A stretch of 64,000 nt of DNA, taken from NCBI GenBank assembly GCA_903835255.1, contig CAILMI010000014.1:1-64000 (forward strand), given 5' to 3'. Position 1 is the stretch's first letter, and every line of letters starts with the position of its first letter. Positions 1-64,000 of the stretch are shown here, one piece after another. Source of the stretch: an uncultured Verrucomicrobia subdivision 3 bacterium (lineage in GTDB: Bacteria; Verrucomicrobiota; Verrucomicrobiia; Limisphaerales; UBA11358). The translations under genes and the position numbers were made by a program. The notes below the pieces were generated by a model, which worked only from the letters and a program-made list of their open reading frames with translations, was not told the origin of the DNA and did no database searches.

Positions 1-313
1 CGCCCCGCCGCTCGTAATGTTCCAGCCATTCAGGCAATGCCGCCTTGAGCAGCTTGCTGCACAACTGGTCACTCGCCAGCCACACCGCTTTAAGCACCGG
101 CAACACTTCCCCCGGATCATAAATGACTTTGGGTCCGCTCCGCTTGGGCGGCGCCGTGCGCAGCGGCTGGTTCAATAACCGCAGGGCGGATTTGGGGTGA
201 TACCCGCACGTCGCGCAAAACTCACTGATTATGCGTGACTTGTGCAGACGACCGGCGCGCTGATAGCGCCCGTGTATACGAGCTAAACACTCGCGTTTAG
301 AGGAGAGACTCAT
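1..313 (-). CDS. IS transposase, N-terminal part (cut by window edge)
   Basis: An open frame reads leftwards from an ATG at 313-311 and runs off the window, giving 104 residues. It begins MSLSSKRECLARIHGRYQRA and continues with a helix-turn-helix-like stretch (KSRIISEFCATCGYHPKSAL), then a basic KRSGPKVIYD segment. This N-terminal layout is typical of integrase-core (DDE) transposases of IS481-like elements, where the DNA-binding domain comes before the catalytic domain. The catalytic residues lie outside the window, so activity cannot be judged. The repeats at 326-405, just upstream of the start, fit the terminal region of the element. The family call is from memory of similar proteins; an integrase-like phage protein is the main alternative. 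Confidence 0.7.
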   Translation of the reverse strand, partial: MSLSSKRECLARIHGRYQRAGRLHKSRIISEFCATCGYHPKSALRLLNQPLRTAPPKRSGPKVIYDPGEVLPVLKAVWLASDQLCSKLLKAALPEWLEHYERRG

Positions 314-325
314 GTTCGTAATTCG

Positions 326-405
326 GGTAACCATGAATATGAGTCAACGTATCGGAAGACCCCTCGTCCACCTCCCAGTCCCGGTAACATTTAATATGAG
401 TCAAC
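326..405. repeat. Two 23-bp direct repeats, likely IS subterminal sites
   Basis: Copies lie at 326-348 and 383-405. Both start GGTAAC and end AATATGAGTCAAC, and they match at 20 of 23 positions, 57 bp apart. They sit between the transposase start and the dksA-like gene, where the end of the insertion sequence should be. Repeated subterminal sites of this kind usually bind the transposase. Read on the minus strand each copy begins GTTGACTCATATT, so a promoter -35 element may overlap them. The exact end of the element was not resolved. Confidence 0.5.
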
Positions 406-531
406 TCGTCCCGACGCGCGCTGGAAATTTCCGAAGATTTTTGTGGATTATTCCTTTTAGTTTGATAGATTCGCCAGCCTTTATGAAACCAGTTCGGGGA
501 CAACCCGGCTGGGAAGTGAAGACCGACCATC

Positions 532-1119
532 GTGACTGCCAAGAAAAAAGAGATAAAAAAAACCGCACCGCGCGGGAAGGCCCAGGCTTCTGCCACCTCG
601 GCGGCCATTCTCGGGCGTCCCCTGTCCAAGACCGGCACTGCGGCTATTGAATCCAAGCGGGTCAAGCCCGAATGGCAGGGCTATTACAAATGCCTGATCG
701 AGTTGCGCGAACAATTGATGCGGCAGATGAGCGGTCTGGCCAAGGAATCGGCCCAGGAGATGGCCGGGTACAGCCTGCACATGGCGGATTCGGGCACCGA
801 CAATTTTGACCGGGATTTTGCATTGAGCCTGCTGTCGGCCGACCAGGACTCGGTCTATGAGATCGATGAGGCGCTCAAGCGGATTGAGAAAAAGACTTTT
901 GGCGTTTGCGAGCTGACGGGCAAGGTTATCCCCAAGGTGCGGCTGGAAGCCATTCCGTGGACGCGGTTCACGGTTGAGGCCCAGGGGCAGCTGGAGCGCG
1001 ACGGGGCCTTGCGCCAGCGTCGGATTGGGCAGCTGGGGACGGTGGATAACGCGGGGGCCACGGAAGTGGAGTCCGACGACGACGAGCCGGAAGAAAAGCC
1101 GGCCAAAGAAAAAGAATAA
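532..1119 (+). CDS. DksA/TraR-like protein with degenerate zinc finger
   Basis: This 195-residue protein resembles DksA/TraR factors, which bind in the RNA polymerase secondary channel and adjust transcription, including that of ribosomal genes. Residues 90-125 contain a DNFDRD motif followed by the ALKRIEKKTFGVCE segment typical of the family. The four zinc-finger cysteines are mostly replaced: C126 remains, but the other positions are T129, T147 and A150, so zinc binding in the usual way is unlikely. The N-terminal 40 residues are Lys/Ala-rich and the C-terminal 25 are acidic. The start is a GTG with only a weak, distant Shine-Dalgarno (GGGAAG). Three nucleotides separate it from rpmG, so it probably leads a ribosomal-protein operon. 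Confidence 0.82.
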   Translation: MTAKKKEIKKTAPRGKAQASATSAAILGRPLSKTGTAAIESKRVKPEWQGYYKCLIELREQLMRQMSGLAKESAQEMAGYSLHMADSGTDNFDRDFALSLLSADQDSVYEIDEALKRIEKKTFGVCELTGKVIPKVRLEAIPWTRFTVEAQGQLERDGALRQRRIGQLGTVDNAGATEVESDDDEPEEKPAKEKE

Positions 1120-1122
1120 TTT

Positions 1123-1290
1123 ATGGCGAGAGAAATCATCACGATTGAATGTTCAGAGGCGCGGAAGGAAGGGAAAACCCCCTCCCGCTACACGACCACC
1201 CGCAACAAGAAATTGAAGCCGGAGAAACTGGAGCTTAAAAAGTTCAACCCGTTTCTGCGCCGTCACACCCTGCACAAGGAGATCAAGTAA
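1123..1290 (+). CDS. rpmG: 50S ribosomal protein L33
   Basis: The 55-residue product begins [20 protein letters not shown] and ends with the [11 protein letters not shown] tail characteristic of bacterial L33, a small large-subunit protein near the E site. The YTTTRNKK block and the [14 protein letters not shown] block are both standard. Only one cysteine (C10) is present instead of the two CxxC pairs of zinc-binding forms, so this is the zinc-free type. The gene lies 3 nt after the DksA-like gene and 2 nt before rpsR, indicating one transcript. Confidence 0.95.
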
Positions 1291-1292
1291 TT

Positions 1293-1547
1293 ATGCCCCG
1301 CAAGACGAACACGGACAAAACCAAGCGCGGCAACCGCCGCACCACGGAAAACCGCACGCCGCGCCCGAAGCCGAAGATTGATTTTACTGAGGACGCGCTG
1401 GATTTCAAGAACACCACCCTGCTCAAGCAGTACGTCACCGACCAGGGCCGGATTCTGCCGCGCAAATACACCGGCATGCCGGCACATTATCAGCGCCGCC
1501 TCACCACGGCCATCAAGCGCGCCCGTCAGATGCTCTTGATGAAGTGA
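1293..1547 (+). CDS. rpsR: 30S ribosomal protein S18
   Basis: The 84-residue protein has a basic, Pro/Arg-rich N-terminus and the conserved S18 core: IDFTEDALDFKNTTLLKQYV, then QGRILPRKYTGMPAHYQRRL and a C-terminal TAIKRARQMLLM helix. S18 binds the small-subunit platform together with S6. The usual neighbours rpsF, ssb and rplI are absent, and rpsR instead follows rpmG directly. A strong intrinsic terminator 9 nt after the stop ends the operon. Confidence 0.95.
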   Translation: MPRKTNTDKTKRGNRRTTENRTPRPKPKIDFTEDALDFKNTTLLKQYVTDQGRILPRKYTGMPAHYQRRLTTAIKRARQMLLMK

Positions 1548-1555
1548 TCGTTCGC

Positions 1556-1586
1556 GCCGGACTGCCCTCGCAGTCCGGCGTTTTTT
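1556..1586 (+). terminator. Rho-independent terminator after rpsR
   Basis: A perfect 10-bp stem GCCGGACTGC/GCAGTCCGGC (1556-1565 and 1570-1579) with a 4-nt CCTC loop is followed by G and six T residues. It closes the dksA-like/rpmG/rpsR transcript. Confidence 0.93.
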
Positions 1587-1597
1587 CTGCCATCCAA

Positions 1598-1614
1598 TTG
1601 CAAATGATTCGCAA
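1598..1614. promoter_or_regulatory. Fur/Zur-type operator upstream of ZIP-zur
   Basis: TTGCAAATGATTCGCAA is an odd-length palindrome in which seven of eight base pairs are symmetric. Its AT-rich ATGATT core and TTGC/GCAA arms resemble known Zur and Fur boxes. It lies 30 nt before the start of a ZIP transporter gene that overlaps a Fur-family regulator gene. The likely reading is autoregulation by the regulator when zinc is sufficient. Confidence 0.6.
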
Positions 1615-1644
1615 TAAGACTGGAGACCGGCTCCGGCGTGAACT

Positions 1645-2373
1645 ATGGAGTATCTGATCCTGCTTTCCAGCATCGCCCTGGGCGCGGTCACCGTTTTTGG
1701 GTTGCGCCTGAGCGATCCGCGCCACCTCAAGGTCTTGAACGCCTTCACCGGCGCCTACCTGCTGACGCTGGTGATTCTCCATCTCCTGCCCGACTTGTAC
1801 GAGCCGGAGCCGGGAGTGATGCTGAAACCCCTCGTGATTGGGGGATTCATCCTCGCCGGGTTTTTTCTTCAAATTGCGATGGACTCCTTCTCGATGGGGA
1901 TTGAGCACGGTCACGCGCATGAGATTCACGGGCGGATGGCCTTCGGCATTCTCGCCGGCTTGTGCCTGCACGCACTGATCGAGGCAATGGCGCTGGGGCA
2001 GTCGCCGGAACACCAAGGGGCGCACGATCTTGCCGCGCACCACTTCCTGCTCGTCAGCATCGTCGTGCATAATTATCCCATCTCCATCGCGCTGCTGGGG
2101 ATGTTGCTGCAGAGCGGCATGCGGAAAAGCTCCGCCCTCGCCTGCCTGGGCCTGTTTGCCATCATGGCGCCCATCGGGATGTTTATGAGCACGCACACGG
2201 GATTGGCCATTTACACCCGCTATCTGATGGCGCTGGTCATCGGCATTTTCATGCACATCTCAACCATGATCCTTTTTGAGAGCGAGGATCGCCACCGGTT
2301 TCCGGTCGGCAAAGCCCTTGCTGTCGTCCTTGGTCTGGCCCTGGGGATTACCAGCGTAATTCTGGAGTCATGA
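1645..2373 (+). CDS. ZIP-family metal (zinc) transporter
   Basis: This 242-residue membrane protein has about seven or eight hydrophobic segments. A His-rich loop lies at residues 86-95 (EHGHAHEIH). The fourth conserved helix carries H109 and E113 (LCLHALIEAMALG) and the fifth carries H142-N-Y-P145, which together form the ZIP metal site. ZIP proteins import Zn2+ or other divalent cations into the cytoplasm. Its stop overlaps the start of the downstream Fur-family gene by 4 nt (ATGA), and a Zur-like operator precedes it. This context argues for zinc over iron or manganese. Confidence 0.88.
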   Translation: MEYLILLSSIALGAVTVFGLRLSDPRHLKVLNAFTGAYLLTLVILHLLPDLYEPEPGVMLKPLVIGGFILAGFFLQIAMDSFSMGIEHGHAHEIHGRMAFGILAGLCLHALIEAMALGQSPEHQGAHDLAAHHFLLVSIVVHNYPISIALLGMLLQSGMRKSSALACLGLFAIMAPIGMFMSTHTGLAIYTRYLMALVIGIFMHISTMILFESEDRHRFPVGKALAVVLGLALGITSVILES

Positions 2374-2828
2374 AGCAACGCTGCGCCCGCACCCATTCGC
2401 ACCAGCGTCAGGAGCTGTCGGCGCTCACCAGCCGGCTGCGCGGACTCTCGCGGAAGGTTACCGGACCCCGCGCGGCCATCTTGGAGGTGCTCCGCCAGCA
2501 TCCGCATCCGCTCACCAGCCGGGAAATCCTCGACGGATTGCCTCCAGGTCAGTGCAACCTCGCCACTATCTACCGCTCCATGCACTTGCTGGAGCAGACG
2601 GGCATGGTCAAGCGGTTCGATTTTGGCGACGGTGCCGCGCGGTTCGAACTCGTGGGGGAAGGGGAAGATGGGCACCATCATCATCTCGTTTGCACCCGGT
2701 GCGCTCAGGTGGTCGAGATTGGGGAATGTTTCCCGGCAGAAATTGAGCAGCGAATCGGCGCCACCCACGGATTCAAAGCAGTGACGCACAAGCTCGAATT
2801 CTTCGGGCTCTGTCCGGAATGCCACTGA
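2370..2828 (+). CDS. zur: Fur-family regulator, probably Zur
   Basis: The 152-residue protein has a winged-helix DNA-binding half (residues 25-85, including NLATIYRSMHLLEQTGMV) and a metal-binding dimerisation half with GHHHHLVCTRC. Cysteines C108, C111, C148 and C151 form the two CxxC pairs of the structural zinc site. Coupling to a ZIP transporter and the operator-like palindrome upstream suggest zinc sensing, but the sequence alone does not exclude Fur or PerR. The ORF starts in the ATGA overlap with the transporter. Confidence 0.85.
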   Translation: MKQRCARTHSHQRQELSALTSRLRGLSRKVTGPRAAILEVLRQHPHPLTSREILDGLPPGQCNLATIYRSMHLLEQTGMVKRFDFGDGAARFELVGEGEDGHHHHLVCTRCAQVVEIGECFPAEIEQRIGATHGFKAVTHKLEFFGLCPECH

Positions 2829-2892
2829 CGCGGGGTGCTCAGAGAAGCCGCGCCAGGGCACATCCTTGGTCCACAGACCGGGAGCGTCAGGG

Positions 2893-3057
2893 TCAAACAG
2901 CCTCTTCCGTTCGCCAGTCGGTCAGGTGCAAGTATTCCTTGATCTTGCGTCGTTCGTAACGGTTTTTCAGCGGCTTCTTGGGTTGATGTTCCAGCTTGCG
3001 GAACGGGTGGCTGGTGTCGCGTACAATCTCACTGATGGCTTCTATCATTTTTTTCAT
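2893..3057 (-). CDS. Possible small basic protein, unrecognised
   Basis: Within the 577-bp gap 2829-3405 the minus strand has an open frame of 54 codons from an ATG at 3057. The product is rich in Lys, Arg, Glu and His and begins MKKMIEAISEIVRDTSHPF. The frame could extend upstream to 3162, adding 35 residues. There is no clear ribosome-binding site and no family is recognised. It may be a real small gene or chance. The rest of the gap shows only the terminator-like hairpin at 3353. Confidence 0.25.
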   Translation of the reverse strand: MKKMIEAISEIVRDTSHPFRKLEHQPKKPLKNRYERRKIKEYLHLTDWRTEEAV

Positions 3058-3352
3058 AACGCAGTGTACTTTGGTTACGGAGCGGGACAGCGGCTCAAGC
3101 CTTCGTGTTGCAGGCCTGACGGCCAACTGCTTGTTTATGAGACCCAGCAGCGCCATTGTCATTCAAAAAATTAAGATTCTTTCCGTCAGGTTTTAGGCGG
3201 GCTGAACGGGAGGAAACTTGGGGGCGGAGAGAAGCCGTCGAAAAGATTCTCAGCAAGGGATTCAAAGGGAAGGGGATGGCTTCGGGGCCCCGCTCATGGA
3301 ACGGAGGCAACCGTGGAAGCCCGGGATCCTTTTAGCTGGAGCGTTTGGGAGG

Positions 3353-3393
3353 CGCCGCCGCAGTCCTTGACTGGGAGTGGCGGAGGCGTTTTT
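3353..3393 (+). terminator. Terminator-like hairpin without an obvious upstream gene
   Basis: CGCCGCCGCAGTC pairs imperfectly with GACT and GCGGAGGCG across a short loop and a bulge, and five T residues follow on the plus strand. The nearest plus-strand gene (the Fur-family regulator) ends more than 500 bp upstream, so it may end a long 3' untranslated region or an unannotated transcript. Confidence 0.4.
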
Positions 3394-3405
3394 CGGAATT
3401 CGGGG

Positions 3406-4314
3406 CTAATCGATTCTGAAGCGGAAGGAGCCGGAGCGCCATTCTTTTTCGCTCTTGGCTGCGGCTAATTCCATTCCCAGATCCTCAAATGCGGTTTGCA
3501 CCGTTGCAAATTCGGATTTCAAAATGCCGGCAAGGACCAGTCGGCCTCCCCGTTTCAATTGCGCTACAATCCGACGCCGTTCCGCAATCAGCAGGTTGGA
3601 AATCAGGTTTGCGCAGACGAGATCATAAGTTTGGGCTGGACGCAGGGGCAGCCGGGTGGCATCCGCCTGAAAAAGTTTTAAAGCCGGTCCGGCTCGATTC
3701 AGCCGGGCGTTGGCTTGGGCGACGCGGACGGCGGCGGGGTCAAAATCGAAGGCGCGCACGGGCTGGTAGCCAAGTTTTTCGGCTGCCAATGCCAGGATTC
3801 CCGAGCCGGTGCCGATGTCGAGGCAGGAGGGGGGAGTGTTTCCGGAGTGACGGCGAACGATTTGACGGAGGCAAAAGGAGGTGGTCGCGTGCTGGCCGGT
3901 GCCGAAACTCAATCCGGGATCCAGAACAACCACCGCCTGGTTTTTACGGGGTCGGCGCCGGATCCAGCTGGGTTTGATGAGCAGGGCCTTTCCCACCTCG
4001 ATGGCCTTGAAATGACGTTTCCAGGATTCCGCCCAGTCCTCGCGGCGGACTTTGGTAGACTGGATTTTGCCGGCGCCCAGCTTCAATCCGCAGCGGCCCA
4101 TGCGTTTGAGCCCGGAGGACAGCTGGTCCCGAACCTCGGGCGCCAAAATCATTTTCCGCAGCCCGAAGACGCTCACCACGCTGACTTGGGTTTCGACGTT
4201 GAAATGCGACGAGGCGGCCTGGCCCAAGACCGAACCCATTAGTTCGGCCACAGCATCCTCTGCTTCGAGGGTGGTGGTGACGGAAATCCGCCAGAGGGGT
4301 TGTGCTGTTTTCAT
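3406..4314 (-). CDS. prmA: Ribosomal protein L11 methyltransferase
   Basis: The 302-residue product matches PrmA, which trimethylates several amino groups of ribosomal protein L11 using S-adenosylmethionine. A substrate-binding N-terminal domain covers roughly residues 1-90. The methyltransferase domain then shows DPGLSFGTGQHATT, the SAM-binding DIGTGSGILALAAEKLG and the catalytic-loop CANLISNLLI. Length and motif order agree with full-length family members. It starts at ATG 4314 and is separated from the phosphatase gene on the same strand by about 80 bp. Confidence 0.92.
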   Translation of the reverse strand: MKTAQPLWRISVTTTLEAEDAVAELMGSVLGQAASSHFNVETQVSVVSVFGLRKMILAPEVRDQLSSGLKRMGRCGLKLGAGKIQSTKVRREDWAESWKRHFKAIEVGKALLIKPSWIRRRPRKNQAVVVLDPGLSFGTGQHATTSFCLRQIVRRHSGNTPPSCLDIGTGSGILALAAEKLGYQPVRAFDFDPAAVRVAQANARLNRAGPALKLFQADATRLPLRPAQTYDLVCANLISNLLIAERRRIVAQLKRGGRLVLAGILKSEFATVQTAFEDLGMELAAAKSEKEWRSGSFRFRID

Positions 4315-4396
4315 TTTGGAGAGAGGCCGCCGGTCTGGGTGTGGTTATTTATAGTGCGATTCTGTTTGCGGGAGAGGTTCTCTGTTAAACCACGAT

Positions 4397-5059
4397 TCAT
4401 TGGGGAAGATCCCGCCACGGCGTGAAGTTGAGCAGTTCAATCTCGTTGATATGTGGGCGCAAGGCGATTTGTGTGACGCTGGTGTATTCCACCTGAAAGG
4501 ATCCTGTCTTGGGCAGCGGCTGATCCAGCAGGATGGCGAGCATCATGCGGATGACGCCGCCATGACAAAAAATGGCGGCCGTCTTTCCGCGGTTCTCGCG
4601 GATGGCGCGGCGCAGGCAGGGTTCCACACGCTTGCGGAAAAGAACGGTGCTTTCGCCATTGGGCACGCTGCCCAGCTCGATCTTGTGGAGCCATTCGTGC
4701 GATTCAATCCCGAACTTCTCACGCACCGCATCCCAGCCATGGCCGGTCCAATCGCCGAAATCGACTTCGCGCAGGCCGGGCAGGATGACGGGCTCCGCTG
4801 GATGATGCCGGCGCGAGGGGGCAAACGTCTGCTGTACGCGCTTCATCGGGCTGGCGTAGATGGCATTCAAGTCTCTGCCGCGCAGAAATCGGGCGAGCAC
4901 CCGGGCCTGTTCCCGGCCGCGGGGGGAAAGGTTCATGTCGATCCGGCCACCAAACACGCTGTGATAGCGCGTTTCCACCTCGGCATGCCGAATCAGCAGC
5001 AGCCGGGTGATTGGGGCGGTCGGAACTGGGCGGCGGGAGATCTGTTTGCTGCGGGGCAT
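4397..5059 (-). CDS. Histidine phosphatase family protein
   Basis: Starting at ATG 5059, 4 nt after the rph stop, the product has about 220 residues. It shows the phosphohistidine RHAE motif near its N-terminus, the NLSPRGREQARVLA segment, IYASPMKRVQQT, and the second catalytic histidine in FCHGGVIRMML. These place it in the phosphoglycerate mutase-like (CobC/GpmB) group, which removes phosphate from small molecules or proteins. The substrate cannot be deduced. A longer upstream frame overlaps rph and starts without similarity to the family, so the shorter start is preferred. It is probably cotranscribed with rph. Confidence 0.85.
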   Translation of the reverse strand: MPRSKQISRRPVPTAPITRLLLIRHAEVETRYHSVFGGRIDMNLSPRGREQARVLARFLRGRDLNAIYASPMKRVQQTFAPSRRHHPAEPVILPGLREVDFGDWTGHGWDAVREKFGIESHEWLHKIELGSVPNGESTVLFRKRVEPCLRRAIRENRGKTAAIFCHGGVIRMMLAILLDQPLPKTGSFQVEYTSVTQIALRPHINEIELLNFTPWRDLPQ

Positions 5060-5063
5060 GGCT

Positions 5064-5810
5064 TTAAATCGGGTTGAGGGCCTGTTGTTGTGCGACCAGC
5101 AAGGCTCTGATGCCCGCCTTGCCGAGGGCAAGCAGGGCGGCCAGCTCGGCTTCGCTAAAGGTGGCCTCCTCACCGCTCCCCTGGAGTTCAATGAACTGAC
5201 CGCGGTCGGTCATCACAAGATTCATGTCCACCGACGCGGCCACGTCCTCGGTGTAGCACAAGTCCAGCAGGGGCACGCCGTTGACAATGCCGACGCTGGC
5301 GGCGGCGACGGCGTGCAGGATTGGGCTTTGGATTAATTTTTTTTCAGCGATGAGTTTTTGGATGGCGAGCGACAGGGCCACGAACGCGCCGGTGATGGCG
5401 GCCGTGCGCGTGCCCCCATCCGCCTGCAACACATCGCAGTCCACGCAGATGGTGCGCGCGCCGAGTTTTTTAAGGTCCAGCGCTGCGCGCAGGGAACGTC
5501 CGATGAGACGCTGGATTTCTGAGGAGCGCCCGTCGAGCTTGCCCTTGGCGATGTCGCGCGGTTTGCGCGTCAGGGTGGAGTAGGGGAGCATGGAGTATTC
5601 CGCGGTGATCCAGCCGCCCTCGACTTTTTGCTCCTTCATCCAACGCGGCACGGTTTCTTCAATGGTCACGCCGCAGATGACGCGGGTATTGCCCCATTCA
5701 ATCAGAGTGGAACCGGTGGCGTGGGGCGCGATGCCGTTCTGAAAACGCAGCGGGCGAAGTTGGTCGGCCGAACGCCCGTCGGCGCGGAGGGATGAATCAG
5801 GTATCAGCAT
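5064..5810 (-). CDS. rph: Ribonuclease PH
   Basis: The 248-residue protein is a full-length RNase PH, the phosphorolytic 3'-5' exonuclease that trims tRNA precursors. Recognisable blocks are RADGRSADQLRPLRF, GNTRVICGVTIEETVP, the KGKLDGRSSEIQRLIGRSLR phosphate- and RNA-binding segment, and CDVLQADGGTRTAAITGAFVAL. It forms a hexameric ring in characterised bacteria. It lies upstream of, and 4 nt from, the histidine phosphatase gene. Confidence 0.95.
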   Translation of the reverse strand: MLIPDSSLRADGRSADQLRPLRFQNGIAPHATGSTLIEWGNTRVICGVTIEETVPRWMKEQKVEGGWITAEYSMLPYSTLTRKPRDIAKGKLDGRSSEIQRLIGRSLRAALDLKKLGARTICVDCDVLQADGGTRTAAITGAFVALSLAIQKLIAEKKLIQSPILHAVAAASVGIVNGVPLLDLCYTEDVAASVDMNLVMTDRGQFIELQGSGEEATFSEAELAALLALGKAGIRALLVAQQQALNPI

Positions 5811-5949
5811 GGTTTGAAATTAACTGCAAACCGCCGGCAGGAAAAGCAAAACCGGATTCCTGCCCGTGATTCCGTTGATTCGCATGGGAGAAGTGCCCGG
5901 AAAACTGTATTGCCAGACCGGATCAAGAATATAAACTGGGGGAACATTT

Positions 5950-6921
5950 ATGAAACAAACCCGACGCGAATTTGTGCGCTCCCTGTTTGTGGCCAGCCAG
6001 GCGGCCCTCGTCACCGGATCTTTTCCCTCCAGCCTGCAGGCCGCTGCCACCCTTTTGGAGCCGGCGGATCTGCCGGCCAGTTTGAATGTCATCGTCTTTG
6101 GGGACTGGGGCCGGAACGGTCAGTCCGATCAGGTGGAAGTGGCAGCACAGATGGCGCTGGCGTCGCAGAAAAACCAAACGCGCTTCGTCCTCTCCGTGGG
6201 CGATAATTTTTATGAGCATGGTGTGGCTTCCGCGGAGGATCCCCAATGGCAGAGTTCCTTTGAGAAGGTTTATCACGCGCCTTCCCTGCAAATTCCCTGG
6301 CAGGTAATCCTGGGCAATCACGATTATCACGGGAACTGCGAGGCGCAGATCGCCTACGGCCAAACCCATCCGCGCTGGCAAATGCCGGCGCGCTATTATG
6401 TTAAATCCTGCCCCGTGGATGCCGCCACCACCGCGGATTTCTTTTATCTCGACACCACGCCGATGATCCGGGCCTATCATGAGAACGCGCGTACCCGGGA
6501 GGCGGTCGGCACACAGGATGTCAAAAAACAAATAGCCTGGTTTGAGTCGGCGCTCGCCGCGTCCCGGGCGCAGTGGAAAATAGTGATTGGGCATCACCCC
6601 ATTTATTCCGGCGGCGAACACGGCGACACGGCTGAGCTGGTGGAGTTGATTCTCCCGTTGCTGCAACGCTACCAGGTCCAGGCTTATTTTAACGGGCACG
6701 ACCACGACCTCCAGCATCTGCAGGCTGGGTCAGTGAACTTTTTCTGTACCGGGGCAGGCTCCGCGGTGCGGCCGGCGGTTAAGGCAACGGAACACACCCG
6801 GTTTGCGAAATCCTGTTCGGGCTTCACAACGGTCCGGATCCAGGCGGACCGGATGCAGGTGGAGATGATCGACCTGCACGGCACGAGGGTCTATGCTGCG
6901 GCCGTGCCCCGCGCTTCCTGA
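5950..6921 (+). CDS. Tat-exported metallophosphoesterase (purple acid phosphatase-like)
   Basis: The N-terminus MKQTRREFVRSLFVAS has a twin-arginine motif followed by a hydrophobic stretch, so export in folded form by the Tat system is likely. The mature protein shows the calcineurin-like metal motifs in order: FGDWG, VGDNFYEHG, GNHDYHGN, GHHPIYSGG and NGHDHDLQ. This arrangement is close to tartrate-resistant (type 5) acid phosphatases, which hydrolyse phosphomonoesters with a binuclear metal centre. At 323 residues it is the usual size. It has its own promoter region and faces the esterase gene convergently. Confidence 0.88.
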   Translation: MKQTRREFVRSLFVASQAALVTGSFPSSLQAAATLLEPADLPASLNVIVFGDWGRNGQSDQVEVAAQMALASQKNQTRFVLSVGDNFYEHGVASAEDPQWQSSFEKVYHAPSLQIPWQVILGNHDYHGNCEAQIAYGQTHPRWQMPARYYVKSCPVDAATTADFFYLDTTPMIRAYHENARTREAVGTQDVKKQIAWFESALAASRAQWKIVIGHHPIYSGGEHGDTAELVELILPLLQRYQVQAYFNGHDHDLQHLQAGSVNFFCTGAGSAVRPAVKATEHTRFAKSCSGFTTVRIQADRMQVEMIDLHGTRVYAAAVPRAS

Positions 6922-6924
6922 CGC

Positions 6925-7695
6925 TCACTGCATCAACGCGTCCAAAGTGGGATTCATGGCAGCGGCCCAAATCTGGTAGCCCTGCTCATTCGGGTGCAGC
7001 AGGTCCGGCATAATGGAACGGGGGAGGGTTCCGTCCGCTTCCAAAAACTCCGGACCGATGTCGAGATACTTCACCTTCCGGCCATCGTCCAGCTTGGCCA
7101 GCGCCGTGTTGATCACGGCCACCTGCCCGCGCTGGGGGTCATCGATGTTTCCGCGCGGGAAGATGCCGAGCAGAAGAATTTTGCTGTCCGGCAACCGGGT
7201 CCGAATCTCCGCTACCACGGCGGTCACGCCTTCGATGATCTCGGGAATGGTGTTGCGCGGGCGTCCGTCCTTTTCTTTGCCGGTATTGTTGGTGCCGATC
7301 ATGAGCACGACAACCTTGGGTTTGAGCCCCTCCAGTTCGCCCTGGTTCAGGCGCCAAAGCACGTGTTCGGTGCGGTCGCCGCCGATGCCAAAGTTGGCCG
7401 CGCGCCGGGGGGCGTAAAAGCGGTTCCAGACAGCGGATCCGCGCCCGCGCCAGCCGTCCGTGATGGAGTCTCCCAGGAACAGAAGGTCGATGTTGCCTTT
7501 CCGGGTTATCTCCAAAAAGCCCTCGTGCCGGGCGACCCAGTTGGTCGGGGTGCTGCGCAGCGCGGGAAGGATGGCGGTGTTGGTGCTGGCGGGACGGGCG
7601 CCTGCCGGGGCGGCTTCCTGAGCAAAGAGGGATGAGGGGGTGAAAATAAGGAGCGCGGAAATAGTCAGGAGCGCGGGCAGGTGATTTTTTCTCAT
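6925..7695 (-). CDS. Secreted SGNH/GDSL-type esterase (PAF-AH beta/gamma-like)
   Basis: The 256-residue protein starts with a Sec signal peptide (MRKNHLPALLTISALLIFTP, Ala cleavage region). The SGNH blocks follow: block I FLGDSITDGWRGRG (nucleophile Ser), block II GIGGDRTEHV, block III GTNNTGKEK, and block V DLLHPNEQGY (catalytic Asp/His). This order matches the platelet-activating-factor acetylhydrolase beta/gamma-like group common in PVC bacteria, where such enzymes often deacetylate sugars or hydrolyse acyl esters. The actual substrate is unknown. The stop is 3 nt from that of the convergent phosphatase gene. Confidence 0.85.
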   Translation of the reverse strand: MRKNHLPALLTISALLIFTPSSLFAQEAAPAGARPASTNTAILPALRSTPTNWVARHEGFLEITRKGNIDLLFLGDSITDGWRGRGSAVWNRFYAPRRAANFGIGGDRTEHVLWRLNQGELEGLKPKVVVLMIGTNNTGKEKDGRPRNTIPEIIEGVTAVVAEIRTRLPDSKILLLGIFPRGNIDDPQRGQVAVINTALAKLDDGRKVKYLDIGPEFLEADGTLPRSIMPDLLHPNEQGYQIWAAAMNPTLDALMQ

Positions 7696-7735
7696 GGGGT
7701 GATTATAAAAACAGCTGGTGCGGAGGCAACTGATT

Positions 7736-8533
7736 TCAGGAGCTCGCGCTGGTGTAGCGGCGCAAGGAGAGGCGCCAGAACCATTCTGAGAGAAGGGCCC
7801 AGGCCAGGCACAGAGCGATCAGGCTCAGCACGCTGCTGAGGGAGGTCATCTTGTCGGCCAGCACGCGCACCGGCAGATTGGACACCAGCAGCACCGGCAG
7901 CGCGAAGGTGAACACCGCCTTGAACGCGCCGCGGAACGCGTCGTCCGGCATCCGGGCGATGTTGAAAAGGTTGTAGTAACCATAGACGATTCCCTGGGCG
8001 CGCACCGTCCAGAAGCTGATGGCGGCGAGCATGAACATCAGGGTGTAATGAATCAGGATCCCCACCACGCACAGGGCGGTGAAGCCGACAAGCTGCAGCA
8101 GGGTCGGATGCAGGTGCAGCTGCACCGCGGCGTATCCCATCACCGCCACGGCGAAGAGGGCGTTAATGAACGCGCCCAGATCCACCTGCCGCAATGAGAC
8201 GATGAAGCGGGCGTTGATCGGCAGCAGCAGCAGAAAATCCATCTTGCCGGTGCGGACGAGCTCAGAGAGATTTGTACAATTCACCAAAAAGAATGCCTGA
8301 TACACCTGCTGGATGAAATTGCTGGCGCCGACGAGCAGCACCATCTGCCATTGGGACCAGGTGCCGACGGAATGGGTCTGGGAGAAGACGACCCCGATAA
8401 AGCACAGCTGCAGGCCGAACCAGAGTAGCTCCACGATGATCCACAGGATGAAATTGCCTTTGAAGGACATCTCGCGCACCACGGAATTTTTCCACAGCGC
8501 GGCGTAGAGAGCCATATAGCGTTTCAGGTGCAT
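7736..8533 (-). CDS. ABC-2 type permease (DUF990/ABC2_membrane_6-like)
   Basis: The 265-residue protein has six predicted membrane segments, for example FILWIIVELLWFGLQLCFIG and LIALCLAWALLSEWFW near the ends. The central GKMDFLLLLPINARFIVSLR motif is typical of the DUF990 ABC-2 permeases. These are normally encoded with an ATP-binding protein and a second permease. Neither is next to this gene: the downstream neighbour is a GDSL esterase and the upstream neighbour is mntH on the other strand. It may work with subunits encoded elsewhere. Substrate unknown. Confidence 0.8.
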   Translation of the reverse strand: MHLKRYMALYAALWKNSVVREMSFKGNFILWIIVELLWFGLQLCFIGVVFSQTHSVGTWSQWQMVLLVGASNFIQQVYQAFFLVNCTNLSELVRTGKMDFLLLLPINARFIVSLRQVDLGAFINALFAVAVMGYAAVQLHLHPTLLQLVGFTALCVVGILIHYTLMFMLAAISFWTVRAQGIVYGYYNLFNIARMPDDAFRGAFKAVFTFALPVLLVSNLPVRVLADKMTSLSSVLSLIALCLAWALLSEWFWRLSLRRYTSASS

Positions 8534-8685
8534 TCAGTGTTCGGTGGCGGCACGCCCTTCATTTGGGCCATCGGGTTTCACGGGTCAGGGCGCCCATAAC
8601 CAGCCTGCTAACGATGATCGTAGCGGAGGCGGCGATTCGGGGACACCGTAAAATGAGGCGCAGTTTATATCCAGGCACAATCCGA

Positions 8686-8714
8686 TTGACGGGGCATCCA
8701 GTAGATTGTATCAA
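8686..8714 (+). promoter_or_regulatory. Possible sigma-70 promoter of mntH
   Basis: TTGACG at 8686 and TATCAA at 8709 are separated by 17 bp, a fair -35/-10 pair. If used, transcription would start just before the ATG at 8727, giving an almost leaderless mRNA and ruling out the in-frame TTG at 8706 as start. Confidence 0.35.
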
Positions 8715-8726
8715 AAGTCTGCTATT

Positions 8727-10133
8727 ATGCTGGACCCCGCGCCTCCCCCTGATCCAGTAGAGCAAACTGGCTGGCGCAAGCCGGTGGAGCGGGCGTCGCT
8801 TCCCGAGGTTCACCGCAGCGTGCTGGTGCCCACGGCCGCTTCGTTCTGGCGTAAGCTGCTGGCTTTTTCCGGACCGGGTTTTCTCATTGCCGTCGGCTAC
8901 ATGGATCCGGGCAACTGGGCCACGGACCTCACCGGCGGCGCGCAGTTCGGCTACACGCTGCTGTCGGTCATCATGATTTCCAACCTGATGGCGATTCTGC
9001 TCCAGCATCTGTCGATCAAGCTGGGCATCGCCACCGGTCGCGATCTGGCACAGGCCTGCCGGGATCATTACTCAGCGCCCACGGTTTGGTTTCTTTGGAT
9101 TCTCTGCGAGCTAGCCATTGCGGCGTGCGATCTGGCGGAGGTGATTGGCTCCGCGATTGCGCTGCAGCTGCTTTTTGGGATTCCCCTGGTCTGGGGTTGC
9201 GTGATCACTTCCCTGGATGTTTTAGCAGTCCTGTATTTGCAGGGCAGGGGGTTCCGCTACATTGAGGCCCTTGTCATTACGCTCATCGCGACGATCGGCG
9301 GCTGTTTTGCCGCTGAACTGTTATTCGCCCACCCCGACATGGCTGGCATCTTAAAAGGATTTGTCCCCAGTCCGCAAATTATCACTCATCCCGGGATGTT
9401 GTATGTCAGCATCGGGATCATTGGAGCCACGGTGATGCCGCACAATCTTTACCTTCATTCCTCCATTGTGCAGACCCGCAAGTACGAGCAGACGGCGGGG
9501 GGCAAGCGCGAGGCCATCCGGTTTGCCACGATTGATTCCACGATGGCGCTGATGTTCGCCCTGTTTATCAATGGCGCCATTCTGGTGCTGGCGGCGGCCG
9601 CGTTTCACGGGTCCGGCCATGAGGAAGTGGCCTCCCTCCAGGAAGCGTATCAGCTGCTGAGCCCGCTGCTGGGCGTGGGCGCTGCGAGTATCCTTTTCGC
9701 CGTGGCGCTGCTGGCGTCGGGCCAGAACTCCACGCTCACGGGCACGCTCGCCGGGCAGATTGTTATGGAGGGGTTTCTTAACATCCGGCTCCGCCCCTGG
9801 CTGCGGCGGCTGATCACCCGGGCCATTGCGATCGTGCCTGCAGTGGTCATCATCGGATATTTTGGCGAGGGCAAGGCCACGCAACTGCTCGTGGCCAGCC
9901 AGGTCGTGCTGAGCATGCAGTTGGGTTTTGCCGTCTGGCCGCTGATGCGATTCACCGGCGCGCGCGCCAAGATGGGACCGTTTGTCAATCCGCTCTGGAT
10001 CCAGATCCTCGGCTGGAGCATCACCGCCGTGCTCATCCTCCTGAACCTGAAACTGCTGCTGGACAGCTTCCTCCCCGCACCGGTGCTCGACCGGGTATAT
10101 GGCCATCTGGGTTTGCCGTCGCCCGCCCATTGA
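8727..10133 (+). CDS. mntH: Nramp-family divalent metal transporter
   Basis: The protein has about 468 residues from ATG 8727 and eleven or so membrane segments. It carries the Nramp signature [14 protein letters not shown] in the first helix, where Asp and Asn bind metal, and [14 protein letters not shown] in the sixth helix, with the Met and His of the metal site. Nramp proteins import Mn2+, Fe2+ and similar ions with protons. The W in DPGNW differs from the more common F. A universal stress protein gene follows 9 nt after the stop, a frequent pairing for this Nramp clade. An in-frame TTG at 8706 would add seven residues. Confidence 0.92.
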
Positions 10134-10142
10134 ATTCTTTCT

Positions 10143-10571
10143 ATGTATAAAAAAATCCTAGTGGCACTCGAAAATGGTCCGGCAGATAAAACCATGCTGC
10201 CCCAGATCACGCAGCTCGCCCAAAAACTCGGGTCCGAACTGCTGCTGCTCCACGTCGCCGATGGGTGGGCGGCCCGCAGCTTTGAACAGTTGAAACTCAC
10301 CGAGTCGGAGGAGATGAAAAACGACCGGGCCTACCTGGAGAAAACGGCCGCCGGTTTGAGGGCGGAACAGCTGACGGTGACCACTCGGCTGGCCATGGGC
10401 AACCCGCCCACGGAAATTTTAAGGATCGCGGAGGCCGAGCAATGCCAGCTGATTGCCATGACCAGCCACGGGCACCGGTGGTTTGGCGATGTTTTCCACG
10501 GCAGCACGATCAACGAAGTCCGTCATCGCACCCATATTCCCCTCTTCCTAGTGCGCGCGGTGAAGGCATGA
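10143..10571 (+). CDS. Universal stress protein (UspA family)
   Basis: The 142-residue protein has the Usp fold pattern: an N-terminal KILVALE strand, LLLLHVADG, and a C-terminal MTSHGHRWFGDVFHGSTINEV segment that corresponds to the ATP-binding G-2x-G-9x-G(S/T) motif, then a final strand IPLFLVRAV. ATP binding is therefore plausible. It begins 9 nt after mntH and is probably cotranscribed with it, suggesting a role in metal uptake control or stress linked to that transporter. Confidence 0.9.
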   Translation: MYKKILVALENGPADKTMLPQITQLAQKLGSELLLLHVADGWAARSFEQLKLTESEEMKNDRAYLEKTAAGLRAEQLTVTTRLAMGNPPTEILRIAEAEQCQLIAMTSHGHRWFGDVFHGSTINEVRHRTHIPLFLVRAVKA

Positions 10572-10592
10572 GCCGCTTCCCGGCGTGGCGGA

Positions 10593-10727
10593 TTACTTTC
10601 CCGGCGTGGAATCCGCAGGGCGTTCGATGAGGTGGAGCAGGTTGCCTTCGCCGTCCTCAAAGAAAAGAATACGCCCGCCGCCGGCGGCCGCGCTTTTCCA
10701 GTTCACTCGCGGAGGAATCCTTGTATC
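10593..10727 (-). pseudogene. Glyoxalase/VOC-family C-terminal remnant
   Basis: A minus-strand frame of 44 codons ends at a TAA (10595-10593) and encodes DTRIPPRVNWKSAAAGGG followed by RILFFEDGEGNLLHLIERP. The second part is the classic last strand pair of vicinal-oxygen-chelate (glyoxalase/bleomycin resistance) proteins, with the metal-binding Glu in the GNLLHLIER region. The frame has no start codon and the homology stops at the 5' end of eda, so the first two thirds of the gene are gone. It is most simply a truncated pseudogene left by a deletion or rearrangement. Confidence 0.65.
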
Positions 10728-11383
10728 CTTGGACCATGAAAATGATAGATCCTGAAATTTTTCTCCAGCAACGGCTGATCTGCGTGGCGGTGATTGACCG
10801 TCCCGAGGATGCCGTGCCGCTGGCCGGGGCGCTGCTCGCGGGCGGCCTTAACACCATCGAAGTCACCTTCCGCACCGCGGCTGCGGCCGAAGGCATTGCG
10901 CGCATCCGAAAAGAGCTGCCGCTGGCGGTGGTCGGGGCGGGGACCCTGCTGACGCCGGATCAGGTGAAGCAGGCGGTGGATGCCGGAGCCCAGTTCGGCG
11001 TCTCGCCCGGCCTGAGCCCCGCCGTCTCCCAGGCGGCGCGCGATCACCATCTTCCGCTGTTTCCGGGGGTCGTGACCCCCGGCGAAATCATGCGCGCGCT
11101 GGAGTTGGGCTGGAAGCGGCTGAAGTTTTTCCCGGCGGAAACCTTTGGCGGCGTCAATGCGTTGAAAGCTCTGATCGGCCCCTTCGGTCACACCGGCGTG
11201 ACCTTCATTCCCACTGGGGGCATCACGGCGGCCACCTTGCCGCAGTACCTGGCGCTCCCACAGGTGGCCGCCATCGGCGGCTCCTGGATGGCTGAACGCA
11301 AGCTCGTTGCGGAGGGCGCCTGGGATAAAATCACCGCGCTCACGGCGGAGGCCATGAAAGTGGTTGCGGCCTCGAAAGCGTGA
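10721..11383 (+). CDS. eda: KDPG/KHG aldolase
   Basis: The 220-residue (or shorter) product matches 2-dehydro-3-deoxy-phosphogluconate aldolase, the class I aldolase that splits KDPG into pyruvate and glyceraldehyde-3-phosphate in the Entner-Doudoroff and uronate pathways. Visible motifs are the catalytic Glu in NTIEVTFRT, GAGTLLTPDQ, GVSPGLSPAV, the Schiff-base Lys in LKFFPAETFGG and FIPTGGI. A strong GGAGGA lies 4 nt before the TTG at 10721 and would be too far from the ATG at 10736, so the TTG start is favoured though not proven. The 5' end overlaps the VOC remnant on the other strand. Confidence 0.9.
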   Translation: MYPWTMKMIDPEIFLQQRLICVAVIDRPEDAVPLAGALLAGGLNTIEVTFRTAAAAEGIARIRKELPLAVVGAGTLLTPDQVKQAVDAGAQFGVSPGLSPAVSQAARDHHLPLFPGVVTPGEIMRALELGWKRLKFFPAETFGGVNALKALIGPFGHTGVTFIPTGGITAATLPQYLALPQVAAIGGSWMAERKLVAEGAWDKITALTAEAMKVVAASKA

Positions 11384-11533
11384 GAGGCGGATACGGCATC
11401 CGCCCTTCAGAGGACTGGGTGTAATGGCTTGGCGTGTATGCCGGGCAATCCCGTGTATTGAGATCGACGGGGCTCAGGGGTGAAATCGCGAGAGCTTTTT
11501 AAATCCGCTCGGATAGGCTCTCAAAACAGAGTC

Positions 11534-11550
11534 GCCACCCACCGGGTGGC
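11534..11550 (-). terminator. Weak terminator candidate after nuoA
   Basis: GCCACCC and GGGTGGC form a 7-bp stem with a 3-nt loop. On the minus strand GACTCTGTTTT follows, so the T-run is displaced by 7 nt. It lies 44 bp past the nuoA stop in the 210-bp gap to eda. Confidence 0.3.
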
Positions 11551-11593
11551 TCCGGGAACCGAGTTTGAAATTAAGCAGGGAATTTTTGCCTGA

Positions 11594-11986
11594 TCAGTTT
11601 TTCCAGTCGAACGCTTTTTTCTTCAGCGCATACAGGTATCCGGCGAACAGGATGAACATGAAGGAAATCATCGAGCCCAGGATCAGGTTGCGCGTGGCAT
11701 GGTCGGCGAGCATGTCGCGATACACCACTGCCCACGGATACAGAAACACCACCTCGATGTCGAACAGGATGAACAGCATGGCCACCAGATGGAACTTGAT
11801 GGAGAAGCGCGGGGTGTTTTCGCCGATGGGGTTGGCGCCGCATTCGTAGGCCATGTCCTTGGCTTTGGTCCGCTTGGCGCTCTGGCCCAAAAACACCGAG
11901 ATCGTGAGCGTGCCGGCCGCGAAGCCAATGGCCACGACGATCAGCATGAGCACCGGGAGATACTGCATCAATTGCGACTGTTCCAT
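11594..11986 (-). CDS. nuoA: NADH-quinone oxidoreductase subunit A
   Basis: The 130-residue protein has three membrane helices and the invariant NuoA features: KAKDMAYECGANPIGE in the loop after helix 1 and FSIKFHLVAMLFILFDIEVVFLYPW in helix 2. NuoA is a membrane-arm subunit of respiratory complex I near the quinone tunnel. No other nuo gene lies within the window: downstream is eda on the opposite strand and upstream, on the same strand, is a PfpI-type gene. It is therefore separate from the usual nuoA-N operon, either as an extra copy or because the complex is encoded in several places. Confidence 0.93.
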   Translation of the reverse strand: MEQSQLMQYLPVLMLIVVAIGFAAGTLTISVFLGQSAKRTKAKDMAYECGANPIGENTPRFSIKFHLVAMLFILFDIEVVFLYPWAVVYRDMLADHATRNLILGSMISFMFILFAGYLYALKKKAFDWKN

Positions 11987-12017
11987 GGGAGTAATCTAGG
12001 AATTACCCGCGGGAAAT

Positions 12018-12539
12018 TCAATGACGAAAACGGGCGTCGAGAAACTCAACCATCGCCGCTCCAAATGGCGCGAGATCGCGCGGCGTACGGCTGGAGACTA
12101 GGTTCCCGTCCACCACCACCGGTTCGTTCACCCAGAGGCCGCCCGCGTTTTCCAGGTCGTCCTTGATCCCGAGCGAGCCAGTGACGCGGCGCCCGCCGAG
12201 GATTTTCGCGGAGATGGGGATCCAGCCGCCGTGACAGATGAAGGCGACGAGTTTGCCCTGCTCAAAAAATTCGCGCGTGAGCGACAGCACCTTTGCGTCG
12301 CGCCGCAGCTTGTCGGGCATGAAACCGCCGGGCACGAGCAGGCCGCAGAAATCCTGGCTGCGCGCGTCCTTCAGAAGCAGGTCCGCCGCCGCAGGGTAGC
12401 CGTGCTTGCCGGCGTAGGTCCTGATTTCCGGCGCGGCGCATTTCATCGCGTACCCCGCTTCCTCCAGGCGCAGTTTGGGATACCAGAGTTCTAGGTCCTC
12501 GTAAACATCGTCCAGAAACGCGAGCACGGTATTCTTCAT
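12018..12539 (-). CDS. DJ-1/PfpI-family protein
   Basis: From ATG 12539 the product has 173 residues and begins MKNTVLAFLDDVYEDLELWY. The family hallmarks are LLVPGGFMPDKLR and the nucleophile elbow AFICHGGWIPISA, where the Cys-His pair is the catalytic or redox centre of PfpI/YhbO-type proteins. The central VTGSLGIKDDLENAGG and VVDGNLVSSRTPRDL are also typical. Members act as proteases, deglycases or stress chaperones; which applies is not clear. An upstream in-frame ATG at 12572 is possible but the extra 11 residues look unrelated. Confidence 0.85.
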   Translation of the reverse strand: MKNTVLAFLDDVYEDLELWYPKLRLEEAGYAMKCAAPEIRTYAGKHGYPAAADLLLKDARSQDFCGLLVPGGFMPDKLRRDAKVLSLTREFFEQGKLVAFICHGGWIPISAKILGGRRVTGSLGIKDDLENAGGLWVNEPVVVDGNLVSSRTPRDLAPFGAAMVEFLDARFRH

Positions 12540-12618
12540 TTGCATGGGGGAAGTCTTGCTGAAGGAATCCAATGAACAAGTCGATTTTTCACTGAACGGA
12601 TAAGGCGGCGTCTTTAGC

Positions 12619-12638
12619 GCCGGGCTGGGAAGCCCGGC
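12619..12638 (-). terminator. GC-rich hairpin after the RND pump gene
   Basis: GCCGGGCT (12619-12626) pairs perfectly with AGCCCGGC (12631-12638) around a GGGA loop. It lies 9 nt past the pump stop codon. No T-run follows, so it may stabilise the mRNA end rather than terminate transcription. Confidence 0.35.
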
Positions 12639-12646
12639 CGGACCCG

Positions 12647-15600
12647 CTAGGCCTCGTCCTCCGGGCGCCGATTTTTTTTGCGCTCGGCGAAGCGCTGGAT
12701 CACCACGAAGAAGGCCGGGACGAAAAGCACGGCCAGGCAGGTGGAGGCGAGCATGCCGGAGGCGACGGCGATGCCCAGGGATTTGCGGGCGCTGGCTCCG
12801 GCGCCGCTGGCGAAGACGAGCGGCAGGACCCCCAGGATGAAGGTGAAGGAAGTCATGAGAATGGGGCGGAAGCGCACTCGGGCGGATTCCACGGTGGCCT
12901 CCAGGATGCTTTTCCCGGCCGCCCGCCGTTCCCGGGCCATTTCGACAATGAGGATGGCGTTCTTTGCGGAGAGCGCAATCAGGAGGACCAACCCGATCTG
13001 GACATAGATGTTATTGGCAAAACCGATGGCCCCCATGGCGCCGACCGTTCCGAGCAGGGCCAGGGGCACGGCAAAGATCACCGCCGCCGGGGTAAGCCAG
13101 CTTTCGTACTGGCCGGCCAGCACCAGATAAACAAGCAGGATGGCCAGGCCGAAAATCCAATAAACGGAATTGCCGACCAGCTTTTCCTGATAGGACATGG
13201 CCGTCCACTCAAACTGCAGGCCCGGCCCCAGGGTTTTATCCGCAATGGCCTGCAGGGTGTCCAGGGCCTGTCCGGAACTGAAGCCTTCCGCCGCCGCCCC
13301 GTTGACGGTCGCGGAGGGGAAGAGGTTGTAGAGGGTGATGACGGCCGGGCCGACGCCGTCCCGGATATCAGCCAGCGTGCCCAGCGGCACCATCTGGCCG
13401 CTGGAGCTGCGCACGCAATACCGTTTCAGATCCTCCGCAGTGAGCCGGTGGCCGGCGTCCGCCTGGGCGAACACCATGAAGTTGTGCCCGAACTTGGTGA
13501 ACTGGTTGACATAGCTCGAGCCCAGATAGGTCTGCAGGGTGTCATAAACATCCCCCAGCGCCACGTTGAGCGTCTCCGCCTGCGCCGGATCCACCGTCAC
13601 CGAAATCTGCGGCACCTGCGCGCGGAACGGTGTGAACACGGTGCGGATGGCGGCGTGGGTGCGACCCGCCGCGCTGATGGCGTCGGCCGCGCGCTGCAGC
13701 CGCACGAAATCATAGGTGCCATCGGTCAGCTGAACCTGCATTTGGAATCCGCCGGAAAGTCCGAGGCCCTGAATGGGCGGCGGCACCAGCACCAGCGTTG
13801 CGGCGTCTTGAAAGTCGGCCAGGGCGCGCGACAGGTTGGAGTAGATGGCCTTGAGATTTTGATCTGGGCCGCGGGCGCTCCAGTCTTTGAGCATGAAATA
13901 CACGATGCCGGCGTTGGCCAGGGAGGCGTTGTTGTCCAGCGGCGAGATGCCGCCGATGGCGATAGAGCGCTCCACCCCGGGAACGGCCCGGCCGAGGTCG
14001 ACAATTTTACCCATCGCCCTCTCGGTGCGTTCCAGCGACGCGCCATCGGGCAGCTGCACGGAAACCATCACATAGCCCTGGTCCTCCGTGGGGATGAAGC
14101 CGGTGGGGATCCGCATCAGGCCCCAGCCCGCCAGCGCCACCAACGCGAGGGCGATGATCACCATGAGGCCGCTGCGTTCCACCATGCGGCCGATCAGGCG
14201 GGCGTAGGCGCGTTCCGCCGGATCATACAGGAAGTTGAATCCGCGGAAGAAAAAATTCTTTTTGCGACCGGGCTCCACCGGCTTCAGCCAGAGCGCGCAC
14301 TGCGTTGGCTTGAGGGTGATGGCGTTCAAGGCGCTGATGACGGCGGTGACCGCGATCACGAGCGCAAACTGGCGGTACATCTGGCCGGTGATGCCCGGCA
14401 TGAACGCCGGCGGCAGGAACACGGACATCAGGACCAGGGTGATGCCGATGACTGGCCCGAACAAATCCCGCATCGCGTCAATGCTCGCCTGCTTGGGCGA
14501 CTTGCCGCGCTCGATGTGCTGCGACGCGCCCTCCACGATCACGATGGCGTCATCCACGACAATGCCGATGGCCAGCACGATGGCGAACAGCGTGAGCAGA
14601 TTGATGCTGAAGCCGAGCAGCGCCAGGCCGGCGAAGGCGCCAATGATGGTCACCGGCACAGTGGTGGCGGGCACCAGCGTCGCGCGCCAGTTCTGAAGAA
14701 AAACCATGATGACCAGCAACACCAGCACGCCCGCCTCAAACAGGGTGTGATAGACCTCATTGACGGATTGGCGGACAAACTGGGTGGTATCGAAGGGGAT
14801 CGTGTAGCTCAGGCCGCGGGGAAAATTTTGGGCGCAGGTCTCCATCGCAGCGCGCACGGCGGCGGCGGTGTTCAGCGCGTTGGCCTCGGGCGACTGATAG
14901 ATGGCGATGCCGCCGGCCGCCTGGTCGTTCATCTTGAAAAACTGGCTGTAGGTCTGCGCGCCCAGCTCCACGCGGCCCACGTCGCGGACGCGCGTGATCT
15001 GGCCGCCATTGCCGGTTTCCGACTTGACGATGATGTCCGCAAACTGGACTGGGTCTGTGAAGGCGCCCTCCACGTTCACCGTCAGCTGGAAATCCTGACC
15101 CGAGGGCACAGGCGGCATGCCAACCTGTCCAGCGGCCACTTTGGCATTCTGTTTCTGGATGGCGCCGATGACATCCTTGGGGGTCAGGGAGCGCTGGCGC
15201 ATCAAGTCCGGGTTCAGCCAGACGCGCATTCCGTATTGGCCAATGCCGAACACGGTCACATCGCCCACGCCGGGAAGGCGGGCGAGCTTGTCCCGCAGCG
15301 CGATGGTTCCGTAGTTGCTCAGGAACAATGCATCCTGATCCCGGTTGGTCGAGGTCAGGGTAATGATCTGGAGAATGGCGGTGGACTTCTTTTTAGTGAC
15401 CACGCCCTGCTGCTGCACCGGGGTGGGCAGCTGAGCCATTGCGGCGGAAACTCGGTTCTGCACCAGCACCTGCGCAAAATCCAGGTCCGTTCCCACTTGA
15501 AAGGTGATCAGCAGGGTGTAGCGCCCGTCCGAGGTGCAGGTGGACTGCATGTAGAGCATCTTCTCCACGCCGTTGACCTGCTGTTCAATGGGCAGCGCCA

Positions 15601-15784
15601 CCGTCTCCATCACCGTCCGCGCGCTGGCGCCGGGATAGCTCGCCGTCACCTGCACCGTTGGCGGGGTGATGGGCGGGTATTGGGACACGGGCAGCGAAAC
15701 CATCGCCACGCCGCCCAGCAGCACGATGAGCACCGCCAGCACATTGGCGAGAACTGGCCGCTCGATGAAAAATTTAGCGAACAT
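12647..15784 (-). CDS. RND multidrug efflux pump (AcrB/MexB-like permease)
   Basis: The 1045-residue protein has the length and two-fold layout of hydrophobe/amphiphile efflux (HAE-1) RND pumps. It begins MFAKFFIERPVLANVLAVL, and shows SQYPPITPPTVQVTASYPGA, the proton-relay GIVVDDAIVIVEG in TM4, and the second-half LVYLVLAGQYESW and IALSAKNAILIVE. The trimer takes drugs from the periplasm or inner-membrane leaflet and drives them out with protons. It is the last gene of an operon with adaptor and outer-membrane factor, 23 nt after the adaptor stop. Its G+C-rich codon use leaves a long spurious frame on the opposite strand. Confidence 0.96.
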   Translation of the reverse strand: MFAKFFIERPVLANVLAVLIVLLGGVAMVSLPVSQYPPITPPTVQVTASYPGASARTVMETVALPIEQQVNGVEKMLYMQSTCTSDGRYTLLITFQVGTDLDFAQVLVQNRVSAAMAQLPTPVQQQGVVTKKKSTAILQIITLTSTNRDQDALFLSNYGTIALRDKLARLPGVGDVTVFGIGQYGMRVWLNPDLMRQRSLTPKDVIGAIQKQNAKVAAGQVGMPPVPSGQDFQLTVNVEGAFTDPVQFADIIVKSETGNGGQITRVRDVGRVELGAQTYSQFFKMNDQAAGGIAIYQSPEANALNTAAAVRAAMETCAQNFPRGLSYTIPFDTTQFVRQSVNEVYHTLFEAGVLVLLVIMVFLQNWRATLVPATTVPVTIIGAFAGLALLGFSINLLTLFAIVLAIGIVVDDAIVIVEGASQHIERGKSPKQASIDAMRDLFGPVIGITLVLMSVFLPPAFMPGITGQMYRQFALVIAVTAVISALNAITLKPTQCALWLKPVEPGRKKNFFFRGFNFLYDPAERAYARLIGRMVERSGLMVIIALALVALAGWGLMRIPTGFIPTEDQGYVMVSVQLPDGASLERTERAMGKIVDLGRAVPGVERSIAIGGISPLDNNASLANAGIVYFMLKDWSARGPDQNLKAIYSNLSRALADFQDAATLVLVPPPIQGLGLSGGFQMQVQLTDGTYDFVRLQRAADAISAAGRTHAAIRTVFTPFRAQVPQISVTVDPAQAETLNVALGDVYDTLQTYLGSSYVNQFTKFGHNFMVFAQADAGHRLTAEDLKRYCVRSSSGQMVPLGTLADIRDGVGPAVITLYNLFPSATVNGAAAEGFSSGQALDTLQAIADKTLGPGLQFEWTAMSYQEKLVGNSVYWIFGLAILLVYLVLAGQYESWLTPAAVIFAVPLALLGTVGAMGAIGFANNIYVQIGLVLLIALSAKNAILIVEMARERRAAGKSILEATVESARVRFRPILMTSFTFILGVLPLVFASGAGASARKSLGIAVASGMLASTCLAVLFVPAFFVVIQRFAERKKNRRPEDEA

Positions 15785-15807
15785 GGTTTTATTATGGCGC
15801 TCTGGAA

Positions 15808-16977
15808 TCAGCGCTCACTCTGCGGCGTGACACGATCGCCCGGGCGGGCATTCATACCCCCCCCCACCACCACCCGGTCTTCTGGGGCGATGCCGCTCTG
15901 GATGGCGCGGCCGCTGTCCGTGACCGGCCCCTTGACCACGGAGCGCCGGCCCACGCGATTGTCGGCGTCCACCACCAGCACAAAGTCGCCCTCCTGATCA
16001 TTCCCCAGGGCGCTGCCGGGAATCACCGGCAGGGGCTGCGGCGCGCCCAGCGGGAGGCGCACGCGCACGAACACGCCGGGAAAGAGTGCCTTGTCGGCAT
16101 TTGAATATTCCGCCCGCATTTGAATGGTCCCGGTGGAGGTGCTCACGCCGCTGTCCACGAAATTAAGGGTGCCTTGATGCGGAAAACCCGCCTCATTTTG
16201 CAGTCCAATCTGAACAGAAACCCGGTCGATGCCCGACCCCGCCTCAATGCCGAGCTCCTTCATGGCGGCGCGAATAGTGAGCGCGTCGCGCTCGTTCAAA
16301 TTGAAGTAGACATAGATCGGCACCAGCGCCTCCAGCGTGGCCAGCTTGGTGTCGCCGCTGACTCCCACCATGTTACCGGGATCCACTAGATGCCGCCCCA
16401 TGCGCCCGGTGAACGGCGCGGTCACATGCGTGTAATCCAGATTCAATTTCGCCAGCACCCGCTGCGCCACCGCCTGGTCGCGCTCGCTCTGCCATTTCTC
16501 AACATTCGCCACGGAGGTCGCATTCTGTTTTACCAGCTCCTGCTGCCGGTCGAGCTCGGACTGCGCCCGGAGCTCCTGGGCCTGGGCGATTTTCAATTGC
16601 TGCTCGTAGGGCTCCGGCTCCACCACAAATAGCAGCTGGTTGGATTGCACCAGCGCCCCGTCCCTGTAATGAATCGACTGCAAATAACCGGGAATCCGTG
16701 CGACCAGATCCACCGACTGCGACGCCGCAGCCGTGCCCGTCAGATCCAAGGAAGCCGTCACCCATTGCACCACCGGATGGCGGACGGTCACCAGCGGCGG
16801 GGCCGGCGACCGGTCGGCGGACGGTTTCCCGCACCCGGACAATCCGGCAGCGAGGCACACTGCCCCCAGAAACGTCAGGACGTTTTCGGGCAATCGCCGG
16901 AGACAGCGGCAGGAGTCCGTTGTTTTACCGGACGCCGAGCCCCTCAGATTATTTTGAATTTTAAATAGCGCGATCAT
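15808..16977 (-). CDS. RND efflux periplasmic adaptor (membrane fusion lipoprotein)
   Basis: The start is the ATG at 16977, which overlaps the stop of the outer-membrane factor gene (ATGA). The 389-residue product has a lipoprotein signal ending LAAGLSGC, a lipoyl/hairpin region (residues ~60-160, GTAAASQSVDLVARIPGYLQ), the LNLDYTHVTAPFTGRMG motif of adaptors and beta-barrel and membrane-proximal domains ending in VVVGGGMNARPGDRVT. AcrA-type adaptors bridge the RND pump and the outer-membrane channel. Upstream in-frame extensions lie inside the preceding gene and were not used. Confidence 0.93.
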   Translation of the reverse strand: MIALFKIQNNLRGSASGKTTDSCRCLRRLPENVLTFLGAVCLAAGLSGCGKPSADRSPAPPLVTVRHPVVQWVTASLDLTGTAAASQSVDLVARIPGYLQSIHYRDGALVQSNQLLFVVEPEPYEQQLKIAQAQELRAQSELDRQQELVKQNATSVANVEKWQSERDQAVAQRVLAKLNLDYTHVTAPFTGRMGRHLVDPGNMVGVSGDTKLATLEALVPIYVYFNLNERDALTIRAAMKELGIEAGSGIDRVSVQIGLQNEAGFPHQGTLNFVDSGVSTSTGTIQMRAEYSNADKALFPGVFVRVRLPLGAPQPLPVIPGSALGNDQEGDFVLVVDADNRVGRRSVVKGPVTDSGRAIQSGIAPEDRVVVGGGMNARPGDRVTPQSER

Positions 16978-18557
16978 GATTCCTCTTTCATCTCCTTGCC
17001 CGCTGCCGCCTTCTGCTTTACCGCCTTCGCCGGCGGGGGCAAATGATGCGACGGCTGCAGCATCTTCCCCCAATCCGTCCGGCGCGACATCTCCGCCTTG
17101 ACCGCATCGGACACCACATCGCGCCCATCGCGCGCCTGCCACCCGCCGCCGAGCGCCCGGTAGACGGCAATCAGCCCCAGCACGACGTTGCCCCGGGTGA
17201 TTGCCACATCGTTCTCCACGCTCAATTGCGACTGCTCCGCCGTCAGCACCGTCGTGTAGTCGGTCTGCCCGCCCTTGTATTGGATCAGCGCCAACTCGGT
17301 GGAGCGGCGCGATGCCACCGCCGCCCGGTTGAGGGAAACAAGGCAGCTCTGCTGGTCGGCGAAGTTGGCCAGTCCGTTCTCCACCTCCTGTTGCGCCGTC
17401 AGGACCGTGTTCTGGTAGCTGAGCAGGGCCTGTTCAAATTGCGCGTCCTGCACCCGCACCTGGTTGACCAGCCGGCCGTAGTTGAACACCGGAAACACCA
17501 CCCCGGCGCCCGCATTAACCGCCCGGTTCTGCCAGTTGAAAAGATCTGAGAGCGACGTGCTCCCCTGGTTGTTGGCCGAATAGCCGAAATCGCCCGAGAG
17601 CGAAAACGCCGGATACATGTTGGCCTTGGCCACCCCGATCAGCGCGGAATAGGACGCCGCCTTCAGGCCCGCCTGCCGCACATCCGGACGGCGGCGCAGC
17701 AGGTCCTTGGGGATGCCTGCCGCCAGCTGCGTCGGCGCCACCGGGATGCGGCTGGTAGCGCCGAGGCGCTCACCCAAGCGGCCCGGCGATTCTCCGAGCA
17801 AGACCGACAGCCCGTTTTTATTCTGGACCAGCGAGGCGTTTAGCAGCGGGATTTGGGACTCGGTCTGAGCCAGCCGCGCGGTCGCTTGCTGGAGGTCGCG
17901 CTCGCTCGTCTCGCCGCCCTGGTACTGCGCCGTGGCAATCCCCAGGCTCTCCTTCTGCGTGGCCATATTTCCCTCCGCCACGCGCAACTGCTCTTCGAGG
18001 GTCCGGATATGGACATAAGTGCTGGCCACATCCGCAATCAGCGTGACCATGGCGTCCTCGTAAGCCGCCAGGGAGCCCAGGAATTCCGCGCGGTCGGACT
18101 GGATGCCGCGCCGGTACTTGCCCCAGAAATCGATCTCCCAGGTGGCGCCGAACAGAACTTGGTCCGAGACGAAATTCGGATTCACCCCCGGCACGGACGA
18201 AAATGAATTGTCATTCAGCCGCGTGTACGCCACCTGCCCGGAAACGCCCTGCTCCTGGGGAAAGAGGTTGCCGATGGAGCGGTTGAGGTTCGCGCGGGTC
18301 TGCAGAATTCGCACCCCGGCGATTTGCAAGGAAAGATTACTGCGGCACGCCGTCTCCACCAGCTGATTGAGCACGGGGTCCTTGAAGTTCCGCCACCAAT
18401 ACGTTTCCGCATCGCTGAAGGGGCGGTTGGTCAGGGCCGGACTGGGCTGCCATTGGGGGGCGACGTCCGCTTTGGGGGTCTTGTAATTGGGCCCCACCAT
18501 GCACGAGGTGGACAGCACCATCAGGGCGACGATGAAAAATGAAACCACGCCTCTCAT
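16974..18557 (-). CDS. RND efflux outer-membrane factor (NodT/OprM family lipoprotein)
   Basis: From ATG 18557 the 527-residue protein begins with a lipoprotein signal whose lipobox is LSTSC, followed by MVGPNYKTPKADVAPQW, the standard N-terminus of the NodT family. Two repeats of the TolC type follow, including SLQIAGVRILQTRANLNRSI and, in the second half, DLLRRRPDVRQAGLKAASYS and LSYQNTVLTAQQEVENGLA. It forms the trimeric outer-membrane channel. First gene of the OMF-adaptor-pump operon; the C-terminal ~50 residues are Lys/Ala/Pro-rich. An ATG 12 nt further upstream is also possible. Confidence 0.94.
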   Translation of the reverse strand: MRGVVSFFIVALMVLSTSCMVGPNYKTPKADVAPQWQPSPALTNRPFSDAETYWWRNFKDPVLNQLVETACRSNLSLQIAGVRILQTRANLNRSIGNLFPQEQGVSGQVAYTRLNDNSFSSVPGVNPNFVSDQVLFGATWEIDFWGKYRRGIQSDRAEFLGSLAAYEDAMVTLIADVASTYVHIRTLEEQLRVAEGNMATQKESLGIATAQYQGGETSERDLQQATARLAQTESQIPLLNASLVQNKNGLSVLLGESPGRLGERLGATSRIPVAPTQLAAGIPKDLLRRRPDVRQAGLKAASYSALIGVAKANMYPAFSLSGDFGYSANNQGSTSLSDLFNWQNRAVNAGAGVVFPVFNYGRLVNQVRVQDAQFEQALLSYQNTVLTAQQEVENGLANFADQQSCLVSLNRAAVASRRSTELALIQYKGGQTDYTTVLTAEQSQLSVENDVAITRGNVVLGLIAVYRALGGGWQARDGRDVVSDAVKAEMSRRTDWGKMLQPSHHLPPPAKAVKQKAAAGKEMKEES

Positions 18558-18753
18558 GTGTGCAACCACTGAAATGCAGCGCTCAGGCTGCGATTAAAAT
18601 AGAGTTTCATTGTCCCGCACATGTGAGGACTCATTCAATCGGATATCTCGTCAGATGCAATGCTTCTTTGCCCTGGAATCAGTGCCTATCCAACCGCTAG
18701 GTTATGCTCCTTGCTCCTGTATCCAGAGGTCCACCCGGGGGGCGGACGGCGGG

Positions 18754-19500
18754 TCAATGAATCCAGCCCGCTTTCTTGAACCGCTGCTTCATGGACTTGG
18801 CGATTCCGTCCACGATAGCCTTGCCCCGGCCTTCGACCTTGCTGCTGCCGGTTTCTTCGCCGTAGATTTTCTTTCCGCCGCTGACAATGAGCCCCACCGG
18901 ATTGTGGGTGGCGATCAGCGTCACCACGCCCAATCCCGCACCCGGCGCCTTGCTGCCTCCGTCATTCACGGTGCCGGAACCGATCTTGCGCAGTCCATTA
19001 GTTGTCATTTGAAACCCTTCCACTGCCACCCGGAGTTCGGAAGCCCCCTCTCCAAAGCCGATGAGCACCCGCTTTTCAGCGTTGCCCTCCTTGAGGCAAA
19101 TCAGGTAGCCCCGGACCACCAAATCGTAGACCTGGGGCCGGCTTTCCATCGAGGCCCACTCGGCATGCATTCCCATTTGAGAAATTTGAGCAACCAGATT
19201 GGTGGCCATTTGGTGTCCCAGCTCAACTCCCTGGGCAATCTGCTCCGCCGTCTGGGGCGTCGCGTCAATATCCGGCTGGTCCGACAGCATGGATTCAGCC
19301 GGGATATCCGCGGCGCTGGCCACAAAGTCGTGAACCCAAATCGTGCCGGGGCGCGGGATCGGTCCCGTCAAGTACTGCTGCCGGTCGCTGACCTTGAGGG
19401 AACTGCAGCCGGAAATGACCAGCACCGCGAACAGGCAGGCGATCGGGATCGCTGCGGCGCGGGCCGGGGAGGAACTGTTTTTTAGGGTATTGAATTTCAT
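18754..19500 (-). CDS. DUF4410-like lipoprotein
   Basis: The 248-residue protein has a lipoprotein signal with lipobox VISGC after residue 25. The mature part contains PGTIWVHDFVASAADIP and a C-terminal Gly-rich stretch (GAGLGVVTLIATHNPVGLIV) like those of DUF4410 proteins, whose function is not established. It is on the same strand as, and follows, the secreted protein at 19582-20595 by about 80 bp. No enzymatic motif is visible. Probably outer-membrane attached. Confidence 0.65.
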   Translation of the reverse strand: MKFNTLKNSSSPARAAAIPIACLFAVLVISGCSSLKVSDRQQYLTGPIPRPGTIWVHDFVASAADIPAESMLSDQPDIDATPQTAEQIAQGVELGHQMATNLVAQISQMGMHAEWASMESRPQVYDLVVRGYLICLKEGNAEKRVLIGFGEGASELRVAVEGFQMTTNGLRKIGSGTVNDGGSKAPGAGLGVVTLIATHNPVGLIVSGGKKIYGEETGSSKVEGRGKAIVDGIAKSMKQRFKKAGWIH

Positions 19501-19581
19501 ATTATTTTAGTTTTATTTTAACGACAAAGTGCGGCAACCGGAAGTCGGAGGACAGGAATGATCCCCCATTTTTTAAGAGGA

Positions 19582-20595
19582 TTAACGCCGGCGTCCATAG
19601 GTTCCCCCGGCGCGATTATAAGTGCGGGGATAAACGTTGTTGACCGGCGAAACCGGGTTTACTGCCGGGTTCACAACCGGGGAGACCGCCGCGGCCGCCG
19701 CCGCGGGCCGGGCAACCGCAACCTCTTCCGCCGTCCATCCGTAATACTCCACCGTGGTGTTGGTGGTCGTCGTCACCGAAGTATCGGCTGCCGCAGGTTG
19801 CGAGGAAGATCCGGACGAAGGAGCGCTGGAGACAGGGAGTGCCGGCGACGGGGCGACGACGCGCGGCTGGGTGAGGGCCTGCAGTTCCGCGTCCGATGCC
19901 GCCGCCTGCATTAGCGCGGCCGGATCATGAATCCTTACCCACCATCCGCCAAAAGAGCCCGATTCCCCCGGCAGGACCGTTTCAAAGCAAAGCGACCCGT
20001 TTTGCTTCACGTCTTTCCCGGTCCAGTTCAGGCTCCGGACCCTTTCCCGGTCGTCGGCGTTGGGCAGCAGGGAACAAATGAAATCGACACAGTTGGTTTT
20101 GGACTGGCTTTTATCCCTGAGATAATTCAGGGCGCCCACCTGAATGGCCGCCGGATGGTTGAGGTCGCCGTAGATATTGACTTCATAGCCTCCGCTGGCG
20201 CAGCGGAATGAAACATAGGGGACATTTTTGAAAACGCCGGAAGGGATGACCGTGCCCGGAACCTGCTTGATTTCTGTCGCCCAGGGCTGGTCCGCCAGCA
20301 GGGTCACGATCTGGGCCCAATCAGGAATCGCCCTGCCATTGTTGGAAACGAAGGGGACCGGGGCGGACGTCTTCTTCGACTCTTGGACCAGTGCCGGAGG
20401 ATAGCGGAAGGTGCCGTATTCCATCCGCAGAAGAATGCCGCTGCGATCCTGCTGTAAAATGGTGCCGGTGATCACAGCCCCGTTTTTAAGGACCACCACG
20501 TCCGCCTGAAGCGCGAGCTGAAAACTGAATCCGAAAACCATGGCCACCAGCCACCGCGTGGCCGTGCGCCCGAAGATGAAAGAAGGTGAGTTCAT
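19582..20595 (-). CDS. Secreted protein of unknown function
   Basis: The 337-residue protein starts with a signal peptide (WLVAMVFGFSFQLALQA). The first mature residues, DVVVLKNGAVITGTI, form an SH3-like/LSm-type beta strand pattern seen at the N-terminus of many secreted PVC proteins. The middle part has three or four Cys and ends around residue 240. The last 90 residues are low complexity, rich in Pro, Ala, Val and Ser, then Arg and Tyr, and may be a flexible or wall-exposed tail. No catalytic family recognised. Confidence 0.6.
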   Translation of the reverse strand: MNSPSFIFGRTATRWLVAMVFGFSFQLALQADVVVLKNGAVITGTILQQDRSGILLRMEYGTFRYPPALVQESKKTSAPVPFVSNNGRAIPDWAQIVTLLADQPWATEIKQVPGTVIPSGVFKNVPYVSFRCASGGYEVNIYGDLNHPAAIQVGALNYLRDKSQSKTNCVDFICSLLPNADDRERVRSLNWTGKDVKQNGSLCFETVLPGESGSFGGWWVRIHDPAALMQAAASDAELQALTQPRVVAPSPALPVSSAPSSGSSSQPAAADTSVTTTTNTTVEYYGWTAEEVAVARPAAAAAAVSPVVNPAVNPVSPVNNVYPRTYNRAGGTYGRRR

Positions 20596-20923
20596 GTCGC
20601 AGGGGGCAATCTTAATTATTACGGAATCCGCTCATCATTTTAGAATTTATACAATTTCCCGCATCCCGCGCCCCGCTGGCTGGGGTGCTCATCCGGGGCT
20701 CGGCTCATTCCCGGATCCGGGGAGCAAAACAAGACGGCCTTTCCTGATTGTTTGGCCATGGCCCGTATGCAGGCCAGTCTTATTCATTCCCGTGCCCGGG
20801 TAAAGCCCTGAATCTCTAATCCGGGGTTTGGTTCGCCCAGCCGTCTGAAGATTTTGGCAAAGTGGATTTACTTTTTGGCGATGACATGGGATTTTGAGGG
20901 CTCTGGATTTAAAGATTATTATT
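20596..20923. other. Intergenic region, nothing recognised
   Basis: This 328-bp gap lies between divergent genes, so it must hold both promoters. The first part (20610-20660) is AT-rich compared with its surroundings. No RNA gene, repeat or convincing ORF was found. Confidence 0.5.
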
Positions 20924-21574
20924 ATGAATTCGATGACACCGCCCCAGCTGCTCCAATCCCTCCACTGGCGCTATGCCACCAAGGCCTTTGACGCCACGAA
21001 AAAAATCCCCCGGGATGTCTGGCAGGCCTTGGAGCAGGCCCTCGTCCTGACCCCCACCTCCTACGGCCTGCAGCCCTACCAGTTTCTGAGAGTGGAGGAC
21101 CCCGCCCTGCGCGCGGCGCTGCTGCCTCATTCCTGGAGCCAGAGACAGGTGGTGGACGCAGATCAATTGGTGGTTTTCACCGCGCGCACTGAAATGACTG
21201 AGGCCGACGTGGACAAACTGATCCGGCGCATCGCCGAGGTGCGACAGGTTCCCGCCGCGGCGCTGGAGACTTACCGCGGCATGATGCTCAGCGACATCGT
21301 CCACGGCCCGCGCGGCAAGAAAGCCCTCGAGTGGGCGACCCGGCAGGCCTATATCGCGCTGGGCAATCTGATGACCTGCGCCGCTGTGCTGGGGGTGGAC
21401 ACCTGCGCGCTGGAGGGCCTGAATCCGCTCGAATACGACCGGATTTTAAAACTGGAGGGCACCGGCTATGTCACCGTGGTCGCGTGCGCGGTCGGATACC
21501 GCGCCGCAGACGACAAGCACGCGGGCCTGGCCAAGGTGCGCTACGAGATGACGGATCTGATTCGTTCCGTTTAA
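20924..21574 (+). CDS. NAD(P)H-dependent nitroreductase-family oxidoreductase
   Basis: From ATG 20924 the 216-residue product has the nitroreductase layout: the FMN-phosphate segment SLHWRYATKAFDATKKIP near the N-terminus, PTSYGLQPYQFLRVED, a central ATRQAYIALGNLMTCAAVLGVDTCALEGL block and the terminal TVVACAVGYRAADDKHAGLAKVR. This is the NfsB/NfnB-like group, flavoenzymes that reduce nitroaromatics, quinones or flavins. Its natural substrate is not deducible. It is a single gene with no operon partner. Confidence 0.9.
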   Translation: MNSMTPPQLLQSLHWRYATKAFDATKKIPRDVWQALEQALVLTPTSYGLQPYQFLRVEDPALRAALLPHSWSQRQVVDADQLVVFTARTEMTEADVDKLIRRIAEVRQVPAAALETYRGMMLSDIVHGPRGKKALEWATRQAYIALGNLMTCAAVLGVDTCALEGLNPLEYDRILKLEGTGYVTVVACAVGYRAADDKHAGLAKVRYEMTDLIRSV

Positions 21575-21698
21575 CGGAAATCCCGGACCGCTTTCGAGAA
21601 GTTGGGGCAGGTCGCTCCAACCGCGCCGCGCGCTGCCGGCGTTGCCGCTCGCCACAGAGTAGCAATACGGGCCAATGGCTCTCCGGCTCCTCCTTGGC

Positions 21699-22598
21699 TT
21701 AGGTCCAGAGCTTTTCGGGATATTTGCCTTGGTCGATCAGCTGGCGGATGCTCTCCACCACCTGCGGCCGGTCTTCGCGGTAGGTCACGCCAAACCAGGA
21801 ATCGCTCGTGCGCAATACCTGGACTCGGGCCTGACCGGCGTGGACCAGATCGTTCACCGTGCTGGGGATGTAGCACTCGGATTTTTGCTCCTGACCGCTT
21901 TTTTTCAGGAAGGCCTCAAATTGGGTGCGCAGCTGGGGAAACACCGCCGGGGTGAAGCCCCAGAAATTCATCGAGACTGCCTCGTCGCCGGTCAGCGGGG
22001 TGATCTGCCCGGAGGCATCGGTGTTCTTCGCGCCGGATCCGTCGGGTTCAATCTTCATCATCTCCACCACGGAGGTGAGCTGGTTGCTGCCATCCACCCG
22101 GCAGACGCCCCGCGCCACGCTGCCAAAGCGGGAAAGGGTGTTGCGCAGAATGAAGCCCACCATCGCCGAGTCGGCTGTGCCGGAAGTCAGGTGCTGCGCG
22201 ATCAGCTGGTACGCCTGCTGCCCGTAAAAATCGTCGGCATTGATCGCCGCGAACGGCTCCCGGATGACGGACTCGGCCATGAGAATCGCATGCGTCGTGC
22301 CCCACGGCTTGGTGCGCCCGGCGGGCGCAGAAAAACCGGCGGGCAGCGTGTCCAGCTCCTGGTAAGCATATTCCACGGCAATGCGCTTTTCGAACCGGGC
22401 GCCGATGATGTCGCGGAACTGCTGCTCGATGTCCTTGCGGATGACAAACACGAGCTTGCCGAACCCGGACCGCATCGCGTCAAAAATGGAGTAGTCAATA
22501 ATGGTCTCGCCCGCCGGGCCGACCGGGTCAATTTGTTTGAGGCCGCCATAACGGCTGCCCATGCCGGCGGCGAGAACGAGTAACGTTGGTTTTGTCAT
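21699..22598 (-). CDS. Sugar-phosphate/NTP nucleotidyltransferase-like protein
   Basis: The start at ATG 22598 gives 299 residues beginning MTKPTLLVLAAGMGSRYGGL, the GT-A nucleotidyltransferase signature (LAAGxGxRxG) that binds the nucleotide triphosphate. Other expected parts are PVGPAGETIIDYSIFDA, the KPWGTTHAILMAESVI segment and the metal-binding AINADDFYG. Such enzymes activate sugars as NDP-sugars for envelope polymers. The base and sugar specificity are unclear. An upstream extension to 22805 exists but overlaps aspS on the other strand and lacks similarity. Confidence 0.82.
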   Translation of the reverse strand: MTKPTLLVLAAGMGSRYGGLKQIDPVGPAGETIIDYSIFDAMRSGFGKLVFVIRKDIEQQFRDIIGARFEKRIAVEYAYQELDTLPAGFSAPAGRTKPWGTTHAILMAESVIREPFAAINADDFYGQQAYQLIAQHLTSGTADSAMVGFILRNTLSRFGSVARGVCRVDGSNQLTSVVEMMKIEPDGSGAKNTDASGQITPLTGDEAVSMNFWGFTPAVFPQLRTQFEAFLKKSGQEQKSECYIPSTVNDLVHAGQARVQVLRTSDSWFGVTYREDRPQVVESIRQLIDQGKYPEKLWT

Positions 22599-22765
22599 GC
22601 CCCGAAAAATTAAATAATCCGGCGCCATTGTCGAGCGCGCAAACGATCCCGCCTCGATTTGCCCCGAGCGCCGCAGGGCCCGACCCCGCGCGCTCCCACC
22701 CAAAAAACTCTTTGAAAAAGTAACCCGTTCCAGACAAGATGCGGCCTCGCCACGGCGATTTTTTA

Positions 22766-24565
22766 ATGAAACGTACTCATCACTGCAACGAACTGCGCCC
22801 GTCACACATCGGCCAAACCGTCACCCTGTCTGGCTGGGTTCATTCCCGGCGCGACCTGGGGGGGCTGATTTTCCTGGATATCCGCGACCGCGAGGGCCGC
22901 ACGCAGACGGTGTTTGATCCGTCGGGCCTGGCCAAGGAGCTGTTCGACCAGGCCGCGGCGCTGCGCAGCGAATGCGTCGTCAGCGTCACGGGTAAGGTCC
23001 GTCATCGCCCGGCCGGCACGAACAATGCCAAGATCCCCACCGGCGAGATTGAGATCGGCGTCGCTGCGCTGGAGGTGTTGAACATGGCGGAAGTCCTGCC
23101 GTTCCCTGTGGATGATCCAGAGGCGGCGGGCAAGGTGCATGAGGAGCTCCGGTTGAAATACCGCTACCTCGACCTGCGCCGCGCCGAGATGCTGCACCAC
23201 CTGCGTTTGCGCAGCAAGGTCGCCACCGCCGCCCGCGTGTTTTTCGACGAGCAGGGATTCCTGGAGGTCGAGACCCCCACGCTGTTTAAATCCACGCCCG
23301 AGGGGGCCCGGGAGTTTCTGGTGCCGAGCCGGACCGGCATCGGCCAGTTCTACGCGCTGCCCCAGTCGCCGCAGCAGTTCAAGCAGATCCTGATGGTCGC
23401 CGGCGTGGAGAAGTATTTCCAGCTCGCGCGGTGCTATCGCGATGAGGATCTGCGCGCCGATCGCCAGCCCGAGTTCACCCAGGTGGACGTGGAGATGTCC
23501 TTCATCGACCGCGAGGACATCTACGCGCTGATCGAGGGGCTTTTGAAGCGCGTCTGGAAGACCGCGCTGGGGGCGGACATCCCGACGCCATTTCCGCGGA
23601 TCACGTTTGAGGAGGCGCTCAACCGCTATGGCATTGACAAGCCGGACACGCGCTTTGGGATGGAGCTGGCCGATTTTACGGCGGAATTCAAGGCCAGCAC
23701 CTTCAAGGTTTTTAGCGGAGCGATTGCCGCCGGCGGCGTGGTGAAGGCCATCAATGCGAAAGGTCTGGCCGGCGCAACGCAGGGTCAGATCGAGACGATG
23801 ACTGAATATGCCAAGGGGTTCGGGGCCAAGGGGCTGGCCTTCATCAAGGTGGAGGGGGGCGAATGGAAATCGCCCATCGTCAAGTTCTTCAATGACGCTG
23901 AGAAGCAGGCATTGATTTCAAAGTTGAAGATTGAGGAGGGCGATTTGATCCTGTTTGCAGCCGACCAATGGCTGACGGCGTGCGAAATCCTCGGCAAAAT
24001 CCGGCTGTATTGCGCGGAGGTTTTGAAAGGGCAGGGGAAGCTGGTGATTCCCGCCGACCGTTTCAATTTTCTGTGGGTAATCGAATTCCCGCTGCTCGGT
24101 TTTGATCGCGAACAGAACCGGTGGTATTCGAGCCATCATCCGTTCACTGCCCCGGTCACGGAGGATATCCCGCTGCTCAAGACCGACCCTAAAAAAGTAC
24201 GCGGCCAGCACTACGACATCGTGGTCAATGGCGTGGAACTCGGCGGCGGCTCTATCCGTATCCATCAGCCGGCGGTCCAGAAAACGGTGTTTGAGGACGT
24301 GCTGCAGATTCCCCCGGACATGGTGGCGGCACGGTTCGGCTATCTTCTGGAGGCGTTCAAGTACGGGGCGCCGCCGCACGGGGGCATCGCGCTGGGCTTT
24401 GACCGGCTGATCGCGATCCTCTGCGGCACACCGAGCATCCGCGATGTGATCGCTTTTCCCAAGACGGCCAAGGGCACCTGCCTGATGACGGATTCGCCCG
24501 ACACGGTTGAGCCCAAGCAGCTGCGCGATTTGTATCTGGAACTGAAAACCGCCAAGATTGCTTAA
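22766..24565 (+). CDS. aspS: Aspartyl-tRNA synthetase
   Basis: The 599-residue product is a bacterial class IIb AspRS. It has the anticodon-binding OB fold (GQTVTLSGWVHSRRDLGGL), motif 1 in the LRLRSKVATAARVFFDEQGF region, the flipping-loop ATP segment with TPEGAREFLVPSR, motif 2 CYRDEDLRADRQPEFTQVDV, a bacterial insertion domain (residues ~280-410) and motif 3 GIALGFDRLIAILCG. It charges tRNA-Asp in the cytoplasm. The start codon ATG 22766 is preferred over the upstream ATG at 22739, which adds nine unconserved residues. The gene is followed by a hydrolase with an overlapping or closely spaced start. Confidence 0.96.
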   Translation: MKRTHHCNELRPSHIGQTVTLSGWVHSRRDLGGLIFLDIRDREGRTQTVFDPSGLAKELFDQAAALRSECVVSVTGKVRHRPAGTNNAKIPTGEIEIGVAALEVLNMAEVLPFPVDDPEAAGKVHEELRLKYRYLDLRRAEMLHHLRLRSKVATAARVFFDEQGFLEVETPTLFKSTPEGAREFLVPSRTGIGQFYALPQSPQQFKQILMVAGVEKYFQLARCYRDEDLRADRQPEFTQVDVEMSFIDREDIYALIEGLLKRVWKTALGADIPTPFPRITFEEALNRYGIDKPDTRFGMELADFTAEFKASTFKVFSGAIAAGGVVKAINAKGLAGATQGQIETMTEYAKGFGAKGLAFIKVEGGEWKSPIVKFFNDAEKQALISKLKIEEGDLILFAADQWLTACEILGKIRLYCAEVLKGQGKLVIPADRFNFLWVIEFPLLGFDREQNRWYSSHHPFTAPVTEDIPLLKTDPKKVRGQHYDIVVNGVELGGGSIRIHQPAVQKTVFEDVLQIPPDMVAARFGYLLEAFKYGAPPHGGIALGFDRLIAILCGTPSIRDVIAFPKTAKGTCLMTDSPDTVEPKQLRDLYLELKTAKIA

Positions 24566-24569
24566 GCCT

Positions 24570-25466
24570 GTGGCTGAGGAAATCCCAGCAACGCAAAGTC
24601 AATGGCCCTGGCGCAGGTGGATTCTTCTAGCCGTTTGGACTTTTTTGATGGGCTATGCGGTGATGGTGATCGGTTTTACGCTGCTGCAGCGCTATCTGGT
24701 ATATGTGCCAAGCCATCTGACGCAGGCGTCTGCGGAGGAGTCGGCCGCCAAGGCGGGATTTGTTCCTTGGTACAATGCTGGCCATCAGCTGATGGGATGG
24801 CGGCTGCCGTCCCGTTCCGCTCCCATCGGCAGCGTCTTGATATTACATGGCAACGCCGGTTGGGCTCTCAATCGCGCCTACATGGCGATGCCGATCCAGG
24901 CCGCCGCCCCCTTGGATGTCTATATTCTCGAATATCCCGGCTTCGGATCGCGCCCGGGGTCTCCCGGCGAAGACAGTCTGCTGCGGGCTGCCGAGGAAGC
25001 GTTTGAGAACCTCCCGCGCCAATGCCCCTCTTATCTGGTCAGTGAATCGCTGGGCACTGGGGTGGCCGCGCATCTGGCACGAAAATACCCCGCCCGCGTG
25101 GCGGGGATGGCCCTGTTTGTGCCGTATGACAAGCTGGCCTCCGTCGCGCAGAATCACGTCCCGTTTATCCCCGCTTATTTTTTGTTGTGGGATCGGTTTG
25201 AGCCGCTCGCTTGGCTGAAAGGGTACCATGGGCCGATCAAGGTCATTGTGGCCGGGGCCGATGAAATCATTCCGCCCCGGCTGGGAGAGCAGTTGTATGA
25301 GGGATATCAGGGGCCGAAGCTTCTGGAGATCATTCCGGGCGCACACCATAGCAACACCACGGACGAATCCCCGGAGTGGTGGAAGGAACTTCTGGCTTTT
25401 TGGCAACAGCATTCCGCCGGTTCGCGCCCCGGACCCGTTGATCAGCGACGAGTCACTCCTGAATGA
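24570..25466 (+). CDS. Membrane-anchored alpha/beta hydrolase
   Basis: A single N-terminal hydrophobic helix (WILLAVWTFLMGYAVMVIGF) precedes a periplasm- or membrane-facing alpha/beta hydrolase domain of about 250 residues. The oxyanion-hole segment is VLILHGNAGWALN and the nucleophile elbow is VSESLGTGVA (Ser). The GADEIIPPRLGEQL segment supplies the acid and GAHHSNT the histidine. It resembles the serine hydrolase group around YfhR/BEM46. The start is uncertain: GTG 24570 is used, while TTG 24558 would overlap aspS by 8 nt. The 3' end overlaps the rex 3' end by 14 nt, so the genes are convergent. Confidence 0.78.
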   Translation: MAEEIPATQSQWPWRRWILLAVWTFLMGYAVMVIGFTLLQRYLVYVPSHLTQASAEESAAKAGFVPWYNAGHQLMGWRLPSRSAPIGSVLILHGNAGWALNRAYMAMPIQAAAPLDVYILEYPGFGSRPGSPGEDSLLRAAEEAFENLPRQCPSYLVSESLGTGVAAHLARKYPARVAGMALFVPYDKLASVAQNHVPFIPAYFLLWDRFEPLAWLKGYHGPIKVIVAGADEIIPPRLGEQLYEGYQGPKLLEIIPGAHHSNTTDESPEWWKELLAFWQQHSAGSRPGPVDQRRVTPE

Positions 25467-26085
25467 AGTAGCTCAAGTTTTCGAGCTCGATGGCGAGATT
25501 GACGTTGTTGACCATCACATCCTCCGGCACGTCCAGAACGATGGGGGCAAAATTCAGGATGCCGGTGATACCGCAGCGCACCAGCTGATTGGTCACCTCT
25601 TGGACGACGGCGCTCGGCACGGTGAGAATGGCCATCTTGACCGCGTGTTTTTCCACAAACTCCGGCAGGGCTTCCATTCCGTAAATCGGCTGCTTGATTT
25701 TCTTATCCCGTTTGCGCCGGGGTTCCGCATCGAACGCCGCGGTGATTTCAAATCCCTCTTTTTCAAAGCCGCGATAGGACAGCAGCGCCAGGCCAAGGTT
25801 GCCGACCCCGATCAGGATCACGGGCTGGAGGCGCGAGGTGCCGAGTTCCTCTGAGATTTTTTTGAACAGGTCGGTGACGTCATAGCCCAAGCCGCGCGTG
25901 CCGAAGGTGCCGAAATAGGCGAGGTCCTTCCGGAGCTGCGTCGATTTGACGCCGGCGGCCTTGGCCAGCGCCTCGCTGGAAACCGTTCCAATGCCCTTCT
26001 CATGCAGCCGGGCCAGGCAGCGCAGATAAATCGACAGCCGATAGATGGTCTTGCGGGGGATGACAGTGGGCAGCGTCTTTTTCAC
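25453..26085 (-). CDS. rex: Redox-sensing transcriptional repressor Rex
   Basis: The 210-residue protein has the Rex winged helix (ALAKAAGVKSTQLRKDLAYFGTFGTRGLGYDV) followed by a Rossmann domain with ILIGVGNLGLALLSY and a C-terminal swapped helix. Rex senses the NADH/NAD+ ratio and represses respiratory and fermentative genes when NADH is low. No obvious Rex-box palindrome was found in the 235-bp upstream gap, though this was checked by eye only. A lone nuoA lies elsewhere in the window and would be a plausible type of target. Confidence 0.93.
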   Translation of the reverse strand: MKKTLPTVIPRKTIYRLSIYLRCLARLHEKGIGTVSSEALAKAAGVKSTQLRKDLAYFGTFGTRGLGYDVTDLFKKISEELGTSRLQPVILIGVGNLGLALLSYRGFEKEGFEITAAFDAEPRRKRDKKIKQPIYGMEALPEFVEKHAVKMAILTVPSAVVQEVTNQLVRCGITGILNFAPIVLDVPEDVMVNNVNLAIELENLSYFIQE

Positions 26086-26320
26086 GGTTCGACATTACAA
26101 AAGCTCAGGGTTCACGGCAAGTATTGCGGTTTTTTAATAATCGGCAAGGAAGTTGCTAGTGTGATGTGCGCCAGTCTGAGTCGGACCTGAAATTTTCGGG
26201 AAGCCGCATGGGGTGCCGCTTTAAACGCCCGCTAAAATGGGGCGGGAATGAAAGAAATAAAGATCGGGTGTTGAGTTGGCTTGGGCTTGGCTAAAAATGA
26301 CCACCTAGTTCAAAAAACGG

Positions 26321-27763
26321 ATGCAAATGCTAAAAGATTACCGGGACAAGTCTGGATTTGACGAAATGGTCGATGGAAAAAATCGCGTTCGTTCGCATTA
26401 CGAGAAGTTTTTCAATCTGTTTAGTGGTCTGACGCCGGCTGAATTTGAAGCCAAGCGGCAGGCAGTGGATATGGCATTTCTGCGCCAGGGTGTCACTTTC
26501 AATGTCTATGGAGATGCGGCAGGGGCGGAAAAAGTTTTCCCGTTTGACCTGCTGCCGCGCATCATTCCCGCCAAGCAATGGGAGCACCTCGAGCGCGGCC
26601 TGGCGCAGCGCATTGCGGCTCTGAATCTGTTTCTGCACGATGTTTACCACGAACAGAAAATTTTAAAGGATGGCGTCATTCCGGAATACTACGTCCTCTC
26701 GGCGCGCCATTTTCGTCGGGAGTTCGTCAATTTCGAAGTGCCTAAAGGCATCTACATCCATGTCTGCGGGACGGATTTGATACGGGACGACAAGGGCGAC
26801 TATCTGGTGCTCGAGGACAACGGGCGCTGCCCGTCGGGAGTGAGCTATGTCCTGGAGAATCGGAGGGCCCTGAAACGGGCGTTCCCCCAGATGTTTGAAC
26901 AGATCGGTGTCCGCCCGGTCGACAATTATCCTCAAGAGCTTTTAAAGTCCCTCCAATACATTGCCCCTGCCGGCGTGGCAGATCCGACGGTGGTGGTGCT
27001 GACTCCGGGCGCGTACAATAGCGCTTATTTTGAACACACCTACCTGGCAAAGCAGATGGGGATAGAAATTGTGGAGGGCCGAGACTTGTTTGTCCGCGAC
27101 TCCCGCGTGTTCATGCGCACCACCAAGGGGCCGCAGCCCGTGCATGTGATTTACCGGCGCATTGACGACGACTTCATTGATCCGACAGTTTTTCGTCGGG
27201 ACTCAATGCTGGGAGTGCCGGGGCTAGTCCACGCGTATCGCGCCGGCAACGTCTCTCTGGCCAACTCGATCGGGACCGGCCTGGCGGATGACAAGGTGAT
27301 GTACTATTTCGTGCCGCGCATGATCCGATACTACCTGGATCAGGAGCCGATCCTGCCGAACGTACCGACTTATCTCGCCAGCGAGGAAAAAGATCTCAAA
27401 TACATCCTCGAAAATCTTCCAAGCCTGGTCGTTAAGGCGGCCAATGAGTCGGGCGGATACGGCATGTTGATGGGCCCCAAGGCGTCGAAGGATGAAATTG
27501 AGAAGTTTAGGGAACTCATTATCGCCGATCCCCGCAACTACATCGCGCAGCCCATGATTTTTCTATCGCAGCATCCGACGTATTCCGATGACCACTTTGA
27601 TGGTCGCCATGTGGATTTGCGCCCGTTCATTTTATCCGGCGAGCGCACCACCATCATTTCCGGGGGGCTCACGCGGGTGGCGCTTCGCAAGGGGTCGCTC
27701 GTGGTCAATTCGTCGCAGGGGGGCGGGAGCAAAGATACCTGGGTGTTATACGGTGAGGAATAA
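26321..27763 (+). CDS. Circularly permuted ATP-grasp protein
   Basis: The 480-residue protein belongs to the circularly permuted ATP-grasp family (CP_ATPgrasp, formerly DUF404/407). Recognisable parts are [20 protein letters not shown], the [20 protein letters not shown] block, an [20 protein letters not shown] segment, and [17 protein letters not shown] near the C-terminus, which is the nucleotide-binding loop. ATP-grasp enzymes make amide bonds through acyl phosphates, so a peptide ligation or modification role is inferred. Two downstream genes, alpha-E and transglutaminase, complete the cassette. ATG 26321 or 26327 could be the start. Confidence 0.9.
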
Positions 27764-27791
27764 TGAAACAAATGAAATCTGAAACAGGACC

Positions 27792-28835
27792 ATGTTAAGC
27801 CGCGTCGCCCATTCGCTTTACTGGATGGCTCGCTACATCGAGCGAGCTGAAAACATCGCTCGCATTGTCGATGTCAACCTCCAGCTGTTGCTGGACATTC
27901 GTCACATTGATGAAAGGCGGCATATTGCCTGCTGGCTCTCGATTGTTCAGGCCACTGGCGAGGAGGAGTCGTTTTTTAAGCTGCATGCCCAGGCCAGCCG
28001 CGCTGCGGTGACCGAATTTCTAGTGTTTCAGCCGGAGAATTCGAATTCCATCGTTCAGTCCATCTACCAGGCGCGGGAAAATGCCCGCATGGTACGGGAC
28101 CAGATCACACTGGAACTCTGGGAGGAACTCAACCGGCTTTATCTTTTTCTGAGGTCTCCGTCGGCACGGGATGTCTGGCGGCGCAGCCCGTCGGATTTTT
28201 TTCAGGAGGTGAAATCCAGTTCGCTTCATATCATCGGGATTGTCAATGCCACGCTCATCCACAATGAAGGATGGTGGATTGTGCAGGCCGGGCAGTTTCT
28301 GGAGCGGGCGGACAAGACCACCCGCATTTTGGATGTGCGTGGACAGGAGTTACCGGTGGGCGCTGTTTCTGAGCGCATCAGTCCTGAGGCAGCGCTCGAA
28401 TGGACCGCCGTCCTGCGCTCCTGCAGCGCCTGGGACGCGTATCGATCCATTCACAGCTCGGATATCCACCTCCACCGCGTGGCTGAATTTTTGATCCTCA
28501 ACGATCATTTTCCTCGGTCCGTCCGTTTTTGTGTCGCCGAATTGAACCGGGCGCTTAGAAGCCTTTCCGGGGTGGCTGAAGGGCGATTTGTCAACGAGGC
28601 GGAAAAGCTGACCGGACGCTTTTTGGCGGAGCTGCAATTTAGCTCGGTCGAGGACATCTTCGAGGTCGGCTTGCACCAGTACTTGGACCAGGCACAGAGC
28701 AAATTTAACTCCATCGGCACGGCGATATTTAATTCCTATATTTTCCAGCCGTTTGGCACTGTTGGAAAAGAATTCCTGGTGCAGCAGGAGGAACAGCAGC
28801 AACAGGGCTGCCGAGGTCTTTTCCAATCCCTTTAA
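27792..28835 (+). CDS. Alpha-E domain protein
   Basis: The 347-residue, mostly helical protein begins MLSRVAHSLYWMARYIERAE, the conserved opening of the alpha-E (DUF403) family. A second conserved part is the helical pair with LILNDHFPRSVRFCVAELNR. The C-terminus ends with EFLVQQEEQQQQG, a Glu/Gln-rich tail. Its molecular role is unknown; it is almost always encoded next to circularly permuted ATP-grasp proteins, and has been proposed to help make or carry a peptide product. It follows the ATP-grasp gene by 28 nt. Confidence 0.9.
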   Translation: MLSRVAHSLYWMARYIERAENIARIVDVNLQLLLDIRHIDERRHIACWLSIVQATGEEESFFKLHAQASRAAVTEFLVFQPENSNSIVQSIYQARENARMVRDQITLELWEELNRLYLFLRSPSARDVWRRSPSDFFQEVKSSSLHIIGIVNATLIHNEGWWIVQAGQFLERADKTTRILDVRGQELPVGAVSERISPEAALEWTAVLRSCSAWDAYRSIHSSDIHLHRVAEFLILNDHFPRSVRFCVAELNRALRSLSGVAEGRFVNEAEKLTGRFLAELQFSSVEDIFEVGLHQYLDQAQSKFNSIGTAIFNSYIFQPFGTVGKEFLVQQEEQQQQGCRGLFQSL

Positions 28836-29060
28836 TCTCTTGAGGATGTCGTGCTCCACTGGATTTTCTTCGCCCGGTTCAATCCGGTATCCTGCAAATT
28901 GCCGGGCCGAAGAGCGCACCCTCCCTCCCCAAGCAGGGCGGCGCTCGCTTGCAATTGCGAAGAGCCCTTGTGCGGGTTTGCCCTCCATCGAATGGGGCCG
29001 GGAACGGCGATCCAGGATTATAAAAACCGGCTCGGCGGGGGCGCTTCTTTCAATGATTGA

Positions 29061-29891
29061 ATGAAATTTGATATCCTGCATCGCACCCGTTACACATACG
29101 CGTCCCTTGTGTGTGACAGTTTTAATGACGTCCGCCTCGAGCCGCCTTCGATCCCCGAGCAGACCGTGGAGTCCTTTCTCCTCCGGGTGCTTCCTGCCGT
29201 TCGCCTGAGGCATTATACCGATTTTTATTCCAACCGCGTTCATCACTTTGAGATAGCCGAGGCGCATAGCTATCTTCTCATTGAAAGCCAGTGCCGCATC
29301 ATCACCCATTGGCCCGGTGCCATCGCGCGGGACGCCCTCGTTTACCCGCTCGCCAAAATCGCCTCGGCAGCCCATGTGGAGCGCTGCTTTGATTTTTTAC
29401 AGGCCAGCCGCTATGTCGAATTAGAGGCTGGCGCCTGGCGGCTGGCTCTGGACGCCATCGATGGACTCAGTGACGCCTGGCAGGCGGTTCTGGCTCTCAT
29501 GGAATTCACCCACAGTTTTTTGAGGTATGAGCCAAACTCCACGCACGTCCACACTCACATGCGGGATGTGATCCAGGACCGCCGCGGCGTCTGCCAGGAT
29601 TTCGCCCACTTGTTGATCGGTCTTTGCCGCAGCGTCAAAATTCCGGCGCGCTACGTCAGCGGGTATCTCGCCACGGAAACCGCCAGCGCCACCCATGCGT
29701 GGGTGGAGGTGTTCGTTCCAGGAATCGGATGGCGCGCGCTCGATCCCACCCACAACCGGCAGCTGGATGAAGCCTACGTGAAAATAGGCCATGGGCGGGA
29801 TTACAGCGACGTCCCTCCCGTCTGTGGTAATTATCGGGGCACCCTGGAGCGCACGATGAAGGTCGAGGTCAAAATTAACCCGGTCACCTGA
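29061..29891 (+). CDS. Transglutaminase-like peptidase-fold protein
   Basis: The 276-residue protein has the bacterial transglutaminase-like N-terminal domain (residues 1-85, MKFDILHRTRYTYAS) followed by the papain-like core. The catalytic triad is visible: C178 in RRGVCQDFAH, H212 in SATHAWVEV and D228 in ALDPTH. This family includes proteases and amide-bond-forming enzymes. It is separated from the alpha-E gene by 225 bp containing no clear gene, so the operon is somewhat looser here. An 11-bp repeat that covers its stop codon follows. Confidence 0.9.
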   Translation: MKFDILHRTRYTYASLVCDSFNDVRLEPPSIPEQTVESFLLRVLPAVRLRHYTDFYSNRVHHFEIAEAHSYLLIESQCRIITHWPGAIARDALVYPLAKIASAAHVERCFDFLQASRYVELEAGAWRLALDAIDGLSDAWQAVLALMEFTHSFLRYEPNSTHVHTHMRDVIQDRRGVCQDFAHLLIGLCRSVKIPARYVSGYLATETASATHAWVEVFVPGIGWRALDPTHNRQLDEAYVKIGHGRDYSDVPPVCGNYRGTLERTMKVEVKINPVT

Positions 29892-29913
29892 CGGTCACCT
29901 GACGGTCACCTGA
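29881..29913. repeat. Three tandem 11-bp repeats over a stop codon
   Basis: CGGTCACCTGA occurs three times in a row at 29881, 29892 and 29903. The first copy contains the TGA stop of the transglutaminase gene. Since 11 is not a multiple of three, copy-number change would not alter the protein because the first copy already ends it. Confidence 0.85.
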
Positions 29914-29958
29914 TTATCCAAGCCGGTTACGAGGTGTGGCATTGTGCCCCTGCGGGTT

Positions 29959-31122
29959 TTAAGGGAACAAGCTGATTATGTGGGCCGCCGCGCGGCCGGC
30001 CGCACCGGGTGCGCCCAGCGTGGTGATGATTTGGGCGAGCTGAGATTGAATATGGGTCCGGCGGGATTTGTCTTGCAGCAATTCCAGCGCGGCCTTCGCT
30101 AGGTGTTCCGGCGTGGCATCATTTTGAATGAACTCTGGGTACACTGTCTTTCCTGCCAGAAGATTCGGCATCGTCAGGGAGTTTACGGTGATCAGGCGCC
30201 GGGCGATTTGATAAGTGAGCCAGGAGGTTTTATAGAGGGTGATCGTCGGCACGCCGAAGAACGCGCATTCCATGGTCACCGTCCCCGTGGAGGCGAGGGC
30301 GAGATCTGATTCAGCCAGGGCCCAGGGCAGCTCGCCGACCTGGATTTCCAGGGTTGCCCCGAGCGACTTTGCCAGTTTCACCAGCGCGGGGTTGGGTAAA
30401 ACCATTTTCGCCCTCACCCCGGGCAATGTTTCACGGATGGTCTTGAGAGTTTCAAGCATCACCGGCAAATGCCGCTGCAATTCACTTTTCCGGCTCCCCG
30501 GCAAAAGGAGGATTTGAGAGGGCCGATTTTCAGAGGCCGGAAGTTCTGGTTCCCGGCGCGCTGCCAGTAAGTGGTCGGTCCCAAATCTCCCGATCATGGG
30601 ATGGCCGACAAATTCCACGCGCAACTTTGGGACGCGTTGGGCGTACCAGGCCTGCTCAAAAGGAAAAATGCTCAGAAGCAGGTCGTAGTCCCGGGCGAGC
30701 GTGTTCGCGCGCCGGGGACGCGATGCCCAGACCTGCGGGGAGACGAACTGGATAATTTTCGGGTCCCACTGGGAGAAGGGATTGGCGCGGACGTAAGCTT
30801 TTATCGCCTGGCCAAAGCGCAGGTTGAATCCTCCGAAATCCACGCCGATGATGACATCCGGCTTGCGCTCCATCGCCATCGCCAGCAATTCATGAAACAG
30901 CCGGCGGAACTTTAAAATATTTTTCAGCACGTCGGTGATTCCCACCACGGAGTGCTGGGTCAAGTCGAACGCCAGTTCCACGCCGGCAGCCGCCATCTTG
31001 GGGCCGCCGGCACCGAGGAAGCGGGCATCGGGCAACGTGTCGCGCAAGGCGGATACCAGTTCTGCGGCCAGCAGGTCCCCGCTTGCCTCGCCGGCGATGA
31101 GCATGACGGATTTTGGCTTCAC
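29959..31122 (-). CDS. lpxB: Lipid-A-disaccharide synthase
   Basis: The 387-residue protein is LpxB (GT19), which joins UDP-2,3-diacylglucosamine and lipid X at the inner membrane to form the lipid A disaccharide. Diagnostic parts are the N-terminal MLIAGEASGDLLAAELV, GVELAFDLTQHSVVGITDVL, the DVIIGVDFGGFNLR strand, LLPGSRKSELQRHLPVML and LASTGTVTMECAFFGVPTITLYK. It shows the organism makes lipid A. The start overlaps the upstream dehydrogenase gene stop by 4 nt, so the two are translationally coupled. Confidence 0.95.
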   Translation of the reverse strand: MKPKSVMLIAGEASGDLLAAELVSALRDTLPDARFLGAGGPKMAAAGVELAFDLTQHSVVGITDVLKNILKFRRLFHELLAMAMERKPDVIIGVDFGGFNLRFGQAIKAYVRANPFSQWDPKIIQFVSPQVWASRPRRANTLARDYDLLLSIFPFEQAWYAQRVPKLRVEFVGHPMIGRFGTDHLLAARREPELPASENRPSQILLLPGSRKSELQRHLPVMLETLKTIRETLPGVRAKMVLPNPALVKLAKSLGATLEIQVGELPWALAESDLALASTGTVTMECAFFGVPTITLYKTSWLTYQIARRLITVNSLTMPNLLAGKTVYPEFIQNDATPEHLAKAALELLQDKSRRTHIQSQLAQIITTLGAPGAAGRAAAHIISLFP

Positions 31123-32165
31123 GTTGGGGTTGGCGTGGGGAGGCTCTGAATCTGCCGGGTGATTTCAAAGGCCAGATCCAGCGCGAGCTTGGCGGAGGCG
31201 CCGCTCACCAGCGGGGTCTGTCGCTGATGAATGCATTCGACAAAATGCTGCAGCTCGAGCTTGAGCGGCTCGTCCTTGGCAATCGGCACGGGTTCGCGCA
31301 CGATTTTCTTGCCGGCAAACTGGCTGACGATGGCCGAGTCTTTTCCAATGCCCAGCTTGGCCGCCAGCACCTTCTTCAGCAGCGAACTCTCCTCCTCGCC
31401 ATCGCGTGCGACGCGATAAATGAACCCCTCCTGCACGCGGTAATCCAGCGAGATGTAGCAGGGGTGGGTGGGACCGCTGAAAACGCGGATCTTCCGCATC
31501 CGTTCCGGGCTGACGCGGCTGGCGGTGAGGTTGGCCACGCAGCCATTGGCAAAACGCAGGCGCACATTGGCGATATCCTCGCTCCGGCTCAACACCGGGA
31601 TGCCCACTCCGTCGATGCTCGTCACCGGGGATTTGACGAACGCTAGAACGATATCCAGATCGTGGATCATCAGGTCCAGCACCACGCCAATATCGGTGGA
31701 GCGGGCGGGGAAGGGCGACAGGCGGTGGCATTCAATAAACTTCGGCTCGGTGGCGACGGATTGGAGGAACGTAAAAACCGGATTGAAGCGCTCGACGTGT
31801 CCGACTTGGAGGACGCAATGGGTCTGCTGCGCAATCTGGACCAGTTCGGCAGCCTGTTCGGAATGATCGGTCATCGGTTTCTCGACCAGCACGTGTTTGC
31901 CTTGCAGGAGCAATTGCTTGGCGATATCGAAATGCGTGCTGGTGGGGGTGACGATATTGAGCGCGTCGCTGGCGGCGGCGGCGGCGGCGATGGAGGGGAA
32001 CACGTGGAGGCGATGTTTCTCGGCAATCTTGCGGGCCGTTTCCGGGTGCGCGTCGTATATCCCGGTGAGCTCCACCTGGCCGGCGGCGTGGAGTTCGGAG
32101 TAGATGCGGGTGTGATGCTGCCCGAGCGAGCCGGTGCCGAGAACGGCGACTTTGATCTTTGCCAT
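31119..32165 (-). CDS. Gfo/Idh/MocA-family dehydrogenase, coupled to lpxB
   Basis: The 348-residue protein has an NAD(P)-binding Rossmann fold (VAVLGTGSLGQHHTRIY) and the EKP motif (HVLVEKPMTDH) of the Gfo/Idh/MocA family, and the C-terminal GVVLDLMIHDLDIVLAFV with the catalytic-region HDLD. Family members oxidise or reduce sugars. It is encoded just upstream of lpxB with a 4-nt overlap. In Acidithiobacillus ferrooxidans a family member, GnnA, lies between lpxA and lpxB and oxidises UDP-GlcNAc at C3 so that a 3-amino sugar lipid A can be made. GnnA function is an inference here; no GnnB-type aminotransferase is in the window. Confidence 0.8.
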   Translation of the reverse strand: MAKIKVAVLGTGSLGQHHTRIYSELHAAGQVELTGIYDAHPETARKIAEKHRLHVFPSIAAAAAASDALNIVTPTSTHFDIAKQLLLQGKHVLVEKPMTDHSEQAAELVQIAQQTHCVLQVGHVERFNPVFTFLQSVATEPKFIECHRLSPFPARSTDIGVVLDLMIHDLDIVLAFVKSPVTSIDGVGIPVLSRSEDIANVRLRFANGCVANLTASRVSPERMRKIRVFSGPTHPCYISLDYRVQEGFIYRVARDGEEESSLLKKVLAAKLGIGKDSAIVSQFAGKKIVREPVPIAKDEPLKLELQHFVECIHQRQTPLVSGASAKLALDLAFEITRQIQSLPTPTPT

Positions 32166-32342
32166 GGGCGGGAGTGTGCCAGCAACCGGCCGGAACTGAA
32201 ATCAGAAATGTCGCGTGAGGTCGCCGAAGGGAGGCCTGAAAACTGAAATGGATTGCGGATTGGCTGTTTTTTTATTTCCGGGACGGGCCACGGCCAAACT
32301 TTCAACTTTCAACTTGGAACCGGCAAGCGTTAAAGTAGCGCT

Positions 32343-32981
32343 GTGCCAATTTTCAGTTACCTCCTCACGGCGCTCGCCGCGTATTTGCTCGGATCCATTC
32401 CCACCGGCTACCTCGTGGCCCGGGCGAGGGGGGTCGATATCCGCACGGTGGGCAGCGGCAACATCGGGGCGACTAATGCCCTGCGAGTGCTGGGCAAGTC
32501 GGCGGGAATCACGGTTTTGGTTCTAGACGCGCTGAAAGGTTTTATCGCCGTGGCCTGGCTCGCAGAGGGTTTGCCGCCGCTTTTCAATCTTTCGATCGCC
32601 GATCCGCAAGCCCACCAAGTCCTCGCCGGCGTCTGCGCGGTGCTGGGGCACAATTATACCTGCTGGCTGAGATTTAAGGGGGGCAAGGGCATTGCGACAA
32701 CCGCCGGGGTGTATCTGGCGCTGGCGCCGCTGCCGCTGCTGATCGCCTTGGGAGTCTTCCTCTTGGGTCTGCTTCTGACCCGCTACGTTTCCGTCGGATC
32801 CATCGCGGCGGCGGTGGCATTGCCGGTCGCGGTATGGATTCTCAAGCCGCACGCGATTCTGCTCGCCGTCGCCACCACGGCGCTGGGGGTGCTGGCTATT
32901 TATAAACATGCCGGCAACATTCAGCGGCTTCTGGCGGGGACGGAAAGCCGTATGGGCAAAAAAACACAGGACGCGAAATGA
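32343..32981 (+). CDS. plsY: Glycerol-3-phosphate acyltransferase PlsY
   Basis: The 212-residue membrane protein has five or so helices and the three PlsY motifs: SIPTGYLVARARGVDIR with GSGNIGATNALR, LRFKGGKGIATTAG, and a later region GNIQRLLAGTE. It transfers an acyl group from acyl-phosphate to glycerol-3-phosphate in phospholipid synthesis. The start is a GTG. Its stop overlaps gpsA by 4 nt, an apt pairing because GpsA supplies the glycerol-3-phosphate substrate. Confidence 0.94.
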   Translation: MPIFSYLLTALAAYLLGSIPTGYLVARARGVDIRTVGSGNIGATNALRVLGKSAGITVLVLDALKGFIAVAWLAEGLPPLFNLSIADPQAHQVLAGVCAVLGHNYTCWLRFKGGKGIATTAGVYLALAPLPLLIALGVFLLGLLLTRYVSVGSIAAAVALPVAVWILKPHAILLAVATTALGVLAIYKHAGNIQRLLAGTESRMGKKTQDAK

Positions 32982-33955
32982 AGATCACGGTGCTTGGCGC
33001 CGGCGCGTGGGGCACTGCGCTGGCCAAAATTTTACTCGAGAACGACCACGCAGTGACGGTCTGGAATACCACTGCCGGTGTTTTAGAGGAGCTCCGGCAC
33101 GGGCGCAATGAACGGTATCTGCCGGGCGTGTCTCTGCCGACCAGCTGGCTTCCGGAACCAGATTTCGTCCGAGCCATCGCCGGCGCGGAATGCGTGGTGC
33201 TGGCGGTTCCGTCACACGCATTTCGCGCCATGGCGGCGAAGCTGGAGGGTCATCCTGGAATCCTGGTGAGTGTAACCAAGGGGATTGAATTTGAAACGGG
33301 CGAGACCATGAGCCGTATTCTGGCCGAACGGGCCCCCGCCGAACGCGTGGCAGCCCTTTCGGGTCCCAGCTTTGCCCGCGAAGTCGCGCGGGGGATTCCC
33401 ACTGCGGTCGTGTGCGCGAGCGCAAGCGATGCCACCACTCGAACGCTGCAGGGGCTTTTTCATCGCCCGGAATTCCGGGTCTATCGCAGCACCGATATCC
33501 TGGGGGTGGAATATGGCGGCGCCTTGAAAAATGTCATCGCCATCGCCGCGGGCGTGAGCGACGGGCTCGGCTACGGAGACAACACCAAGGCAGGATTGGT
33601 CACGCGCGCGCTATCCGAAATCCGGCGTCTCGGGGTGGCGTGCGGCGCGCAGCTGGAAACGTTCAATGGCTTGAGCGGACTCGGGGATCTGATGTTGACG
33701 TGCTTCTCACCGCAAAGCCGCAACCGTCAACTGGGGGAGCGGCTGGGGCGTGGGGAAAGCTTGGAAGCCATCCAAGCTTCGCACCCGAAATTGGCGGAGG
33801 GGTATCCTACGACGCGCTCCGTCCACCGGCTGTCGCGGCAGAAAAATGTGGCGACGCCGATCATGGATGAAGTCCATGCCATGCTTTACGGGGCAAAGGA
33901 TTCCCGGCAGGCGGTTCAGGATTTGATTTCACGGGCGTTCAAGGCGGAAGATTGA
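32978..33955 (+). CDS. gpsA: Glycerol-3-phosphate dehydrogenase [NAD(P)+]
   Basis: The 325-residue enzyme reduces dihydroxyacetone phosphate to sn-glycerol-3-phosphate. The N-terminal dinucleotide motif GAGAWGTALAKILLEN, the VSVTKGIEFETGETMS segment, LSGPSFAREVARGIPTAVV, and the substrate/catalytic block YGGALKNVIAIAAGVSDG with Lys are all present. The C-terminal helical part ends with VATPIMDEVHAMLYG. It is translationally coupled to plsY. Confidence 0.95.
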   Translation: MKITVLGAGAWGTALAKILLENDHAVTVWNTTAGVLEELRHGRNERYLPGVSLPTSWLPEPDFVRAIAGAECVVLAVPSHAFRAMAAKLEGHPGILVSVTKGIEFETGETMSRILAERAPAERVAALSGPSFAREVARGIPTAVVCASASDATTRTLQGLFHRPEFRVYRSTDILGVEYGGALKNVIAIAAGVSDGLGYGDNTKAGLVTRALSEIRRLGVACGAQLETFNGLSGLGDLMLTCFSPQSRNRQLGERLGRGESLEAIQASHPKLAEGYPTTRSVHRLSRQKNVATPIMDEVHAMLYGAKDSRQAVQDLISRAFKAED

Positions 33956-34043
33956 AGTGACGGGGAGAGGTCTCTTCGCGGTTTGCTGACGCGTTACGGC
34001 TGCCGCGGGACCTCGCCCCTCCCTGCGGGGTTTCATTGCTGGC

Positions 34044-34943
34044 TTAATCTTCTGGGAATCGCCAGGCGGAGAGCGGGTGGGATTCGCCGCAGTCCAGGCA
34101 CTGCGCCGCGACGAAGGGGGTTCCGCACTGCGGGCAGGCGGTCGCCTCCAGAAAGGTGTCGGAGGGCTGGCCGCAGTGGCCGCAGCGCCAGAGGTTGCCA
34201 AGCGGCGGCGCGGTTTTGCAGGAGGGGCAAGCGAACCCCGCCCGCCGCGGAAGTTTGGCCAGGCGCGCCAACGCGCCCGCCTGTTTCAGCCCCGCCCAGC
34301 AGTTCATCAGAATAAATACCGACAGGATACCTAGCCAGAGTGATCCCTGATAAATCGCCAGTCCGATCAAGCCGGCCACGCCGAGAAACCCGATGACGCT
34401 TGCCGCCAGCAAGCTGTTCGCGCGGCCGAAAACAAACCACAGCAGGGAGCGCAGGATTTGTCCCCCGTCGAGCGGATAGACTGGCAGCAGGTTGAAGACC
34501 AGCAGGACGATGTTGACGGTCCAAACCTGCCGGATCAGTTCCTCGAGGTTGGGATAGGACTCCTGCCACTGGAAATGAACGCCGGCCCAGAAAAACAGGG
34601 ACAGGACGGGGATCAGCAACACATTGACCAGCGGACCGGCGGCGATGCTCCACAGCTGGGCGCCCGGACGCTGGGGCGGGGTGACATAAGCCACTCCCCC
34701 GAGCGGCCAGAGGACGATGTCATGGGTCTTGCCGCCAACCTGGCGGCAGGCCAGTTGATGGCCGAATTCATGGGTGAGGACGATCAGGAACAGGGACAGG
34801 ATCTCCAGCGCATTCCAGCCATAGTTTGTGTACTGGTGCGGACGGCTGGTGAAGTACCAGAATGCTAGAAACCAGGACCAGTGAACATAGACATCGATTC
34901 CCGCCAGCCTGAATATTTTCCAAGATCCCTTGTTGGTCGGCAT
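34044..34943 (-). CDS. Site-2 protease-like M50 peptidase with zinc ribbons
   Basis: The 299-residue protein has a membrane-embedded metalloprotease domain with HEFGH (H58, E59, H62) and the third ligand D159 in PVYPLDGGQ. Six or so membrane segments span residues 10-220. The last 70 residues contain eight cysteines in four CxxC pairs (CPSC, CGHC, CPQC, CLDC), probably two zinc ribbons in the cytoplasm. This layout is seen in uncharacterised S2P relatives; it likely cleaves membrane-bound substrates, perhaps under control of the ribbons. The start follows the thrH stop with no gap, so it is the end of a four-gene unit. Confidence 0.85.
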   Translation of the reverse strand: MPTNKGSWKIFRLAGIDVYVHWSWFLAFWYFTSRPHQYTNYGWNALEILSLFLIVLTHEFGHQLACRQVGGKTHDIVLWPLGGVAYVTPPQRPGAQLWSIAAGPLVNVLLIPVLSLFFWAGVHFQWQESYPNLEELIRQVWTVNIVLLVFNLLPVYPLDGGQILRSLLWFVFGRANSLLAASVIGFLGVAGLIGLAIYQGSLWLGILSVFILMNCWAGLKQAGALARLAKLPRRAGFACPSCKTAPPLGNLWRCGHCGQPSDTFLEATACPQCGTPFVAAQCLDCGESHPLSAWRFPED

Positions 34944-35546
34944 TTACAGGGCTCCCCGGATGAGTTGCATCAGGTCGCTGTAGCTGTCCACGGCCTTGAG
35001 GTCCGGGAATTCCCGTTTCACGTTGTCGGGCGCATGGAATAAAAAGCCCTCATCCGCCTCCACCAGCATGGCGGTGTCGTTGAAGGAATCCCCGGCAGCG
35101 ATGACCCGGTAGTTCAGCTGCCGGAGCGCGGCCACGGTTTTTTTCTTCTGGTCGGGGATGCGGAGCTGGTAGTCAGTGATGCGGTCGTTTTGGACGATGA
35201 GCGTGTGGCAGAGCAGGGTGGGCCAGTTCAGCTGGCGGATGAGCGGCTGAGCGAATTGCTCGAAGGTGTCTGACAGAATGATCACCTGGGTAAGAGCGCG
35301 CAACTCGTCGAGAAAGCTTTTCGCCCCATCCAGCAGCGCAAGGGAGCCGATGACCGCTTGGATGTCGGATAATTTGATCCCCTGCCGGTCGAGGATGGCA
35401 AGCCGGTAGCGCATGAGCTTGTCGTAATCCGGCTCGTCCCGGGTGGTGCGGCGCAGTTCCGGGATGCCGGTTTTCTCGGCCACGGCGATCCAAATCTCCG
35501 GCGTCAGCACGCCTTCCATGTCGAGAGTGACGATTGATTGTTTCAC
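34944..35546 (-). CDS. thrH: ThrH: phosphoserine phosphatase/homoserine phosphotransferase
   Basis: From GTG 35546 the product has 200 residues and begins VKQSIVTLDMEGVLTPEIWI. The D-x-E-G-V motif is typical of ThrH rather than SerB, where Asp is the HAD nucleophile. Later motifs are LSDTFEQFAQPL, the Lys in QKKKTVAALRQL, and AAGDSFNDTAML. ThrH dephosphorylates phosphoserine and can pass phosphate to homoserine, so it serves serine and threonine synthesis. An upstream extension lies within the adjacent TPR gene region and is unlikely to be used. Confidence 0.88.
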   Translation of the reverse strand: MKQSIVTLDMEGVLTPEIWIAVAEKTGIPELRRTTRDEPDYDKLMRYRLAILDRQGIKLSDIQAVIGSLALLDGAKSFLDELRALTQVIILSDTFEQFAQPLIRQLNWPTLLCHTLIVQNDRITDYQLRIPDQKKKTVAALRQLNYRVIAAGDSFNDTAMLVEADEGFLFHAPDNVKREFPDLKAVDSYSDLMQLIRGAL

Positions 35547-35610
35547 AGGCGCCGAGTTTTTCAAAAGGAACCGGCCCTGTCCAGCTTCAGAAAAGTCCGT
35601 GGCGGGGAAT

Positions 35611-37293
35611 TTAACGCGCTTCCGGATGGGCGGCGAGAATCTGCTCCAATTGCTTTTCGGCGCCGGCGAACCCGGGGCGGATCCTCGCGGCGTTGCGGAA
35701 GCACTGCGCGGCATTGGTCCAGCTGGACTGCTGCGCGAAGTAAATCCCCAGATTGTACTGAATGTCGGAGTTATTGGGTTCGAGCTCGGCGGCGGCCTGG
35801 AGATGCTTCAAGGCCTCCTCCCTCTGTCCAAAGGCCAGTAGGGCCAGGGCGTAGTTGAACTGGCTCTGGGGAAAACGCGGCGCGGACTCAACGGCGGCGC
35901 GGTAGAAAAACAGCGCCCGTCCGATGTCCCCGTTTTTTTCATAGGCTTTCCCTAGGCAGTTCGCGGCAATGTAATTGTCTGGCGAAACAGTCATCGCGCG
36001 CCGGAACAGCCGGACGTTGTCCTGCCAGTAGGAAATCTGGATCGACGTGACCAGCGCGCATCCGGCCAGCGCTGCCACGACGAGGCCCACAATCAAGGGC
36101 CTGGCGCCCGGGCGGCGGGCGAGCAGGTCCGCCGCCCCCCATACGACCGCGATGAAAAAACCAATGCTCGGAATGTAGGTGTAGCGGTCGGCCATGGATT
36201 GGGCCCCCACCTGAACGAGGCCGATGGTGGGGACCAGCGTGCCGAGAAACCAGAGCCAGCCGACAGCCAGGAACGGTTTTTGGCGCCAGGGCCGGACGCA
36301 TAAGACAGTCCAGGCAGCCAGCATCAGCGTCGCCCCGAGCGCCCACGCTGCGGGCCAGTGACTGGGATGTGAATAGACAATGGCCAGATCGCCGGGCCAG
36401 AACAGCTTTGCCACATAGCGGCCATAGGCAATGGCGGCGTTGGAGAGGCGGTCCATATAGGGCACTTGCCACAGCGCACCGGCGTGCGCCTGGACCAGAT
36501 AGGTCACCCCGCTGCCGGCCGCCGCGAGCGCGAAGAACGGAATCTTTTCCAGGATCAGAAACCGGAGTCGCTCCACCGGCGGGGACGAATCCAATCGGCC
36601 GGCTTCCGCAGCCCTCACTCGGATTCGGTTAAGGGGCCAGAAATCCAGCAGCAGCAGAACAAACGGCAGTGTCACCACCATCGGCTTGCTCATCAGGCCC
36701 AGGGCGAAGAGAAGTAAGGTCAGCGCGTAAAATGCCCCCGCCTGCCTCCGCCGCGCCGGCGAGTTTGAAGCGGTCTCTGGCGGTTCCTGGCGCGATCTGG
36801 CACGGGCATAGCCTGCGTAGGCGATCAGCGTCCCCATCCAGAAAAACGTGCTTAACACGTCTTTGCGCTCGGAAATCCAGGCGACGGATTCCACATGGAG
36901 CGGGTGCCAGGCAAACAGGGCGGCGACCAGTGCGCTGCGCCCGACAGCGTCTGTGACCCGGCGCAGAAAAAAGAAGATCAGAAGTGTGTTGGCAATATGG
37001 AAGAGCAGGCTGACCGCGTGATGGCCGGCGGGATTGAGGCCGAACAGCGTGCAATCCAGCTGGTGAGAGAGCCAAGTGAGGGGATGCCAGTTAGCCGCCT
37101 CGCCACTGGTAAATGCCCAAATCCCATTGGCCCAGCTGATTCCTGAAACGACGTGGGGATTGGCGGTGACGTATTGTTCGTCATCGTAAAGGATGAAGGG
37201 ATAGAGGGTGAGAGGCGCGTAAAGCGCAGCGGTCCCCAAGATGAGAACAAGGCAGATCAGCAAGGAATTTTTTTTGGGGCGGGCCAGCCTCAT
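35611..37293 (-). CDS. TMTC-like polytopic membrane protein with TPR repeats
   Basis: The 560-residue protein has about ten membrane segments (residues ~10-420) and a C-terminal TPR region of about four repeats, for example NYIAANCLGKAYEKNGDIGR and ALKHLQAAAELEPNNSDIQY. The luminal-type loop YPFILYDDEQYVTANPHV and WHPLTWLSHQLDCTLFGLNP are hallmarks of the TMTC/PMT-like family, which may transfer mannose or other sugars to proteins from a lipid carrier. The DDEQY motif corresponds to the catalytic aspartate position of GT-C enzymes. Substrate and donor are not known. It starts 3 nt from the PHP phosphatase stop. Confidence 0.75.
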   Translation of the reverse strand: MRLARPKKNSLLICLVLILGTAALYAPLTLYPFILYDDEQYVTANPHVVSGISWANGIWAFTSGEAANWHPLTWLSHQLDCTLFGLNPAGHHAVSLLFHIANTLLIFFFLRRVTDAVGRSALVAALFAWHPLHVESVAWISERKDVLSTFFWMGTLIAYAGYARARSRQEPPETASNSPARRRQAGAFYALTLLLFALGLMSKPMVVTLPFVLLLLDFWPLNRIRVRAAEAGRLDSSPPVERLRFLILEKIPFFALAAAGSGVTYLVQAHAGALWQVPYMDRLSNAAIAYGRYVAKLFWPGDLAIVYSHPSHWPAAWALGATLMLAAWTVLCVRPWRQKPFLAVGWLWFLGTLVPTIGLVQVGAQSMADRYTYIPSIGFFIAVVWGAADLLARRPGARPLIVGLVVAALAGCALVTSIQISYWQDNVRLFRRAMTVSPDNYIAANCLGKAYEKNGDIGRALFFYRAAVESAPRFPQSQFNYALALLAFGQREEALKHLQAAAELEPNNSDIQYNLGIYFAQQSSWTNAAQCFRNAARIRPGFAGAEKQLEQILAAHPEAR

Positions 37294-37296
37294 ACT

Positions 37297-38097
37297 TCAG
37301 AACCGCACGGACTCCCGCTGGCGCCGATTGAAACGGCAGGTCTCCGAGTAGCCGGCCTGACGGGCGAGCGCGACGGCCCCGGCGAAATCCATGCCGACGT
37401 CGCCGGGCGCATGGGCGTCCGAACCGAAGGTGATTCCGACATCGTGCTGGCGGGCCAATTTAAGGATCTCCAGGCTGGGATAGATTTCCTTGCAGGGTTT
37501 GCGCAGCCCGGCCGTGTTGAGCTCAATGGCGCACCCGGATTGTTTTGCCGCCGCCAAAAACGTCTGGTAGAGGGATGAGCAGTCTTTGCCGAGCCGGTGC
37601 CCGAATTTTTTCGGCAGGTCCACGTGGCCCAGGATGTCAAATAGGCCGGATGCGGCCGCTTGGGTGAGCCGCTCAAAATAAAGGGTCCAGACGGCACCGG
37701 GATCGCGTCCGTTCCACTCGGACAGCTTGCCCGGATCATCGATGGCCCAGGCGTTGGAAATGTAATGGACGGAGCCGATGAAATAATCCCAAGGGTGCCG
37801 GGCGGCGAGGGAGCGGATCCACTCCTCCTGCCCGGGCAAGTAATCCACCTCCAGCGCCAGGCGGATGGTGAGTTCGGGAAAGGCGGATTGTGCCTGGCGC
37901 ACGCTGGCGACGTATTCATCCAGCTGCCGGTCAAACATGCGCCAGGCATCGAAGTCCTCGCGCGCCATGGGCGAATGGTCAGAGAAGCCGATCTCGGTCA
38001 GTCCGGCTTCCAATGCCCGGCGCGCGTATTCCACCGGCTCGCCGACCGCGTGGCGGCAGAGCGGCGTGTGCATGTGATAATCCGCTGGCAACGACAT
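37297..38097 (-). CDS. hisK: PHP-domain histidinol-phosphatase
   Basis: The product, about 266 residues from ATG 38097, begins MSLPADYHMHTPLCRHAVGE, with the first PHP metal motif HxH. Further metal residues are in IGFSDHSP, AIDDPGKL, a LGHVDLP segment, CAIELNTAGL and GSDAHAPGDVG. This is HisK/HisJ-type histidinol-phosphatase, which makes histidinol in histidine synthesis. The YFIGSVHYI segment near the middle is typical. An ATG 15 nt upstream is possible. It leads the unit with the TMTC-like protein, ThrH and the site-2 protease. Confidence 0.88.
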   Translation of the reverse strand: MSLPADYHMHTPLCRHAVGEPVEYARRALEAGLTEIGFSDHSPMAREDFDAWRMFDRQLDEYVASVRQAQSAFPELTIRLALEVDYLPGQEEWIRSLAARHPWDYFIGSVHYISNAWAIDDPGKLSEWNGRDPGAVWTLYFERLTQAAASGLFDILGHVDLPKKFGHRLGKDCSSLYQTFLAAAKQSGCAIELNTAGLRKPCKEIYPSLEILKLARQHDVGITFGSDAHAPGDVGMDFAGAVALARQAGYSETCRFNRRQRESVRF

Positions 38098-38215
38098 TCG
38101 TGGCAGTCTCAAGTTTCAGACCGCAAGTTTCAAGTGTGGAATCATGGCGCCTGATGTCAGGGCGGGAAGATTGAATCTGGTGTTCCCTGGAAATCTGTTT
38201 ATATTCCGCCAACAA

Positions 38216-38512
38216 ATGCTTGAACCCTTGACCAACCCGCAGATCCGACAATTCAAAGCGGCCGCACAGCAGCTGGAGCCCATGCTCAAGGTGGGCAAAG
38301 CCGGCTTGAGCGAGGGATTTATCCGTTCGGTGGACATGGCGCTGTCGCAGCATGCCTTGGTAAAGATCAAGTTTTCGGAGTTCAAGGAACAGAAGAAGGA
38401 GTTGGCGCCGCAGCTGGCTGAAAAAACAGCGAGCCACCTGATCTTGCGCGTCGGGAATGTGATGGTCCTGCATCGACCCAAACCGTCTGTCGCTGCGCCG
38501 GCAGCGGCTTGA
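38216..38512 (+). CDS. yhbY: YhbY-type CRM-domain RNA-binding protein
   Basis: From ATG 38216 the 98-residue product has the CRM fold of YhbY: LTNPQIRQFKAAAQQLEPML, the GxxG loop VGKAGLSEGF, ALVKIKFSEF and LILRVGNVMVLHR. YhbY associates with the 50S precursor in ribosome assembly. The Ala/Pro C-terminal tail is short. It is divergent from hisK and separated from it by about 120 bp. Confidence 0.9.
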   Translation: MLEPLTNPQIRQFKAAAQQLEPMLKVGKAGLSEGFIRSVDMALSQHALVKIKFSEFKEQKKELAPQLAEKTASHLILRVGNVMVLHRPKPSVAAPAAA

Positions 38513-38817
38513 CTCGGATGCGCTGCGCCCGGGCGGCGGGCGTGGGCCTTCCCTTTCACGTGCGGTCTTCCTAGACCCCAACGGGTTCTGGCCCGTCGCT
38601 CGTCTCCAAGCGTCTCCTTTCCCCGCCCTCTGCTCCATTTGATGGAAGAGAGGGAGTGAATACAGCGACGCCTTGCCGGTGGATCCCCCTCTTAATTTCA
38701 GAATGGAGATTCAAATTAAAACGTTCACCCGTCGAATGAGGCCAGGCTCTCGCGCAGGTCCTCCCCCTCGCCCCGCGAAAGCTTGAGCGGGGCGAGGGCC
38801 GGGGTTGGAATTCGGGT
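38513..38817. other. Intergenic region with an inverted repeat
   Basis: This gap of 305 bp between yhbY and the convergent peptidase gene contains no plausible gene. Its only clear structure is the perfect inverted repeat at 38765-38798. Confidence 0.55.
38765..38798. repeat. Perfect 12-bp inverted repeat, REP-like
   Basis: CCCTCGCCCCGC and GCGGGGCGAGGG pair perfectly around a 10-nt loop (38777-38786). It is followed by GCCGGGGTTGG, a context seen in widespread GC-rich extragenic repeats. There is no T-run, so it is not a typical terminator, although it sits between convergent genes and could block transcription. Confidence 0.6.
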
Positions 38818-40197
38818 TCAATCCAATCCAGGATTGAGTTCCTGCCACAGGTAGGCGCTCATTCGTTGGCCGCCGGCAAAGCAGTCCAGATGGAATTTTT
38901 CATTGGGGGAATGGGCATTGTCATCCGGCAAGCCAAGCCCGAGCAGCAGCGAGTCGGCGCCAAGAATTTTCTTGAACTGGTTCACAATGGGGATGGAGCC
39001 GCCTTCCCGCATCAGGATCGGTTCGGCCCCGAAAGCTTTTTTTAGGGCGCGCAGGGACGCCTGCGCCAGGGGACCGGTCGGCGAAACCTGATAGGCTTCT
39101 GCTCCGTGACCGGCCTCGATTTCCAGCCGCACGGTGGGGGGGCAAATTTTTTTCAGGTGCGCGAGCACGGCGCGGCGAACCTGTTCGGGGCTCTGGTCCG
39201 GCACGAGGCGGCAGGTGATCTTGGCCCGCGCCCAAGCGGGCACGATGGTTTTGCTGCCCTCGCCCTGGTACCCGCTGGTGAGGCCGTTGATCTCAAAGGT
39301 GGGCCGGGCGCTGCGCTGTTCGGTGGCGGTAAACCCGCGTTCGCCAAACAGCTCGGGCGCCCCCAGGAGCTTCTTCAGCTGGGCCTCCTTCAGGGGATAG
39401 CGCGCGGCCTGCGCCCGCTCAAATCGGGACAGCGGTGCGACTCCGTCATAAAACCCGGGGATGGTGATGCGCCCCCGGTCATCCCGCACACCGGCCAGCA
39501 GCCGGGCGAGCGCCATGGCGGGATTTTCCACCGCGCCGCCAAAGACGCCGGAATGCAGGTCGCGTTCGGGGCCGTGCAGCGTGATCTCGAAGGCGATGAT
39601 GCCGCGCAGGGCGTAGGTGAGCGCGGGATATTTCAAGCCCGGCATGCCGGTGTCCGAGATTACCACCGCGTCACACGCCAGTTCCCGGCGATGGGTTTTA
39701 AGAAAATGGGAAAGGCTCTTGCTGCCGACCTCCTCCTCCCCTTCGAGAACGAAGGTGAGGTCGCAGGGCAGGGGGGTGCCGGTCTGGAGATAGGCTTCCA
39801 CGGCCTTGAGATGCGCGAAAAACTGGCCCTTGTTGTCGGTGCTCCCGCGGGCATACACCGAGCGGCCCTCGATGCGCGGCTCGAAGGGCGGTGTGTGCCA
39901 GAGGTCCAGGGGCTCTGGCGGCTGCACGTCGTAATGACCATAGACCATATAATGCGGGCGCCGCCGCTGGCCCTTGGACCGCGGGGTTTTGGCCAGCACA
40001 ATGGGATGGCCGGCCGTCGGGCAGAGCTTCGCCTCCAGCCCGATCTGGCGGCAATGCTTCACCAGCCACTGAGCGCAGGCGCGCAGGTCGGGCTTGTGCT
40101 GCGGCTGGGCGGAGACGCTGGGGAAGCGGAGCAGCTCGCAGAGTTCGGCGACGGCCCGGGCCTGATTCTGTTTCAGATAATTGAGAACGACTTGCAT
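38818..40197 (-). CDS. M20-family dipeptidase
   Basis: The 459-residue protein matches M20A/M20F dipeptidases of the CNDP type. Metal-binding motifs are MVYGHYDVQPPEPLD (His and Asp), ARGSTDNKGQF (bridging Asp), VLEGEEEVGS (Glu-Glu), and the final His in DNAHSPNEKFHLDC. A dimerisation or lid domain is inserted between residues ~190 and 310. These enzymes cleave dipeptides or acylated amino acids. The gene has its own transcription direction between yhbY and the DUF1800 gene. Confidence 0.9.
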   Translation of the reverse strand: MQVVLNYLKQNQARAVAELCELLRFPSVSAQPQHKPDLRACAQWLVKHCRQIGLEAKLCPTAGHPIVLAKTPRSKGQRRRPHYMVYGHYDVQPPEPLDLWHTPPFEPRIEGRSVYARGSTDNKGQFFAHLKAVEAYLQTGTPLPCDLTFVLEGEEEVGSKSLSHFLKTHRRELACDAVVISDTGMPGLKYPALTYALRGIIAFEITLHGPERDLHSGVFGGAVENPAMALARLLAGVRDDRGRITIPGFYDGVAPLSRFERAQAARYPLKEAQLKKLLGAPELFGERGFTATEQRSARPTFEINGLTSGYQGEGSKTIVPAWARAKITCRLVPDQSPEQVRRAVLAHLKKICPPTVRLEIEAGHGAEAYQVSPTGPLAQASLRALKKAFGAEPILMREGGSIPIVNQFKKILGADSLLLGLGLPDDNAHSPNEKFHLDCFAGGQRMSAYLWQELNPGLD

Positions 40198-40332
40198 GGG
40201 GCATAGTTAATCGCCGAAAAGCTCTCTTGCCAAAACAAAACGACCAGGAAAGTAAGGGGCCTTCGGTTCGATTGTAGAAAATACAGTGGGGGGGCATGAA
40301 ACCTTCTGGGGATCATTCCCGTCTGCAAACGT

Positions 40333-41823
40333 ATGCTCAAACCGCTGCCAGTCCGGGACTGGAACTATGCCATGGCGGCGCATTTATTAAATCGCGCCGG
40401 TTTCGGCGGCCCCCCTCGGGAAATCGAGGCGTTGGCGGACCGCGGACCGGAGTCGGCCGTGAACTTTGTGGTCGATTACGAATCCATCCCGGATCCCACT
40501 CCCAATCCGGCGTGGGCCAAACCGGATCCGGATCGGTTAAAAAAGATTCGCGAAGTCAATCAGCGGGGCACGCCGGAGGAGAAGAAGCAGTTGCAGCGGG
40601 AGGAAAACCAGCTTCAGCGCGACCGTCTGATGGAGTTGCGCGGCTGGTGGTTGCAGCGCATGGCCGTTGGGCCGCGCCCTTTCCAGGAAAAAATGGTTCT
40701 GTTTTGGCACGGACATTTTGCCACCAGCGCAGAGAAGGTGCGCAACGCCTACTACCTGTGGCGCCAGAACGAATTATTCCGCCGGCTGGCCACGGAGAAC
40801 TGGCAGCATCTGCTGCTGGAGGCGGGCAAGGATCCTGCCATGCTCGTCTGGCTCGACCAGGCCCAGAGCAGCCGGCAGCATCCCAATGAGAACTTTGCGC
40901 GCGAGGTCATGGAACTGTTTGCGCTGGGCGAAGGCCATTACACCGAAAGGGACGTCACCGAGGCCGCGCGCGCGCTGACGGGTTGGACGCTGGACCGCGC
41001 CCGCGAGAAATTTGTCTATCGTCCCCAGATTCACGATGCCGGGCCCAAGACCTTCCTCGGGCGCACGGGCAACTGGAGCGGGGAGGACGTGATCGAGCAA
41101 ATCATTGCGCAGCCTCAATCGGCTCGGTTCATCACCGGCAAACTCTGGAACTATTTCGCCGGGCAGCCTCCATCCCAGGAACTGAACACCGGGCTGGCCG
41201 CGGTGTTTCGCGCCAGCGGGGGGAATTTCAAGCCGCTCCTTCGCACGATGTTCCGCAGCGAGGAGTTTTATCAGGCGTCGGTCCTTCGCAACCAGGTGAA
41301 GAGCCCGGTGCAATGGCTGGTGGGCAGCGTTCGCGCCCTGGAATGTCCTCTGCCGACCCCGCTAATCAGCTGCGGGATGATCCGCCAGCTGGGGCAGGAT
41401 CTGTTCGCGCCGCCCAACGTCAAAGGATGGGACGGGGGAACTTCCTGGATCACCACCAACACGTTGCTGGCCCGTTATAACGATGCGGAATCGCTGGTGC
41501 AGGGGACGCTCCCGCCTATGGGCCCGGGAGATTTGGGGGGTAAAACGAAAGCAGCCGGCGGGGGTGGCAAGAAGGGGGTGCGGAAGCTGCAGCGTGTCCG
41601 TATGGGCGGCGTGGAGGTTGGTAAAATTCTCACGCCGGAAGAGCGCGCCAACCAATCTCTCCTCGTGGTCTCCCTAGAACGCCGGTTGTTCCAGTCGCCG
41701 CTCAAGGGCGATCAGAAGCGGGCCCTCCTAGATTTTCTCGCCAGCCGGACCCATTTAAATGACGACGATATACTGGCGGCCATCCGGCTGTTGATGTCCA
41801 CCCCTCAATATCAAGTGACCTGA
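40333..41823 (+). CDS. DUF1800 family protein
   Basis: The 496-residue protein carries the DUF1800 domain: AAHLLNRAGFGGPPREIEAL at the N-terminus, MVLFWHGHFATSAEKV, the NENFAREVMELFALGEGHYT motif, ALTGW and IAQPQSARFITGKLWNYF. An insertion of about 60 residues with charged repeats lies around residues 60-100. The function is unknown, but DUF1800 genes are regularly next to DUF1501 genes, as here, 47 bp apart. No Tat or Sec signal is obvious in this protein, unlike its partner. Confidence 0.92.
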   Translation: MLKPLPVRDWNYAMAAHLLNRAGFGGPPREIEALADRGPESAVNFVVDYESIPDPTPNPAWAKPDPDRLKKIREVNQRGTPEEKKQLQREENQLQRDRLMELRGWWLQRMAVGPRPFQEKMVLFWHGHFATSAEKVRNAYYLWRQNELFRRLATENWQHLLLEAGKDPAMLVWLDQAQSSRQHPNENFAREVMELFALGEGHYTERDVTEAARALTGWTLDRAREKFVYRPQIHDAGPKTFLGRTGNWSGEDVIEQIIAQPQSARFITGKLWNYFAGQPPSQELNTGLAAVFRASGGNFKPLLRTMFRSEEFYQASVLRNQVKSPVQWLVGSVRALECPLPTPLISCGMIRQLGQDLFAPPNVKGWDGGTSWITTNTLLARYNDAESLVQGTLPPMGPGDLGGKTKAAGGGGKKGVRKLQRVRMGGVEVGKILTPEERANQSLLVVSLERRLFQSPLKGDQKRALLDFLASRTHLNDDDILAAIRLLMSTPQYQVT

Positions 41824-41869
41824 AATCGGGCGGGCGATACCACCAAAGGGGCAAGCCTCCTTCCAAATC

Positions 41870-43195
41870 ATGAAAAACGAAATCACACTCCAGACCCGCC
41901 GGGAATTCCTGCGGACGACCGTGCTGGGCAGTTCGCTGTCCTGGACGGTCCCAGCGTTTCTGGCGAACACGCTCACGGCGCTGCACAGCGAGGCGGCCGA
42001 TTCGGCCACTCAGATCGTCACCGGCAGCGACGCCACCATCCTGGTGGTGCTGCAAATGGCCGGCGGGAATGACGGCCTCAATACGGTGGTGCCCTATGCG
42101 AATGATTTCTATCACCGGGCGCGCCCGCACCTTGGATTATCTGGCGACAAGCTCATCAAGCTCAATGATGAGCTGGCGCTGAACCCGGCGTTGTCGGGGT
42201 TCAAGTCCCTCCACGATGCCGGGCAGCTGGCGGTGGTCCAGGGCGTGGGTTATCCGAATCCGAGCCGCTCTCATTTCCGTTCCACCGAGATCTGGCAAAC
42301 CGCCAGCGCCTCGGACCGGTCGGAACCGTACGGCTGGCTGGGGCGATACTTCGATAACGCCTGTGCCGGTTCGGATCCCACGGCGGGTATCGCAATCGGG
42401 GGACAGCTGCCGCAGGCCTTTTTCGCCAAGCACCCCCGGGGCATCTGTCTGAATAATCCGCAAAATTACCGGTTCCTATCCAAGGGGGCGGGCACGGAGG
42501 AGTCCTACCGCAAACTGAACGACTTGGAGATGGCTGGCCTTGCGGCCGAGGACGACAATTCCGGCGGCAGCATCGGGTCGCTCGCCGCGGGCATGCCGAT
42601 GCAGGGGGGGGCGGCGGTGGACTTCATCTCCCGCACCGCGATGGATGCGCAGATGAGCTCCGATAAAATCCGCGACATCGCGGCGAAGGTGCAAACTCAG
42701 GCCACCTATCCCGGCTCGCAATTGGGGACGTCGCTCAAGCTCGTGGCCAAACTCATTGGCGGCGGATTGCCCACGCGCGTTTATTATGTGTCCCAGGGCG
42801 GTTATGACACGCACACCAATCAGGTCGGCGCTCAGGCGCGTTTGCTGAAGGATCTCGGCGATGCCACCCAGGCATTTGTTCAGGATATGAAGGCCCAGGG
42901 CAATCTGCCGCGCGTGCTGGTGATGACGTTCAGCGAGTTCGGCCGACGCGTTTCCGAAAACGCCAGCGGCGGCACGGATCACGGCGCGGCCGCCCCTTTG
43001 TTTATAGTCGGCAACCGGGTGAAAGCAGGCCTGCTCGGCAAGCATCCGAGCCTGGCTCCGCAGGATCTGCATCAGGGCGACCTGAAATACAATTTGGATT
43101 TCAGGAATGTATACGCGGGCGTATTGGAAAACTGGCTTAAAACAAAGAGCCTCCCCATTTTGGGCAAGGCCTTCGAACCGCTGCCCGTGGTCTGA
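41870..43195 (+). CDS. DUF1501 family Tat-exported protein
   Basis: The 441-residue protein begins with a Tat signal (TRREFLRTTVLGSS). The DUF1501 domain includes ILVVLQMAGGNDGLNTVVPY, PNPSRSHFRSTEIWQTAS, the GGYDTHTNQVG segment and VMTFSEFGRRVSENASGGTDHGA, with conserved His and Asp like alkaline phosphatase-fold enzymes. Its reaction is not known. It is almost surely cotranscribed with the DUF1800 gene. Such pairs are very abundant in Planctomycetota and Verrucomicrobiota, and export suggests a periplasmic role. Confidence 0.93.
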   Translation: MKNEITLQTRREFLRTTVLGSSLSWTVPAFLANTLTALHSEAADSATQIVTGSDATILVVLQMAGGNDGLNTVVPYANDFYHRARPHLGLSGDKLIKLNDELALNPALSGFKSLHDAGQLAVVQGVGYPNPSRSHFRSTEIWQTASASDRSEPYGWLGRYFDNACAGSDPTAGIAIGGQLPQAFFAKHPRGICLNNPQNYRFLSKGAGTEESYRKLNDLEMAGLAAEDDNSGGSIGSLAAGMPMQGGAAVDFISRTAMDAQMSSDKIRDIAAKVQTQATYPGSQLGTSLKLVAKLIGGGLPTRVYYVSQGGYDTHTNQVGAQARLLKDLGDATQAFVQDMKAQGNLPRVLVMTFSEFGRRVSENASGGTDHGAAAPLFIVGNRVKAGLLGKHPSLAPQDLHQGDLKYNLDFRNVYAGVLENWLKTKSLPILGKAFEPLPVV

Positions 43196-43306
43196 CCCCG
43201 CCCGTTGAGGCGCTCCATGCCAATGGTTCATTCGGTGTTGAGGCGACAACACTGCTGGCACAACAGGTTTGACTAGGCGGCTTGGCAAAAGTACAGTTGC
43301 AGATCA

Positions 43307-44359
43307 ATGCTGGTAGCTGAAACCATCGCGGCGCTTTCGGATCTCTCTGAATCGCCTAAAACCAATCTGAGCCGTTCCTGGAATCAAATCGTGGAACAGG
43401 TGGATCCCTTTCTTCAGTCGGTTCACCAGCGCTTAATTCAGCAAACCCAGCAGTTCGACCCCCAGCTCGTCCCCTATGCCCAATCCGCCTTGAGCGGGAG
43501 CGGCAAGCATTTACGGCCCGCGCTGGTCGCCCTGGCCGGGAGCGCCGTGGGCCCGATTGGGGATGAGCAGGTCACTGCGGCGGTCATTATCGAGATGGTG
43601 CATCTGGCGACGTTGGTGCATGACGATGTGATGGACGAGGCTGAAATTCGGCGGGGCCAGCCCACCATTGCCGCCCAGTGGGGCAATGAAATCGCCGTCC
43701 TGTTTGGAGACTGCCTGTTTGCCCAAGCGCTGACCCTGGCCTCCACGTACCCCACCATGGACGTGTGCCGCGCGGTGGCGAAGGCGACTAACACAGTGTG
43801 CACGGGGGAGATTTTGCAGACGCAGCATCGCCGCAAGTTTGAGTTGTCGCGCCGGGATTATTTCCGGGTGATTGAAATGAAGACCGGCGAGCTGTTCACG
43901 CTCTCGTGCGATCTGGCGGCGTTTCTGGGCGGGGCCCGTGCGGATCAGCGGGCGGCGCTGCGGCAGTTCGGCGCCGCTTTCGGCACGGCCTATCAGGTCT
44001 ACGACGACTGCGTGGATTTGTTCGGCACGGAGACGGCGGCGGGCAAATCCCTCGGCACGGATCTGGCAAAGGGCAAACTGACGTGGCCGGTGTTGCTGGC
44101 GTGGGAGCGGGCGACGGGGGACGATCGCCGGGCTCTGGAAACCCTGATTCAAGAATGGCAGCCTAAAAATTGGGCCCCGGTGAATGAACTGCTCGTGCGC
44201 TATGAGACGTTCCAGCCGTCGCTGGAGCTGATCGCGCAATATCTGGCGCGGGCACGTCAAGCGCTGGCGATGCTTCCCGGCTCGAGCGGCCGCGACGGCC
44301 TCCTGGCCCTGGCAGATTTTCTCACTCAACAGACTGGAACGCTGGCGGTTGGGCGCTGA
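43307..44359 (+). CDS. Polyprenyl diphosphate synthase
   Basis: The 350-residue enzyme is a trans-isoprenyl diphosphate synthase of the HepT/IspB type. The first Asp-rich motif is HDDVMDEAEIRRG, with GKHLRPALVALA before it, and the second is YDDCVDLFGT. Following LGTDLAKGKLTWPVLLA is the usual substrate lysine segment. Octaprenyl or longer chains for quinone side chains are the likely product; chain length cannot be read with certainty. The ECF sigma factor gene follows after 5 nt. Confidence 0.92.
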   Translation: MLVAETIAALSDLSESPKTNLSRSWNQIVEQVDPFLQSVHQRLIQQTQQFDPQLVPYAQSALSGSGKHLRPALVALAGSAVGPIGDEQVTAAVIIEMVHLATLVHDDVMDEAEIRRGQPTIAAQWGNEIAVLFGDCLFAQALTLASTYPTMDVCRAVAKATNTVCTGEILQTQHRRKFELSRRDYFRVIEMKTGELFTLSCDLAAFLGGARADQRAALRQFGAAFGTAYQVYDDCVDLFGTETAAGKSLGTDLAKGKLTWPVLLAWERATGDDRRALETLIQEWQPKNWAPVNELLVRYETFQPSLELIAQYLARARQALAMLPGSSGRDGLLALADFLTQQTGTLAVGR

Positions 44360-44364
44360 ATGTT

Positions 44365-44982
44365 ATGGCCGCACCCGCTCCCATTCCGATAACTGAAACG
44401 CCCCTCCCGACCGATGAAATGGAGCTGGTCCGGCGCGCGCAAAAAGGGGATTTGGAAGCCTACGACCAGTTGGTTCAGCGGTATCAGGAGCGCATCTACG
44501 CCACGGTGTATCACATGACCTCCAATCACGAGGATGCCAACGACCTTGCGCAGGAGGCCTTCATCAAGGCATTTCAGGCGCTGAAATCTTTCAAGGGAGG
44601 GTCCACCTTCTACACTTGGATTTATCGCATTGCCGTCAATAAAACCCTTAATTACCTCAAGCAGCGCAAGAACCGGTTCCACATGAGTCTCAACGACTTG
44701 GACTTCAATATGGAAAACAATCCGGATCTGGTCGCCCTGATTTCGGATAAAACGCCGCGGCGCGATGCCGGCCTCAAAGAATTGCAGGGAAAATTGAACG
44801 AGGCGTTGCTCAAGCTGTCCGAACACCATAGATTGGTCATGGTTTTGCATGATGTTCAGGGTCAGTCCCATGAGGAAATCGCCGAAATCATGAATTGCAA
44901 CATAGGCACGGTTCGGTCGCGGCTGTTTTATGCGCGGCAGCAAATGCAGGGCTGGTTGGCTGATTATTTGAAATCCACATGA
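44365..44982 (+). CDS. ECF-type RNA polymerase sigma factor
   Basis: The 205-residue protein has sigma region 2 (DQLVQRYQERIYATVYHMT, EDANDLAQEAFIKAFQAL, TWIYRIAVNKTLNYLKQRK) and region 4 (LVMVLHDVQGQSHEEIAEIM, GTVRSRLFYARQQM). It belongs to the RpoE/SigW-like ECF group. It overlaps the next gene by 4 nt, and that gene has the one-helix membrane layout of an anti-sigma factor. The regulon is unknown. Confidence 0.93.
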   Translation: MAAPAPIPITETPLPTDEMELVRRAQKGDLEAYDQLVQRYQERIYATVYHMTSNHEDANDLAQEAFIKAFQALKSFKGGSTFYTWIYRIAVNKTLNYLKQRKNRFHMSLNDLDFNMENNPDLVALISDKTPRRDAGLKELQGKLNEALLKLSEHHRLVMVLHDVQGQSHEEIAEIMNCNIGTVRSRLFYARQQMQGWLADYLKST

Positions 44983-45473
44983 GCGAGAACGAAAACAATT
45001 TTGAAACATTGCGCCAGCTGCTGGCGCACAAGCGGCAGGAGCTCCCTCCGCCAGGCTATTTCGCGGGCTTTTCCAGCCAGGTCGCAGCGCGCCTACGTCA
45101 AGCCGAGGCGGACTTGCCACAGTCGGCACAGGAAGAGTTGTTTTTGCAGGCTCCCTGGTTTTTGAGACTGCTGAAAACCCTGGAATTGAAGCCGGCATTT
45201 GCTGGCGCATTCGCCTCCGCGCTGACGCTGTTGTTGGTTTTGGGGATCGTCTACGCGGAGCGCCCCGATTCCCAGCCGGATCTGGTCCTGGAGTCTTCGA
45301 CCCCGTCCGCCGGCACCTTCGCCAGCGCCCAGTCCTCCGCCTTCGCGCCGGCGCTGTCCAACGATTTTGCCGCCAGCAACAGTGCCGTCGCCAGTCTTCA
45401 GCCCGTGGCCTCGCTGTTCGGCTCGCAATCTGGGTTGGTCCAGCCGGTCAGTTTTCTCCCCGCCGGGCATTGA
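44979..45473 (+). CDS. Single-pass membrane protein, probable anti-sigma factor
   Basis: The 164-residue product has a charged cytoplasmic N-terminus of about 65 residues (ETLRQLLAHKRQELPPPGYF), a single hydrophobic helix (FAGAFASALTLLLVLGIVYA) and an Ala/Ser-rich outer region. It begins in the ATGA overlap with the ECF sigma gene. Position, coupling and topology match anti-sigma factors, but the N-terminal half has no clear zinc-finger HxxxCxxC motif, so it would be of a non-ZAS type. Function inferred. Confidence 0.6.
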   Translation: MSENENNFETLRQLLAHKRQELPPPGYFAGFSSQVAARLRQAEADLPQSAQEELFLQAPWFLRLLKTLELKPAFAGAFASALTLLLVLGIVYAERPDSQPDLVLESSTPSAGTFASAQSSAFAPALSNDFAASNSAVASLQPVASLFGSQSGLVQPVSFLPAGH

Positions 45474-45543
45474 GCCTTTCCGGCTTTTAAAATAAGCGGT
45501 GCGCGCTTGAAACGGCGCCCTGTTTCCATTTTAATCAGGGCAA

Positions 45544-46347
45544 GTGCCAACCAAAATCATCGCCGTCGCCAACCAGAAGGGGGGCGTTGGAAAAACCACC
45601 ACCGCCGTCAATCTGGCGGCCTGTCTGGCCGCACTCGGTCAGCGGGTGCTGTTGTTCGATCTCGACCCCCAGGCCAACGCCACCAGTGGCATGGGCCTGG
45701 AGAAAATTGAGGGCGCCAGCGCCTACCGCGTCCTGCTCGGCGAGGGTCGACTGCTCGATAAAATTCAGCCCACCGCCTATCAGCGAATCGAAATGGTGCC
45801 CGGCGAGCTGGACATGTGCGCCGTGGAGCTGGAGCTGGCCCGGACGGAAAACCATTTGATGGCGGTGACCCATGCCCTCCAGCCCGTCGTGGATAGCGGC
45901 CGGTTTGATGTGATCCTGCTCGATTGTCCGCCCGCCCTGGGCATCCTCTCGCTCAACGCTTTCATCGCCAGTGACGGCCTGTTGGTTCCGCTGCAATGCG
46001 AGTATTACGCGCTGGAGGGCATCTCCATGATGACCCGGGTGCTCGGCCAGCTGCAGGCCACCGGTGCGAATCCCCGGTTGGAGATCTTTGGCGTTGTGAT
46101 GACCATGTTCGATGGCCGCACCAAATTGTCCAATGAGGTCGTTGGCGAGGTGCGGAGCCAGTTGGGCGCCAAGGTTTTTGAAACCGTGATCCCGCGCAGC
46201 ACCAAGCTTGCGGAAGCGCCCGGCTTCGGCAAGCCCATCATCCATTACGACAAATACAGCTCCGGCGCCGCCGCCTACGAAGTGCTGGCACAGGAAGTCC
46301 TGGCGCGGATTGCTGCGGATTCCCCAGTCCCGAGTGCGACGCTATGA
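45544..46347 (+). CDS. parA: ParA/Soj-family ATPase
   Basis: The 267-residue protein has the deviant Walker A motif ANQKGGVGKTTTAVNLA, LFDLDPQANATSGMG and LDCPPALGILSLNA, hallmarks of chromosomal ParA/Soj, which moves origins together with ParB. It starts at a GTG. No parB lies downstream: the next gene is an oxidoreductase, and no parS-like site (TGTTTCACGTGAAACA) was seen. The partner is either elsewhere or this is an orphan ParA. It follows the sigma/anti-sigma pair by 70 bp. Confidence 0.88.
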   Translation: MPTKIIAVANQKGGVGKTTTAVNLAACLAALGQRVLLFDLDPQANATSGMGLEKIEGASAYRVLLGEGRLLDKIQPTAYQRIEMVPGELDMCAVELELARTENHLMAVTHALQPVVDSGRFDVILLDCPPALGILSLNAFIASDGLLVPLQCEYYALEGISMMTRVLGQLQATGANPRLEIFGVVMTMFDGRTKLSNEVVGEVRSQLGAKVFETVIPRSTKLAEAPGFGKPIIHYDKYSSGAAAYEVLAQEVLARIAADSPVPSATL

Positions 46348-46424
46348 TGGAATAATATTTCCAAGCCAGACCGCGCTTGCCGGTTGGGAGCGAATGTCTT
46401 AAGCTCGGAGCTCCTGACTATTTT

Positions 46425-47141
46425 ATGGCTAAAGAAATTGTGGAAATGCTGCTGGAGTCGGTGACGATGGAACTGCCCGACACCAAAACCCTCCGCCTCC
46501 AATGGCCTGAGGGTTACAACCCCGAATTCAAGACCGGACAGTTCATCACTCTCTACTGGCCGGACACAGCCAATTACAAGCGCGCCTATTCTCTGTCGTC
46601 GTGTGCGCTGGACCGCGGCGCCTACGAGGTCACCATCAAGCGCGATGGCAAGATGGGCACCCGCATGGTGGATTGGGCCAAGGCCGGCGACAAACTGTTC
46701 GTCATCCCGCCGGTCGGCAAATTCCTGCCGGTGTACGAGCCCGAGAAGCATCTGGTCTGTATTGCCGGCGGTTCAGGCGTGACCCCGTTCCGCGCCTTTG
46801 CCCGCGAGGCCACCCGTCGGAAATTGCCGACCCGGATCACCGTCCTCTACAGCGTGCGCCAGCCCAAGGATATTATTTTCAATGCGGAATTCCGCGAGCT
46901 GGAGAAAGAAAACCCCAACTTCCGGTTCCACGTCACCTGCACGCGGGCAACGCCGGAAGACAACTGGACCGGGCGCACCGGCCGGATCACGCCGGAATGG
47001 GTCCGGGAAATCGCCAGCGACCTCCCCAACACGGTTTTCTACGCCTGCGGCCCAAACGCCCTGGTCGGATTTGCCGAGGAGCTTGTGCTCCACGGGCTGG
47101 GAATGCCGAAGGAGCAGATGAAGACCGAGAAGTGGGGCTGA
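46425..47141 (+). CDS. FAD-binding ferredoxin reductase-like oxidoreductase
   Basis: From ATG 46425 the 238-residue product has an FAD domain (FKTGQFITLYW, then KRAYSLSS for the FAD phosphate) and an NAD(P) domain (CIAGGSGVTPFRAFAREA, VFYACGPNALVGF). It lacks a ferredoxin domain, so it is a stand-alone reductase of the FNR or flavodoxin reductase group. The electron partner is not known. It lies about 80 bp after parA and 70 bp before gcvT. Confidence 0.88.
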   Translation: MAKEIVEMLLESVTMELPDTKTLRLQWPEGYNPEFKTGQFITLYWPDTANYKRAYSLSSCALDRGAYEVTIKRDGKMGTRMVDWAKAGDKLFVIPPVGKFLPVYEPEKHLVCIAGGSGVTPFRAFAREATRRKLPTRITVLYSVRQPKDIIFNAEFRELEKENPNFRFHVTCTRATPEDNWTGRTGRITPEWVREIASDLPNTVFYACGPNALVGFAEELVLHGLGMPKEQMKTEKWG

Positions 47142-47211
47142 CCCCTTCCGGTTTTTTTGGTGGATTTGTTTTGTTGGCGTCCCTCCGAGTTTGTCTCTGG
47201 TAGAATTTTTT

Positions 47212-48336
47212 ATGTTAAAACGCACCGCGCTGTATTCCGCCCACCAGAAAATCGGCGGCAAACTCATCGAATTTGGCGGCTGGGAAATGCCGGTGCAATA
47301 CACCAGCATCACCGATGAGCATCTGGCCGTCCGCAAGGCCGCCGGCATCTTCGATATCTCGCACATGGGCGAGGTGACCGTCAGCGGCGCAGGCGCGGAG
47401 GCGTTTCTCAATTCCGTCCTCACAAACGACGTCTGCAAACTCGCCGCCGGCGAGGGGCAATACACCCTGATGTGCAACGAGCGCGGGGGCGTGATCGATG
47501 ACCTTTATGCGTATAAACTCTCCGACGGTGTCTATTTCCTGATCATCAACGCCTCCCGCATTGATCCGGACGTCGCCTGGCTGCAATCGCAGGCTTCCCG
47601 ATTTTCCGGCGATCTTGATCTCACCGATGCCTCGCACAATTATGCCGCCATCGCCGTTCAAGGCCCGCGGGTGAAGGAGTTCATCAACACCGTGATCCCC
47701 GGCGCGTCCAGCTCCGCCATGCGGGTCGCGGCTGTGACCGACCTCAAGAAAAACCAGATTGGCGGATTCAAGTTTGGAACCTCCGGCATCCTCGTCTCCC
47801 GCACTGGCTACACCGGTGAAGATGGCTTTGAAATCGTTGGCAGCGACGATGCAATCCAGCGGCTCTGGGATCAATGCCTCACCCTCGGTCAGCCGTTTGG
47901 TCTGAAACCCGCCGGGCTCGGCGCCCGCGACACCCTGCGCACGGAGGTCTGCTACCCCCTTTACGGACATGAGCTGGATGAAAGCACCACCCCAATCGAG
48001 GCGGGCGTCGGCTTTTTTGTCTCGCTCGACAAGGGCGAATTCAACGGACGCGCCGTGCTGGCAGAACAAAAAGCCCGCGGCGTGAAAAAGAAATGCGTCG
48101 CGTTCAAGATGACCGATAAATCCGCGCCCCCGCGCCCCCACTACCCGATTTGGGCGAACGGCGCCCCGGTCGGCGAAGTCGTCAGTGGCACGCAAAGCCC
48201 ATCGCTCAACCTCGGCATCGGCATGGGCTATGTGCCGCCCGAATGGGCCGCGCCGGGAACGATCATCGAAATCGAGATCCGTGGCAAACGGGCGCCGGCG
48301 GTGGTGGTCTCCAAGCCGATCTACCGTAAAATCTGA
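47212..48336 (+). CDS. gcvT: Glycine cleavage system T protein (aminomethyltransferase)
   Basis: The 374-residue enzyme matches GcvT, which transfers the methylene group from the aminomethyl-lipoyl H protein to tetrahydrofolate and releases ammonia. Diagnostic parts are [79 protein letters not shown] and [17 protein letters not shown]. It is not followed by gcvH or gcvP, and no glycine riboswitch was seen upstream. The start at ATG 47212 is preferred over a frame extension to 47191. Confidence 0.93.
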
Positions 48337-48463
48337 ACCGGCGCCGGCTTCTGCGGGCGGGCAGGCGGCATTTCGGGCGGGGGAGCTTTGGCCCTGTGTT
48401 GTAGAAACCCGGGTTTAAATTTCAGACTGGCCAAACAGGGCTATTTTCCTGATTCTATTGCCA

Positions 48464-49345
48464 ATGATGTTCACCGGAACCTACACGGCCATTGTCACAC
48501 CCTTCCGAAACGGCGCCCTGGATGAAGCCGCGCTTGAACGCCTGATTAAGCTCCAGATCAAGGGCGGCGTGGACGGCATCGTCCCGGTGGGGACCACGGG
48601 CGAATCCCCTACGGTTGATTGTGCTGAGCACATCCGGATCATTGAGCTCTCAGTCCAGTTCGCGGCCGGCAAGATCAAGGTCCTCGCCGGCACGGGCGGG
48701 AACGCCACCCGCGAGGCGATCGATCTCACCCAGGCGGCGGAGAAGGCGGGGGCGGACGGATCGCTCCAGGTGGCGCCCTACTACAACAAGCCCACTCCGG
48801 AAGGCGTGTATCAGCATTTTCGGGCCATTGCGCGCGCCACCCAACTGCCGCTTGTGCTGTACAGCATTCCCGGCCGTTGCGGCATTGAGATTAGCCTCGA
48901 GACGGTCAAGCGCCTCGCCCGCGAATGCAAAAACATCGTCGGCATCAAGGAGGCGGGCGGCAGCTGCGACCGCGTGTCGCAATTGCGCGCGGCCACCGGC
49001 CCGCAATTCACGATCCTTTCCGGCGACGATTCGCTCACGCTGCCGTTCATGTCGGTCGGCGCGCAGGGTGTTATCAGCGTGGCCTCCAACCTCATTCCCC
49101 GGGAAGTCTCTCAGATGGTGAGGCTGTTTGCTTCGGGCAAAGCCGCCGCCGCATTGAAAATTCATCAGCGCTTTTATCCGCTGTTCAAGGATTTGTTCAT
49201 TGAAACCAATCCCACTCCGGTCAAGGCCGCGCTCGCGATGATGAAATTGATCGAGGAGGAATACCGCCTGCCGCTGGTGCCGATGGACCCCAAAAACTGG
49301 GATCTTCTGCGCACCACCCTCAAGCGCTGTGACGTTTTGAAATAG
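48464..49345 (+). CDS. dapA: 4-hydroxy-tetrahydrodipicolinate synthase
   Basis: The 293-residue enzyme condenses pyruvate and aspartate semialdehyde in the lysine/diaminopimelate pathway. The sequence begins MMFTGTYTAIVTPFRNGALD; the GTTGESPTV motif, the YYNKPTPEGVYQHF segment, the Tyr in LVLYSIPGR, and the Schiff-base Lys in VGIKEAGGS are as expected. ATG 48464 (or 48467) is used as start although a TTG lies 6 nt upstream. dapB follows 2 nt later. Confidence 0.95.
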   Translation: MMFTGTYTAIVTPFRNGALDEAALERLIKLQIKGGVDGIVPVGTTGESPTVDCAEHIRIIELSVQFAAGKIKVLAGTGGNATREAIDLTQAAEKAGADGSLQVAPYYNKPTPEGVYQHFRAIARATQLPLVLYSIPGRCGIEISLETVKRLARECKNIVGIKEAGGSCDRVSQLRAATGPQFTILSGDDSLTLPFMSVGAQGVISVASNLIPREVSQMVRLFASGKAAAALKIHQRFYPLFKDLFIETNPTPVKAALAMMKLIEEEYRLPLVPMDPKNWDLLRTTLKRCDVLK

Positions 49346-49347
49346 CC

Positions 49348-50082
49348 ATGACCCGCGTCATTATCACCGGTGCCGGAGGGCGCATGGGCAAGGCGCTCAT
49401 CGCCTGTGCCACCCACTTCCGCGATCTCGAAATCGTGGGGCGGATCGAGGCCGGCGACGATTTGTCCGCTGTCATCGCCGCCGGCGACGTGGTGATTGAT
49501 TTCAGCCTGCACAGTGCGACGCCGGAGATCGTGGCGCAGTGTGCGCGGCACAAAAAAGCGGTAGTCATCGGCACCACCGGTCATTCGGAAGCCGAAAAAT
49601 CAGAGATCACCTCCCGGAAAACGGAAATCCCTCTGGTGTGGTCCTCGAATTATTCCACCGGGGTCAACACCCTGTTCTGGCTTACGCGTCGGGCGGCGGA
49701 GATCCTGGGGACGGATTTCGACCTGGAGGTTGTCGAGATGCATCACCGGCTCAAGAAGGACGCCCCGAGCGGCACGGCGAAGACCCTTGCGGAAATTCTG
49801 GCGGACGTCCGGCACCAGTCGTTGGAGACGGTGGCGCGGCACGGGCGGGCGGGCATTGTCGGCGAACGCACCCCGCAAGAGATCGGGATTCATTCCCTGC
49901 GCGGCGGGGACGTGGTGGGTGACCACACGGTGATTTTTGCGAACAACGGGGAGCGGGTGGAGCTCACGCACAAGGCCTCCAGTCGCGACACCTTTGCCAA
50001 TGGCGCCCTGCGGGCTGCCCTTTGGGCGGTGCAGCAAAAGCCCGGATTATACGACATGCAGGATGTGCTGGGTCTGAAGTGA
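49348..50082 (+). CDS. dapB: 4-hydroxy-tetrahydrodipicolinate reductase
   Basis: The 244-residue protein is DapB, the second enzyme after dapA in diaminopimelate synthesis. It has the N-terminal VIITGAGGRMGKAL, the GTTGHSEAEK loop and the catalytic signature VVEMHHRLKKDAPSGTAKTL, with the catalytic His and Lys. It is slightly shorter than most relatives but all motifs are present. It starts 2 nt past the dapA stop, so dapA-dapB is an operon with folK probably following. Confidence 0.95.
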   Translation: MTRVIITGAGGRMGKALIACATHFRDLEIVGRIEAGDDLSAVIAAGDVVIDFSLHSATPEIVAQCARHKKAVVIGTTGHSEAEKSEITSRKTEIPLVWSSNYSTGVNTLFWLTRRAAEILGTDFDLEVVEMHHRLKKDAPSGTAKTLAEILADVRHQSLETVARHGRAGIVGERTPQEIGIHSLRGGDVVGDHTVIFANNGERVELTHKASSRDTFANGALRAALWAVQQKPGLYDMQDVLGLK

Positions 50083-50123
50083 GGGGCGGCAGCTCTGCCG
50101 GGGGCTGCGGTAAATTCTTGAAA

Positions 50124-50642
50124 ATGAGTTTTCAACCATCGGTTTCAACCATGACCTTTATCGCCTTGGGTTCCAATCTGGGCGACTCGCGGCGAATTCT
50201 GGTGGAGGCCATGGCGCAGCTGCAGGTTTATTCCGGGGCGCCGCTCTTAAAATCCTCCCTGTGGCAAACGTCGCCGGTCGACTGCCCGCCCGGCTCCCCG
50301 CTATTCTTAAATGCGGTCGTCGGTCTCTTGCCGCGGAGCGGGGAGACGCCGGAATCGTTGCTGGATAGACTTCAGATTTTGGAAAAAGAATTTGGCCGCC
50401 AACCTAAAATGGTTTTAAACGAGGCCCGCCCGCTGGATTTGGATTTGATTGCGTTTGGGTTGGAAACGCGCGCCACCCGGGAACTGGTGCTGCCGCATCC
50501 CCGGGCACACCTGCGCCGGTTTGTGCTCCAGCCGTTGTGCGAAATTGCGCCGGAATTTATTTTTCCGGGGCAGGGAATCAGCGCGGCGCAGTGGCTGGAC
50601 CGGCTTCCCCCGGATGAGATTCTCACGCGGATCGGAGTTTGA
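50124..50642 (+). CDS. folK: 2-amino-4-hydroxy-6-hydroxymethyldihydropteridine diphosphokinase
   Basis: The product is HPPK, which transfers pyrophosphate from ATP to the pterin in folate synthesis. From the second in-frame start the sequence begins MTFIALGSNLGDSRRILVEA, then WQTSPVDCPPGSPLFLNAVV, EKEFGRQPK and ARPLDLDLIAFG with the two metal-binding Asp residues, and LPHPRAHLRRFVLQPL. The start may be ATG 50124 or ATG 50151. It follows dapB by about 40 bp. Confidence 0.93.
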   Translation: MSFQPSVSTMTFIALGSNLGDSRRILVEAMAQLQVYSGAPLLKSSLWQTSPVDCPPGSPLFLNAVVGLLPRSGETPESLLDRLQILEKEFGRQPKMVLNEARPLDLDLIAFGLETRATRELVLPHPRAHLRRFVLQPLCEIAPEFIFPGQGISAAQWLDRLPPDEILTRIGV

Positions 50643-50680
50643 GCGGAAACACTCTGATTAAACCCGCACTCCCAAATAGG

Positions 50681-50980
50681 GAGGGGCAATCGCGTTGCGA
50701 TGCCCCCGCCCGACAGGGCGGAACGAACGGAGCAAGACGCCTCGCCACGCCTGATTGCTTTCCGCCGCCTGACGCTGCGCTCGGCGACGGGGACGCCGCA
50801 GCGCGGCGGTCCCTACCATTTTCCGCAAAAGCACGCTTCAGTAGTAGGCAGGGGCATCGCGCTGCGATGCCCCCGCCCGAGAGGGCGGAACGAATGAGGT
50901 AAGACGCCACGCCTCACCTGATTGCACTCCGTCGCCTAACGCTGCGCTCGGCGACAGGGACGCCGCGGCGCGGCAGTCCC
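50681..50980. repeat. Two tandem copies of a ~135-bp repeat
   Basis: The non-coding gap 50643-51129 (about 490 bp) holds copies at roughly 50681-50817 and 50847-50980. Shared blocks include GCGATGCCCCCGCCCGA, AGGGCGGAACGAA, AAGACGCC, CTGATTGC, GCTGCGCTCGGCGAC and GGGACGCCGC. Copies start at hairpin-forming ATCGCGCTGCGAT-type sequence and contain several palindromes (for example the GCGCTCGGCG region). They resemble structured extragenic repeats more than genes. Small frames across them are not convincing. Confidence 0.8.
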
Positions 50981-51129
50981 GGTAAAAAACCGGCGCAGAA
51001 GGGACTTTTAAGAGGGTCAAGAGCGTTGATTCCAAGCCCCTTCCTGACGGCCGGCTGTCCCTGCCTTACTGGCGAGAACTTCTATTGCGGCATTCGGTTT
51101 AAAAACAGATGGGCTTGCGGGGTCCGGGT

Positions 51130-52263
51130 TCATTTTGCCGGCTGTAATTTTCCGCGCAGGACGTGGATCAGGGCTTTGACGGTGAGTTCGATGAAGAGAA
51201 ATGGTTTGGCGATGAAGTCGTTTCCGCCGACCATGGTGGATTGGGTGCGGTTGTCGAAATCATTCAGGCCGGTGACAAATACCACGGGGGTTTTCTGGTG
51301 CATCGGCAGGCTGCGCAGCTTGGTGCAGAGTTCAAATCCGTTCATCCCGGGCATGTCCACGTCCAGAAATACCAGGTCGAAAGGGCCCGCGGCCAGCAGG
51401 TCGTAGGCGGCCTCCGAGGATTCGACGTCGAGGGAGGGGAGTTCAGCTTGTTCAAGCGCCTTCAGAATGGCCCGGCGCGAGATGGCATCATCGTCCACCA
51501 CGAGGATTCTGGCGCCCGGCAGTGTCTGGTTTTCCGGCAGCAGGCCGCGCTCAAACAGGAATCCGATAAAATCCACGCCGGCGGCGGTGGTCCGCAGGGT
51601 GGAGGCATTGATGTGCTCGGGCTTTTCCTCGATCGTCCGGAGCAGCGCCTCGAGGGCGCTGGTCAGTTGCCCGATCAGTTTGAGTCCGGACACGCCCGCA
51701 TTCCCATTCAGCGCATGAATCTGGAGATGGAGCTGGTGAATGGCCTCCCGCCGCTCCGTTTCATTGCCGGCCTTGATCAGAGTTTTCACCAGGCCCCGCA
51801 GGGTGGCCAGCGTGGCGGGCAGACCCTCGACGAATTTCATCCGCAGCCGGGCCTGGAGATCCGCCTCGCTTTCTACTTTCTCCGGGGCCGAACCGCTTTT
51901 GCGAACCGTGTGGCGCACCACGTCCAGCACCTCCTTGAGCGAGCAATTGGCCTTGGAAATCCACTTGTTCGCGCCCGCTTTCCAGGCCTCCTGAATCAGC
52001 TCGGTCAGATAGGTGTTGGAAAAGACGATGATGGGAATCGCGGCGCAGTCCTTATCCGCGCGGACCTGTTGGATCACCTCAATCCCGGACATCCCCGGCA
52101 GCATCAGGTCGAGGATGATTGCATCCGGCTTAAAGAGGCGCATCACTTTCAGGCCGGTCTCGCCGTGGGACGTTCTCTGGACCCGATAGCCTTCGGCCAT
52201 CAGCCGGTTGCAATAGACATTGGCGACAACCTCGTCGTCCTCGATGATCAGGATTTTCTTCAT
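51130..52263 (-). CDS. REC-Hpt-REC response regulator
   Basis: The 377-residue protein has a first receiver domain (residues 1-125; ILIIEDDEV and D52 in [13 protein letters not shown]), an Hpt-like middle domain with phosphoryl His H183 in [12 protein letters not shown], and a second receiver domain (RILVVDDDA and D301 in [11 protein letters not shown]). No DNA-binding or enzyme output is present, so it passes phosphate or binds a partner. Its ATG overlaps the stop of the upstream hybrid kinase gene by 4 nt, so it is almost surely its partner. Confidence 0.88.
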
Positions 52264-54689
52264 GGATGAAAAAGCGCGGCCACTGTTGCCGTCAGAGCCG
52301 GTTGGGTGGAGAGAAACTGCTGAACGGCTTCGTACTCGCGCAAAGCCTGCTCGTAAAGGCGGGAGATGTCGGGCCAGTGTCCGGCGGCGCCTTCCCGTTC
52401 CAGATCGCGCATCAATTGTCCGAGGCGCATCATGCCCAGGGTGACGCTGGCACCAGCGCAGCTGTGCGCCACGCGGCGAACTTCCATGTTCTGACCCTCG
52501 TGGATGGCCATCCGGATTTTCGCAAGGTGTCCCGTGGTCTGCTTCAAATACATTGAGGTGAGTTCGCGCAGGTTATCTTCGTTGCCGCCGGTCATTTCGT
52601 TGAATCGCCCCATATCAACCGGCGACCCAGCTGGACTCGTGCCCAGTCCGGGTGGTGTTGAGACTGCAGCGGCCGGCTGGGTCGCGGGCCCCCATTTTTC
52701 CAGGAGTGCGCGCAGGTCGCCCGGCCGGACGGGTTTGGCCAGATAATCGTCCATGCCGGCCTCGAGGCATTGGTCCCGGTCGCTTTGCATGGCCAGTGCG
52801 GTCATGGCCACAATCACGATGCGCCCGCGGTAATTTGGGTGGGTGCCAGCATCCTTCTGGCGCTGGCGGATGATGCGGGCGGCCTCCAGTCCGCCCATTT
52901 CCGGCATCATCAGGTCCATGAACACGACGTCGTAGACCCGTGCCTCCAGCGCGGCAATGGCCTTGAGGCCGTTCTCCGCAAAGTCGGGGTGATAGCCGAT
53001 CTGGCTGAGAATGCGCGCGGCCACCTTCTGGTTAATCGCGTTGTCATCCACCAAAAGAATGCGCAGGGGCAGGCGCTCCCCCAGCAGCCGGCCGGGGGCT
53101 GCGGGGGCGACGGTCGGAGCCGGCGCGGCGGGCGTGAACAGCGCCAGATCAATGGCAGCCCCCAGTTGAAAGGGTTTGATGGGTTTGGCGATACACCGGG
53201 TCAGCGGAATTTTCAGTGCGGTGGACCCGGCGCCCGGCGGTGCAAGCAGCACCAAGGGCAATTGGGAGGTGCCCTGTAATTTGCGGATTTCAGCGGCGAG
53301 GGAGGCGCCGTCCATGCCGGGCAACTCCAAGTCCAGAATGGCTAGGTCGAACCGGGCGCCGCGGAGAATCAGTTCCAGCGCCTGTTCCGGGGTTTCTGCG
53401 CTCTGGGGGAGCATGCCCCATTTTATGGCCTGTTCCGAGAGAATGCGCCGGCTGGCCGCGTTGTCCTCCACAATCAAAACCCGCCGACCGACCAGCCGCG
53501 GCCACAGGTCTTTCCGCGCGGCTTGCGGCTCCGCTTGTAAAACCGCGGTGAAATGAAAGGTGGATCCCTGGCCCGGGACGCTATCGACCCACATCTTGCC
53601 AGACATCATTTCCACTAGCCGCTTGCTAATGGCCAGTCCCAGCCCCGTCCCGCCATAATGACGCGTGGTGGAGCTCTCCGCCTGCATGAAGGCCTTGAAC
53701 AATCGGGAGATCTTGTCGGGCTTAATGCCGATGCCAGTGTCGAGGATGGCAAAATGCAGGGTCAGGGCCTGCGGTTTCCCCTCCTCCTGCGGCGGGGGTG
53801 GGAGCAGACTAACTCGGAGGGAAACGTGCCCGGTTCCGGTGAATTTAATCGCGTTGCCAAAGAGATTGATCAGCACCTGGCGCAGGCGGAGCGGGTCGCC
53901 CCGAAGCTTGTCCGGAATCTGATCGTCCAGCTCGTGCAGGAGATCGATTTTCTTTTCGCCGGCCTTGACCGACAGCAGGTCGAGCGTCTCCTCGATGCAG
54001 GTCCTCAAATCAAACTCCCGCAAATCCAGCTCCATCCTGCCGGACTCGATCTTCGAGAAATCCAGGATGTCGTTGAGGATGGCCAGAAGCGATTCGCTGC
54101 TGGCATTGATGGTTTCCAGGTAGCTGCGCTGTTCCGGGCTGAGCGGCGTCTCCAGCAGCAGGCTGGCCATGGCAATCACCCCGTTCATCGGCGTCCGGAT
54201 CTCATGGCTCATCGCCGCCAGAAAGTCCGATTTCGCCCGCACGGCGGCCTCCGACGCGGCGCGCTCCTGCGTCAAATCTTGCACGCGTTGGCGCCATTGA
54301 TCCTCGGCTGTCTTGGCCTGCAGGGCGGCGCGCACCCGGGCGCCCAGCACCTCCGCCGAAAGCGGCTTGCTGAGGCAATCCATCGCCTGCAACTCAAACG
54401 CCCGGAGAATGCCCGCCGAGTCGTTCGCAGCGGCCATCGCGATCACCCGGGCCCCGGCCTGGGGTGGATGTTGCCCGAAATGTCCCATCAAGTGGAAGCC
54501 CTCTGCGGCGGCCGACTCCAGATCCACCAGCACCAGATCGGCCGGAGCGTCCTCGAGAAATTCCAGTGCCTGACGGGCAGTCTCGGCAAACCGCAGCGCG
54601 ATGGAATCGTTTCGGAGCGCTGCCGCCAATGACTCCGCGTCCCGCGTGCCGCCGCTGAGCAGAAGTATTTGGGAGGAGGTGGGATTCAT
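52260..54689 (-). CDS. Hybrid sensor histidine kinase (REC-HisKA-HATPase-REC-REC-Hpt)
   Basis: From ATG 54689 the 809-residue protein has, in order, an N-terminal receiver (residues 1-125, D56), a HisKA dimerisation domain with H162 in [14 protein letters not shown], an HATPase ([38 protein letters not shown]), two receivers ([28 protein letters not shown] with [11 protein letters not shown]) and a C-terminal Hpt with [13 protein letters not shown]. It has no membrane segments, so it senses a cytoplasmic cue through its receivers or partners. An upstream ATG at 54740 would add 17 residues. Confidence 0.92.
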
Positions 54690-54832
54690 GGTGCGTTGGT
54701 CTGCCCGCATAAGTCCGCCGGGTGGCGGGCAGAGATTCATTTAACACGGAGGGGCCGGGCAAGCCAATCCGATTTTAATCCCCTGCAAAATGAAACATTG
54801 CTGGGACGGGGTCCGGGCGATAAAATATCCCG

Positions 54833-55876
54833 ATGCTGCACACGGTGCTCGACACCCCGCCGGTGGGTGAAACTAAGGCTGCGCGCGATCAAACGCTCGC
54901 CGCCTACCGGCTGATGCTGACCGCGCGCTTGTTGGATGACAAGTATGCCGCGCTTTATCGCGGCGGAAAAATTCACGGCGGCGTTTTTCTTGGCCGCGGC
55001 CAGGAAGCCCTCAGCGTCGCCATTGGCATTTCCCTCAAAAAAACCGACATTTTCGCCCCGCTTATCCGCGATGCCGCCGGCCGGCTGGCCTTTGGAGAAA
55101 CGGTGGTGGACGCCATCCGGACCTATCTTGGATCCGCCCTGGGCCCTATGCGCGGACGCGACGGCAACGTGCATCGCGGCCGCCCGCTTGAGGGGTATCT
55201 GCCGATGGTGAGCCACCTGGGTGCAATGATTTCGGTCGTCAACGGCACCTTGTTCGCCCGGCGCCTTAAAGGTGTTTCCGGAACGGTCGGTGCCACCTGT
55301 CTGGGCGACGGGGCGACTTCCACCGGCGCCTTTCACGAGGCTCTCAATCAGGCCGCCGTGGAAAAACTCCCCCTGGTTCTGGTCGTGGCCGATAATCAAT
55401 ACGCCTATTCCACCCCCACCTCGCGCCAGTTTGTTTGCGAGGACCTCGCGGACAAGGCTTCCGGCTACGGTGTCGCCGCGCACTCCGTCGACGGCACCGA
55501 TCTGGTCGCCTGCCTGAAAACCGCCGGCGAAGCGGTGGCCCGGGCCCGTTCGGGCGAAGGGCCGCAGCTCATCGTGGCCCGGCTGCTGCGCCTCTGCGGC
55601 CACGGCGAGCACGACGATTCGCACTACATCGATCCGAAGCTGAAGACCTCCCCCCTCGGGCGCGATTGCCTGAAGGTGGCCGAAGAGTTTTTGCTCCGCC
55701 AGCAGTGGGCCGACTCCGCCACGCTTGACGGATGGCGCACAGAGGTCGTCCGTGAAATCGAAGATGCCGTCGCCCAGGTCCGGCGCGAACCGGCGCCCGA
55801 TCCCTATGACGAAAAATGGCAGGCGATTTCCTCCCGTCATTTGATTGAGCTGCACGATGAAGATTCCGGAAGCTGA
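54833..55876 (+). CDS. pdhA: Pyruvate dehydrogenase E1 component, alpha subunit
   Basis: The 347-residue product is the alpha subunit of a two-subunit E1 (2-oxoacid dehydrogenase). The thiamine diphosphate motif begins with CLGDGATSTGAFHEALNQAA and ends with the Asn of ADNQYAYSTP, about 30 residues later. It forms an alpha2-beta2 decarboxylase. The beta and E2 genes follow. Branched-chain 2-oxoacid specificity is an alternative to pyruvate, since the regions that discriminate are not diagnostic by eye. Confidence 0.87.
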   Translation: MLHTVLDTPPVGETKAARDQTLAAYRLMLTARLLDDKYAALYRGGKIHGGVFLGRGQEALSVAIGISLKKTDIFAPLIRDAAGRLAFGETVVDAIRTYLGSALGPMRGRDGNVHRGRPLEGYLPMVSHLGAMISVVNGTLFARRLKGVSGTVGATCLGDGATSTGAFHEALNQAAVEKLPLVLVVADNQYAYSTPTSRQFVCEDLADKASGYGVAAHSVDGTDLVACLKTAGEAVARARSGEGPQLIVARLLRLCGHGEHDDSHYIDPKLKTSPLGRDCLKVAEEFLLRQQWADSATLDGWRTEVVREIEDAVAQVRREPAPDPYDEKWQAISSRHLIELHDEDSGS

Positions 55877-55891
55877 TCCCCCTTTTGCGCC

Positions 55892-56857
55892 ATGAGTATC
55901 ACCTATTTGGAAGCCATCCGCGAAGCGCAGTCACACGCGTTGCGCGATGACCCGCGGGTGTTCATCTACGGCCAGGACATCGGCGCGTTCGGCGGGGCTT
56001 TCAAGGCCACCAAAAACCTGGCCAGGGATTTTCCCGGCCGCGTCCTGGACGCCCCCATCAGCGAGGACGCCATGGTCGGCATGGCCGTGGGTGCGGCCAT
56101 CGAGGGCCTGAGGCCGATCATCGAGATGCAGTTCGCCGATTTTTCCGTCGTTGGCTTCAACCAGATTGTCAACCAGGCGGCCACCCTGTTCTGGCGCACC
56201 AATGTTCCTTGTCCCATTACCATCCGCCTGCCGTTCGGCGGCACCGAGGGCGGCGGGCCGTTCCACAGCCAGTCCATCGAGGCGATTTACGCCCATTATC
56301 CCGGCCTGATCGTGCTGACGCCGGCCACGGTGGAAGACGCTTACAGCATGCTGCTCGAAGCGGTGGCGATTGATGACCCGGTGATTTTTTGCGAGCACAA
56401 GTTTCTCTATTATCATCTCAAGGCGGATGCCTTGCCCAGCGAGGCCCTGCCCATTGGTAAGGCACGCATCGCCCGCGAGGGCCGCGACCTGACGGTGGTC
56501 GCCTACAGCGCCATGGTGCACGAGGCGCTCGCCGCCGCCGCCGAGCTGTCCGCCGAGGGCTGGGAGATCGAGGTGGTGGATTTGCGGTCGGTTAAGCCGC
56601 TGGACACCGACACCATCATGGCCAGTGTGGCGCGCACGGGGCGCCTCCTCTGCGTGGGGGAATCGTGGCCCTGGGGCGGTGTGACCGCCGAGATCATCGC
56701 GCGCGTCGCCAGTGAAGGCTTCGGCCTGCTCGACGTTCCGCCGCAGCGCCTCAATGCCCGGGACACGCCAGTGCCTTATCACCCCAACCTGTGGATGGCT
56801 CACCGGCCGACAGCGCGCGCCATCGCCGCTTCCGCCCGGAAAATTTTACGGAGATGA
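55892..56857 (+). CDS. pdhB: Pyruvate dehydrogenase E1 component, beta subunit
   Basis: The 321-residue protein matches 2-oxoacid dehydrogenase E1beta (transketolase-like pyrimidine and C-terminal domains). Typical parts are LEAIREAQSHALRDDPRVFI, YGQDIGAFGGAFK, the RLPFGGTEGGGPFHSQSIEA segment and VVDLRSVKPLDTDTI. It starts 15 nt after pdhA, so both E1 chains come from one mRNA. Confidence 0.93.
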   Translation: MSITYLEAIREAQSHALRDDPRVFIYGQDIGAFGGAFKATKNLARDFPGRVLDAPISEDAMVGMAVGAAIEGLRPIIEMQFADFSVVGFNQIVNQAATLFWRTNVPCPITIRLPFGGTEGGGPFHSQSIEAIYAHYPGLIVLTPATVEDAYSMLLEAVAIDDPVIFCEHKFLYYHLKADALPSEALPIGKARIAREGRDLTVVAYSAMVHEALAAAAELSAEGWEIEVVDLRSVKPLDTDTIMASVARTGRLLCVGESWPWGGVTAEIIARVASEGFGLLDVPPQRLNARDTPVPYHPNLWMAHRPTARAIAASARKILRR

Positions 56858-56966
56858 TTCCTCCCCCGGACATGACCTTGAAAGGAAATCGTTGCGCTGG
56901 TTATAGCCTGGGCGGACTCTGGACTCCTCCCTCAAGTTGCGGCGGTTATTTTTTAGATTAATTGTT

Positions 56967-58160
56967 ATGCCACAGATTCCCATCATTATGCCGCAGCTCG
57001 GCGAATCGATCGCCGAGGCCGCCATCATCCACTTTCTGGTTCAGCCTGGCGACAGCGTCAAGGCGGATCAGGATCTCATCGAGGTGGAGACCAACAAGGC
57101 TACCATGAGCGTCACCTCTCCCTGCAGCGGGCGGGTTGAGAAATTTTCCGTGCTTCTGAATGAAAGCTACGCGGTCGGCACTGTGCTGGGCCAGATCGAA
57201 GCCACCCAGGAAGAGACCGTGCGCTTGGGCTTGGATGGTCCTGGCCCCGTTAAAAACGCCGAGGCCGGACCCGTTTCCAGGCCGGAGATCAGCCCGCGCA
57301 GCGGCCGCGTGCAACCCACGGTGCGCGGATTGCCCGTGCCCGCCAACGCCAAGGGCGCCAGCTACCTCTCCCCCCGGCTCAAGGCGCGCATGGACGAACT
57401 CGGGCTGCACGCCGCCGACTTGGCCGGCATCGCCGGGAGCGGCGCAGCGGGGCGCGTGACCGTGGAGGACTTCGAGAAATTCATCGCGCATCTGGAGAAG
57501 CAGCGGATGAGCAAGGCCTCGTCCATGCGCGTGGCCGTGGCGGACGCCATGCGCCGCAGCTGGACCCGACCGCTGGCAACGGTAGGCCTGCCCGTGGCGC
57601 TGGATGCCCTGCTCGCTCACCGCAAATCGTCGAGCCCCAAACCCGGTCCCGCGCTGTATGCCCTGCGCGCCCTGGCCATAGCTCTGGCGGAAAATTCCGC
57701 GCCCGCCGGACGCCTGGTCGGCAGCAAGATTGTCCACCCGAGTTCCATCGACGTGGGCTTTGCCGTGGAAGCTGAGGACGGCGTGCTGGTGCCGGTGATC
57801 CGGGATGCCGACAAGAAATCGCTGAAGGATTTGACCCAGCGTTACAATGAACTGGTGGAACTCGCGCGCCAGCGCAAGCTGCCGGCGGAAGCCACCGGAG
57901 GCTCGATCGCGACGGTGACCAACTACGGCACCTTTGGCCTGATCTGGGCCACGCCCATTCCGTTGCCGGAACAGACGCTGGTGCTGGGCATGGGGGCCGG
58001 CCGGCGCGTGCCTTTCTGGGATGAAGCCAAAGGCCAGTTCCTCCCCGTGACCGAGTCGAACCTCACCCTGAGTTTTGACCATCGCGTGCTGGACGGGGGC
58101 GGGGCAGGGCGCCTGCTCACGCGGGTCGCGGATTTGATGCTCAAGCCGGAGACGCTGTAA
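56967..58160 (+). CDS. pdhC: Dihydrolipoamide acyltransferase (E2)
   Basis: From ATG 56967 the 397-residue protein has one N-terminal lipoyl domain (PQIPIIMPQLGESIAEAA; lipoyl Lys in VETNKATMSV), an E1/E3-binding domain (residues ~135-172, ending GAAGRVTVEDFEKFI) and the catalytic domain with SFDHRVLDGGGAGRLL near the C-terminus. It transfers the acyl group to CoA and forms the multimeric core. No dihydrolipoamide dehydrogenase (E3) gene follows in the window. Confidence 0.94.
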   Translation: MPQIPIIMPQLGESIAEAAIIHFLVQPGDSVKADQDLIEVETNKATMSVTSPCSGRVEKFSVLLNESYAVGTVLGQIEATQEETVRLGLDGPGPVKNAEAGPVSRPEISPRSGRVQPTVRGLPVPANAKGASYLSPRLKARMDELGLHAADLAGIAGSGAAGRVTVEDFEKFIAHLEKQRMSKASSMRVAVADAMRRSWTRPLATVGLPVALDALLAHRKSSSPKPGPALYALRALAIALAENSAPAGRLVGSKIVHPSSIDVGFAVEAEDGVLVPVIRDADKKSLKDLTQRYNELVELARQRKLPAEATGGSIATVTNYGTFGLIWATPIPLPEQTLVLGMGAGRRVPFWDEAKGQFLPVTESNLTLSFDHRVLDGGGAGRLLTRVADLMLKPETL

Positions 58161-58175
58161 GAGCCTGTTTGAAAA
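58161..58175. repeat. Possible IS terminal-repeat remnant
   Basis: GAGCCTGTTTGAAAA occurs directly after the pdhC stop and resembles the terminal inverted repeat of several IS elements. Only one copy was found and no transposase lies beside it. It marks the left edge of the decayed patch up to the tRNA-Ala gene, but may be coincidence. Confidence 0.25.
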
Positions 58176-58328
58176 TGTGGCTGCAGGCGTCCTTACCCGC
58201 CTTTGGCGCTTTTGGCCGGACATATGCCAACGGTTTTTACGCTGCCTCTCCCTTTCCGACGGAAAGGCGCGCCTCCTGCAAAAGCCCGCGCCCCATACAA
58301 CATAACCCCACACATCCACACTCACACC

Positions 58329-58520
58329 TCACCCGATCGGGGCATCGGGGACCAGGGTTTCGAAGCGCGTCGTCAGCACGCGCTCGCGCAGGCGCAGCCA
58401 GTCTTCTGGCTTCGGATCGGGCGCGCTGAATAAGGCGGACAGTTCCTCCTGCAATACCGGTCGCAGTTTGATGGCTTTTTCGACGAGGCTAATAATTAAC
58501 GCAACGGTGGCGGGGCTCAT
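58329..58520 (-). CDS. Small protein, phage-like, unrecognised
   Basis: A 63-residue ORF from ATG 58520 encodes MSPATVALIISLVEKAIKLR followed by LSALFSAPDPKPEDWLRLRE. This P-D-P-x-P-E-D-W pattern is seen in small proteins of phage structural or lysis modules, though the identity is not certain. Its ATG overlaps the stop of another small frame on the same strand (58517-58669) by 4 nt, which is like a phage gene pair. It lies in a patch of degraded genes, so it is probably a leftover. Confidence 0.4.
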   Translation of the reverse strand: MSPATVALIISLVEKAIKLRPVLQEELSALFSAPDPKPEDWLRLRERVLTTRFETLVPDAPIG

Positions 58521-58669
58521 AGTTTAACTCCCAAGGTTTTCAGGAGGTTCAACAGATCGGTGACGGTGGTTCCCAGATGTAGGGCGGCCTCTTGCAATGC
58601 CGCCGCGGCCGCGTAGCTGCCGTCGCCGGAAGCGGTCGCCGCATACGCCGCGCCACCACAGGACTCCAC
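58517..58669 (-). CDS. Small Ala-rich phage-like fragment
   Basis: A frame of 50 codons from a GTG at 58669 ends TGVKL-like (DLLNLLKTLGVKL) with the stop at 58519-58517, overlapping the next ORF's start. The Ala-rich middle (SYAAAAALQEAALHLG) and tandem coupling suggest a small phage gene. An in-frame stop lies about 21 nt upstream and no ATG is present, so the 5' end may be missing. Confidence 0.3.
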   Translation of the reverse strand: MESCGGAAYAATASGDGSYAAAAALQEAALHLGTTVTDLLNLLKTLGVKL

Positions 58670-58816
58670 AGACTGAACGTGCGGGCTTTTTCAGTCGCTT
58701 TAGTCTCCTGCGCAATCTTGGCCACGAGAAACTCAGGAATGAAGATGTAAATCTACCGCAAAAGATTCAGCTTTGACGGGCTGGTATGGTTTGGTTTTTT
58801 TATTCATCCCTGCCGT

Positions 58817-59404
58817 GTGACAGGGCTATCCATCTTCCACTTTGCCGGAGATCCTGCGGCGGGCACCCCCAATTTTTTCCGTTATATTTACGGTTCTGCC
58901 ATGGTGATATTACCGGCCCTGTTACACGAAAGTGAAGTAGGCCGACTATTTGCCTATCTCGTGCCCGGAGTTCCGGCAACAGCTTTGGCTGCCGGCTTAC
59001 ATTGGTTGGGTTGGCCATTTTTAGCCGGACTCGTAATCGCAGTGGCAACCCGAATTCTCAGCGACTGGTTAACTGCCTTGGAGTTGCTGGTCGTGGGAAT
59101 GTTGGGACTTCTCGCCCCGCCGCTGATTGCCTTCACGCTCTTTTTTTGTTTCATGCACAGCGCCCGCCATATCGTCCGGTCGATGGATTACTTCCGGAAA
59201 TATTCTAGCCGTTTCATACTGGTGGCCACATTGCTACCGATGTGTATAACACTTTTGCTAGGGCTCATTTTCTGGAATCAATTGGAAGACATTCAGTTAG
59301 ACGGTCAAATCATAAAAATAATATTTATCGGCCTTGCGGCCCTAACGGTGCCCCATGTGGTGGTCATAGAACCCGCGCGGTTGCTGGGCTGGAAACGCAT
59401 TTAG
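58817..59404 (+). pseudogene. Brp/Blh beta-carotene 15,15'-oxygenase, 5'-truncated
   Basis: The frame encodes the last two-thirds of a Brp/Blh-type membrane protein, which cleaves beta-carotene to retinal. It contains GLSIFHFAGDPAAG (second His of the metal site), APPLIAFTLFFCFMHSARHI (third and fourth His), and the family's terminal FIGLAALTVPHVVVIE. Full-length proteins begin with about 80 residues including an HGAxD metal-binding motif; that part is absent, and the open frame begins at 58751 after a stop with no ATG. The annotated GTG at 58817 is only the first possible start. It is probably non-functional. Confidence 0.75.
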
Positions 59405-59445
59405 TCATTGGCACATCTGAGGTTTAACTTTTTCAAAGCCATAGC

Positions 59446-59651
59446 TCATCGTGTCCTCGGTTTACCAGCTCTGAAGACTCTTAAAGTAAATCCGCGCCCA
59501 TTCTTAAATCCCTCCACTTTGGCTTCCACCTCCGACACCGGATAGCACATGGTTGCCAATCCGTAGCTTTTATAAGTTTGTGCAAAAGCTCCGTCTCCAC
59601 CATTCCAGTCCAATCAGCAAGCGTCATAAACTTCATCGGCTCGCCTATAAT
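59446..59651 (-). pseudogene. DNA polymerase III alpha-like C-terminal fragment
   Basis: The minus strand encodes about 68 residues in frame from 59651 to the stop at 59446, including EPMKFMTLADWTGMVETELF, a typical start of the OB-fold that follows the polymerase core in DnaE-type alpha subunits. It ends NGRGFTLRVFRAGKPRTR. A stop codon closes the frame upstream, and nothing else of the 1000-residue protein is nearby. The identity rests on one motif region, so it is moderate. Confidence 0.5.
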
Positions 59652-59801
59652 CTAATGATGTGTCCGTTGCTCCACGACCAAAACAATAAGGCACCACGGT
59701 TTCCATAATTTATTGGTGCACTTGACTGATGGGGCATTACGTATCCTAAGCACACCCGTAATGAGTCCAATTGATGGCTCAAGAGCTGACACTTCCAACC
59801 G

Positions 59802-60085
59802 ATTGATGCAATCCCACGGCTGCGGGACTCGCGAGTATTTCCACCCAGTTGGGAATAGCCGGCGATAGCGCGTCTCGTTGAATCGTGCGTCAATAAGCAG
59901 CACCACGCCCCGATCTGTTTCTGAGCGGATAAAACGGCCAATGGCTTGAATCACGCGATCCCTGCTGGGAAAGGTATCGGCGTATTTAAAGCCGAGGTAA
60001 TTCTGCTGCTGAATTAATCTCGGACTAGGTTACGTTCCGTAGACAGCTGCGGCAGTCCCACACCTACAATGATGACTCCAATCAG
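59802..60085 (-). pseudogene. DinG/Rad3-type helicase C-terminal fragment, frameshifted
   Basis: On the minus strand pieces of helicase domain 2 occur in order but not in one frame: LIGVIIVGVGLPQLSTERNL then an in-frame stop, QQNYLGFKYADTFP, a one-base frameshift, and RVIQAIGRFIRSETDRGVV (motif VI QxxGRxIR) followed by RRLFPTGWKYSRV. Intact DinG-type helicases have these motifs in this order. The fragment is clearly non-coding now. Positions after 59802 towards 59652 continue in frame but without recognisable homology. Confidence 0.7.
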
Positions 60086-60250
60086 TGCGGATCAGTCTGC
60101 CGCCAGTCGAGCTTTCTGATTTTCATCTGGCCCCTCTTGTTTTGTTGTGGTGTCCACGTCTTTAGTGCCCTGTTCTATCAAGTTTTAGTCGGTATCACGT
60201 CAAACCAACGCGGCGGCAAGTCGGAGGGGCGGAAATGGCTCCAAGACAAG
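60086..60250. other. No gene seen between helicase remnant and tRNA terminator
   Basis: This 165-bp stretch, less G+C-rich than its surroundings, has no convincing frame. A minus-strand frame (QEGPDENQKARLAAD) precedes the helicase piece but its origin is unclear. It belongs to the decayed patch. Confidence 0.4.
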
Positions 60251-60292
60251 AAAAAGCCCGTAAAAATTAGGTTTAACTAACATTTACGGGCT
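60251..60292 (-). terminator. Rho-independent terminator after tRNA-Ala
   Basis: The minus strand reads AGCCCGTAAA, an 18-nt loop and TTTACGGGCT, followed by TTTTTC. The 10-bp stem lies 9 nt past the 3' end of the tRNA. Confidence 0.9.
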
Positions 60293-60300
60293 GTTTAGAA

Positions 60301-60376
60301 TGGTGGAGCCTAAGAGGCTCGAACTCTTGACCCCCACAATGCCATTGTGGTGCTCTACCAACTGAGCTAAGACCCC
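60301..60376 (-). tRNA. tRNA-Ala (anticodon GGC)
   Basis: The minus strand folds into a 76-nt cloverleaf: acceptor GGGGTCT with AGGCTCC, D arm containing AGCTCAGTTGGTAGAGC, anticodon stem CCACA/TGTGG with loop ATGGCAT (anticodon GGC) and T arm with GTTCGAG. The acceptor has the G3:U70 pair that identifies tRNA-Ala, and the 3' CCA is encoded. A promoter and terminator flank it. Confidence 0.97.
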
Positions 60377-60392
60377 ATCCCGGACGCCGCGT

Positions 60393-60420
60393 ACTCTAAG
60401 GTCTGGGCAGGGATTGTCAA
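60393..60420 (-). promoter_or_regulatory. Promoter of tRNA-Ala
   Basis: On the minus strand a perfect TTGACA (60420-60415) is followed after 16 bp by TAGAGT (60398-60393), a fair -10 element. The predicted start lies about 10 nt before the tRNA 5' end. Confidence 0.6.
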
Positions 60421-60520
60421 AACTTTTCAGTATCTGTCTGACGGACCGAATTGGTAATTTGTCCTTGCCCATCTGCATTTTGAACTTTGAACTGGGCGCC
60501 TTCGACTTTAGCCTTTCCGC

Positions 60521-61486
60521 GTGAACCATCGCCTGCCCAGCGCCACTGTCATTATCGCCGCCCGGCCGGATCAGGCCGAAATACAGGCGGTCGCGGCCGC
60601 CCAGCAACTGGATTATCCGCCGGAACTCCTCGAAATCCTGGTCGCGCGCGGGAGGCAGCCGTCCGTCCAGCGCAATACCGCCCTGCGCGCGGCGCGCGGC
60701 GAGGTGGTCTATTTTCTGGACGACGACTCCCTCGTGACACCGGGCAATCTCCTGCGCGCGGCGCCGTATTTTTCTGATCCCCAGGTGCAAGTTGTCGGCG
60801 GCCCGAATCTGTGTCCGCCGGAGGCGCCGCCGCTGGAGCAGATCTTCGCGCTCGTGCTCGGGAGCTGGATCGCCTTCGGCCCCAGTCGCGCGCGCTACAA
60901 GTCGGTCGGCGGGCTCCGGGAATCCGGGGAGAAGGAGCTGATCCTGTGTAATCTGGTGGCGCGTCGGGAAACCGTAATCGCCCAGGGCGGGTTCAATGAG
61001 GCGCTCTACCCCAATGAGGAGAACGCGCTCATGGACGCTATCCAGCAGGGCGGGGGGCGCCTGCTGTACGACCCCGCGCTGACCGTCCACCGGCGCCCGC
61101 GCGCGACTCTCCGGGCATTCTGCAAAATGCTCATGACCTACGGCCGGGGGCGCGCCGAGCAATTTCGCTCCCATCCCACTTTGGGTTCCGCGCTGAATTT
61201 CGTGCCCCCCATGTTCTGCCTTTTTCTTGCGGGGCTGCCGTGGCTGGGCATCGTGGGTCTGGCGGGCTTGGGGGTTTATGTTCTGGCTCTGGCGATTCAG
61301 GCGCTGGCCTTGGTCCCGCAGGGCGGCATCGCCCGGAGTCTTGCGGCGCTGCCGTTTCTGGCGCTCTCGCATGTCCTGTATGGCCTGGGTTTTTGGCGCG
61401 GATTGTTCACGCGATTTCGCAGAGCCCAAAACCGGCCGCCGGTTAAAGTCGTATTGGAAACGGTGCCGAAAACGGGGACGCGCTGA
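60521..61486 (+). CDS. Family 2 glycosyltransferase with membrane tail
   Basis: The 321-residue protein has a GT-A fold: SATVIIAARPDQAEIQAVAA, the metal-binding YFLDDDSLVT and the acceptor-region GGFNEALYPNEENALM. The C-terminal 90 residues contain two or three hydrophobic segments (FVPPMFCLFLAGLPWLGIVG). It transfers a sugar in envelope or glycan synthesis; donor and acceptor are not known. The start is GTG at 60521, with a longer frame on other strands as noise. It has no neighbour in its operon. Confidence 0.85.
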   Translation: MNHRLPSATVIIAARPDQAEIQAVAAAQQLDYPPELLEILVARGRQPSVQRNTALRAARGEVVYFLDDDSLVTPGNLLRAAPYFSDPQVQVVGGPNLCPPEAPPLEQIFALVLGSWIAFGPSRARYKSVGGLRESGEKELILCNLVARRETVIAQGGFNEALYPNEENALMDAIQQGGGRLLYDPALTVHRRPRATLRAFCKMLMTYGRGRAEQFRSHPTLGSALNFVPPMFCLFLAGLPWLGIVGLAGLGVYVLALAIQALALVPQGGIARSLAALPFLALSHVLYGLGFWRGLFTRFRRAQNRPPVKVVLETVPKTGTR

Positions 61487-61525
61487 CCGAGTTTTGGCGA
61501 AGGTCTGGGGAAGCAGGTCTTCCGG

Positions 61526-62395
61526 TCAGGAACGGCCCCGCTGCCGGTTGGCTTCGTAGAGGAAGACGGCCGCCGCCGCACCCACGTTGAGGGAATCCAC
61601 CCCGTTCTGCATGGGGATTTCGACGGCCTCGTCGCACGCTGCCAGCACAGGAGCGGAAATGCCATTGCCCTCGCTTCCGAACACCACGCAGCAATCGCCC
61701 GAAAAATCGGCCTGCGACAGCGTCCGTCCGCTGGCGTGCGGATGGGCGGCGATGCAGCGCACCCCGCGGGCGCGCAGCTCCCGCAGCGTCTGCGCCAGGG
61801 AAAAGGGGGCGGGATCATCGCGTCGCACCTGAGCGGCCTGGTTGGCTCTCCGCGCCTCCCAGACTGGGAGCTGGAAGATGGCGCCCATGGAATTTCGGAC
61901 GGAGCGGCGCAGGTAGGGGCTACTGGAGGTCTCGCCGACCAGGAGCGCGTGGACGCCAAAGGCGACGCAGTTGCGCATGAGCGCGCCAAGGTTTTCCGCG
62001 TTGGCCAGCTCGTCCACCGCCACCAGCAATTGGGGCTTGGGGCCGGCGGCGAGGATTTCCTCCAGCGGGGTTGGGGCGGGAGTTTTGGCGACGGCGAGAA
62101 TGCCCTGGAAAAGTGAAAAGCCGGTGAGGGATTCGAGCAGGGATTTTTCCGCGAGGAACACGGTGATGTCTTCCGGACGGGCTTCCAGCAGCGGCTGAAA
62201 TTCGGGCAGCCATTTTTCCGGGAGAACGATGGAGTCGATAGTGAAGGGGCTGGCGAGCAGTCGGCGCACGACTTTTTCCCCCTCGGCCACGAAGAGTCCA
62301 AGCGCCTCATGCTCCGACGATCGGCGCATGGTCCGGTAGGGCGCGACTTCCGGCGCGTCGAAGGAGGTGATGGTTTGAAACCGCAAAGAGCTCAT
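61526..62395 (-). CDS. TrmH/SpoU-family RNA methyltransferase
   Basis: The 289-residue protein has an N-terminal RNA-binding-like part (HEALGLFVAEGEKVVRRLLAS) and the SPOUT domain with the deep trefoil knot motifs: VDELANAENLGALMRNCVAF, CVVFGSEGNGISAPVLAACD and IPMQNGVDSLNVGAAAAVFL. It methylates 2'-O-ribose of tRNA or rRNA with SAM. The exact position is unknown. It is last in an operon with MBL hydrolase and ORF6N genes, with a 4-nt overlap. Confidence 0.92.
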   Translation of the reverse strand: MSSLRFQTITSFDAPEVAPYRTMRRSSEHEALGLFVAEGEKVVRRLLASPFTIDSIVLPEKWLPEFQPLLEARPEDITVFLAEKSLLESLTGFSLFQGILAVAKTPAPTPLEEILAAGPKPQLLVAVDELANAENLGALMRNCVAFGVHALLVGETSSSPYLRRSVRNSMGAIFQLPVWEARRANQAAQVRRDDPAPFSLAQTLRELRARGVRCIAAHPHASGRTLSQADFSGDCCVVFGSEGNGISAPVLAACDEAVEIPMQNGVDSLNVGAAAAVFLYEANRQRGRS

Positions 62396-62955
62396 GTGCG
62401 TTTGGCCTTCACGCGATACGGCCGACTGCCTTCCTGGACATGAAAGCCGATTTCCCGGTGCGGCGTTTGCGGCGGCGTCATCAGGGAGTGGATCGCTTCA
62501 AACAACGCGCGGATGTTCTCATCGTGGTTTTCAATTTTGCGTTCCAGATCGGCAAGGTGATGCGCGAGTTCTTTGTGCAGGGACAGCGTTTCCCGCAACC
62601 GCACGAACGCGCGCATGATGGCAATGTTCACTTGTGCGGCGCGCGGGCTGCGCAGCACGCCGGACAGCATGGCGACGCCTTCCTGCGTGAAAACGCAGGG
62701 TAAGTATTTGAAATGCAACCCCCTCTGTAAGCTTCCAATTTGGAATCTTAAAGCATCCGCCTCGTCCGCTGTGAGCTGGAACATGAAGTCAGCGGGGAAA
62801 CGCGACCAGTTGCGCTGAACCGCCTTGTTCAGGTTGCCGGTGGTGACGCCATACATTGCCGCGAGATCGCGGTCGAGCATCACGCGCTGGCCGCGAACCA
62901 AAAGAATGGCCTGCTCGATGTGTGGGGGCGAAACCCTTGCCGTTTTGTAGGGCAT
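62392..62955 (-). CDS. ORF6N-domain protein
   Basis: The 187-residue protein from ATG 62955 has the ORF6N DNA-binding domain: QRVMLDRDLAAMYGVTTGNLN, RNWSRFPADFMFQLT and CVFTQEGVAMLSGVLRSPRA, with a C-terminal helical part. ORF6N is typical of phages, plasmids and other mobile elements and is usually regulatory. Here it is placed between the MBL hydrolase and trmH-type genes with a 4-nt overlap to the latter. An upstream in-frame start at 63054 would overlap the MBL gene. Confidence 0.88.
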   Translation of the reverse strand: MPYKTARVSPPHIEQAILLVRGQRVMLDRDLAAMYGVTTGNLNKAVQRNWSRFPADFMFQLTADEADALRFQIGSLQRGLHFKYLPCVFTQEGVAMLSGVLRSPRAAQVNIAIMRAFVRLRETLSLHKELAHHLADLERKIENHDENIRALFEAIHSLMTPPQTPHREIGFHVQEGSRPYRVKAKRT

Positions 62956-63025
62956 GACAAAAAACGATACGCGCGAATGTTTTTTCAGGCAAGGTTGCAC
63001 CGCCGCTGGCTTTCGTTGCGACCGA

Positions 63026-63808
63026 TTAAAGCTCCAAGGTTTTACACGGCACATCTTGGGTGGCGATCTGCATTTGGACGTGGGTGGCGCCGATTTTCTG
63101 GAGGCAGGCGGTCATGACCTGATGGGCCAGTTCGGTCTTGTTGCATTCGCGGCTCAAATGCGCCAGGTACAGGTGCCGGAGGTCAGCGGACATGATTTCA
63201 GCGGCGGCCTCGGCGGCGGCCTCGTTGGACAGATGGCCTTGGCGGCCCAGGATGCGCTGCTTGAGGCTCCAGGCCCGGCGCGGACAATCCTGGAGCATCT
63301 TCACGTCGTGATTGGACTCGAGCACGAGCACGTTGGCGGCCCGGATGCGGTCGAGCACTAGCTTGGTGGCATAGCCGAGGTCGGTGGCGAACCCGAAATT
63401 TCCGGCGGCCGTTCGGATCAGATAACCCACGGGATCCTGCGCATCGTGCGGGATGGCAAAGGTGTCCACCTGGACGTCGGCGATGTCAAAGCTCGCCCCG
63501 GTGTCAAAGAGATGGCAGTGGAACCGGGTTTTAAGGCTAAACTCAAACGCGTCCTTGGTGGCGCGGTTGCAGTAAACCGGGATGTTCAATTTGCCCGCAA
63601 TGCCGACCAAGCCGGCGACGTGGTCGCCGTGTTCGTGGGTGATCAGGATGGCGGTCAGGTTTTCCGGCGTCCGGCCCAGGGTGGCCAAGCGCTGACGGAT
63701 CTGGCGCGGGGAAAATCCAGCGTCGACCAGAATGCGGGCTTCGCCGGTCTCCAGGTAGGAACAATTGCCGCCGGACCCGCTGCCGAGGATGGTGAAATGA
63801 ACGGACAC
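63026..63808 (-). CDS. MBL-fold metallo-hydrolase (YycJ/WalJ-like)
   Basis: The 260-residue protein begins SVHFTILGSGSGGNCSYLET, then the metal site motif THEHGDHVAGLVGIAGKL, a further His in FAIPHDAQDPVGY, and VLESNHDVKMLQ, matching the YycJ (WalJ) group of the metallo-beta-lactamase fold. Relatives act as DNA exonucleases or in cell-wall regulation; the role here is not known. A GTG at 63808 is taken as start, though a TTG at 63814 lies 6 nt upstream. It probably leads the operon with ORF6N and trmH-type genes. Confidence 0.85.
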   Translation of the reverse strand: MSVHFTILGSGSGGNCSYLETGEARILVDAGFSPRQIRQRLATLGRTPENLTAILITHEHGDHVAGLVGIAGKLNIPVYCNRATKDAFEFSLKTRFHCHLFDTGASFDIADVQVDTFAIPHDAQDPVGYLIRTAAGNFGFATDLGYATKLVLDRIRAANVLVLESNHDVKMLQDCPRRAWSLKQRILGRQGHLSNEAAAEAAAEIMSADLRHLYLAHLSRECNKTELAHQVMTACLQKIGATHVQMQIATQDVPCKTLEL

Positions 63809-63915
63809 GCCCAAACGTTAGGGCGACCAAAGATGCGGGGCAAACTTTTTCAAGGGAGCGCCGCCCGTTTCGCGGATTGAATTTGTTCCCGCCCCTGCGA
63901 TAATCGGGTCCGTTC

Positions 63916-64000
63916 ATGAGACATCCCTTTCCCGTTGCGCTGGCGTTGTGCGGCTGGCTCACCTTGTCGGGCCTTGCCGCCGATCCGGCAGTCGCGCCGT
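63916..64000 (+). CDS. Secreted protein, N-terminus only (cut by window edge)
   Basis: An ATG at 63916 opens a frame encoding MRHPFPVALALCGWLTLSGL followed by AADPAVAP, a clean Sec signal peptide with an Ala cleavage site, until the window ends. The mature protein lies outside. It is divergent from the MBL gene by about 100 bp. Confidence 0.6.
   Translation, partial: MRHPFPVALALCGWLTLSGLAADPAVAP

Follow-up and report, generated by a model that had tools for sequence, protein, structure and literature searches.

A putative gnnA gene overlapping lpxB points to partly amide-linked lipid A in an uncultured verrucomicrobial bacterium

The gene adjoining lpxB in the window (the whole 64,000-nucleotide stretch analysed, from an uncultured Verrucomicrobia subdivision 3 bacterium) is very probably gnnA, encoding a putative UDP-N-acetylglucosamine 3-dehydrogenase. 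Together with an unlinked aminotransferase and two LpxA enzymes, GnnA probably leads to a hybrid amide/ester lipid A and not to a wholly amide-linked one. In the proposed pathway GnnA would oxidise the 3-hydroxyl of UDP-GlcNAc to a 3-ketone with NAD+, as its family suggests. The ketone would then be converted to UDP-GlcNAc3N by a DegT/DnrJ/EryC1 aminotransferase encoded away from gnnA, for which contig C64 supplies the likeliest candidate. LpxA1 would use UDP-GlcNAc and esterify position 3; LpxA2 would be devoted to UDP-GlcNAc3N and give an amide product. LpxC, LpxD, and LpxB would then build a disaccharide with GlcN3N in one or both sugars.

Lipid A chemistry sets the outer-membrane stability and the immune recognition of a bacterium, and members of this phylum inhabit soil, water, and the gut. 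If the proposal is true, amide-containing lipid A would be present in much of the phylum, except in lineages such as a gnnA-less genus discussed below. A second LpxA would then be a simple genomic marker of amide-containing lipid A, and assays designed around the ester type could give a misleading picture of these bacteria.

The dehydrogenase and its pairing with lpxB

Both genes lie on the minus strand. The dehydrogenase gene (31119..32165, 348 aa, ATG start) is followed by lpxB, encoding lipid-A-disaccharide synthase (29959..31122, 387 aa, GTG start). The 4-nt overlap reported in the initial annotation is borne out: read on the minus strand, the shared GTGA (31119..31122) contains the GTG start of lpxB (31122-31120) and the TGA stop of the dehydrogenase (31121-31119). 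Judging by this arrangement, the two genes are probably translationally coupled. LpxB scores 242.6 bits against TIGR00215 (cut-off 190.25) and matches PF02684 at E 3.7e-79, the genome having no second match to that family. The upstream protein belongs to the Gfo/Idh/MocA family (PF01408, E 2.7e-28; PF22725, E 5.5e-10).

The best PDB sequence match of the dehydrogenase is A. ferrooxidans GnnA (7bvj; phmmer E 2e-51), and the next match is at 1.8e-17. Its predicted model (pLDDT 92.5) aligns with the same protein with a VIA Z of 39.5 (312 residues, 1.8 A; next row 34.9) and a Foldseek E of 1.3e-33 (next protein 1.6e-23). Lys96 (in EKP), Asp164, and His168 are the expected catalytic residues if, as we assume, their roles follow those in the Gfo/Idh/MocA family; they are identical in 111/111 aligned relatives, as are R148, R155, D197, and R217. 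The protein therefore holds up as a GnnA relative and not just any Gfo/Idh protein, ranking GnnA first in sequence and fold and keeping the catalytic residues. An ordinary sugar or inositol dehydrogenase was set aside because of the wide gap by which GnnA leads in both comparisons. The archaeal UDP-GlcNAc 3-dehydrogenase equivalog (NF040723) was also set aside, the score of 191.9 bits being below the curated cut-off of 450.

A. ferrooxidans GnnA (7bvj, 7bvk) and the window protein are alike in fold, length range, and catalytic residues, with 40% identity over 232 residues and 34% over the 312 structurally aligned, but the window gene has no adjoining GnnB gene. The window protein also has an extra segment after approximately position 253 which is absent from most relatives aligned.

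A GnnA relative is present in 101 of 145 genomes of the phylum. The pairing with lpxB is not a chance one: of 29 further phylum loci (the best-scoring 29 of 100 others and hence a non-random sample), 26 have lpxB immediately downstream; in the remaining three (L019, L028, L029) lpxB was not seen within 1.5 kb. A wider scan confirmed 571 loci, of which 80 named ones were kept, none titled Acidithiobacillus or Leptospira. An aminotransferase gene lies downstream of the dehydrogenase in 19 of these, and in 31 others lpxB starts within 400 nt after it. Linked gnnA-gnnB-lpxB operons are found in Geobacter (L067, L071), Methylobacter (L103), Thioalkalivibrio (L057), and Limnohabitans (L062). Like the window, these place a GnnA homologue ahead of lpxB among lpx genes, but the window lacks the intervening aminotransferase and the candidate of its genome falls outside the linked GnnB clade. 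The order lpxA-gnnA-gnnB-lpxB occurs in five named loci with a linked aminotransferase (L055, L062, L067, L071, L125), and the window order is thus the same minus gnnB and minus lpxA. In the GnnA tree the linked and unlinked genes are not split into two clades; the outgroup, made up of four very long rows, did not hold as a group, and the root is uninformative.

Candidate aminotransferases for the GnnB step

The initial annotation had also called for a GnnB partner. The genome does not lack one in kind, as two strong DegT-type aminotransferases are encoded on contigs C64 and C56, but neither falls in the operon-linked GnnB clade, and the aminotransferase trees revealed no orthologue of the operon-linked GnnBs in the genome. 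These trees contain best-scoring matches only. The second includes five gnnA-less rows as well as L131, L139, and L143, which are missing from the first (X was placed at any stop); L128, L133, and L150 were excluded from it as duplicates.

The C64 aminotransferase falls in a separate group of four rows (98, starred) with rows of genomes G036, G140, and G152, and is 42-48% identical to the operon-linked GnnB clade. It scores 461.8 bits against a profile of 14 linked GnnBs, over positions 1-361 of 364, whereas three gnnA-less genomes reached only 222-224 bits in the same search. Its best PDB rows are 7b0d, 2oga, QdtB (3frk), and WbpE (3nyu/3nu7); 2oga, QdtB, and WbpE are presumably C3 sugar aminotransferases. 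Of the 25 genomes of the genus, its own included, 23 encode an orthologue (at least 69% identity, near full length), one has a partial copy, and one has none. In two 0.9-Mb genomes, both of which keep gnnA, the sole aminotransferase match at E <= 1e-50 is 62% identical to C64; it is a stand-alone gene whose neighbours are an S-adenosylmethionine synthetase region and a GHMP kinase. Because of its conservation in the genus and this lone relative in the two reduced genomes, the C64 enzyme is a fair candidate, on sequence grounds, for the putative GnnB. The C56 enzyme (385 bits to the GnnB profile) is less likely than C64 to be GnnB; its neighbour in G000 and G118 is epimerase-like. The C64 group comprises sequences from the window's genus, the two 0.9-Mb genomes, and G140, and a separate group of approximately 39 sampled rows is found elsewhere in the phylum.

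It is very improbable that GnnA is an orphan without an aminotransferase partner and carries out a different redox reaction, with a UDP-sugar or an intermediate of lipid A as substrate. Such a role would agree with the lack of any aminotransferase match within the 1.5-kb flanks of gnnA in 30 phylum loci, with the direct succession of lpxB in the 31 named loci, and with three gnnA-bearing genomes in which no match exceeds 310 bits (G154, 267; G008, 292; G054, 304). However, GnnB-profile matches above 370 bits were found in 10 of 12 gnnA-bearing phylum genomes and in 12 of 13 genomes reached via named loci with unlinked gnnA (G145-G157, G153 and G038 being one genome). Across the phylum, an aminotransferase match at E <= 1e-100 occurs in 94/101 genomes with gnnA vs 11/44 without; the seven gnnA-bearing genomes without such a match and the 11 gnnA-less ones with it count against the proposed pathway. 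Unlinked gnnB is also accepted elsewhere, in the passages of the papers drawn on here: in M. loti, from gene numbers (PMC7663294), as candidates in Granulibacter (PMC8036547), and in Capnocytophaga canimorsus, where gnnA and gnnB are dispersed (PMC3342949).

A transporter gene adjoining the C64 gene scores 537.9 bits against TIGR02203 (MsbA) and is called msbA-like because this is under the cut-off of 602. Of the loci at >= 69% identity, 26 in all, two (its own and L301) have an msbA match directly upstream of the aminotransferase, and three (L302, L308, L317) have one upstream at a distance of about 1 kb. The C64 gene is followed by exosortase and sugar-transferase genes, which would suit a true UDP-GlcNAc 3-dehydrogenase whose 3-amino sugar ends up in a polysaccharide or glycoprotein, the adjacency to lpxB being historical. 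The operon without GnnB fits this fate as well, and C3-type aminotransferases adjoin other Gfo/Idh genes in G013 and G152, the latter with a 73%-identical C64 relative that also has an epimerase-like neighbour. Among 20 C64 relatives viewed, three (L307, L325, L326) lie next to a gene for polysaccharide export, a glycosyltransferase, or an epimerase. This fate is nevertheless quite unlikely: the lpxB linkage is kept over many phyla, gnnA co-occurs with a second LpxA, and in the two 0.9-Mb genomes gnnA-lpxB is retained together with a single aminotransferase gene that has no sugar cluster in the 16 kb around it.

Two lpxA genes and the type of lipid A

The genome carries two lpxA genes on separate contigs. 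LpxA1 is encoded after an lpxC-fabZ fusion (C46) and LpxA2 by a stand-alone gene (C34). LpxA2 scores 302.2 bits against TIGR01852 (cut-off 231.05) and has H at 122 and 125; the catalytic His of E. coli LpxA is H125. In the LpxA tree, whose phylum rows come from 90 loci out of approximately 224 matches (L291 yielded none), LpxA2 copies form a group (support 88) distinct from that of the lpxC-side copies (96, starred). In G064 and G070 the LpxA2 gene lies divergently beside gnnA.

Two lpxA genes are present in 82/101 phylum genomes with gnnA vs 0/44 without. By family, gnnA and two lpxA genes are found in all genomes of 25 and in none of 11 out of 44 families. A Fisher test of gnnA against lpxA number gives p 2e-22, with kinship ignored; corrected for kinship there are two independent pairs on starred branches, both mostly in the expected direction, and with these a sign test cannot reach 0.05. 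The second lpxA therefore tends to occur with gnnA, an association which rests on few independent events and has exceptions. There is one lpxA in 17 gnnA-bearing genomes and none in two. G186 has two lpxA genes and a C64-like enzyme with no gnnA match, and G079 has an LpxA2-group LpxA, again with no gnnA match. This tendency suggests that the lipid A is probably partly, not wholly, amide-linked.

The initial annotation had instead proposed only amide-linked primary acyl chains. For this, UDP-GlcNAc3N would have to replace UDP-GlcNAc fully, with the two LpxAs differing only in acyl-chain length. The presence of GnnA overlapping lpxB agrees with this, as do the two 0.9-Mb genomes, which retain gnnA and the aminotransferase with LpxA1 alone: LpxA1 can probably use the amine, and LpxA2 is not essential for the use of UDP-GlcNAc3N. 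The two LpxAs also differ at the site corresponding to K171 of Leptospira LpxA (E. coli 176), presumably a chain-length determinant, which is K in 42/47 LpxA1 and G/A in 12/19 LpxA2 sequences. However, LpxA1-group enzymes are retained in nearly all sampled gnnA-less genomes, where only UDP-GlcNAc should be available, and LpxA1 must therefore accept the hydroxyl. A wholly amide-linked lipid A is thus unlikely and the hybrid form is favoured, because among the 145 genomes the presence of two lpxA genes is limited to those with gnnA and because the closest parallel with two lpxA genes, C. canimorsus, has a measured hybrid GlcN3N'-GlcN backbone (PMC3342949). Both of its lpxA genes share an operon with lpxC and lpxD (PMC3342949), while here they are on separate contigs; C. 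canimorsus also belongs to a different phylum.

The residue comparison covered 47 LpxA1 and 19 LpxA2 rows (the latter omit L246, L267, and L121 from the same part of the tree), and 17 positions separate the two groups. Leptospira LpxA matches the LpxA2 majority at positions 33, 65, 67, 72, 76, 120, and 205 and LpxA1 at 156, 176, and 188. The amine preference of Leptospira-type LpxA is set by backbone orientation. LpxA1-like Phe65/Ser67 is found in the LpxAs of four linked gnnA-gnnB loci (L057, L087, L114, L125), which weighs against the proposed roles of the two LpxAs. Pro72, preceding Gln73, is present in 19/19 LpxA2 vs 0/47 LpxA1 sequences, but was dropped as a mark of amine selectivity because most of 33 named LpxAs have it too.

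Lipid A across the phylum

Extending the hybrid reading to most of the phylum is tentative. Two LpxAs would each serve one UDP-sugar, supplied by a GnnA coupled to LpxB and by aminotransferases drawn from at least two lineages; GnnB would have been replaced within the phylum, and in lineages that lost gnnA LpxA2 would have gone with it, with a return to the ester type. Such a division of labour between two LpxAs is not known to have been described in the phylum. No paper combining gnnA and Verrucomicrobia was found among open PMC papers, the scope of the search excluding subscription journals. Duplication of lpxA in Geobacter sulfurreducens appears in a 2010 survey, and a link to gnnA is not mentioned alongside it in the passage concerned (PMC3087551).

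One genus of 15 sampled genomes has no gnnA match and one lpxA. This genus may be Akkermansia, and Akkermansia muciniphila presumably belongs to the same phylum as the window organism. In the main lipid A species reported for A. muciniphila, two primary chains are N-linked and two O-linked (PMC12527988).

The dehydrogenase and its pairing with lpxB

Judging from both sequence and predicted structure, the Gfo/Idh/MocA dehydrogenase of the window (31119-32165, minus strand) is a GnnA, the enzyme that oxidises UDP-GlcNAc to the 3-ketone. This homology had been proposed in the initial annotation and is borne out with a clear gap: the UDP-N-acetylglucosamine 3-dehydrogenase GnnA of Acidithiobacillus ferrooxidans (7bvj) was the top solved structure by sequence (E 2e-51; runner-up 1.8e-17) and also ranked first against the predicted model (mean pLDDT 92.5), with Z 39.5 over 312 residues at 1.8 A (next non-GnnA entry: Z 34.9). 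The Lys, Asp and His expected to be catalytic are identical in 111 of 111 aligned sequences. The protein scores far under the cut-off of the archaeal equivalog model for UDP-GlcNAc 3-dehydrogenase. The closest named gene among the 80 named loci kept out of 571 confirmed is from a 'Verrucomicrobiales bacterium' (locus L112, 70% identity).

gnnA is the upstream gene of a pair with lpxB (29959-31122, minus strand), the sole PF02684 match in the genome. The previously noted 4-nt overlap was found at their junction as GTGA, read on the minus strand, and the overlap is likewise 4 nt in the 0.9-Mb genome G057. plsY and gpsA (32343-33955, plus strand) are divergent from the pair, and the identical four-gene order is kept in L112 (8202-12270). 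Converging on the pair from its lpxB side (26321-29891, plus strand) is a series of genes for circularly permuted ATP-grasp, Alpha-E and transglutaminase proteins (PF14403, PF04168, PF01841). The window is part of contig C14 in a genome of 3.17 Mb (70 contigs, completeness 97.46%). Other early-pathway genes in this genome are an LpxC-FabZ type fusion (PF03331 + PF07977) followed by lpxA on contig C46, lpxD, and lpxK.

Of the 145 phylum genomes, this one included, 101 have a gnnA relative (E <= 1e-30). lpxB is directly downstream in 26 of 29 other phylum loci (the 29 best-scoring of 100). In the 80 named loci, which span many phyla, an aminotransferase gene is downstream of gnnA in 19 and lpxB lies within 400 nt in 31 further ones; 30 have neither by these criteria, with some loci truncated by contig ends. 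Given these counts, gnnA-lpxB without gnnB, the aminotransferase partner, is a widespread layout and no oddity of this genome. In two 0.9-Mb genomes (G036 and G057; L298, L299) the pair adjoins genes which by eye resemble lysine and tryptophan pathway genes, and in L298 lpxI (PF06230, PF17930) is found upstream.

Candidates for the aminotransferase partner

The search for GnnB suggested by the initial annotation succeeded in part. Two strong DegT-type aminotransferases were detected, on contigs C64 and C56, together with four weak matches. A profile of 14 operon-linked GnnBs gave 461.8 bits for C64 (full-length) and 385.1 bits for C56; three gnnA-less genomes gave 222-224 bits. However, C64 falls outside the operon-linked group in the tree. 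The 19 operon-linked GnnBs form one group (support 98 in one tree, 92 in a second), and C64 is placed with sequences of G036, G140, and G152 (98). A separate group (support 94) contains 39 aminotransferases. gnnA-bearing genomes contribute 38 of these, in a tree with only 5 gnnA-less sequences, and the group is likely the gnnA partner elsewhere.

Near full-length C64 orthologues occur in 23 of the 25 genomes of the genus; one genome has a partial copy, and one of 75% completeness has none. The gene immediately upstream is msbA-like in this genome and L301; in a further three of the 26 loci an msbA-like gene lies some 1 kb upstream. In G036 and G057, both of which also carry gnnA, the sole match at E <= 1e-50 is a gene 62% identical to C64, with an S-adenosylmethionine synthetase region on one side and a GHMP kinase gene on the other. 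These three observations favour C64 as the GnnB candidate. Its identity to linked GnnBs (42-48%, no higher than for other C3-type aminotransferases compared) and the close relative in G152 that adjoins another Gfo/Idh gene count against it. Genomic contexts of C64 relatives in the genus are mixed: among 20 viewed, six adjoin a gene resembling the one that in L324 was confirmed as a fructose-bisphosphate aldolase, and three (L307, L325, L326) have polysaccharide-type neighbours, as does the downstream side of C64 itself.

An unlinked gnnB is not unusual, to go by two papers: the M. loti genes are cited with distant gene numbers (PMC7663294) and candidates at 37% and 39% identity are named in a GlcN3N-containing organism (PMC8036547). 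In Flavobacterium amniphilum (G151) a GnnB-like gene is divergent from a Kdo-transferase gene.

A second lpxA accompanying gnnA

The LpxA C-terminal domain is encoded twice in the genome, by separate genes whose products both exceed the TIGR01852 cut-off. The C46 copy (LpxA1) adjoins lpxC; the C34 copy (LpxA2) has no lpx neighbours. The latter is preceded by accA (PF03255) and a gene for phosphomannose isomerase (PF20511), outside any lpx operon (L015 6489-9586).

When genes with this domain were counted across the phylum, the 101 gnnA-bearing genomes had two copies in 82 cases, one in 17, and none in 2; the 44 gnnA-less genomes had two in 0, one in 43, and none in 1. By family (n=44), 25 have gnnA and two lpxA genes throughout and 11 lack both gnnA and a second lpxA. 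The remainder comprises four families with gnnA in all and two lpxA in none, three with gnnA in all and two lpxA in some, and one mixed family. In a set of 40 near relatives that counts this genome, gnnA is present in 39 and a pair of lpxA genes in 37. In G064 and G070 the second lpxA adjoins gnnA divergently. Statistically, the association of gnnA with LpxA2 depends on a small number of independent events.

In the LpxA tree (n=124) the lpxC-adjacent copies form one group (96), including those of gnnA-less genomes and the C46 copy. A stand-alone group (88) holds C34, one gnnA-less sequence (G079), and one named Methylococcaceae sequence. A third group, also stand-alone (99), comes from other families, many of which have just one lpxA; it includes one gnnA-less sequence (G141). 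In G079 (L246, family f31), whose sole lpxA falls in the LpxA2 group, no gnnA match reaches E <= 1e-30; either its gnnA is divergent and was overlooked, or LpxA2 functions there without gnnA. Such exceptions genuinely speak against a strict one-to-one relation, and several of the genomes are incomplete drafts.

LpxA residues and the predicted lipid A

The LpxA of Leptospira is selective for UDP-GlcNAc3N. In a comparison of 47 LpxA1 and 19 LpxA2 sequences (E. coli numbering), position 65 is aromatic in 47/47 and 0/19, respectively. Leptospira LpxA has Gly at 65 and agrees with LpxA2 also at 67 and 205, and with LpxA1 at three other positions. His65 and Val67 are found in the Rhodocyclales gnnA-gnnB-lpxA loci L051 and L060 and in the gnnA-side copy of L078, the other copy of which has Tyr65 and Ser67. 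Linked loci L057, L087, L114, and L125 have Phe65 and Ser67, and reduced genomes with gnnA retain LpxA1 alone. The 65/67 pattern is at most suggestive of differing LpxA1 and LpxA2 substrates. Leptospira K171, an acyl-chain-length determinant, aligns with Arg in LpxA1 of this genome (L014 10097-10864) and with Ala in LpxA2 (L015 8789-9586); 42 of the 47 phylum LpxA1 sequences have Lys. The two enzymes may thus differ in acyl-chain length.

Capnocytophaga canimorsus, for which a hybrid GlcN3N'-GlcN backbone was measured, has two lpxA genes and dispersed gnnA and gnnB (PMC3342949). This genome likewise has two lpxA genes and a gnnA without adjoining gnnB. On that parallel, the organism should make a hybrid lipid A, and the earlier proposal of lipid A with only amide-linked primary chains is disfavoured; every step from sequence to chemistry here is an inference. 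Genus g3 (15 sampled genomes), which may be Akkermansia, lacks both gnnA and a second lpxA. A contrast to the predicted hybrid within the phylum is the lipid A of Akkermansia muciniphila, whose primary chains were reported to be N-linked in two cases and O-linked in two (PMC12527988).
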